35,021 nt of DNA from Candidatus Uhrbacteria bacterium CG10_big_fil_rev_8_21_14_0_10_48_11 (lineage in GTDB: Bacteria > Patescibacteriota > Patescibacteriia > GWA2-46-9): assembly GCA_002793855.1 (NCBI GenBank), contig PFET01000014.1, positions 1-35,021 of the forward strand, written 5' to 3'. Below, piece by piece: positions 1 to 35,021 of this stretch (the first letter of the stretch is position 1; the number at the start of each line of letters is the position of its first letter). The notes beneath the pieces were generated by a model. The model had not been told where the DNA came from and did no database searches. It saw nothing but the letters and a program-made list of their open reading frames with translations. Both the position numbers and the translations under genes were made by a program.

Positions 1-110
1 TTTTTGAGCCACGCGGAGCGTGGCAAATCCTCTTAAAATCAGGCTTTAGCGCCCGCAGGGCGCGTGCCGAGGCGCTTTGCATCGAGGCAACAAACGCCGA
101 ACATACAATT

Positions 111-185
111 TGGCTCCGGGGGTGGGACTCGAACCCACGACCAATGCGTTAACAGCGCACTGCTCTACCGCTGAGCTACCCCGGA
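111..185 (-). tRNA. tRNA-Asn (anticodon GTT), CCA encoded
   Basis: Minus strand reads TCCGGGGTAGCTCAGCGGTAGAGCAGTGCGCTGTTAACGCATTGGTCGTGGGTTCGAGTCCCACCCCCGGAGCCA; 7-bp acceptor TCCGGGG/CCCCGGA, anticodon loop CTGTTAA, T-loop TTCGAGT. Confidence 0.96.
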
Positions 186-228
186 ACAAACTTTTTAACG
201 TAAAAGCATCATACTATATTCGGAGAAA

Positions 229-708
229 TTGACAACTTCCCTTGGCTGGGCAGAATGGCCTATTTATAGTACGCTCTTTGAAATACCTATGCTGCACGAA
301 TTTATCATCTTACTTCTCGCTCTTGCCGGCCTCTCTGTTGCCGGCTACATCCGCTGGAAGAAAGGTCAGTCGCACCCCTTTGTCTGCCCGATCAAGTTTC
401 ACTGCGACGCAGTGGTTAAGAGTGACTACGCGAAGCTGTTCGGCATTCCGGTTGAAGTCTTGGGAATCCTCTACTACGCCGGCATCGCCCTTTCCTATAC
501 CCTATTTCTTTTGACTTCACTAGAAGCAACGACAACCTTCGTGATGCTCGTTATGTTCGTCTCTTTTGTCGCCTTTGTTTTTTCTCTCTACCTCACCGCC
601 GTGCAGGCGTTTGTCCTTAAGCAGTGGTGCACCTGGTGCCTTATGTCAGCAACCATTTGTACCCTTATCTTCATCGCTTCTTACATTGGCTGGAGTATAG
701 CATCATAA
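229..708 (+). CDS. Vitamin K epoxide reductase (VKOR) family membrane protein
   Basis: Four-helix membrane protein with the C...C pair in CPIKFHCDAVVKSDYAKLFGIPVEVLGILYY and the CTWC redox motif; TTG start preceded by GGAG (alternative ATG at 289). Confidence 0.88.
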   Translation: MTTSLGWAEWPIYSTLFEIPMLHEFIILLLALAGLSVAGYIRWKKGQSHPFVCPIKFHCDAVVKSDYAKLFGIPVEVLGILYYAGIALSYTLFLLTSLEATTTFVMLVMFVSFVAFVFSLYLTAVQAFVLKQWCTWCLMSATICTLIFIASYIGWSIAS

Positions 709-736
709 AAAGAGCGGTCAGGCGACCGCTCTTTTT
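706..736. terminator. Bidirectional intrinsic terminator between convergent genes
   Basis: AAAAAGAGCGGTC-AGGC-GACCGCTCTTTTTT; perfect stem with A-tract and T-tract between 708(+) and 751(-). Confidence 0.88.
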
Positions 737-750
737 TGCCGTTATTTTTA

Positions 751-1194
751 CTAAGCGACGATCTCGTCCGCTTTCTTTTTTCTTCCCATGGGCGCGTACG
801 ATCCGGGTCCCATCAGGGAAAGCGACGCGGCGGCTGCCAGCATAAGAATATCAAGTTCCGCTTTTGATACATTAAGACCTCTCACGTAAGTAACGATAAA
901 CAAAAACTCCAGTACAAACAGAAGCCCCACCTTCTCTACGTAAAGGCCAAGCAAAATCGCAATGCCGCCAAACACTTCGAGAAGCGCAATAACCCATGAA
1001 AAAAACGTCGGCGCTGGAATTGCCATTGAACCTAAGAACCCCGCAAAACCAGTAATCCCTAACGGCCCAACCAGCTTCGCCCAGCCATGAGTAATAATAA
1101 TGAGTGCAAACGCCAACCGAACAATGAGAAGCGCCGTTGAGCGCATACATTGTTTCGTACAATTTTCATTGCGACAGATGAGGCATTTTTTCAT
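751..1194 (-). CDS. DoxX family membrane protein
   Basis: RLAFALIIITHGWAKL and FLGSMAIPAPTFFSWVIALLEVFGGIAILLGL are DoxX-like; four hydrophobic segments. Confidence 0.8.
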   Translation of the reverse strand: MKKCLICRNENCTKQCMRSTALLIVRLAFALIIITHGWAKLVGPLGITGFAGFLGSMAIPAPTFFSWVIALLEVFGGIAILLGLYVEKVGLLFVLEFLFIVTYVRGLNVSKAELDILMLAAAASLSLMGPGSYAPMGRKKKADEIVA

Positions 1195-1225
1195 AGATAC
1201 GCAGTAAAAAAGTTAGCAAAGCAAT

Positions 1226-2509
1226 TTAGTAATCGCGCAGCCGATCGATGAGTTCGTGCTTCTTAATTTTCTCAAGAGCTTTGGCTTCGATTTGCCGAAT
1301 ACGTTCACGGGTAACGCCAAACTCACTCCCCACTTCTTCAAGGGTATGGGCGACACCGTCCTCTAAACCAAAACGCATCTCTAAAATTTTCTGCTCTCGC
1401 GGGGTAAGCTCTTGAATAACCTGCTTGACGTAGTCTTTCAACAGTTGCAACGCCGCGGCGCGATCCGGCGTCATATTCTTTACGTCTTCGATAAAGTCTT
1501 CAAGCGTCGAGTCTTCATCGTCTTCACCGACCGAAGTCTCAAGCGAAATAGTATCCTGCGAAATTTTCATGATGTGCCGAATCTTGTCGACCGTCTCCCC
1601 CATCTCTGCGGCAATTTCTTCTGGGTACGGCTCGCGACCGAGATCCTGAATGAGCTGACGCTCAATCTGCTGAAACTTGTTGATAGTTTCAACCATATGG
1701 ACCGGAATACGAATGGTGCGCGACTGGTCAGCCAGCGCGCGGGTAATAGCCTGACGAATCCACCAAGTGGCGTAGGTTGAAAACTTGTAGCCCTTACGGT
1801 ACTCAAACTTTTCAACGGCACGGAAGAGTCCAATGTTCCCCTCTTGAACGAGATCGAGAAGCGAAAGTTTTTTACCGGTAAACTTTTTTGCAATTGATAC
1901 AACCAAACGCAGGTTTGCTTCAATGAGCCGCTTCTTCGCCTCTTCGTCGCCTCGCTCTTTTCGCTTAGCAAGCGCCACCTCTTCGTCGGCGGTAAGCAGT
2001 GGCACCTTACCAATTTCTCGGAGATACATTTGAATCGAATCGGTTGAAATGTCAGTCAAATCAAGCCGGCGCTTATCAGACGGCGTACCCATACGCTGAG
2101 CAAGGACTTCGCGCTTGCCTACATGGTGCATATCAAGAATGCCTGTACCGGTACCGACAGCCTGAATGCCAATGTCTTCCAGCTTATCAAGGAACGCTTC
2201 GTAGTCAGTCAAATATTCTTCTACCTCCGGAAAAGTATACAAAATTTCATTCTCGGTAATAAACCCCCTAGACCGTCCTTTGGCAAGCAGGGCCGACACG
2301 CGCACTTCGTCTGGTACAATCTTCACACGTTTTTGCGGCTTTGCAGCAACACGAGTTGAGCGCGTACGTTTTACCGCAGCCGCTTTTTTGACGGTCTTCT
2401 TCTTTACTACTTTCTTTGTCGGCTTTTTTGCTTTGGCAGTTGTTTTCTTTACGGTGCGCTTGGCTGGTTTCTTCTTACCAGCAGCTTTCATCTTCTTCTT
2501 TATAGGCAT
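1226..2509 (-). CDS. rpoD: RNA polymerase primary sigma factor (sigma-70) with Lys-rich N-terminal tail
   Basis: Sigma regions 2-4: [79 protein letters not shown] and [27 protein letters not shown]. Confidence 0.97.
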
Positions 2510-2510
2510 G

Positions 2511-4343
2511 CTAAAAATCTAACGTGGTTAATGCAGCGCTATCATTTTGAAATTGTGTAACCAACTCCCTAAGACGGGTTTCATCTCTGGGGGTAGCAGA
2601 CTCGGCGATCCGGATTTCTTGTTCCAATCGCTGCAGTCGTTCTTGAAGTTTCCGTTTGCGCAAACGGCGAACAGTCTCGTTGAGTTCGCGTTGAATATCA
2701 GCTTCTGGGAGAAGCGAAAAATCGCTCTCGGCGCGAAGCGAGAGAACATCGAGCGTTTGTAAAAGCACGCCGGCATTGGGTTCATTGGCGAGCGTCTGAC
2801 GGAACGCGTCACCCTGCCATGCAGGCGGCTGTTCTGCGCTCTCTCTAGTATAGAAAACGACCATCAGCTTGTACAGGGCACTGAGCTCTGGCGCCAAAAA
2901 CTCAGGCTCAATTTCGTCAAAAACAAACTTGGCCTCTTTTGGCGCGGCAAAGACTAATGCAATGAGTCGTTCTGACAAGTTGCGCAATACGTCAATCGGA
3001 CGTGAGGAAGAAACGTTGCTAGCAGCTGCCGGTCTCTGTGTTACCGATTTGGATGCTGGTAAAAGCTGACGCAAATCCCCTTCCGGCACGCCAACCAGTG
3101 CAGAGAGTCGCTTAAGGTAATGATTTTTAGCAATTACATCTGGAACGCGGGCAACGACGGGCAATAAACTACGAGCCACTTCGCGTTTGTCCTCTAGCTT
3201 AGTGAGGTCGCGATCTTCTGACGCGCGTCGAAAAAGCGTATCAAGCAGCGGTTCGGCTTTTGCTATCGCCGAGCGCCACAATTCTGGATTTTCTCTAATA
3301 CACTCGTCGGGATCTTTGAACGTTTTACCTTTCGCTCCTGTTGGTAGCCCAATGAGAAGCACCTCCAGTCCATTCTCAAGCGCAGCGATGAGCCCGCGCA
3401 TAGTCGCCGCTTCGCCAGCACTGTCGGTGTCAAAAGCAAAGGCGACTTTAGGCGTATAGCGTTTAATGAGCCGCACCTGTTCACCAGTAAGCGCCGTACC
3501 GGAAGCTGCCACCACATTCTTGATACCAGCTTGGTGAGAGGTAATGACATCTACATTTCCTTCAACCACAATAACGACACCATCGGTACGCACCACGGTT
3601 TTCGCCCTGTCCAACCCATAGAGTACCTCTCCTTTTTTATAGAGCAACGTCTCAGGAGTGTTAACGTACTTCGCCTCGGCTTCCGTACCGGGCATGGCGC
3701 GACCGGTCGCACCAACTACCTGTCCATGCGCATTGGTGAGCGGAAACATAATGCGATTTCGAAACCGGTCGTAAACGCTGCGTCCTCGGGTCGCCATCTT
3801 GTGCGCAGCTACACCGGCGCGAATCATATCTTCGTCCGCCACCCCCTGCTTAGCAAGAAAGGTAACAAGGGCATCCCATGAGTTCGGCGCAAACCCAAGA
3901 CGCCAATCACGAATGGTGGCTGGTAAAATCTGCCGCGTGTTCTGCAGGTACTCTCTTGCCTCGCGCGCCTCATCGCTGTTCCATAATGTCTCCTGCCAAA
4001 ATTGTATAGCCATTGCCAACACCCGCCCGACGCGCTCACGCTCGGTTCGCTTTTCTGGCGCTTCCGTGGTTACCCGCACCCCTGCCTTTGTACCCAACAG
4101 GCGCAAAGCGTCTGGAAACTCTAACCCTTCCTGCTTCATTACAAAAGAAAAAATATCGCCACCTTCACCGCAACCAAAACAGTGCCACATTTGTTTTGGC
4201 TTACTGACCATAAATGATGCCGATTTCTCCTGATGAAAAGGACAGCGTGCCTTGTAGTTTGCGCCAGAAGGTTTAAGTTCGATGTACTCGCCAAGTACAT
4301 CAACAATATCTAGCCGCGATTTTATTTCTTCTGCCGGTGTCAT
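2511..4343 (-). CDS. dnaG: DNA primase
   Basis: N-terminal zinc finger ([36 protein letters not shown]) and Toprim motifs ([22 protein letters not shown]). Confidence 0.97.
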
Positions 4344-4813
4344 AGTTTACGGTGCATTTGTTCAAAAAGTGCTAGCGCTGCTTTGACCGCATGGTATCCG
4401 CGGTTACCGTTGTCGTCCGCCGCGCGCGCAACTGCTTGTTCAAACGTGTTGGCAGTAATAATGCCAAGACCGATCGGGACTCCGCTCGTTGTTGCAGAAG
4501 TGAGAATGCTTTCCGTTACCGCTCGCGCTAAATGTTCGTCGTGCGAAGTCTCTCCTTTGACAATAGCACCAAGTGCAATAATAGCGTCGTAGCGTACCGC
4601 TTTTGCTAAATGAGCCGCCAGCTCGGCAACCTCAAACGAACCAGCAACAGGATAGGTATCAATATGCGCCTCCGCCACACCAGCCTCGCTAAGCGCGCGC
4701 GTGGCACCACGCTGGAGACCTTCGGTCACCTCAGGGTTAAACTGACCGGCAATAATCGCCACCCGAAAATCACTTCTATTGACGGTCGTAATATTATCGA
4801 CTGATTTGTGCAT
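4340..4813 (-). CDS. ribH: 6,7-dimethyl-8-ribityllumazine synthase
   Basis: FNPEVTEGLQRGATRALSEAGV, VAGSFEVAELA, GAIVKGETSHDEHLARAV, GIITANTFEQA are lumazine synthase signatures. Confidence 0.95.
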   Translation of the reverse strand: MHKSVDNITTVNRSDFRVAIIAGQFNPEVTEGLQRGATRALSEAGVAEAHIDTYPVAGSFEVAELAAHLAKAVRYDAIIALGAIVKGETSHDEHLARAVTESILTSATTSGVPIGLGIITANTFEQAVARAADDNGNRGYHAVKAALALFEQMHRKL

Positions 4814-5375
4814 TAACGTAGCGCGCTAGCATATCAAATTCGACATTAGCATACCTCCCCTTTTTAAGTAACCCAAGCGTTGTATGCGTAGTAGTATACG
4901 GGATAAGAAAAACCGAACACGATACCGAGCTGACGGCAGCAACCGTCAGGCTTACCCCGTCAATGGCAATAGATCCTTTTTCGGCAACCAGCCCTTTTGC
5001 TTTTGCTGGCAAGCGAAATACGAGACGCCTTCCACGCGCGTTACTGACGGTCTCCTCTACTCGACAGGCAGCATCAACATGGCCAAACACAAAATGTCCA
5101 TCAACCGCATCTTTGAGACGAAGAGACGGTTCAATGTTGAGCGCCTCACCGATGTTGATTTTAGAAAGCGTGGTACGCCGCATGGTTTCTGGCATAACGC
5201 TAAAGGTATACTCATGTCGCTGCTGTTTTTCGACGGTAAGACAAACACCATTGACCGCAATGCTGTCACCAACTTTTGCCAAAAGCTTCGGTATGGCAAC
5301 GACAAACTGGTCAGCTATTGTTTTGTGCTGATGCCGCTTTAGTATGCCGCGATGGCGAATGATACCACTAAACAT
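4794..5375 (-). CDS. ribE: Riboflavin synthase alpha subunit
   Basis: MFSGIIRHRGIL N-terminus and two lumazine-binding repeats (GDSIAVNGVCLTV; KGSIAIDGVSLTV). Confidence 0.95.
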   Translation of the reverse strand: MFSGIIRHRGILKRHQHKTIADQFVVAIPKLLAKVGDSIAVNGVCLTVEKQQRHEYTFSVMPETMRRTTLSKINIGEALNIEPSLRLKDAVDGHFVFGHVDAACRVEETVSNARGRRLVFRLPAKAKGLVAEKGSIAIDGVSLTVAAVSSVSCSVFLIPYTTTHTTLGLLKKGRYANVEFDMLARYVNAQISR

Positions 5376-5757
5376 AAGGGCCGAGATGAGTAAGCGTTGT
5401 TGTTTTAGCGCGCTCTACATCACGCGCAATTTGCAGGGTAAGCATATCGTCACTGCGATACCGACTAAGCACGCGAAGCTTTTTTACCAGTGTTACTTCA
5501 AGCATTGTGCCGTAGAGGTTACCACGATAACCAATGAGATGAACCTCAACCTTATCGTGAACGCCAATGACCACAGCAGCAGAATAACGTCGGGTATTAA
5601 CGGTGGCGATACCGGCGTAGACGCCATCGTTGACTGGATGACGGTTAAAGTAATGACGGGCAAGGTTTGCCGTCGGGTAACCGAGCTTTCGCCCGACCTT
5701 GTCACCGTGAATAACGCGGCCACGAAGTTTACCAAGCGACTTTTGCTCGTAACTCAT
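5368..5757 (-). CDS. Monofunctional riboflavin kinase (RibF C-terminal-type domain alone)
   Basis: LRGRVIHGDKVGRKLGYPTANL, GVYAGIATVN and EVHLIGYRGNLYGTMLEVTLVKKLR match the flavokinase domain; no adenylyltransferase domain present. Confidence 0.88.
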   Translation of the reverse strand: MSYEQKSLGKLRGRVIHGDKVGRKLGYPTANLARHYFNRHPVNDGVYAGIATVNTRRYSAAVVIGVHDKVEVHLIGYRGNLYGTMLEVTLVKKLRVLSRYRSDDMLTLQIARDVERAKTTTLTHLGPYV

Positions 5758-6362
5758 AAACTAACCGCTACTGCTCTGACCGGTGAACCATCAACGGGTA
5801 ACCGAAGCGGAAAAGCGTACAAAGTAAAAGCTCCTTCGCGCACCGCGTTAAGGTTTGTCAAATTTTCAAGCAACAATATCCCTCGCTCTAAAAGATAACG
5901 ATGCTCGATGTACGGCGCGCGGTCGATGCTGCAGCTATCTATACCAACAAGATGCACCTGTTTCTCTGCTAGGTACTCCGCGACCTCGTGTGGCATTTCT
6001 GGATACTCATTAAAATACGCCGCTTCGTAATACTCTTTATCACGACCTGTGTGAAATAATACGGCGTCACCTTTTTGTATCGACAAACGTTTAAGGTCGG
6101 CGAGAACAAAACCAGATGCCACAGACACATAAACCAACCGACCGACCGTTTTAGCAAGCGGCAACGAGTCAGCATTCTCCCCTCCCGCAATGAGGTGCGA
6201 GGGTACATCAAGGTGCGTGCCGGTATGGGTCCCAAGGCAAAGGTAGTGCGCCGCAAACCCATCGTCTTCGATGGTATGGCTTGGGGTCAGCTTTGTTTCT
6301 GGGTCCCCTGGGTAAAGCGGTGTTGCGTTGTCGAGCGGTTGTGAGAGGTCTATAAAGTACAT
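5754..6362 (-). CDS. Cyclase family protein (kynurenine formamidase-like)
   Basis: DLSQPLDNATPLYPGDP and LGTHTGTHLDVPSHLIAGG metal-binding motif of the cyclase/KynB family. Confidence 0.88.
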   Translation of the reverse strand: MYFIDLSQPLDNATPLYPGDPETKLTPSHTIEDDGFAAHYLCLGTHTGTHLDVPSHLIAGGENADSLPLAKTVGRLVYVSVASGFVLADLKRLSIQKGDAVLFHTGRDKEYYEAAYFNEYPEMPHEVAEYLAEKQVHLVGIDSCSIDRAPYIEHRYLLERGILLLENLTNLNAVREGAFTLYAFPLRLPVDGSPVRAVAVSL

Positions 6363-6414
6363 ATACGAAAACAGTAGCGCGGGTACGGCACTCGGTCAAT
6401 TTTGTCTGCTATGC

Positions 6415-6420
6415 TATACT
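6415..6420 (+). promoter_or_regulatory. Extended -10 promoter element of the epimerase gene
   Basis: TGCTATACT (TGn extended -10) ending 10 nt before the ATG at 6431. Confidence 0.6.
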
Positions 6421-6430
6421 CCCCACTACT

Positions 6431-7363
6431 ATGAAAGCATTGGTAACCGGCGGAGCCGGTTTTATCGGAAGTCACTTGGTCGACGCGCTACTTGATCGCG
6501 ACGACACGGTGATTGTGCTCGACAATTTCTCTAGCGGCAAAGAAGAAAACTTGGCAGCCCACAAAAACAATAATCGCCTCGTCGTTGTGCGTGGAGATCT
6601 TAATGATGACCTCTCGCCTATTTTTGAAACTCACAGCTTTGAGGTTGTTTTTCACCTAGCAGCAATACCGCGAGTTCAATTTTCAATTAAGCACCCGGCG
6701 GAGGCGCATCGCGCCAACGTCGACGGTACGGTAAATATACTTGAACACTGCCGGCGCTTTAACGTACCGAGATTTGTTTTCTCCTCAAGTTCGTCCCTCT
6801 ACGGCAATCAACCAACAATGCCGCTAGTCGAAACAATGACACCAAACCCAATGTCACCCTATGCGCTTCATAAGCTGGTTGGCGAGCAATACTGCCGACT
6901 CTACGCCCAACTTTACCAGACAGAAACTATTGCACTCAGGTACTTTAACGTCTTCGGTCCGCGAATGGATCCCAACGGTGAATACGCCTGCCTCATTCCC
7001 AAATTTGCCGCTCGCTATCTTGGCAACGAACAGCCGGTCATCAATGGCGACGGCGAACAAACACGCGATTTCACTTTTGTCTCAACGATTGTAGCGGCTA
7101 ACATTGCTGCTGGAACAACTAGCAACAAAGAAGTACTTGGTTCTGCTGTTAACGTCGGCACTGGCACAGAAACAAGCGTCAATGATGTCGCGGCCATGCT
7201 AAAAAAACTCACAGGGTCATCCCTAGAACCAAAAAACGGACCAGCAGTTATAGAACCAAAAAATACTCGGGCGGATACCGACAGGCTGTTGTCGCTACTA
7301 AAGGTAAAGCCGACCGTTACCCTCGAAGCAGGCGTACAAAAAACAATAGACGCTTTGCGTTAA
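6431..7363 (+). CDS. NAD-dependent epimerase/dehydratase (UDP-glucose 4-epimerase-like)
   Basis: MKALVTGGAGFIGSHLVDALL Rossmann motif, SSSSLYG and YALHK (YxxxK) catalytic motif, RYFNVFGPRMDPNGEYA. Confidence 0.92.
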   Translation: MKALVTGGAGFIGSHLVDALLDRDDTVIVLDNFSSGKEENLAAHKNNNRLVVVRGDLNDDLSPIFETHSFEVVFHLAAIPRVQFSIKHPAEAHRANVDGTVNILEHCRRFNVPRFVFSSSSSLYGNQPTMPLVETMTPNPMSPYALHKLVGEQYCRLYAQLYQTETIALRYFNVFGPRMDPNGEYACLIPKFAARYLGNEQPVINGDGEQTRDFTFVSTIVAANIAAGTTSNKEVLGSAVNVGTGTETSVNDVAAMLKKLTGSSLEPKNGPAVIEPKNTRADTDRLLSLLKVKPTVTLEAGVQKTIDALR

Positions 7364-7431
7364 CATCGTTTGCACTATTTTCAAGAATAACTTTCGGTCA
7401 CGCGCCACTGCTTACAGAATTCGACGTCCAG

Positions 7432-8244
7432 TCAAGCTCGCAGCAACGCTTCAATTCGCGGCATTGCGCGTTCGGTTTCTTCTGCGCCAATCTTTATAAT
7501 CTTAGTACCTATCTCTTGTGTAAAGTAACGTCGCCAACTTGAAAGTCCGGTATAGGGAAGGTACGGCTCAATAATTACGTCAGAAGATGACAGCGAATAA
7601 CGAGTAAGGGCGTGGCGCATAATTTCGAAACTTCTAGAAGTAACGTTGGTAAGTGTCGTTTCAATTTTCCCAACGTCCGCGCTACTTGGAAGATTGTTTA
7701 AGGTAATCGAAATAACGATGTCTGCTCCCATGCCACGCACAATATCATCCGGCACCGGATTGGTGACGCCTCCATCAACCAGCGTTTTACCGGCATACAC
7801 AACCGGACGGAAAATAGTCGGCACCGCCATACTTGCCCGCACCGCCGGTGCTAGTTTACCTTCGGTAAAAATAACCTGCTTACCTTCGATAAAATCGGTT
7901 GCTACAACGCCAAGCGGTACATGAACATCGGCAAACGTTTTGTCGTTGAAAAAAATGGTAAGAAGCTTTTCTACCTTTTCCCCCTTAACGAGCCCACCGC
8001 GAAAAGTCGGCTCAAAAAATGCCTGTAATTTTTCTTTGCGCTTGCCGATAGTTTCCGCTGCCAATTTGTCGATGTCTTGATAGAGTGCATAATGAGCACC
8101 TACCCACGCGCCAATTGAGCTGCCGGCAATGTAATCAATCGGAATATTATGTTTAACCAGTGTCTTCACGACACCAACGTGAACCATACCGCGAATACCT
8201 CCACTGCCTAGCGCCAAGCCAACTTTTTTTCTGGTTTTTTTCAT
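7432..8244 (-). CDS. Patatin-like phospholipase family protein (RssA-like)
   Basis: GLALGSGGIRGMVHVGV oxyanion motif, GSSIGAWVGA (GxSxG), VDGGVTNPVP (catalytic D-G). Confidence 0.92.
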   Translation of the reverse strand: MKKTRKKVGLALGSGGIRGMVHVGVVKTLVKHNIPIDYIAGSSIGAWVGAHYALYQDIDKLAAETIGKRKEKLQAFFEPTFRGGLVKGEKVEKLLTIFFNDKTFADVHVPLGVVATDFIEGKQVIFTEGKLAPAVRASMAVPTIFRPVVYAGKTLVDGGVTNPVPDDIVRGMGADIVISITLNNLPSSADVGKIETTLTNVTSRSFEIMRHALTRYSLSSSDVIIEPYLPYTGLSSWRRYFTQEIGTKIIKIGAEETERAMPRIEALLRA

Positions 8245-8376
8245 ACTGAAACTATAGCTTTTTCTTTACCAAATGGGAACTAGTCAAATCGCATCCCCGC
8301 TTGACTGAGAGACAAAAAACCTCTAGATAGTCGCAAAACTACCGTAAACAGACGGTAGCAGCAACAAGAGGGTACA

Positions 8377-8850
8377 ATGAAAAAGGGAAGAGGAGAGGAG
8401 CTGCTGCCGGACCTGGCAGGAGCTTCTGAAGAGGTTATTCGCCTCGCGATTGACCAAGAAGCAAAAGGGTTATCTATTCCGACCGAAGAGTGGGTAGGTC
8501 TTGTGCCGACGTTTGCCGTACGGACAGTAATGTTTGCTAACCCAATGGAAACGGGTACGCAGCCCTACGCTATTTTCCGTCGCCGTAGGGATAGATGGGT
8601 TGTAACGACTCAGCCGCGAATCAAGGCTGTCGACCTTACGGCTGAAATCCCAGAAACCCACTGCCTTTGTGATCGCACTGTCAAAACTGAGATTTGCTAC
8701 GACTGGGATATTGGTCACCACGTCGTGGCGTTCCATATATTTGGAACCACAGGTCTCACTCAACTGCTCGACTACTTTGAAACAAGATTCGGCAGCAAAA
8801 TGTGCGTTCCTGAATGGTTCATCATTCCCAGAGATGAACGCTGGGTCTAA
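8377..8850 (+). CDS. Hypothetical protein, no family recognised
   Basis: 157-aa ORF with an AAGAGG ribosome-binding-like site upstream of ATG, isolated on the plus strand and followed by a strong hairpin. Confidence 0.65.
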   Translation: MKKGRGEELLPDLAGASEEVIRLAIDQEAKGLSIPTEEWVGLVPTFAVRTVMFANPMETGTQPYAIFRRRRDRWVVTTQPRIKAVDLTAEIPETHCLCDRTVKTEICYDWDIGHHVVAFHIFGTTGLTQLLDYFETRFGSKMCVPEWFIIPRDERWV

Positions 8851-8871
8851 ATCCCTACGAACCCTGAGCGC

Positions 8872-8900
8872 CCCCCGTCGATGGATAACATCGGCGGGGG
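8872..8900. terminator. Hairpin between convergent genes, probable terminator
   Basis: CCCCCGTCGATG-GATAA-CATCGGCGGGGG, 12-bp stem with one G-T pair, followed by TCAAAACATTTTT. Confidence 0.6.
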
Positions 8901-8911
8901 TCAAAACATTT

Positions 8912-9550
8912 TTAAACAACTTTTTCTTCTTTGCTTTTAAGCCAGCGCACGCCAAGATAGACAAGAGGCGTATCAAGGAGGGCAAAGGCAACTTTAAAAC
9001 CGTAGTAGGGCAAAGCCAACCCCAAGACAAAAAGCGCGGTAAACTTTTGTGCTGCCTGATAAAACGCCAAATACATAAAAACAAGCGTGTCGATGGCTTG
9101 TGAAATAATGGTCGAAACATTGTTTCGCAACCACAAGGCTTTCCCACCAGTCAACTTTTTGATGAGTGCAAACGCCCAAACGTCGTGAAACTGCGCCAAC
9201 AGAAACGCAACAAAACTTGCCACCATAATGCGAAGCGAGCTGCCAAAAATGAGACGATACTGATCATTGTAGGGGTATCGTTCGTGCGGCGGCAGCGCCA
9301 CAAAAACCGCGGTATAGATAAACGTAAGCCCGAGAGCGACCGCCCCCGCCATTACAAACTCTCTTGACATTTTCGGACCGTACACGTCTTCTACAATGTC
9401 AGTAATAAGAAAAGTCAATGGCGACATAAAGATGCCAACCGATACCGAAATACCGAGAATGGCCATAATCTTACTGCCAAGGACATTCATCCCGATAACG
9501 AGAGCAACGAATATCGCAAGAAGTATGACGAGTTTACGAGGCATTTGCAT
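8912..9550 (-). CDS. yhhQ: Queuosine precursor transporter (YhhQ/DUF165 family)
   Basis: NVLGSKIMAILGISVSVGIFMSPLTFLITDIVEDVYG and ISQAIDTLVFMYLAF are typical of YhhQ; start chosen at MQMPRK inside the longer 9568 ORF. Confidence 0.88.
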   Translation of the reverse strand: MQMPRKLVILLAIFVALVIGMNVLGSKIMAILGISVSVGIFMSPLTFLITDIVEDVYGPKMSREFVMAGAVALGLTFIYTAVFVALPPHERYPYNDQYRLIFGSSLRIMVASFVAFLLAQFHDVWAFALIKKLTGGKALWLRNNVSTIISQAIDTLVFMYLAFYQAAQKFTALFVLGLALPYYGFKVAFALLDTPLVYLGVRWLKSKEEKVV

Positions 9551-10062
9551 AGACGTAGTGTAGCACAACTGTACCTTGCGCGTTTATTTTTTCTACAGAA
9601 ACCAAAGATGCGGTACGCTCCCCTTGCGATGCGTTGTGAAGTGGCAATCCCTCACCAAAACTTATTGGCTCAATCGTTAAAAACAGTTCGTCAATTAAAC
9701 CATTGTTAAAAAAAATACGTGTACGTTTCTGTACCACCTAGCACAGCGACTCGGCTGTAATTTTTTTCTTTACAAAACTGCTCTACCCCAACAACTGCCG
9801 GATTAAGATAAGTTACTAGATCGTTTTCTTCTTTGCATACTATGGTGCTTCTAGTAAAAATAATGCAGCGCCGTTTTGAAAGCGCCTCACGTGCGGTTGT
9901 GTAGGTTGTCCGCCCAACAACAATCGCATCCGCACTGTCGAGTTCACGATGAAGCTGTGCTTTGTCTTCTGCGCTAGTCCAATTGGTGAACTCCCCTGCC
10001 TTTCTGGCAATCCGCCCATCAAGTGTCATTGCGGCGAGTGCGATAAACTTTGACCTACTCAT
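9534..10062 (-). pseudogene. RibD C-terminal/dihydrofolate-reductase-like protein, interrupted by one frameshift
   Basis: ORF 9706-10137 (MSRSKFIALAAMTLDGRIARKAGEFTNWTSAED...ADAIVVGRTTYTTAREAL...VAVLGGTETYTYFF) continues in another frame as FFNNGLIDELFLTIEPISFGEGLPL (ORF 9534-9737); breakpoint in an A8/T8 run at 9708-9715. Confidence 0.8.
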
Positions 10063-10786
10063 TGCTTTCACTGAAACAATCAAGAAGCGGACGGTAAATA
10101 TCGTCTTCCGGAGGTACCAGCAAGGCCGCCTCTTCATTTTGCTCGCTAAAAGTTACGTGCGGGACATCACGCAGTACCGCAAGTGGTGTTTGCTCGTTTC
10201 CTTCGCCCATATGAAGCACAGCAATAGCAGCAATAGCGTCTACCACATTTGTTCTCGACATATGAAACGGCCGGCCGAATATATCAGCGGTGCCAACGTA
10301 ACTTTTTACCGGATGAAGACCGGCAAACCCGATAGAAATACCTACCACCCCATAGCGAAGCGGAATGGTATGGCTGTCAGTCAACACAACACCAAGGTTG
10401 TTAAGGTTCCATTTTTCTTTAAGGCGCGCTCTGAGCTCTCTAGCAAAAGCGTAGGGCTGCTCTGGCCAAAGAATATAATATCCATGCCCGTTGCTCTCGT
10501 CGATACCGGCAGAGGCAATGAGGGTGTGCTCTTTAATAGCTAAAACAGCAAGCGCGTGCGGGACACGGCTACGAGGAATGTAGCGCTCCGCCTCTTTAGT
10601 AATGAGCTCGTCCTTATTGACGCTATCGGTAATTTTGATGCAGCGACCTTGATGAATGGCAACAATCTTTGAGCTGACGCAAAGAATATCCCCATCTTTT
10701 AACTCGGAGACACTCTCATCGATTAAGCGATAAACATCATCTCGGGGCGGCTCAAAGGCCCGAGTACGAATGGTTCGAATTTCCAT
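10055..10786 (-). CDS. Coenzyme F420-0:L-glutamate ligase-like protein (CofE family)
   Basis: LKDGDILCVSSKIVAIHQGRCI, PHALAVLAIKEHTLIASAGIDESNGHGYYILWP, LGVVLTDSHTIPLRYGVVGISIGFAGLHP match the CofE/FbiB-N family. Confidence 0.85.
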   Translation of the reverse strand: MEIRTIRTRAFEPPRDDVYRLIDESVSELKDGDILCVSSKIVAIHQGRCIKITDSVNKDELITKEAERYIPRSRVPHALAVLAIKEHTLIASAGIDESNGHGYYILWPEQPYAFARELRARLKEKWNLNNLGVVLTDSHTIPLRYGVVGISIGFAGLHPVKSYVGTADIFGRPFHMSRTNVVDAIAAIAVLHMGEGNEQTPLAVLRDVPHVTFSEQNEEAALLVPPEDDIYRPLLDCFSESNE

Positions 10787-10788
10787 TG

Positions 10789-11613
10789 TTATCGTTTTTT
10801 TTGCTGCAGTATAAGTGCTAGCCCACCGTAAATAGCACTCTCGTCTCCAAATTGCGCAGCATTGAGTTGAGGCACTTTTGGATACACTACAAGCAGTCGA
10901 TTTAATTCAGCGCTCACCTCAGTAAGTCGAATGGCACTTTTTCGTAACAACCCGCCGCCAAGTACTACCACCTCTGGCGACCAATGCACGATGCTGTTAT
11001 GAATGCCAAGCGCCAACACCTGAGCAGCCTCCTGCCAAACACGCCTACTCTTTATTTCTCGCGCCGGTTTTTTGTAGCGCCGCTCAAAAGCTTTCCCAGA
11101 CACTACTGCCTCAAGACGCAATGGTTTAATTCGCGTACCGCCAATGATTTGATTTCCGGGTTCAAACCCTTGCATAGATTCGCTGATATGTTTATCGATA
11201 ACGATAGCCCCACCAACACCGGTACTTACTGTCAGGTAAGCCACGATGCGTTTGTTTTTACCTGCCCCATATACCGCTTCTCCAAGGGCAGCAAGCGCCG
11301 CATCGTTCTCTAGATATACCGGTGCCCCAAAACGTTTTGCCAAAGTCAGTCGCAGCGGTTTGCCCACCCAAAGTGGAAAGTGTGGCTGCGCTCGCAATAC
11401 GCCTCTTTTTTTATCCAGTGACCGAACACCACCCGCAACTGCGCTAATTTCAAAAGGCATGGCACCTAATTGTTTTACGGTGTCAACAAACCCATCGATT
11501 GCCCGATCAAAATTTTTCTCAGTCGGCATAATTATCGGTGTACCAATAACACCGTTTCTTGCAATTGCGATTCTGGTTTTTGTACCACCTACATCAAAAA
11601 GTAGTTGCGTCAT
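10789..11613 (-). CDS. ROK family sugar kinase
   Basis: LLFDVGGTKTRIAIA, LENDAALAALGEAVYGAGK, YLTVSTGVGGAIVID; the canonical zinc-cysteine motif is not evident. Confidence 0.88.
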   Translation of the reverse strand: MTQLLFDVGGTKTRIAIARNGVIGTPIIMPTEKNFDRAIDGFVDTVKQLGAMPFEISAVAGGVRSLDKKRGVLRAQPHFPLWVGKPLRLTLAKRFGAPVYLENDAALAALGEAVYGAGKNKRIVAYLTVSTGVGGAIVIDKHISESMQGFEPGNQIIGGTRIKPLRLEAVVSGKAFERRYKKPAREIKSRRVWQEAAQVLALGIHNSIVHWSPEVVVLGGGLLRKSAIRLTEVSAELNRLLVVYPKVPQLNAAQFGDESAIYGGLALILQQKKR

Positions 11614-11645
11614 AGTATAAGACTATCCTAAAAATAGTATCAACA

Positions 11646-13499
11646 CTATGTCTGCTCTCCCTTGTATCGATCAAGATAATAAGCACTCATAATGTAGCCA
11701 ATGTGCGAAAATGCCTGCGGGAAATTGCCGAGGTACTCCCCTGTCTTAGGGTCAATCTCCTCTGCAATAAGTCCGCTTTTAGGTAACTGTTTCTCAAACT
11801 TAGTAAGGAGCCGCCTTGCCTCTTTATTGTTTCCGGTGTAGGCAAGCGCTGCTATCAGCCAAAAGGTCGCCAAAACAAATGCCCCTTCTCCTCCGGCTAG
11901 TCCGTCATTTTCTCGGTAGCGATAGACAAAAATATCATGGTAGCGCAACTCGCGGCTGGTGGCATCAATGGTTTGCTTGGCACGAACGTCATCCTGTTCA
12001 AAAAACTGAAGCAAAACGATAAGATAGTTCACCGCGTCCTGACTGTCGGTTTCAGGGTGCTGCACCAACGTGTTCCGCTTTTCATCAAAACAGTATGTCC
12101 AAATCCACGCGGCAATTTCTTCTTCTAATTTCTTCCATGCGGTAATGGTCTTCTTGTTAATGTGAAGGCGCTTTGCCAAACGCAGCGCCCGGCTTACACC
12201 AACCCAAGCCATCACTTTGCTGTAAGTGTAGTGCTGCATACCGGTACGCACCTCCCAGATGCCATTGTCGGCATCCTGCCAATGTTCAGCAATATCGTTT
12301 ACCAGTTCAATAATGATGGCGCGACTAAGGCGAGAGACGCCGATACCACGAGTCGACATAAAGTAGTGAGCGTCAATTAGTGAGCCGTAAATATCAAGCT
12401 GGAACTGATCAGTGGCATCGTTTCCAACACGCACCGGATGCGAACCCTTGTAACCAGCAAAGTGATGAAGTGCCTGTTCGCGCGGTACGCGATGCCCCCA
12501 AATGGTATAGAAGAGGTGAAGGTCGACTTCGCACATTGAACAGTGCCGAGCAACACGTTCAATGAAGCGAAAGAAACGTTTTGCTTCGTTTCGGTACCCC
12601 AAAACGTTAAGCGCATAAAGCACAAACGTCGCGTCGCGAATCCAAACGTAGCGGTAATCCCAGTTACGTAAACCACCAACTTCTTCTGGCAGCGAGGTAG
12701 TAGGCGCGGCCACAATGGCACCCGTAGGATAAAACTGCATCAATTTCAGCGTAATAGCGGATCGAATTAGTTGCTCTTGTTCGTCACCAAAAAATTTTCC
12801 TTCAGAAACCCAATGCTGCCAAAATTGTTTTGTCGGCTCTTCAAAGTCTTGGCCTTTATAGTGAGAACGCGGTCGCTTGGTATGCTCAAGCACAATCACC
12901 TGACTTTCACCCGTCGCCAACGTAAGGGTAATCTGCCACTCGCCCGCTACCTGCTTAACGCGGGCTGACGACGGTACGTGAAGACGAACGTAGTCATTCC
13001 CCATCCGAAAACGGAGCATACGTCCTCGATAACTCACCGCCGCCTCTTCTTTTGCATAGTTTGGCTTTGGGCTAAACACAAAACGCACCGTTACCGGACC
13101 ATGCTCGGCAATAATTTTACGCTCTAAAAAATGCGCCTGCGTATGAATACGGGGCAAGGGCAGCATAAAATCGCGCACCATAAATCGACACTTACCGCGC
13201 TTAAACAACGTTTCAACAATAGCTGTGTCTGATACGTAGCGTGCGTCTGCACGATAACCCTTGGCGTCAACAGCGAACGTCCCTCCGCGTTCCGTATCGA
13301 GAAGGGCGGCAAATAAACTTGGCGAATCAAAATGCGGCAAGCAGAGCCAGTCAACGGCACCTCGCCGAGAAACTAATGCTGCGGTATGTAAGTTACCAAT
13401 CAAAAAATAATCTCGGATTGGTGTTCCTCGCCCGATCGGCCGAGGTCGAGACTCGGGCAATTCCGGCAAGGCAAGTCGTTCGTTTGGTACCGTAACCAT
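11646..13499 (-). CDS. Glycoside hydrolase family 15 protein (glucoamylase/trehalase-like)
   Basis: IRDYFLIGNLHTAALVSRRGAVDWLCLPHFDSPSLFAALLD, GGLRNWDYRYVWIRDATF, EEIDPKTGEYLGNFPQAFSHIGYI. Confidence 0.94.
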   Translation of the reverse strand: MVTVPNERLALPELPESRPRPIGRGTPIRDYFLIGNLHTAALVSRRGAVDWLCLPHFDSPSLFAALLDTERGGTFAVDAKGYRADARYVSDTAIVETLFKRGKCRFMVRDFMLPLPRIHTQAHFLERKIIAEHGPVTVRFVFSPKPNYAKEEAAVSYRGRMLRFRMGNDYVRLHVPSSARVKQVAGEWQITLTLATGESQVIVLEHTKRPRSHYKGQDFEEPTKQFWQHWVSEGKFFGDEQEQLIRSAITLKLMQFYPTGAIVAAPTTSLPEEVGGLRNWDYRYVWIRDATFVLYALNVLGYRNEAKRFFRFIERVARHCSMCEVDLHLFYTIWGHRVPREQALHHFAGYKGSHPVRVGNDATDQFQLDIYGSLIDAHYFMSTRGIGVSRLSRAIIIELVNDIAEHWQDADNGIWEVRTGMQHYTYSKVMAWVGVSRALRLAKRLHINKKTITAWKKLEEEIAAWIWTYCFDEKRNTLVQHPETDSQDAVNYLIVLLQFFEQDDVRAKQTIDATSRELRYHDIFVYRYRENDGLAGGEGAFVLATFWLIAALAYTGNNKEARRLLTKFEKQLPKSGLIAEEIDPKTGEYLGNFPQAFSHIGYIMSAYYLDRYKGEQT

Positions 13500-14467
13500 T
13501 ACGCAATGTGTTTCTTAAAGGCTTCTACCATTTCTACCAGTTCCGGATCAAAACCATAATATTTAGCAAGATAAAACGCAGCCCAATCAATAACGAGAAG
13601 GGTCGCAAAAATTTTGTGCCAGCGATTTGTTCCACTAAGCGCCAACTCCTCAACAGTGAGCCCCCGCTCTTCGTAGAGTGCTTTTGTGACAGCCATCCGT
13701 TTTTGAATCCGTGGGTGGTCTTCTGTATCCGTCAAAAATAAAAAGTATAGCTGACCCGAAAGCGCTTCAGTTTTTGGCTGCACGTAAAACCCCTGCATTT
13801 CGTTATGGTTCAACTCTGGAAATACATTATTGTAAGACGGTATTTTTGCACCTTCGTTAAATTTAATTTTCGCCACCACGCTGACCGCGCTATTCATCTC
13901 TGAACTGTAAATAACAGGGACCCGATTTTGCAATCGAACCGAAAGCGCTTCTCCTTGTGTTTCTGCTTTTTGACTATTTAACAACTGTACCAACTCTGAA
14001 GTCTCTTGCAAAATATCCTCGTGCCCCATAAGGGCCAGGGCGGCGCGCAGCGTGTAACCGATTGCGCTACGCGGTTGAATACCAACATTGGGTAACTCTA
14101 TGTACGGCACGCCATCTTCTTTTGCGGCAGCAATCAACGCCCCGCCAGTTGCGACAACGGCAAGCGACAATCCCCGCTTCTTTGCTTCTTGGTAGGCGTC
14201 CAGCGACTCTTCCGTGTTTCCTGAATAAGAAGTAATAAGCACCAAACGGCGCTCAAAGTCCCCTTCTGGTGCAACGGGCAAGCCGTACGAAGCGTGAAGC
14301 AAAAGATCAAGTTCTGGATGAACAATAGAAAGCAATTGGTGCTGCTTTATAGAGCCGCCCATACCGCAAGCCAAAAAGGCCTCTTTCTTTACCAATCGGT
14401 CAGCGTTAGCAATGACCGGTGTATAGTCAAACTGTGCCGGCAACTCTCTTAGTGCTTTGTCCATCAT
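13499..14467 (-). CDS. Bifunctional phosphoglucose/phosphomannose isomerase (SIS domain)
   Basis: ACGMGGSIKQHQLL, TSYSGNTEESLDAYQEAKKRG, ELNHNEMQGF; start at MMDKALREL inside the longer 14524 ORF. Confidence 0.9.
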   Translation of the reverse strand: MMDKALRELPAQFDYTPVIANADRLVKKEAFLACGMGGSIKQHQLLSIVHPELDLLLHASYGLPVAPEGDFERRLVLITSYSGNTEESLDAYQEAKKRGLSLAVVATGGALIAAAKEDGVPYIELPNVGIQPRSAIGYTLRAALALMGHEDILQETSELVQLLNSQKAETQGEALSVRLQNRVPVIYSSEMNSAVSVVAKIKFNEGAKIPSYNNVFPELNHNEMQGFYVQPKTEALSGQLYFLFLTDTEDHPRIQKRMAVTKALYEERGLTVEELALSGTNRWHKIFATLLVIDWAAFYLAKYYGFDPELVEMVEAFKKHIA

Positions 14468-14526
14468 AAAAATAGAGTACATTCTAACTACTCGTAGTGT
14501 AGCATTTTTACTATAAAAAACCAAAA

Positions 14527-14550
14527 AACGCCGCAGATGCGGCGTCTTAA
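14527..14550 (-). terminator. Intrinsic terminator downstream of transaldolase
   Basis: Minus strand GACGCCGC-ATCT-GCGGCGTTTTTTGG. Confidence 0.85.
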
Positions 14551-14572
14551 AAATTCGCTATAAATATCCTCT

Positions 14573-15439
14573 CTACGTTGTTGTTTGCAAAAGACGATTC
14601 CAATCTTCAGCAAATTTTTTCAACCCTGTACCAGTAAGTTCATGATGAATGTCGTACGATTGCCATTCTTTTTTCAAAGAGGTTTCGGTAAAAGGAATCT
14701 CTTTCAATTCCACACGCTCCGCATATTGAGCAGTAAGTGCCATTCCTTCTTTTTGCCATGTTTCTAGCACGGACAGCGGAGCGGTAGCGATATCTGTACG
14801 TAACGAAAATAGTTCATAAAGGTGTTCGAGAGAGCGAACGCTTGCCGCTAGTACTTCAACGTGGCCATCTCCGGCGGCGTACATCTGTTGAATATTGCGA
14901 ACCAAGGACATCCCCTTTTCTCCGCGATCGTCCAGCCGGCCAATGAACGGCGAAACAAATACCGAACCACGTTTTGCGCCCCGCGTTGCGGCATAGACCG
15001 CCGCGGCCTGCTCCTGACTAAAGCAGAGGGTCATATTGACCCGCATGCCCTCGGCGACAGAACGTTCAGCCGCAGCTAGACCGGGTGAGGTGATGGGATA
15101 TTTGATGTGAGCGTTCGGAATCCATGAAAACATTTCCTTTCCTTGCTCAAAAAGCTCTTCTACGGTCGAATGCTCGTCCGCATAAACTTCTATCGAAATC
15201 GATCCGTCAGGAATCGTCTTCGCGATATCAACCACGATAGTTTTGTAAAATGCTTTAAGGTCATCCGCGGTAAATGGTTTACCGCTCTCAATTCTGCTAC
15301 GAACCTCCGGGTTCTTTGCTACCAACGATGGGTTCGTTGTCTGCCCGTCAAGAAACCCAAGCGCGGCAAAAATCGCTTCTGTATCTGCGGGGTTTCCGCT
15401 GTCGAGAAAAATGTTTGTAGAAAGTTGTTGGGGTCGCAT
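14573..15439 (-). CDS. Transaldolase
   Basis: IFLDSGNPADTEAI, DGQTTNPSLVAK, NAHIKYPITSPGLAA (Schiff-base Lys), NMTLCFSQEQAAAV, SVFVSPFIGRLDD. Confidence 0.93.
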   Translation of the reverse strand: MRPQQLSTNIFLDSGNPADTEAIFAALGFLDGQTTNPSLVAKNPEVRSRIESGKPFTADDLKAFYKTIVVDIAKTIPDGSISIEVYADEHSTVEELFEQGKEMFSWIPNAHIKYPITSPGLAAAERSVAEGMRVNMTLCFSQEQAAAVYAATRGAKRGSVFVSPFIGRLDDRGEKGMSLVRNIQQMYAAGDGHVEVLAASVRSLEHLYELFSLRTDIATAPLSVLETWQKEGMALTAQYAERVELKEIPFTETSLKKEWQSYDIHHELTGTGLKKFAEDWNRLLQTTT

Positions 15440-15484
15440 ACGGCTATAATTTTAGCATAGCACGTCCACACGTATTATAAAAAA

Positions 15485-16255
15485 CTAGAGAAATCGCTGC
15501 AGCTGGTCGTAGCGCAAAAATTGAAAAAAGTTAAACAGTGAACCCATCCAGTAACCAAATTGATTTGTTGCAAGGAAAAACCCAATGATAATGAGAAACA
15601 CGCCACCAAAAATGGCGACATAACGTAGGTACGGCAAAAGATGCTTAAAAGAAACTCCGGCAGATCCGATAAGCGCGGCAAAAATGAGAAACGGAATGCC
15701 AAGGCCCAATGAAAATACGGCAAGCAGCAACGCGCCCTGACCAAGAGTCGCTGCGGTAGATGCCAGTAATAAAACAGAAGCAAGCACCGGCCCAATGCAA
15801 GGCGTCCACCCAAAAGCGAATGTCGCTCCAAATAAAAACGAGCTCAGTGGATTACCCGGCCGCAGCGCACCAAATACAGGAAACCGTCTCTCGCTGTTAA
15901 GAAACGAAAAGGGCGCAAACCGATTTAGCCCAAGCATTGAAAACCCAAAGAACATAATGAAAATGCCGCCAATGCGAGAAAGCCAAATACGATACTGCAC
16001 CAAGGCAACGCCGCCAAGTCCAAATAGGCTACCGAGCGCTATAAATACTGTGCTAAAGCCAAGGACGTAAAACACCCCATTCATAAAGACCTTACGCCTA
16101 GCCCGCAGGGCTTTCTCTGGCGAATGCAAATCTGCTACCGTGATACCACTAATAAAACTGAGATACCCTGGAAGAAGTGGCAAGGTGCAAGGTGCCAGAA
16201 ACATTATGAGTCCGGCAATGAATGCCGGAATGATAAGTGTCAGTGGATCAAGCAT
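15485..16255 (-). CDS. Cytochrome c biogenesis CcdA / DsbD-TM family protein
   Basis: FLAPCTLPLLPGYLSFISG and GATFAFGWTPCIGPVLASVL; paired proline-flanked Cys motifs of CcdA. Confidence 0.92.
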   Translation of the reverse strand: MLDPLTLIIPAFIAGLIMFLAPCTLPLLPGYLSFISGITVADLHSPEKALRARRKVFMNGVFYVLGFSTVFIALGSLFGLGGVALVQYRIWLSRIGGIFIMFFGFSMLGLNRFAPFSFLNSERRFPVFGALRPGNPLSSFLFGATFAFGWTPCIGPVLASVLLLASTAATLGQGALLLAVFSLGLGIPFLIFAALIGSAGVSFKHLLPYLRYVAIFGGVFLIIIGFFLATNQFGYWMGSLFNFFQFLRYDQLQRFL

Positions 16256-16313
16256 TGTGACTGCGCGACGTTATAATCGTTTAAGTATAGCAGCCATAAC
16301 AAAACCGTGCCCG

Positions 16314-16550
16314 TTAACTAATCGCTAAAAGTTGAGAAAGTTTTGGCTGATTAAACCCAATAACAATTTCGTCGTTAACAAAGATAACCGGAACCCCTAA
16401 CTGTCCCGACTTCTGAATCATCTCGTCACGAGCCGCTTCGTCAACCGTGACGTCCTTTTCGGTATAGGTAACGCCATGCTCTTGAAAAAAGGCCTTAGCA
16501 GCCTTGCAATAGCCGCACGTCGGAGTGGTGTAAATGGTAACGTTTGCCAT
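16314..16550 (-). CDS. Glutaredoxin family protein
   Basis: VTIYTTPTCGYCKAAKAFFQEHGV (CxxC), GQLGVPVIFV cis-Pro, IVIGFNQPKL. Confidence 0.93.
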   Translation of the reverse strand: MANVTIYTTPTCGYCKAAKAFFQEHGVTYTEKDVTVDEAARDEMIQKSGQLGVPVIFVNDEIVIGFNQPKLSQLLAIS

Positions 16551-16565
16551 ATTGTTTATTAGTAC

Positions 16566-16889
16566 TTAGTGATTTATTAGCGAAAGAAGAGAGCGAACGA
16601 TTATTTTTTTTCGGTCAACCTGATAACAAATTTTTTGTCCGATGCGTTCGCGGATAACAAGACCTGAGCGCTCCATGCGTTGTAATTGCTGCGAAGCTGA
16701 TGGTACCGAAGTCTTAAGCACACTAGCAATTTCACTAACGCAATAGAGGCGCTCCTCTTTGCCGAGAAGGCTAAAGATTCGGAAACGACCGCTGTCCCCA
16801 AGAGTTCGAAATACGACCGGAAGTTCATCCTTCCCGCCGCGCTCCAGCATAGAACGCAGTTTTCCCGCCTCACTTTTGGTTAGCATCAT
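16566..16889 (-). CDS. ArsR-family winged-helix transcriptional regulator
   Basis: LGDSGRFRIFSLLGKEERLYCVSEIASVLKTSVPSASQQLQRMERSGLVIRERIGQKICYQV, ArsR winged helix-turn-helix. Confidence 0.88.
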   Translation of the reverse strand: MMLTKSEAGKLRSMLERGGKDELPVVFRTLGDSGRFRIFSLLGKEERLYCVSEIASVLKTSVPSASQQLQRMERSGLVIRERIGQKICYQVDRKKIIVRSLLSLINH

Positions 16890-16905
16890 TTACGGCGGAT
16901 AAGTG

Positions 16906-16919
16906 ATTAAATGTTTAAT
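16906..16919. promoter_or_regulatory. Palindromic operator candidate for the ArsR regulator
   Basis: ATTAAATGTTTAAT: perfect 6-2-6 palindrome just downstream of the -10 element. Confidence 0.7.
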
Positions 16920-16930
16920 TAACTGCTTAA

Positions 16931-16959
16931 AGTATAGCAAGCTACTTTTAGGCTGTCAA
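16931..16959 (-). promoter_or_regulatory. Near-consensus sigma-70 promoter of the ArsR-Grx-CcdA operon
   Basis: Minus strand TTGACA (16954-16959), 17-nt spacer, TATACT (16931-16936). Confidence 0.85.
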
Positions 16960-16976
16960 CTCTACATTTTTACAAC

Positions 16977-17438
16977 CTAAGAAACAGCCTCAGCATAAAC
17001 AACAAGAGATTCTGTTTGAGAGGTCTCGAGATGAATAACCGGACGTTTGCTGTGTACAAAATCAACTGCCTCCTCAGGGCTTCTCCCCTGCTTGATAAGA
17101 TACGCCGCCACTAATGTCGGCGCGCGTCCGTGACCAAGACGACAGTGAACATACACTTTTTTGTTTAGCCGAACCATTGTTTCTAAAAAATCGACGCCGG
17201 TGTGCAGTTGGTCCATAGACGGTGCTGTCCGGTCAACAACCGGCAGCCATAAAAAAAATGAAACACCAAACGGCGCATCAAACCGTTCTTTTTCCAGTGA
17301 TACGTCAGCGGTGAGTCCACGTTTTAATAATGATTCGTCAAAATGGGTCTGGCAGCACTGATTGGTCCCGATAAAAATATTATCTGTGATTTCGCTGTAT
17401 TCAAGAACTGTTGCGAGCTGATGTGGATCTGTCGACAT
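16977..17438 (-). CDS. Dual-specificity protein phosphatase family protein
   Basis: KKVYVHCRLGHGRAPTLVAAYLI contains HCx5R; ITDNIFIGTNQC N-terminal motif. Confidence 0.9.
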   Translation of the reverse strand: MSTDPHQLATVLEYSEITDNIFIGTNQCCQTHFDESLLKRGLTADVSLEKERFDAPFGVSFFLWLPVVDRTAPSMDQLHTGVDFLETMVRLNKKVYVHCRLGHGRAPTLVAAYLIKQGRSPEEAVDFVHSKRPVIHLETSQTESLVVYAEAVS

Positions 17439-17747
17439 CTATTCAGAAGGTTTTTTTTTGGTCTCTTCCAGTAGCCCCTTGGCACGCTGACGGAGTAATT
17501 CTTCGTCTACCCGTTCACCATCTCTCTCTAGTTTTCTCTTCATTCCTGCCACAGTTTTTTCAATAAAAAACCTGTCTCGGTTTTCCTGAGCAGCCTCATC
17601 GCTGAGACCAGATAAAATTTCTCTCTGTTCCTCGGCGGTAAAATCATTGCTCAATACATCCTTCCAAGCGTCTAACTCCTCCTTTGGGATAGTGAATCGA
17701 CCCAGACGAAAATTCGCTGGCAACTGTTCTGATGAAGACATAACCAT
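17439..17747 (-). CDS. Hypothetical charged protein
   Basis: ORF in a tight co-directional array; start chosen at MVMSSSEQLPANFRLG inside the longer 17819 ORF. Confidence 0.6.
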   Translation of the reverse strand: MVMSSSEQLPANFRLGRFTIPKEELDAWKDVLSNDFTAEEQREILSGLSDEAAQENRDRFFIEKTVAGMKRKLERDGERVDEELLRQRAKGLLEETKKKPSE

Positions 17748-17754
17748 AAAAAAC

Positions 17755-18075
17755 CTATAGCTGCTGCCGAATGACCCCTTCAAATTCGGGGAAAAATTCA
17801 GCCACTTGCGCGATATCAAACTCTGGCAAAATGGACTCGTTGCCTTCGCGTTTCAATAAAAAATCAAAGGTCGCCTCTACTAAATCTTGTGCTGAAACCT
17901 TACCGCTACCGGTTAACTTCTGCCAATAGGTTTCCTGCAGCCGAACTGTATGCGTCGTTTGCTCCCCTTCTTGAGTGGCAACAGTGACATGGAACATTGC
18001 CTCAGGAAAATCCTGCGTCTGACTAATGTCAACGTCAAAGCCGTGATCAAGTTTTAGATAGTCATCAACTAACAT
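17755..18075 (-). CDS. Hypothetical protein
   Basis: 106-aa ORF in the same co-directional array; no family recognised. Confidence 0.65.
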   Translation of the reverse strand: MLVDDYLKLDHGFDVDISQTQDFPEAMFHVTVATQEGEQTTHTVRLQETYWQKLTGSGKVSAQDLVEATFDFLLKREGNESILPEFDIAQVAEFFPEFEGVIRQQL

Positions 18076-18087
18076 AAGATAAGTATA

Positions 18088-18573
18088 CTACATTTCTCGT
18101 TCGTCAACAGGGGGCAGGGCTAAATCTGGGTTTGCCAAAAGCGGAATGTTCCTGATCGACCTTGCCGATTTTGATTCGACCAAAATGGCAACGAATAGTC
18201 CAAAGAGGGTCGGGATGTACTGATCCGCGGTTGCCGGTGACGTACCGGTCGTTATCTGCCAGACAGTAAAGGTGAAGTATAAACCGCAAGCAACCAGATA
18301 AACGTGCGGCACCAGACGACAAAAGATGAGCAACAGACCACCGGTTGTAAAGAGCGCGCCCAGTACAAAGAAATAAGCATAGTTCATTAGCTCGTGCTGC
18401 GTTAGTGCAGAGAAATGACTAACGCGCGCTAAGTCATTTGCCAACATCGAGATACCTGCACTAGTGCTATTGATTGCGGCAAAGAGAAACAAGGCGGCAA
18501 AAAACAGCCGGAAAAGAAGAGCCCCGATACGGTATCCTGCTTGACCATAAAAGTTTATGTTCGCTAAAGACAT
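18088..18573 (-). CDS. Hypothetical multi-pass membrane protein
   Basis: Several hydrophobic segments (LLFRLFFAALFLFAAI, YAYFFVLGALFTTGGLLLIFC, YLVACGLYFTFTVW). Confidence 0.7.
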   Translation of the reverse strand: MSLANINFYGQAGYRIGALLFRLFFAALFLFAAINSTSAGISMLANDLARVSHFSALTQHELMNYAYFFVLGALFTTGGLLLIFCRLVPHVYLVACGLYFTFTVWQITTGTSPATADQYIPTLFGLFVAILVESKSARSIRNIPLLANPDLALPPVDEREM

Positions 18574-18576
18574 GGA

Positions 18577-19050
18577 TTACCCATTGAGCCACCAAACCGT
18601 TACGGTAAGATACGTTGCAAACCCCGACCAAAGAGCGTACGGAACTAACAAAAGCGCGGCTAAAGACGAATGCTTCCAAGTAAGCGCGATAAGGATAAGA
18701 ACGGAGAGACATAATAGTGCTGCCTCGTCAGCCGCAACGGCAACCGTATGTAGGGAAAAAAAGAGGTATGACCCAAAAAGGTTCAGGAACGCGTTGAGAA
18801 CAAAAAAGCTGACTATCCAAACAAACCGTCGGTCTCGAGGAAAGCGATTCCACGTCAATAGTGCCGATGCCGCCGTCAGTATAAAAATAATAGTCCAGAT
18901 AAACCCAATAAGTTGCCCCGGTGGCGTCCACGCAGGAAGGTTAATGGTGTGGTACCACTCCATTCCGACACCAGTGATGGCACTCCCTATCGATGCGACA
19001 AAAAGCGCAATCATAGGAATGACTACAAAACTGGATCGAAAATGATGCAT
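18577..19050 (-). CDS. TspO/MBR family protein
   Basis: WYHTINLPAWTPPGQLIGFIWTIIF, NAFLNLFGSYLFF, PYALWSGFATYLTVTVWWLN; start chosen at MHHFRSS. Confidence 0.9.
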   Translation of the reverse strand: MHHFRSSFVVIPMIALFVASIGSAITGVGMEWYHTINLPAWTPPGQLIGFIWTIIFILTAASALLTWNRFPRDRRFVWIVSFFVLNAFLNLFGSYLFFSLHTVAVAADEAALLCLSVLILIALTWKHSSLAALLLVPYALWSGFATYLTVTVWWLNG

Positions 19051-19229
19051 AGTCTTACTGTACCATTTTTTTTTATAAAAAAAGAATGACGTACTAAAAA
19101 GTTTTTCTTGATTCAAAAGTTAGGTACCCATTGTGCATACTACACCAACGCATCACTGCCGCGGGCTATCGCCCTACTTCCTACAATACATCCGCCTCGT
19201 AACCCAAAGGTCGACCCGTTACCTAATAG

Positions 19230-19754
19230 CTATTTACCTTTTTGCAAAATTTTATTTGCTTCCCTCGTAGTTGGCACCACCTTGCGCTTCGCCGCTTTAC
19301 GCTCAACGCGATTTTCCAACATAGCGAGCAATTTTGTAGGATGCATTTTTAAGTAGTTTCCAGTAAACGACATCGTATACCTAGCACCAACAATCTTTTT
19401 TATACCACTTTTTAATTCTGCCATAAGATACTGTGGGGCGTACAAATACACTTCTTTGTACCCAAGCTTACCAAGCTCCGCCGTAACCTCAGCCTTTAAC
19501 TTTTTCAAAAATTCTTTCTGCTGGGCTATTTTAGGTTCTTCCCGAACCGAACCGCCGGCGCCAGCTTTTCCGCCACTTCCACGAGCTCCAAAAAATCCTT
19601 CCTTGTCAGAAAAACGAGGCGGTCGTACCTCAAACGTACCGACTAAACTCATCTCACCATTTTTTGCGCGATAAAATTCTGCTTCCTGCTTGCCGGTTAC
19701 AATAATAAGCGCCGGGGCATTCGTAAACTGCGGATACTGTTTTCCTATTTTCAT
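19230..19754 (-). CDS. Host-attachment / baeRF-like family protein
   Basis: APALIIVTGKQEAEFYRAKNGEMSLVGTFEV and EVYLYAPQYLMAELKSGIKK resemble the host attachment protein/eRF1-like fold family. Confidence 0.6.
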   Translation of the reverse strand: MKIGKQYPQFTNAPALIIVTGKQEAEFYRAKNGEMSLVGTFEVRPPRFSDKEGFFGARGSGGKAGAGGSVREEPKIAQQKEFLKKLKAEVTAELGKLGYKEVYLYAPQYLMAELKSGIKKIVGARYTMSFTGNYLKMHPTKLLAMLENRVERKAAKRKVVPTTREANKILQKGK

Positions 19755-19758
19755 ATGG

Positions 19759-20130
19759 CTACCTAGCTAGCAAAGTTAGTAAACTGTTTAAAAACTCATC
19801 GGCGTCGAACTCGGCTTTGGTAAGGTACACATCCGCACCAGCATCCAAGCCTTCTTGTCGGTAGCGCTCATTTCCCAGCGAGGTTAGGAGAACAAGCGGA
19901 ATATGCTTGGTCGCTGTTTGATTTTTGATAAACTTCGCCAACGCAAATCCGTCCATACCTGGCATCACAATATCTGATACCAGTATATCTGGTTTTTCTT
20001 TCAACACCAAGGCAGCAACGTCCACGGGCGGATAAGCAAGATGTACTACCGAAAAACCTCGCACAGTTAGTTCGTTCATAAAATAACTTGCAAACGTAAG
20101 GTCGTCTTCAAAGTGTAACAATTTTGGCAT
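19759..20130 (-). CDS. Response regulator receiver domain protein
   Basis: LLHFEDDLTFASYF acidic pocket, DILVSDIVMPGMDGFALAKFIK phospho-Asp, PLVLLTS, VYLTKAEF Lys. Confidence 0.92.
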   Translation of the reverse strand: MPKLLHFEDDLTFASYFMNELTVRGFSVVHLAYPPVDVAALVLKEKPDILVSDIVMPGMDGFALAKFIKNQTATKHIPLVLLTSLGNERYRQEGLDAGADVYLTKAEFDADEFLNSLLTLLAR

Positions 20131-20165
20131 AGGCCTACAGTATAGTTCTTTTGTTTATAGTTTTC

Positions 20166-20192
20166 TACAAAAACCGTCCGTATAAACGGACG
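20166..20192 (-). terminator. Intrinsic terminator downstream of the polyamine operon
   Basis: Minus strand CGTCCGT-TTAT-ACGGACGGTTTTTG. Confidence 0.75.
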
Positions 20193-20230
20193 CGCGAAAT
20201 ACTAGTATGGAAAACTATCTATCGGTCAAG

Positions 20231-21256
20231 CTAGTTGTTCGTTTGTGCTCTAGGTTGTTGCTGAGTAGAGCAGTGAATAGTGCCAAACCCCCACACGAGA
20301 TCAGTACAATCGATACCAACAACTTTTCGTTCAGGAAATACTGTTTCAAAAAGCTTTAGCGCAACACCATCTTCCGGACAACGAAACGTAGGTACCAACA
20401 CCGTTTTGTTCGCAATATAAAAATTGGCATAACTTGCTGGCAATCGATTATTTTCATACACAACCGGTTGTGGTACTGGTAACGGAATAACGGTAATGTT
20501 CTTACCGTCTTGGTCCTTCATCTGAGAAAGATCGGTAAAATTTTTCTGCAGCACCGCATAGTCCACATCGTCCGTCCTCTGAGTAACTGGACATACGACG
20601 GTTGTTGAGTTTACGAAACGAACCAAGTCGTCGATATGCCCGTCTGTATCATCCCCCTCTATACCTTCCTTAAGCCAGAGAATATTTTGCACACCTAGGT
20701 ACTGCGACAGTTTTTCTTCAATCTGGCTGCGCGTCATTGATGGGTTTCTATTTTTGTTAAGCAGACACTGTTCAGTAGTAATAAGTGTACCTTGCCCGTT
20801 GACCTCAATTGATCCCCCTTCAAGTACCATACCAGATTCAATAAGCGGCACCCTTACAACGGCAGCAATTTGCGGGGGTACCGCATCATCCTTGTCGTAC
20901 GGACCCCACTTCATTCCATTGGCATTGTACATCCAGTCAAGGGCAACCAAACCGTTTTCGCTCTCGACAAATATTGGACCATGATCGCGCGACCACGAGG
21001 CATTCGTCACAATGTGATGAAATGATATTTGCTCAAGTGATACCTTGCCTACTGTTAATATTGCCCGCGCTGCGGCTTCTGCCTTGTTGTCGTTAACGCA
21101 AATACGCACCGGCTCACTTACTGAAAGTGCCCGTACTATTTCTACGTAAACAGCGGGAATCGGTTCAAACTTTCCCGGCCAATGATTTTCGTTGTGCGGC
21201 CAAGCAATCCAGGTGGCGTCATGCGGCTCCCACTCTGCCGGCATTCGGTAATTCAT
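20231..21256 (-). CDS. aguA: Agmatine deiminase
   Basis: RMPAEWEPHDATWIAWPHNENHWPG, SWSRDHGPIFV, GDDTDGHIDDLVRFV, GFGTIHCSTQQQPRA with catalytic Cys. Confidence 0.95.
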   Translation of the reverse strand: MNYRMPAEWEPHDATWIAWPHNENHWPGKFEPIPAVYVEIVRALSVSEPVRICVNDNKAEAAARAILTVGKVSLEQISFHHIVTNASWSRDHGPIFVESENGLVALDWMYNANGMKWGPYDKDDAVPPQIAAVVRVPLIESGMVLEGGSIEVNGQGTLITTEQCLLNKNRNPSMTRSQIEEKLSQYLGVQNILWLKEGIEGDDTDGHIDDLVRFVNSTTVVCPVTQRTDDVDYAVLQKNFTDLSQMKDQDGKNITVIPLPVPQPVVYENNRLPASYANFYIANKTVLVPTFRCPEDGVALKLFETVFPERKVVGIDCTDLVWGFGTIHCSTQQQPRAQTNN

Positions 21257-22134
21257 TGCTTTCTGACACTAAAACGGCGTGCTTTCAAAAACGGCCAATC
21301 GCGACGCATTTGGGCAATAAGCGAGAGGTCGCAATTAACAAGCAGGTCTTCCTCTTTTGTTGATGATGCTTTTGCAATAACAGCCCCATAAGGATCTGAA
21401 ACAAATGAAGTACCCCAAAATTGTAGATGGTCATCTTTACCAACTCGATTAACAGCCACCACAAAGACGTTGTTGGCGATGGCGTGTGCACGTTGAATAG
21501 TCTGCCATGCCCCATGCTCAGCTTTGTTTACGCCTCTTGGGTCCTCACGCTGCCAACCAATAGCCGTAGGGTAGAAAATAATTTGTGCGCCCCCGGCCGC
21601 CGCTGATCTCGCCCCCTCGGGAAACCACTGATCCCAACAGATCATAGGGCTTACCTCGATACCACCCACGCGAACAGTGACCGTTCCTTGCGTACCTGAT
21701 GAAAAATAATAAGCTTCGTCATAGTAATTATGCGGGTCATCGGGAATATGCATTTTTCGATACCGCGCGTTAATTTTACCGCTTGGTGAAAGTACTAATG
21801 CAGTATTGTAAAATTTATTATTCCTCGCGCGTTCAAATAACGACGTTATAATAGTTACCTTGTTACGACGCGCAATGTCAGCAAGGACGTGACTGGTCGG
21901 CCCAGGTATTGGCTCAGCTAAGGCAAAAAAATGCTTATCTCGTCGCTGGCAAAAGTAAGGCGTTAAAAACAACTCTGGCAGACAAATTATTTTTGCGCCC
22001 CTCTTGGCAAGAGCAACAATGCGATGCGCGGCAATCGTCAAATTTTCTGCCGGATTTTCACGGCTTCGCATTTGCACGAGTCCGATTAAAACGGTACGTG
22101 CCTTTACTTTTTTTGAACGCTCCCGAGCAGCCAT
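21253..22134 (-). CDS. aguB: N-carbamoylputrescine amidase (nitrilase superfamily)
   Basis: IICLPELFLTPYFCQ, YRKMHIPDDPHNYYDEAYYFSSG, SPMICWDQWFPEGARSAA: E-K-C triad in N-carbamoylputrescine amidase context. Confidence 0.93.
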   Translation of the reverse strand: MAARERSKKVKARTVLIGLVQMRSRENPAENLTIAAHRIVALAKRGAKIICLPELFLTPYFCQRRDKHFFALAEPIPGPTSHVLADIARRNKVTIITSLFERARNNKFYNTALVLSPSGKINARYRKMHIPDDPHNYYDEAYYFSSGTQGTVTVRVGGIEVSPMICWDQWFPEGARSAAAGGAQIIFYPTAIGWQREDPRGVNKAEHGAWQTIQRAHAIANNVFVVAVNRVGKDDHLQFWGTSFVSDPYGAVIAKASSTKEEDLLVNCDLSLIAQMRRDWPFLKARRFSVRKQ

Positions 22135-22146
22135 TGAGTGCTCTGG

Positions 22147-23175
22147 CTAAGCCGAAAAGAGTGAGGCAAATTTGCGAGGCTCTCGCTCTTTCCAATTTCC
22201 TTTCTGGTACGCGTAAGCAGCAATAAGCGGCACAGCGAGCGTCGCCTCGGCGTAGACCATCTGCTCGTAAACCGTACTCACCTTTCCCCATGAACTAGCT
22301 TCTTTAAGCGTTGAAGAAGAACAGGCGCCATCACGAACGTCCGCTACGGTAATTTGTATTGCGTACTTGTGCACTGGTACTTCGTGACCCAATACCTCTG
22401 CGCACACCACCGTGTCTTGAGCAAAATTTTTCGGTACGCCACCACCAACCATGAAAAGTCCGCTCTCGCCACTCTTAATTTTAATCTCGGTTAGCTCACG
22501 AAAATCTTTAACCGAATCAATGGACATATGCTCGTCCGGATGTTTCACCTGATGAAGCACCAGACCAAAACCGGCTGACGAGTCAGAAAAGGCGGGACAA
22601 AAAATTGGTACGCCATGCTCGTAGGCCAGTTGTACCAGCGAATCTTTTTTCTTACTGTGCGTTGTTAAATACTTTCCCATTGCCGCAATGAATTCTCGCG
22701 AAGAATGTGGTCGGGGTGGCAAACTCTCTGCAATTTCACCAATGGTTTTGTCGCAAGTTTGCAATTCTTCTTCGTCAATAAACGTGTCGTAGATGCGATC
22801 AATGTAGAGCTTTCGCAGTTCACCGTCGTCCACGAACGGTGAACCCTGATAATGCTTGAAACCCAACGCCTCAAAAAAATCCATATCAACAATTGAGGCG
22901 CCGGTAGCCACAATGGCATCGATCATATTATGCTTGATAAGATCGGCGTAAACCTGCATGCAGCCTGCAGCACTTGTCGAACCGGCAAGCGTTAGCCACA
23001 CTGAGCTGCCTTTGTCCCCCAACATTTGGCTATAGATATTGGCAGCACGCGCAAGGTCTCGAGCCGAAAATGACATTTTTCCATAGGCATCAATGAGCTT
23101 TTCGGCATCAATTTTCGTGATGTCAATGTGTTCGACGGGTGTTTTGAGTAACTCTTTTTTCGTTAGTTGTGACAT
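22147..23175 (-). CDS. Deoxyhypusine synthase-like protein (possible homospermidine-type synthase)
   Basis: VWLTLAGSTSAAGCMQVYADLIKHNMIDAIVATGASIVDMDFFEALG, GVPIFCPAFSDSS, VGGGVPKNF, EASSWGKVS with the catalytic-Lys SWGK motif. Confidence 0.9.
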   Translation of the reverse strand: MSQLTKKELLKTPVEHIDITKIDAEKLIDAYGKMSFSARDLARAANIYSQMLGDKGSSVWLTLAGSTSAAGCMQVYADLIKHNMIDAIVATGASIVDMDFFEALGFKHYQGSPFVDDGELRKLYIDRIYDTFIDEEELQTCDKTIGEIAESLPPRPHSSREFIAAMGKYLTTHSKKKDSLVQLAYEHGVPIFCPAFSDSSAGFGLVLHQVKHPDEHMSIDSVKDFRELTEIKIKSGESGLFMVGGGVPKNFAQDTVVCAEVLGHEVPVHKYAIQITVADVRDGACSSSTLKEASSWGKVSTVYEQMVYAEATLAVPLIAAYAYQKGNWKEREPRKFASLFSA

Positions 23176-23234
23176 AAAATTGGTTAGCTAAGATGTGCTT
23201 ATCATAGCAGACGTTTCTGTACCAGAAAAGCGCC

Positions 23235-23912
23235 CTAGCCTCGTCGTTCGTCCGATACAATGTCGCCATCTTGTATGGTAATAATTCGCTTGGCGTGCGA
23301 CGCATACTCTTCCTCGTGCGTAACCATCACAATCGTCTGCCCCTCTTCGTTTAACGAAATGAACGACTCCATCACTTTACGGGAACTCGCCGTATCAAGA
23401 TTGGCCGTAGGCTCATCTGCAAAAAGCACCTTTGGATGATGCACAATTGCTCTGGCAATGGAGACCCGCTGCTGCTGCCCGCCTGAGAGCTGGCTCGGCA
23501 TATTATTTGTCTTGTGCCCGAGTCCTACCCGTTCTAGCGACGCTTGCGCCTCTACGGTTGCCGCGCGAAGCGTTAACCCTTGCATCAAAAGTGGCAGGGT
23601 AACATTTTCTACGGCGGTGAGCTCGGGAAGCAATGCATAATCTTGAAAAACAAAACCCATCTGTCGCAAACGGATAGCAGTCTTCTGCACCTGACTTGTC
23701 GACGAGGTCTTGGCGTCGCCAAAGTAGACCTCACCGCTCGTCGGCTCATCGAGAAACGACAGCTGATAAAGAAGCGTGGACTTCCCCGCACCCGAAGGAC
23801 CAATGATGGCAACGAACTCGCCGTCTTTAATCTCAAGGTTAAGCGACTTAAGTACCACCAACTTAAGCTCTCCCTGCCCGTATGCTTTTATTAGCTGTTC
23901 CGTTTTAAGCAT
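23235..23912 (-). CDS. ABC transporter ATP-binding protein (LolD/MacB-type)
   Basis: Walker A GPSGAGKST, signature LSGGQQQRVSIARA, Walker B VLFADEPTANLD. Confidence 0.95.
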   Translation of the reverse strand: MLKTEQLIKAYGQGELKLVVLKSLNLEIKDGEFVAIIGPSGAGKSTLLYQLSFLDEPTSGEVYFGDAKTSSTSQVQKTAIRLRQMGFVFQDYALLPELTAVENVTLPLLMQGLTLRAATVEAQASLERVGLGHKTNNMPSQLSGGQQQRVSIARAIVHHPKVLFADEPTANLDTASSRKVMESFISLNEEGQTIVMVTHEEEYASHAKRIITIQDGDIVSDERRG

Positions 23913-23913
23913 A

Positions 23914-25212
23914 CTAGCGACCTAGGATTGAATCGAGCGTATTTTTTCGAACAATAATACGCGCGGGAATGAAGCCAGCCAAAATGGTGACTACTAATAA
24001 TATAAGCACACGAACCGCAGCGCTCTCTGGCGTCGCCACCAAGATACCGTCAGAAAAAGGAAAGTCAATTGGATGCGCTGCAAAGTATGGTTTCAAAACA
24101 CCAAACGTTAAGAAGAGACCGATTGCCGAACCAATAAGCCCATAGAAGAATGCCTGCAGCACATACGAAAACTGAATTGCCCGCGGCGCAACGCCAATAC
24201 CTTTCATAATGCCAATAAACTTTCGCTTGGTGAGGGCGTTAATAAAAATGACGATAAAAATAGTGATGGACGCGACCACCAAAGCGATGGAAGAAAGCGC
24301 ATTACCCAAGATACCAAAGGTCGTCTCTATGTCGCGCAAAAATGAGGGTACGGCGTCTTCGGCTGTTTGCACCCGCGTAGCATACGAACCCTGAAAACGT
24401 TCAATCTCCTCCACTAAGGTAGGCGCATAGTTTTTGTCAGTGCGAATAGCAATTTCTTGATAGAGCCCTTGGTTAACAGAGAGCATACGCCGAAATTCAC
24501 GGTCAGCAATAAACATGCTGGTAGAAATTTGAGCTACCTTACTTTTCAAAATTCCTTTAACAATAAAATCTTGACTGATAACACCGCTTCCAGTCGTTAC
24601 CGAAACTTTAACACGGCTGCCAACATCGACATCGTTTAAAAGGGTGAGGCCGGGGATGTCAGCGTCGGCAAAAGACGAGTACTTCCTAAGCAGGTTCTGG
24701 CCAATAACTATATAGCCGTCTTGCCCTTCTGAGAGCATCGTACCTTTAATGACTGAACGGGAAAGCCCGGTAACGGCTTCCTCGTTCGCAATGGTAAGCC
24801 CAACAATTTGTGCCGCCACTTTGTTTGCCTCTTCGTTCTTTTTGGGGAGGTCGTCAAGCGTCCCCAGAACAGAAGCACCAACAACATGTCGCGCGCTCAG
24901 TGCGGTTACGTGAGGATGATGTTCTAAAAAGCCAACCAGAGACAAAGAATTTTCAATATAGTCTTCTCCTGTAATAGGGGTCACCAGTACCTGTCCCGCA
25001 TACTTATCTTGAAACTGATTAAATGAACCAGCAATAATTCCCACCAGTAAACCAGAAACAACCACCAAATTAAGGTACGTAAGCACCATAATAAAAACGA
25101 TGAGTCCAGTCGTCCAGCGGCTCGATCGTCTAATTTGCCTAAACGCCAAAAACCATCCCACAGACAGCGAGGCAGCAAGGTGTTTTTTTGCTTTCCAAAA
25201 TTGTTCCATCAC
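23914..25212 (-). CDS. ABC transporter permease (FtsX/MacB-like)
   Basis: N-terminal helix, large extracytoplasmic domain and three C-terminal helices (NALSSIALVVASITIFIVIFINALTKRKFIGIMKGIGVAPRAIQFSYVLQA). Confidence 0.9.
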   Translation of the reverse strand: MMEQFWKAKKHLAASLSVGWFLAFRQIRRSSRWTTGLIVFIMVLTYLNLVVVSGLLVGIIAGSFNQFQDKYAGQVLVTPITGEDYIENSLSLVGFLEHHPHVTALSARHVVGASVLGTLDDLPKKNEEANKVAAQIVGLTIANEEAVTGLSRSVIKGTMLSEGQDGYIVIGQNLLRKYSSFADADIPGLTLLNDVDVGSRVKVSVTTGSGVISQDFIVKGILKSKVAQISTSMFIADREFRRMLSVNQGLYQEIAIRTDKNYAPTLVEEIERFQGSYATRVQTAEDAVPSFLRDIETTFGILGNALSSIALVVASITIFIVIFINALTKRKFIGIMKGIGVAPRAIQFSYVLQAFFYGLIGSAIGLFLTFGVLKPYFAAHPIDFPFSDGILVATPESAAVRVLILLVVTILAGFIPARIIVRKNTLDSILGR

Positions 25213-25249
25213 ACCATCCTAGCGTGCTTTTATGTTTAAGGAAAGGCGC

Positions 25250-25468
25250 TTATGCTTCCATTAGCCACTGTACCCGACCAACTTCGCCGGTTTCAAGTCG
25301 TACCTTAATACCCCGTGGATGCCACGGAGAACTGGTCAGAATTTGCGAGACAAAACCCTGCGTGTAGTTGGACGTGCCATAGTTTGCTTTCTCGATAATC
25401 CACACAGCACTTCCCTTGCGGATTTCTTCTCTTCGGGGCGGATTTTCGTTGTCCTGTGATTCGCTCAT
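25250..25468 (-). CDS. YwbE family protein
   Basis: RKGSAVWIIEKANYGTSNYTQGFVSQILTSSPWHPRGIKVRLETGEVGRVQ matches the YwbE pattern. Confidence 0.85.
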   Translation of the reverse strand: MSESQDNENPPRREEIRKGSAVWIIEKANYGTSNYTQGFVSQILTSSPWHPRGIKVRLETGEVGRVQWLMEA

Positions 25469-26058
25469 TTCGCCCTGTGGGTTGGATGAAAAATTTCTCT
25501 ATATAGCTCCTTTTTTACCGCGCTGTTAAGGCTGGCACGAATAAGTCGTTCGCGAAACTCTGGACAAATCCAAAACTTCTCCTCATCAGCCAACGCCACC
25601 AACTCATCAAAACCCACCAGCCGAACCGTAATGTGCTCACCACTATCAAGCTGTTGAGAGCCAGCCAATGTACAATTTAACGATACAAAAAAATGAGTAC
25701 CGTGCACCATTTTTCCAGATGCATTATAGGTTGCAAAGGTAAACCAATCGGCTGACTCATACCCTGTCTCTTCTCGTAGTTCCCGCTTGGCCGCTGCTAG
25801 TATATTCTCTCCTTCATCTACTCTACCACTTGGCAAACTGGTAAAGCGATGATGATCAGGCTGACTTTGCTCTTCGAGTATCAACTTGTCTCCAACAACG
25901 GCAAGCATTTCAACGCCAGGGGCTCGCCAAATTTTTTCAAAAGTTTCTTTACTGCCGTCAAACATTTCTTGCTCCCACTGCCACACCTCAAAAATAACAC
26001 CTTGAAATACTCGCTTTGCCTGTTGAGGAATAGCCGGTCGAGATAACGTCGCAGACAT
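25465..26058 (-). CDS. NUDIX hydrolase
   Basis: NUDIX box GRVDEGENILAAAKRELREETGY; start at MSATLSRP. Confidence 0.93.
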   Translation of the reverse strand: MSATLSRPAIPQQAKRVFQGVIFEVWQWEQEMFDGSKETFEKIWRAPGVEMLAVVGDKLILEEQSQPDHHRFTSLPSGRVDEGENILAAAKRELREETGYESADWFTFATYNASGKMVHGTHFFVSLNCTLAGSQQLDSGEHITVRLVGFDELVALADEEKFWICPEFRERLIRASLNSAVKKELYREIFHPTHRAK

Positions 26059-26062
26059 TGTT

Positions 26063-26652
26063 TTATTTTCCAACATCTGGCATCCGCTCCCACTTGTTAG
26101 CGCTCAGGTGCCACGACGCAGGGTCGCTCGACTGCAACTCGTTCCAAAACGTCTTAGCAGCCGAAGGGTAAAGTTTAGTATTTCGCACCATCAGACGATT
26201 CTGTTCCCACTTTTTTGGCAACTGCGACCCGCGATTGGCTAACTCTTTGAGCTCGATATCGACATCGAGGTTATTAGCATCTTTGACCAATTTCGCTTCT
26301 AAAGAGTCTCTCGCTTCATACCAATTAAGCACATCTTCAAAATCACTAAACAGTGTGCCGGCAAAAAGGTCACGCGCCGCACTCTCCTCGTCGGGCTTTA
26401 CGTAGACCTTCTGTATGTAGTTCAAATCACTCACCCGCGTCTCGCCAATATCATGAACCATTGCCATTTTAATTATCACATTTTCGTCCGCACCACCTTC
26501 CGCCGCGCCAAGAGTAACGCCAGCCAAATAACTCGCATTGTATGTTCTGGCACCGTCGCGCACTTCATCCCGAGCGATTGCCTCCACGTCCGATCAAGGT
26601 TGCTGAGCGAACCAATTTCGTATAAAAAATCTGTATTTCGGTCGGTTGCCAT
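26063..26652 (-). pseudogene. HD-domain hydrolase (YfbR/HD_3-like), interrupted by a frameshift
   Basis: MATDRNTDFLYEIGSLSNLDRTWRQSLGMKCATVPEHTMRVIWLALLLA (ORF 26476-26733) continues in another frame as EGGADENVIIKMAMVHDIGETRVSDLNYIQK (ORF 26063-26587); breakpoint near 26500-26509 in CCGCCGCGCC. Confidence 0.8.
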
Positions 26653-26689
26653 AAAGAGAGTGTACAGGAAAAAGGCGAGCAAGAAAACG

Positions 26690-27988
26690 CTAGCGAACAA
26701 CGGCCATAACCTCAGCAATGCTGTTACCAACAACTACACTTTTCTTTTTCTTTTTTGCCACAAGCGCCAACGCACGAGGTAGCTTCATTCTTTTATGCGT
26801 TGCTGCTTCGACGGTAGCCTTAAACTTCGCTGGGTGTGCTGTTGAGAGCACCACTAACGGCCCCTTTTCAGGATGGGTTCGCCGGTACGTTTTGGCAGCC
26901 GCGATGCCAACTGCCGTATGGGGGTCAACAAGATAACCGTACCGTTTGTAAATAGCAGTGATGCTCGCGATTGTCTCCGCATCGCTTACGGCAATTCCTG
27001 CTATATCTTTTGCCATGGCGCTTCTCTTGTGTTGATAGAGCGCAAGCATACGAGAAAAATTACTTGGGTTACCAACATCCATCGCGTTTGATAGTGTCGC
27101 TTTCGATACGCGCGGTTTAAACCGTCCGGTTTTAAGATAACTCGGCACGACGTTGTTCGCATTGGTTGCGGCAACAAAGCCAGCAATGGGTACACCCATG
27201 CGTTTTGCTAACAAACCACCGGTCAGATTGCCAAAGTTGCCGCTCGGCACGACAAAACGCGGTTGCTCCTCAACACCTTGGCGCTTAAGTTCTGCCGTCG
27301 CATAAGCATAGTAGACCGATTGCGGTAGCAACCGACCAAGGTTGATAGAGTTAGCAGACGAAAGGTAGGCACCGCTCTTGCTTTGCCTCATGGCAAGCGC
27401 CGTCTTGGCGAGTTTTTGACAGTCATCAAATTTTCCCAGCACCTCAAGCGCGGTGATGTTATGCCCATAGGTCGTCAGCTGCTGTTCTTGCAGTTTACTC
27501 ACGCGCTTCTGCGGGTAAAGCATGTACACATGTATATTCGGAATGTCCAAAAAACCACTCGCTACCGCGCTACCGGTGTCACCAGAGGTTGCCACAATAA
27601 TGTTAACCTGTGTTTTTTCTTTTTCGATAAATGACTGTAAGAGTCGCGCAAAAAAACGGGCGCCAAAATCTTTAAAAGAAAGCGTTGGCCCATGAAACAG
27701 CTCGACAACATAAAGATCGTCTTCAAGTTGTTTCATCGGTACGTCAAAAGTAAATGCCTCTTTGACAATACGTCGTAAGCGTTGCTTCGATACTTCCGCC
27801 ATAAATGGCTGCAGCATTCCCTCGGCAACCTGCCAATACTTTTTGCTCGGTAGCGCTGTTAAAAATTGCTTCGATAACTTTGGTATTCGGTTCGGTAGAT
27901 AGAGTCCGCCATCTGGCGCTAACCCTTCAACAATAGCTTGCTCCAAACGTATCGAAGAAACGCCACCTCGAGTACTGTGAAATTTCAT
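26690..27988 (-). CDS. thrC: Threonine synthase
   Basis: MKFHSTRGG, LAPDGGLYLP, FHGPTLSFKDFGARF (PLP Lys), ATSGDTGSAV, SGNFGNLTGG. Confidence 0.95.
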   Translation of the reverse strand: MKFHSTRGGVSSIRLEQAIVEGLAPDGGLYLPNRIPKLSKQFLTALPSKKYWQVAEGMLQPFMAEVSKQRLRRIVKEAFTFDVPMKQLEDDLYVVELFHGPTLSFKDFGARFFARLLQSFIEKEKTQVNIIVATSGDTGSAVASGFLDIPNIHVYMLYPQKRVSKLQEQQLTTYGHNITALEVLGKFDDCQKLAKTALAMRQSKSGAYLSSANSINLGRLLPQSVYYAYATAELKRQGVEEQPRFVVPSGNFGNLTGGLLAKRMGVPIAGFVAATNANNVVPSYLKTGRFKPRVSKATLSNAMDVGNPSNFSRMLALYQHKRSAMAKDIAGIAVSDAETIASITAIYKRYGYLVDPHTAVGIAAAKTYRRTHPEKGPLVVLSTAHPAKFKATVEAATHKRMKLPRALALVAKKKKKSVVVGNSIAEVMAVVR

Positions 27989-28494
27989 GCCAACTTCAAG
28001 TCGGCAACAATCCGAGCTGCCAAGTCATCGGCATCTTTCCATGGCCAGACACAAGTGTAGTCAGCGTACTTTTCATACAACGGCTGACGCTGTAAGAGGA
28101 CGCCAGCCAAACCCCGCTCGTCCATCCCAACAATGCCGCGCATAGCAACATTGTCTCGTGCCGCACGCTCTTCAAGAATAGAAAGCGGCGTCGCAATGTA
28201 AATAACGGTTGTCTCTTTTTTTAAACGCTCCATTGCCTTTTCGGCAAAAACCATACTACCCCCGGGAGCCATTACCCTATTTTCAAAACTCGGAAACGCT
28301 AAAACATACCCTTTTTCAATGTTCACTAATCCGCCTCCTTTGTTGCCATTATTAATTTCGCCGACCGATGCTTTCTCTCGCTCTTTAATATAAAGGTCAA
28401 GATCAATGAACTGCCAATTAACAAGGTGAGCAACCCGTTTACCAACGGCAGATTTACCCGAATACGGCATCCCGACAAAACTTATGCCCTGCAT
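27985..28494 (-). CDS. Shikimate-kinase-like P-loop kinase
   Basis: ISFVGMPYSGKSAVGKRVA Walker A, WQFIDLDLYIKE, VMAPGGSMV, LLQRQPLYEKYAD; shikimate kinase fold but divergent at the acceptor-binding motif. Confidence 0.85.
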   Translation of the reverse strand: MQGISFVGMPYSGKSAVGKRVAHLVNWQFIDLDLYIKEREKASVGEINNGNKGGGLVNIEKGYVLAFPSFENRVMAPGGSMVFAEKAMERLKKETTVIYIATPLSILEERAARDNVAMRGIVGMDERGLAGVLLQRQPLYEKYADYTCVWPWKDADDLAARIVADLKLA

Positions 28495-28581
28495 ACCATA
28501 TGCTTAAGAATAAACTGGCTCTAGAGTAACGAAATTTTATTGCTCTGTCTACCACCGTTCTACCGCTCTTTGCCAGTAACG

Positions 28582-29511
28582 TTATTGCCCTATGACCAAC
28601 GTTTTTCTTATTGCGTCAAATTGCGCAAGAAGGATGTCACGGTCGTAAGCGGTAACAGTATCAGGGGGGTAGTTCTCCAGGACGGTCGTGTGCAAAAGGT
28701 AACGAACCGCAAGACAAGGATTTGTCCCCGGAATAGCATAGACCGTCTCTTCGTAGCGGTTACCAGCGCCGGCGCCAGTGCTTGAGGCCACAGAATAGGT
28801 AACGCCATCTTCCGTTGCCTCGTGCAAATTAATCCCCTGCCCACTGTCGGTCAAAAAGAGACCAGCATCGCACGTTTGTGTTTGTGGTATTGCTTCTACG
28901 CTCACATACGAATCCTTACTCAGGTTTGTACCCTCGGCAATAGCGGGTGGAATGGTAAAGGAAGCGCCACCAATTTCTTTACCTGGACCAAACGCTTGGT
29001 ACTGGTAGTCGGTGTTCACGCCATAGTCAGCAGGATAGCGAATAGAAAAACCATCACTACCGTTCTCGAAAACACGGGGCAAACCACCGGAATCCTCGGC
29101 GGTAACAATGCAGCCGGTATACGTTTTCTGATTGCCTTCTTCGATAAATGCGCTGTTGCCTTTGCTCCAAAAAATAATGGACTCATCGGCATTTGCGTAG
29201 CGAATGCCAGAGGCAGAAAGGGTCTGCGGTAAGCTAAAGGTGCGACCATCATTCAAGCGAATATGAACGCTTCCGTTCGGCGTTGGGGGTTCGTTGGCTA
29301 TTGGCAGCGCCACCGTATCGTCTTTATAGAAAACTGTGGCAATACTTTTATCGTCGTTACAGAGATACGTCTGCGAACTCACCTCTGATACATTATTCGT
29401 CGACGTACTGACCGGCGGCGTCGGTCGCAAGGCGACGTACCACACGTACGCTCCAGCGGCAATGAGCAGTAAAATGAGGCCGGTGAAAGTTAGCTTTTTT
29501 GTATCCATCAT
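28582..29511 (-). CDS. Membrane-anchored protein with MliC-like (C-type lysozyme inhibitor) domain
   Basis: N-terminal helix GLILLLIAAGAYVWYVAL, then YLCNDDKSIATVFYKDDTVAL...GRTFSLPQTLSASGIRYANADESIIFWSKGNSAFIEEGNQKTYTGC, an MliC-type domain with paired Cys, and an uncharacterised C-terminal domain. Confidence 0.8.
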   Translation of the reverse strand: MMDTKKLTFTGLILLLIAAGAYVWYVALRPTPPVSTSTNNVSEVSSQTYLCNDDKSIATVFYKDDTVALPIANEPPTPNGSVHIRLNDGRTFSLPQTLSASGIRYANADESIIFWSKGNSAFIEEGNQKTYTGCIVTAEDSGGLPRVFENGSDGFSIRYPADYGVNTDYQYQAFGPGKEIGGASFTIPPAIAEGTNLSKDSYVSVEAIPQTQTCDAGLFLTDSGQGINLHEATEDGVTYSVASSTGAGAGNRYEETVYAIPGTNPCLAVRYLLHTTVLENYPPDTVTAYDRDILLAQFDAIRKTLVIGQ

Positions 29512-29538
29512 AGTATGGTATACCCTTTATCCTTTTAC

Positions 29539-30176
29539 TTAAAGTAAATCGTTGACTAACGTTTTTTTCAGTAAGAGCTCAGTAAAAAATATGCCCGCCA
29601 TTGTGCGTGGGAGACTGCGATGTTCGTCAATAATAACAAAGTCCGACAATAAAGCTTCTACCTCGTTTCTATTTAGAAAGTAAATCGGCGTCTTGCTCTT
29701 GACTGCCGTTTCTATAAAATGAGTTTCCGGTCCTTTGGTGCTAAAAAAACGAACCAACAAAAGTGACCCTGACTGCGTATGTTTTGCTACCTGCTGCGCA
29801 TAAGTAACCCGTGCTGCTGCAGCAAGACAGTGAAGCGCCGCCTAATCAAGTACAACATCAAAACTTTTTTTATCCAGAACGAACGACCAGCTGCAGCGCC
29901 GCCGACAACAAACGCGCAGCCGGAAAGTTTTGTTTCTGTTGCCTTCTTTGCTAACGCAATCGCTTTTGGTGAAATATCAAAACCTAAGACTTCATGGGAA
30001 CCATGCCTTGCTAGGTAGCGCGTCTTTGCGCCGGTACCACAACCAACATCAATAGCCGACTTGCCGACAAGCACTTCTTTATCAACTAGTTCCTGAAACC
30101 AATCAGCCTGCGTCCCCTGCCAAGGAATATGCTCGAGTGGCTGATTATAAAACTCGTCCCAAAAATCTTTTGTCAT
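29539..30176 (-). pseudogene. Class I SAM-dependent methyltransferase, disrupted
   Basis: Motif I AIDVGCGTGAKTRYLA; after a frameshift near 29875-29897 the homologous frame reads SFVLDKKSFDVVLD*AALHCLAAAARVTYAQQVAKHTQSGSLLLVRFFSTKGPETHF with a TAG at 29842-29844. Confidence 0.82.
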
Positions 30177-30182
30177 TATTGG

Positions 30183-30533
30183 TTACCAATTTTTTCCGTC
30201 TACTGGTGTTGGAGAAAGTGTTTCTGGGTCAATGCCGTCAAGACAGCGTACGTTAATGGCAATTGTTTTGTTTCCTTCTTTGTCGCTGCCGCGAGCGAAC
30301 GACTCTATACCACACGTTGTACAAAAAAGATGGTTTATTTTTTTTGTATTAAATAGGTAGCTCGTCAGATTATCTTCACCGGACAACAGCTCAAACTGAT
30401 TTTGAGGTACAAACGTTAGGATGGCACCGAGTTTACCGCACCGTGAACAATTGCAAGTTAACAGCTTAGCCAGATCGGTAGTCACGCTGTAGCGAACGGC
30501 GCCGCATTGACAGCCACCAGTATAGGTTTGCAT
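30183..30533 (-). CDS. GFA family protein (glutathione-dependent formaldehyde-activating-like, Zn-binding)
   Basis: MQTYTGGCQCGAVRYSV, LLTCNCSRCGKLGAI, HLFCTTCGIESFAR: Cys pattern of the GFA/CENP-V family. Confidence 0.9.
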   Translation of the reverse strand: MQTYTGGCQCGAVRYSVTTDLAKLLTCNCSRCGKLGAILTFVPQNQFELLSGEDNLTSYLFNTKKINHLFCTTCGIESFARGSDKEGNKTIAINVRCLDGIDPETLSPTPVDGKNW

Positions 30534-30577
30534 AAATATAGCTAGCGTAAGTAACAAGTGTAAGTGTAACGCATGGC

Positions 30578-30960
30578 CTACGGTTTGACCAAAAGAGCTT
30601 GTAATTTCCGGCGTACGACTTTGGCCTCTTTTTCATTATCATTATGCACTTCAAAAAAGAGAGTACACCGTTTCGAAGGCGGCAGTTCAGCGTACTTGCG
30701 CTGTCGACGATAGGCGTCCTCCCAAGAAGTTGCCGAATAAAAACCTGCTCCGATTTCTTTGTATGGGCTCTGTGCTTTTGAAGCGTTTTCTCTGCCATGT
30801 TAAAGTAGACCATTACCTGTTGGTAGCAAAACTTTGTCGCCAGTCGCTTCACTAAGCGACGAATATCTTCGGCAAGAGTACTATTTGTCAGCACGATGGT
30901 TACTCCAGCTTTTAGTGAAAACTGAAGCACGGTACGAAAGAGCAAAAATTTTAGATTTGG
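30578..30960 (-). pseudogene. Unidentified gene, frameshifted and possibly lacking its 5' end
   Basis: Frame 1 AGVTIVLTNSTLAEDIRRLVKRLATKFCYQQVMVYFNMAEKTLQ joins a second frame KAQSPYKEIGAGFYSATSWEDAYRRQRKYAELPPSKRCTLFFEVHNDNEKEAKVVRRKLQALLVKP* at the T4/A4 run 30776-30779. Confidence 0.5.
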
Positions 30961-30964
30961 ATTT

Positions 30965-32240
30965 TTAAAAGACGTCAATAAGCGGTGGCATGGACGGAAA
31001 GTAAGAACCGCCTCCGCCACCGCCTGCTGCCGGTGGAGCAACCGATACAATGTCGTCATTAGTGATGGTGCAGGTCTTCACGTCGCCCAGGGCAAGCGTA
31101 ATCGTGCCGTCCGTGGCGCAATTTCCACCAATGACAGACGTGTAGCCAGAAGTGGAAGTCTCAGAAACCGTGTGTAATCCTACGGTGGTTGTGCCTACCA
31201 CTCCCGATGTCACACTACCGCCATTGATAAAAAGCGGGAAATCAGAAATGACTTTGGTGGCACCATTGTCGTTGATAACAATTTTATTCACGATGAGCTG
31301 AGGCGCCACATCGTCATTGGTGATGGTGCGGCTTTTAGTTTCCCCTGCCGCAATCGTCCCCGAACAATCACCAGAACCAGTTTGGGTATAGCCAACCGGA
31401 ACGACTGGTTCGGTTACCGCATAAGCACCGGTATCCAACGTTACGTCTACGTCAGCAGCAGAACCGGCAAAAGAACTTGGTGAAACAGCCGTGCTGGTAA
31501 CCTGAAGAGTAAAGTCAGAAGGAACTGCCGTGCCACCATTATCGTTGATGACCGTCTTGATGACATGCAGCGTAGCGGAAACAGGAGGAGCAGGTGTGTA
31601 AGTTGGCCCCAAAATGATCTTGTTAAGCAATGCTACGTCACCACCCAATGTCAAAGCTCTACCATCTAAAGAAACCTCAGATTCAAAATGGACGCCAACG
31701 TACTCACTTGCCAATACACATCACCGGCTCTCGCACCGTTGATTAGCGTAATCGGCCCAGAGGATACCAAGTCACTCGATGCTCTAAAAATATATACACC
31801 AGACCGTCAAGGATAAATATGCCACCGTTTAATCGTCCGGCCCCAATATCATAGACGCCAGGGGCAAGCACTAAACCATCAAGGACGGGGCCGACACTGC
31901 CTGTAGAAATCTGGCCAGACAAATCGCTGTTGGCGGTTGAAAGATCTGCCTGAACACTAGGATTTAAAATTGCTACGCTTGGAGAAACTGCGTCGGTAAC
32001 CTATATGGCGCCACCAACCATCGCTGCCGTTAAGGCACTAATGCCAGCACCGGTGCTGTTTAAGCCAACCTCTCCAGATACTGTCCCCGTTCCCGTAATT
32101 GCTGTTTGGGCAATGATAGAAAATGGTACCGCAGCGCCCAACCCCGGATCGGTAGCGGCAAAGGCGATAGGTCGTCCTGTTATGCCAGGTACGAGAGCAA
32201 GCACTACTATAACCGCAAAAACCCTGTTCATCATTTTCAT
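30965..32240 (-). pseudogene. Secreted DUF3494 ice-binding-like protein with two SpaA-like C-terminal repeats, disrupted
   Basis: Signal peptide and DPGLGAAVPFSIIAQTAITGTGTVSGEVGLNSTGAGISALTAA, then TAG at 32001-32003, VTDAVSPSVAILNPSVQADLSTANSDLSGQ...GLVLAPGVYDIGAGRLNGGIFILDG / GVYIFRASSDLVSSGPITLINGARAGDVYWQV / SEYVGVHFESEVSLDGRALTLGGDVALLNKIILGP across three frames, then two VINDNG...TINDD repeats. Confidence 0.82.
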
Positions 32241-32319
32241 ACGTTGTCTGTTAAAAAATAACTCCTTTTTAAACCTTTGCTATAGCTTACTTCCTGACAA
32301 TGTTTACTATGCTAATACT

Positions 32320-32535
32320 TCAATTGTCTTTAAGTAGTCCGTCAATATTTGCTTCAAGAACTTTTGTAATTTTTGTTAAAGTATCGAGTCGTGGGTTGAT
32401 GTTCTCGCCCTGTTCAATCTTAATAATGGTGTTGTTGGCGACATCGGCAAGTTTGGCGAGACGATCTTGTGAGAGCCCTTTCTTTTTTCTCAATCTTTTT
32501 AGGTTTTTTGAAAGTGGGTGCTTTTGTTTTTGCAT
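32320..32535 (-). CDS. XRE-family helix-turn-helix regulator
   Basis: LSKNLKRLRKKKGLSQDRLAKLADVANNTIIKIEQGENINPRLDTLTKITKVLE, canonical HTH_3. Confidence 0.92.
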   Translation of the reverse strand: MQKQKHPLSKNLKRLRKKKGLSQDRLAKLADVANNTIIKIEQGENINPRLDTLTKITKVLEANIDGLLKDN

Positions 32536-32737
32536 AAGTAAATTATGATAGTACTATTATGTTGCAGTACCTGAGTAGTTGGTCTATAGCGCAAACCCTA
32601 ATTATACGCAACGGGTGTTAGCGCGAGACGTGAATGGCTCGGCAAACTGTGTCGCGGCGCTCACGGCATTTTTACGTTTTAAAAAAAAGAATACCTTACA
32701 CGACCAGTTAGCTAATGCCATCGGATGAACTGGTTCG

Positions 32738-34447
32738 TTAGCTATTTAAAAATAATCTTGCTACACGCAATTCTTCAAAACTGAAACTGTCACCAAGGAC
32801 TTGGCGCACAGGAGCAAGGCGTGTCTCGCCATCTCGTTTTTTTATTTTTTCAAATGCACGTATCATTTTCTCAAAGCGTTCTGACTTCGGCCTAAGATAG
32901 GCAAGGTCAACACGTGGATCAATCTTTTTTGTGGCTACTAGCTTCTCGAGATGGGTAAGAATAGTACCAAGGTTTAATCCCCTTTCTTTGGCCATACCCT
33001 CAAGCGAAAGTTTTTTCGAGAGAAGTTCGCGCGTTATAGCATACGTCGAACGTTTACTCTTTTCTTGTCGCACCGCGTGATCCGCTTTGACGCTTCCACC
33101 GCAACGACGAATGTATCCGTTTTGTTTTTTTAAAAGGTCAGCTGCCGAAACGCTTAAAAATTGCTCTCGAGCAACTTGGGAGGCGTCGCGAAATTCACTG
33201 TCCTTAATACGAATGGCCGGATGCACTTCAAGTGCGCGCTCGTTCAGGCCAGCAAGCGTCAGCCCCGACAAGGTACGAACACGTGAGAGCGCCACGTATC
33301 CCTGACCGTACTCAAAGACCTGCGACAAATCCATATGCGCGGCATCAAGCGACATCCCCTGACTTTTATGCACCGTCATCGCCCACGCTAACCGCAGCGG
33401 CACTTGCACAATGCGTGCTAAGATAGTGCCGCCATCTTCGATGCTCCACTCAAGTGGTGTGGCTTCCACATTACGACCGGTATTGGTTTTTACCATAGGG
33501 TACCCACTTTCTTTTGAGAAGCCGACTACGGTTCCCAGCGTCCCATTTACAAACCGATAGCTGGCGTCATTCTTTGTAAACATCACTCGCGCACCAACTT
33601 TGAGTACCAACGTTTCTGGTGACAGACAACCTTTCTTGAGCGTAGCCACAAACTCGGCTGGTCCACGATTGGTCATGACGAATGTTTCCTCTGCGCCCGA
33701 CAACGTTCGAAGTTCAGCGCTGTTGATATGGTCAACGTCAACATTATGGGAAAAAAGTTGCGTTACGCCAGAACGCGCAACGTCAGCCGAACGCTGTTTT
33801 AGTAAGGCGTGGTGAGTATCGTTAATGGTTCCTCGGCGCATGGCAGAAAGTAAATCCAAAAAGGACGAATCTTCTTGTCGGTGTTGTTCCGAAAGATAGC
33901 AAACCGTTGGATGCAGCTTGTTCCATGCTGTCGATGAAAAAGCAAAAGAGTGACCATTATCTTCTAAAGAGACTAGCGACGACTGCTTGTTCTCTTCTTG
34001 CTCTCTTGTTACTACCGGCGGCAGTTGAAAAAAATCGCCGACCAACACGACCTGTAACCCTCCAAATGGCTCAACGCCACCGCGAACTTTCCTACAGACT
34101 GCTTCTACCATGCTCAAAGTGTTTGCTGAAAGCATAGAAATCTCGTCGATAATGAGGATGCGAGTTTCACGCACTCGCTTGGCGATGCGCGTGTTTCCCG
34201 CAATCCTGCTAAGGTAGGATGGCGTCATGACGCGCTTCACGCCAACGCCGCTCCATGAATGAATAGTGCGCCCACCAATGTGTGTGGCCGCAATGCCGGT
34301 AGAAGCGGTAATCGCTGGCTCAATTCGATGGTCGCGCAACCACTGCACGAAGCGATTGATTGTGTGCGTTTTCCCGCTTCCCGGTTCGCCAGTTATAAAC
34401 ACAGAGGTACCGGTTTTCAAAATAGAAAGAGCTTCGTCTTGAGTCAT
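32738..34447 (-). CDS. Pif1-like helicase with C-terminal HTH_40-like domain
   Basis: ITGEPGSGKTHTINRF Walker A, ITASTGIAATHIGGRTIHSWSGVG, ILIIDEISML, LVGDFFQLPPV, WAMTVHKSQGMSLD, YVALSRVRTLSGL; C-terminal YAITRELLSKKLSLEGMAKERGLNLGTILTHLEKL. Confidence 0.93.
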   Translation of the reverse strand: MTQDEALSILKTGTSVFITGEPGSGKTHTINRFVQWLRDHRIEPAITASTGIAATHIGGRTIHSWSGVGVKRVMTPSYLSRIAGNTRIAKRVRETRILIIDEISMLSANTLSMVEAVCRKVRGGVEPFGGLQVVLVGDFFQLPPVVTREQEENKQSSLVSLEDNGHSFAFSSTAWNKLHPTVCYLSEQHRQEDSSFLDLLSAMRRGTINDTHHALLKQRSADVARSGVTQLFSHNVDVDHINSAELRTLSGAEETFVMTNRGPAEFVATLKKGCLSPETLVLKVGARVMFTKNDASYRFVNGTLGTVVGFSKESGYPMVKTNTGRNVEATPLEWSIEDGGTILARIVQVPLRLAWAMTVHKSQGMSLDAAHMDLSQVFEYGQGYVALSRVRTLSGLTLAGLNERALEVHPAIRIKDSEFRDASQVAREQFLSVSAADLLKKQNGYIRRCGGSVKADHAVRQEKSKRSTYAITRELLSKKLSLEGMAKERGLNLGTILTHLEKLVATKKIDPRVDLAYLRPKSERFEKMIRAFEKIKKRDGETRLAPVRQVLGDSFSFEELRVARLFLNS

Positions 34448-34548
34448 GAATAAAAGTTTATGTTACGTTGTGCTGTCTTTTGGTTGACGGCCAAACCTAT
34501 TGGTAAAAATTTCAAAAAATAATTTTAACTCCCTCTCTACCCTAGCAT

Positions 34549-34588
34549 AAGAAAAAGTTTCTGCCACGCGGACAGAAACTTTTTCTCT
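34549..34588. terminator. Strong inverted repeat, possible bidirectional terminator
   Basis: AAGAAAAAGTTTCTG-CCACGCGGA-CAGAAACTTTTTCTC, about 14-bp perfect stem. Confidence 0.6.
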
Positions 34589-34712
34589 TAGGAGAAGGAG
34601 GGAGTCGACTACAAGTTTCCTCGTCTTCCGCCTCGGAACTCGCGGGCCGCCCCTCGCAGTCTCGCTCGCCAGCAGGCGTCGCGAAACATCGCTGCGGTCT
34701 TCGAATCCCTAC

Positions 34713-34734
34713 GCGAATGAAGCAGTTCATTCGC
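34713..34734. repeat. Perfect hairpin in the non-coding right edge
   Basis: GCGAATGAA-GCAG-TTCATTCGC. Confidence 0.8.
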
Positions 34735-34740
34735 TCCTCT

Positions 34741-34782
34741 CCTAGGTTATTACAATTGTAATCTATAAAAATGAAACCTAGG
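34741..34782. repeat. Nested palindromes
   Basis: CCTAGGTT (34741-34748) inverted as AACCTAGG (34775-34782), enclosing ATTACAATTGTAAT (34749-34762). Confidence 0.85.
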
Positions 34783-34784
34783 TA

Positions 34785-34808
34785 TTTTTTGATTGATGTT
34801 CGAACTTT
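34785..34808 (+). repeat. 24-bp direct repeat, copy 1
   Basis: TTTTTTGATTGATGTTCGAACTTT, identical to 34933-34956. Confidence 0.9.
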
Positions 34809-34932
34809 CTTTGAGCAAAGCGAACAATCTCAACGCCAAATGAAACTTCCGCCCGCGAAAGGAAATCGGATGGCCGCGCCAAGGGCGCGATCCCATTTCG
34901 GATTCTGATTCCGATTCCCAATTTTGGCGGTG

Positions 34933-34956
34933 TTTTTTGATTGATGTTCGAACTTT
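34933..34956 (+). repeat. 24-bp direct repeat, copy 2
   Basis: TTTTTTGATTGATGTTCGAACTTT, offset 148 bp from copy 1. Confidence 0.9.
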
Positions 34957-35021
34957 TTTTTGACAAAAATCCTGCAAACTAATTTGGACTCGGCGGGGCA
35001 AACTATTTTTCTGGGGGAATG

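Follow-up and report, generated by a model that had tools for sequence, protein, structure and literature searches.

The gene at positions 27985-28494 of the window (the whole stretch of DNA analyzed, 35,021 nucleotides from a Candidatus Uhrbacteria genome) very probably encodes a homoserine kinase built on a shikimate-kinase fold, whose substrate we infer to be L-homoserine, and which is coupled to a threonine synthase, ThrC, that makes L-threonine. The assignment is based on gene order, homology, residue changes, the absence of the pathway alternatives that were tested, and recurrence of the gene pair in other genomes. The kinase is a divergent member, in a different phylum and in a thrC operon, of a class known from Desulfovibrio. 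The sequence-only reading of this DNA had proposed that the kinase may phosphorylate homoserine or another small alcohol; phosphorylation of homoserine is supported, as a predicted activity, by conservation of the pair, by the proven homologue DvMF_0971, and by the loss of shikimate-binding residues, but that reading overlooked the known DvMF_0971/NF040667 class and the fact that homoserine dehydrogenase is undetected in the genome.

Gene pair and residues of the kinase

The kinase gene and thrC are listed in Table 1. At their junction the minus strand reads GTTGGCATGAAATTT, in which the TGA of the kinase and the ATG of thrC share the letters ATGA; both open reading frames were recovered, and the 4-nt overlap described from the sequence holds. 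An overlap of this kind suggests that the two genes may be translationally coupled.

Table 1. Coordinates of the kinase-thrC locus in the window
Feature	Positions	Strand	Assignment or basis
Kinase gene, 169 aa	27985-28494	minus	Shikimate-kinase fold; predicted ATP:homoserine O-phosphotransferase
thrC, threonine synthase (E. coli-type, long form), 432 aa	26690-27988	minus	TIGR00260 and PDB 1vb3
ATGA stop-start overlap, kinase/thrC	27985-27988	minus	Read from sequence

The partner gene is a threonine synthase by the TIGR00260 model (284.7 bits against a cut-off of 167.1), has the Pfam domains PALP, Thr_synth_N, and THR4_C, and matches the E. coli enzyme with an E value of 7e-88. The E. coli ThrC motifs HGPTLSFKDFG, SGDTG, SANSIN, VPSGNFG, and AHPAKF are preserved in it, including the PLP-lysine motif SFKDFG.

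The sole Pfam match of the kinase is to SKI (PF01202), at 77.4 bits versus a cut-off of 22.1; the GHMP kinase N domain was not found in it. The shikimate carboxylate is held by Arg58 and Arg136, and further ligands are Asp34, Gly79-81, and Arg117 (PMC3646032; PMC2593004). In common with AroK and AroL, the window kinase has the fold, a Walker A motif (GMPYSGKS), both aspartates (MtSK Asp32 and Asp34), and the equivalents of Glu61 and Arg136, and the DLD and GG motifs reported earlier are all present on re-reading. Unlike those enzymes, it has Val, in the aligned register, at the position of MtSK Arg58, GGS in place of GGG (the third Gly being replaced by Ser), and RGI(VG) in place of the lid sequence RPL(L), so that RP becomes RG; the proposed loss of the shikimate-binding Arg from GExxFRxxE and the alteration of RPLL, noted as MRGIVG, are thus both confirmed by alignment. 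Loss of the shikimate Arg and of the RPLL lid together with a changed role is also seen in the plant proteins SKL1 and SKL2 (PMC2593004), but these are chloroplast proteins with extra domains and no link to threonine.

An AlphaFold2 model of the kinase, generated from a 40-sequence alignment, has a mean pLDDT of 92.1 and a pTM of 0.88. Its top matches in the PDB are shikimate kinases, such as that of Acinetobacter baumannii (4y0a, E 9.2e-13, TM 0.89); it should be noted that the predicted fold does not discriminate between substrates. The long branch of the protein (see below) and its divergent substrate region are features that might be expected of a catalytically inactive remnant, decaying or regulatory, but this is highly improbable for a protein that retains Walker A, both Asp residues, and the Arg136 and Glu61 equivalents, is modeled with such confidence, and is encoded by a full-length open frame coupled to an intact gene.

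Pathway content of the genome and recurrence of the pair

The source genome (891 kb in 16 contigs, 97.39% complete, 0% contaminated) was examined with single-family profile searches. The thrC-coupled kinase is its one SKI match, and chorismate synthase, a GHMP kinase domain, a ThrB2-type kinase (TIGR00938), and homoserine dehydrogenase were all undetected, at the thresholds used, in the whole source genome; the searches for homoserine dehydrogenase, GHMP kinases, and chorismate synthase were positive in 14 of 14 control genomes. Judged on chorismate synthase, a shikimate pathway was not found. The earlier observation that the window contains no GHMP homoserine kinase therefore extends to the genome, and the combination that would have spoken against a homoserine kinase, a full shikimate pathway with a separate homoserine kinase, was sought genome-wide with these families and was not found. 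The GHMP homoserine kinase ThrB resembles the window kinase in its thrC-adjacent position and in the reaction predicted here, but has an unrelated fold. As homoserine dehydrogenase is undetected, homoserine would need to be imported from outside, and the genome would have to combine an unusual, truncated threonine pathway with scavenging of homoserine.

Elsewhere in the window, a cluster at 20231-23175 comprises genes for an agmatine-deiminase-like protein (PAD_porph), a carbon-nitrogen hydrolase, and a member of the deoxyhypusine synthase family, and suggests that this reduced genome has a route to polyamines. Three consecutive genes at 4340-5757 encode lumazine synthase, a riboflavin synthase-like protein, and riboflavin kinase, and a protein of the F420-0:gamma-glutamyl ligase family (Pfam F420_ligase) is encoded at 10055-10786 in this small bacterial genome.

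Conservation of the pair, which had been suggested as a check, was examined in 380 genomes of the phylum; the source order itself is represented by 3 genomes only. Relatives of the kinase adjoin thrC in two other, distant genomes, G306 (locus L016) and G336 (locus L017), so the pair recurs. The G306 proteins are 33-35% (kinase) and 37% (ThrC) identical to those of the window, and in both genomes the order and strand are those of the window and the genes touch or nearly do so. Because order, strand, and near-contact are repeated in two further families of this phylum, chance adjacency is unlikely. Where the G306 kinase should start, an ordinary start codon is missing, possibly through an assembly indel. 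Both genomes also have a true shikimate kinase: in G306 a separate aroK lies beside aroB, aroA, aroD, and aroC (aroB, aroA, and aroD being identified by eye from their starts), and G336 encodes an AroA-AroK fusion. G336 in addition has homoserine dehydrogenase, and its lone GHMP match is IspE; with homoserine dehydrogenase, its own shikimate kinase, and no ThrB, G336 is left with its thrC-linked kinase as the single candidate that was found for phosphorylating homoserine. Homoserine dehydrogenase was also undetected in G306 (91% complete) and in G021 (97%), both of which have a kinase adjoining thrC, that of G021 being of the kind described next as protein X. The kinase type and thrC co-occur above chance (3/7 versus 15/373 genomes, Fisher p 0.003; p 0.026 without the window's own genome), though the set had been assembled on likeness to the window kinase and to NF040667.

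Protein X is a P-loop protein of 222-224 residues encoded between thrA and thrC (L080:6027-6701 and L082:6377-7051) or just before thrC (L081:6564-7232). It reaches no Pfam cut-off, and hhalign joins it to the thrC-linked kinases at 97.6%. The GHMP proteins that were checked, IspE in G344 and mevalonate kinase in G021, are not ThrB. Protein X is possibly a second shikimate-kinase-like homoserine kinase, occupying the thrB slot of thrA-X-thrC operons. The threonine synthase model TIGR00260 also matched PLP enzymes of about 620 residues (L086:6645-8498, L087:5917-7770, L090:5758-7695, and L084:14099-15961) in surroundings of branched-chain amino-acid genes. These were rejected as threonine synthases of the thrC kind; in the L086 protein a LeuA_dimer domain was confirmed at the C terminus, and the enzyme looks like a threonine deaminase that carries a regulatory domain of the LeuA type.

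Relationship to the Desulfovibrio enzyme and the wider kinase group

One shikimate-kinase-like homoserine kinase has been described before. This protein, DvMF_0971 from Desulfovibrio vulgaris Miyazaki F, complements an E. coli strain mutated in thrB, and threonine in turn rescues mutants in its own gene (PMC5764234). The NCBIfam model NF040667 (hom_kin_desulfo), to judge from its name and function, appears to represent this protein. It is the top NCBIfam model for the window kinase, at 98.3 bits, compared with 62.5 for AroL, but this score is half of the 197-bit cut-off. The G306 relative scores 141-154 bits, also below the cut-off, and a Desulfovibrionaceae protein, L169, scores 234 bits, above it. 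The ratio of the NF040667 score to the shikimate kinase score was dropped as a lone proof, as genuine shikimate kinases reach 107-113 bits on this model, and 114 bits is reached by a kinase that adjoins murT and has no thrC close by.

Residues and context allow a closer comparison. The signature of L169, comprising GGS, RG, and a residue other than Arg at position 58, is found in the window kinase as GGS, RGI, and Val58, and the DvMF_0971 type shares with it the shikimate-kinase fold, GMPGxGK, GGS, the RG lid, and the same proposed reaction. The systems differ in that the window kinase is coupled to thrC, whereas no thrC lies in the roughly 4 kb upstream and 1 kb downstream of L169, and in that D. 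vulgaris has a homoserine dehydrogenase (PMC5764234) and the window genome has no detectable one. In the literature library searched, no relevant paper connected Patescibacteria or the Candidate Phyla Radiation with homoserine kinase.

A single-sequence scan of contigs found no relatives of the window kinase, and a scan with an alignment of the three thrC-linked kinases, using patterns built on the Walker A and DxD motifs with the diagnostic sites left out, retrieved 80 loci, whose sources include Clostridia, Desulfobacterota, methanogens, Gammaproteobacteria, and Paceibacterota. In two maximum-likelihood trees, a shikimate-kinase clade that takes in E. coli AroK and AroL, the G306 AroK, and the G336 AroA-AroK fusion is split off with support of 100/100 (27 rows) and 100/99 (21 rows), and all three thrC-linked kinases, that of the window included, lie outside it together with L169. 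The Asp34, Glu61, and Arg136 equivalents are present throughout both groups. Within the shikimate clade, Arg58 and GGG are invariant (27/27 each); outside it, GGS, TGS, or SGS is found in 87/87 sequences, and RG mostly replaces RP. Arg58 is absent from all three thrC-linked kinases and L169, but because some other members outside the clade retain it, this residue alone is not diagnostic.

The Pfam SKI match and the fold would, by themselves, be those of an ordinary shikimate kinase with thrC as an accidental neighbor; the window kinase is a long branch, and the AU test does not reject its placement in the shikimate clade (p 0.152). Such an enzyme would be extremely hard to reconcile with the support of 100/99-100 that separates the kinase from that clade, with the loss of Arg58, the third Gly, and RP, with a genome in which chorismate synthase is undetected, and with the coexistence of two thrC-linked relatives with true shikimate kinases.

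A more serious alternative, though still an unlikely one, is that the kinase acts on some other small hydroxylated metabolite, such as another amino-acid alcohol, that the partner PLP enzyme uses the resulting phosphate or a different substrate, and that the ThrC label is right by fold alone. The closest relatives of the window kinase besides that of G306 are L111 and L118 (Paceibacterota), and thrC had no match in either genome; because of this, other substrates are possible in the group, and it may be a wider one in which not all members serve threonine synthesis. Kinases of the GGS type were also observed in other settings: in G206, beside murT/gatD-like genes, one lies between miaA-like and MurT-like ligase genes (L018:7635-8129), a GATase_3 gene being close by and thrC absent from the surroundings, and in Methanolobus one stands in a row with an ACT-domain protein and a DUF711 protein (L114:2309-4537). 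These contexts favor the alternative, as does the undetected homoserine dehydrogenase of the window genome. Against it are the intact E. coli ThrC motifs of the partner, the recurrence of the pair, once with homoserine dehydrogenase and no ThrB in the genome, and the homology to a proven homoserine kinase (PMC5764234). Homoserine is preferred as the substrate.

Proposed reaction and significance

As a homoserine kinase, the enzyme would phosphorylate L-homoserine on its side-chain hydroxyl with the γ-phosphate of ATP, and the coupled threonine synthase would turn the resulting O-phosphohomoserine into L-threonine. In the predicted mechanism, the P-loop and the two aspartates (MtSK Asp32/Asp34) bind Mg-ATP and activate the hydroxyl, and the homoserine carboxylate is probably held by the Arg136 equivalent. 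The changes of Arg58 to Val, GGG to GGS, and Arg-Pro to Arg-Gly in the lid would remove the shikimate site and suit an amino-acid alcohol of smaller size. Since homoserine dehydrogenase was not found, the kinase and ThrC are proposed to constitute, probably, a two-step salvage route for homoserine from neighboring cells. More generally, it may tentatively be suggested, as something rather short of an even chance, that some genomes of the phylum carry such a two-gene homoserine-salvage module with no homoserine dehydrogenase, and that thr operons have recruited shikimate-kinase-like P-loop kinases, possibly more than once.

Homoserine kinase is among the commonest apparent gaps in the prediction of amino-acid pathways (PMC7311316). 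General models such as Pfam SKI name kinases of this type shikimate kinase, so that a shikimate step is wrongly called and threonine synthesis wrongly appears to have a gap; the two kinds can be separated by a signature of GGS, RG, and usually no Arg58, and the genomes that have a thrC-linked pair as well as a true shikimate kinase provide a clean natural control. If the salvage module is real, threonine would be made from homoserine taken from other cells, and, should homoserine dehydrogenase prove truly absent, homoserine would be a candidate for a metabolite exchanged with these reduced bacteria.
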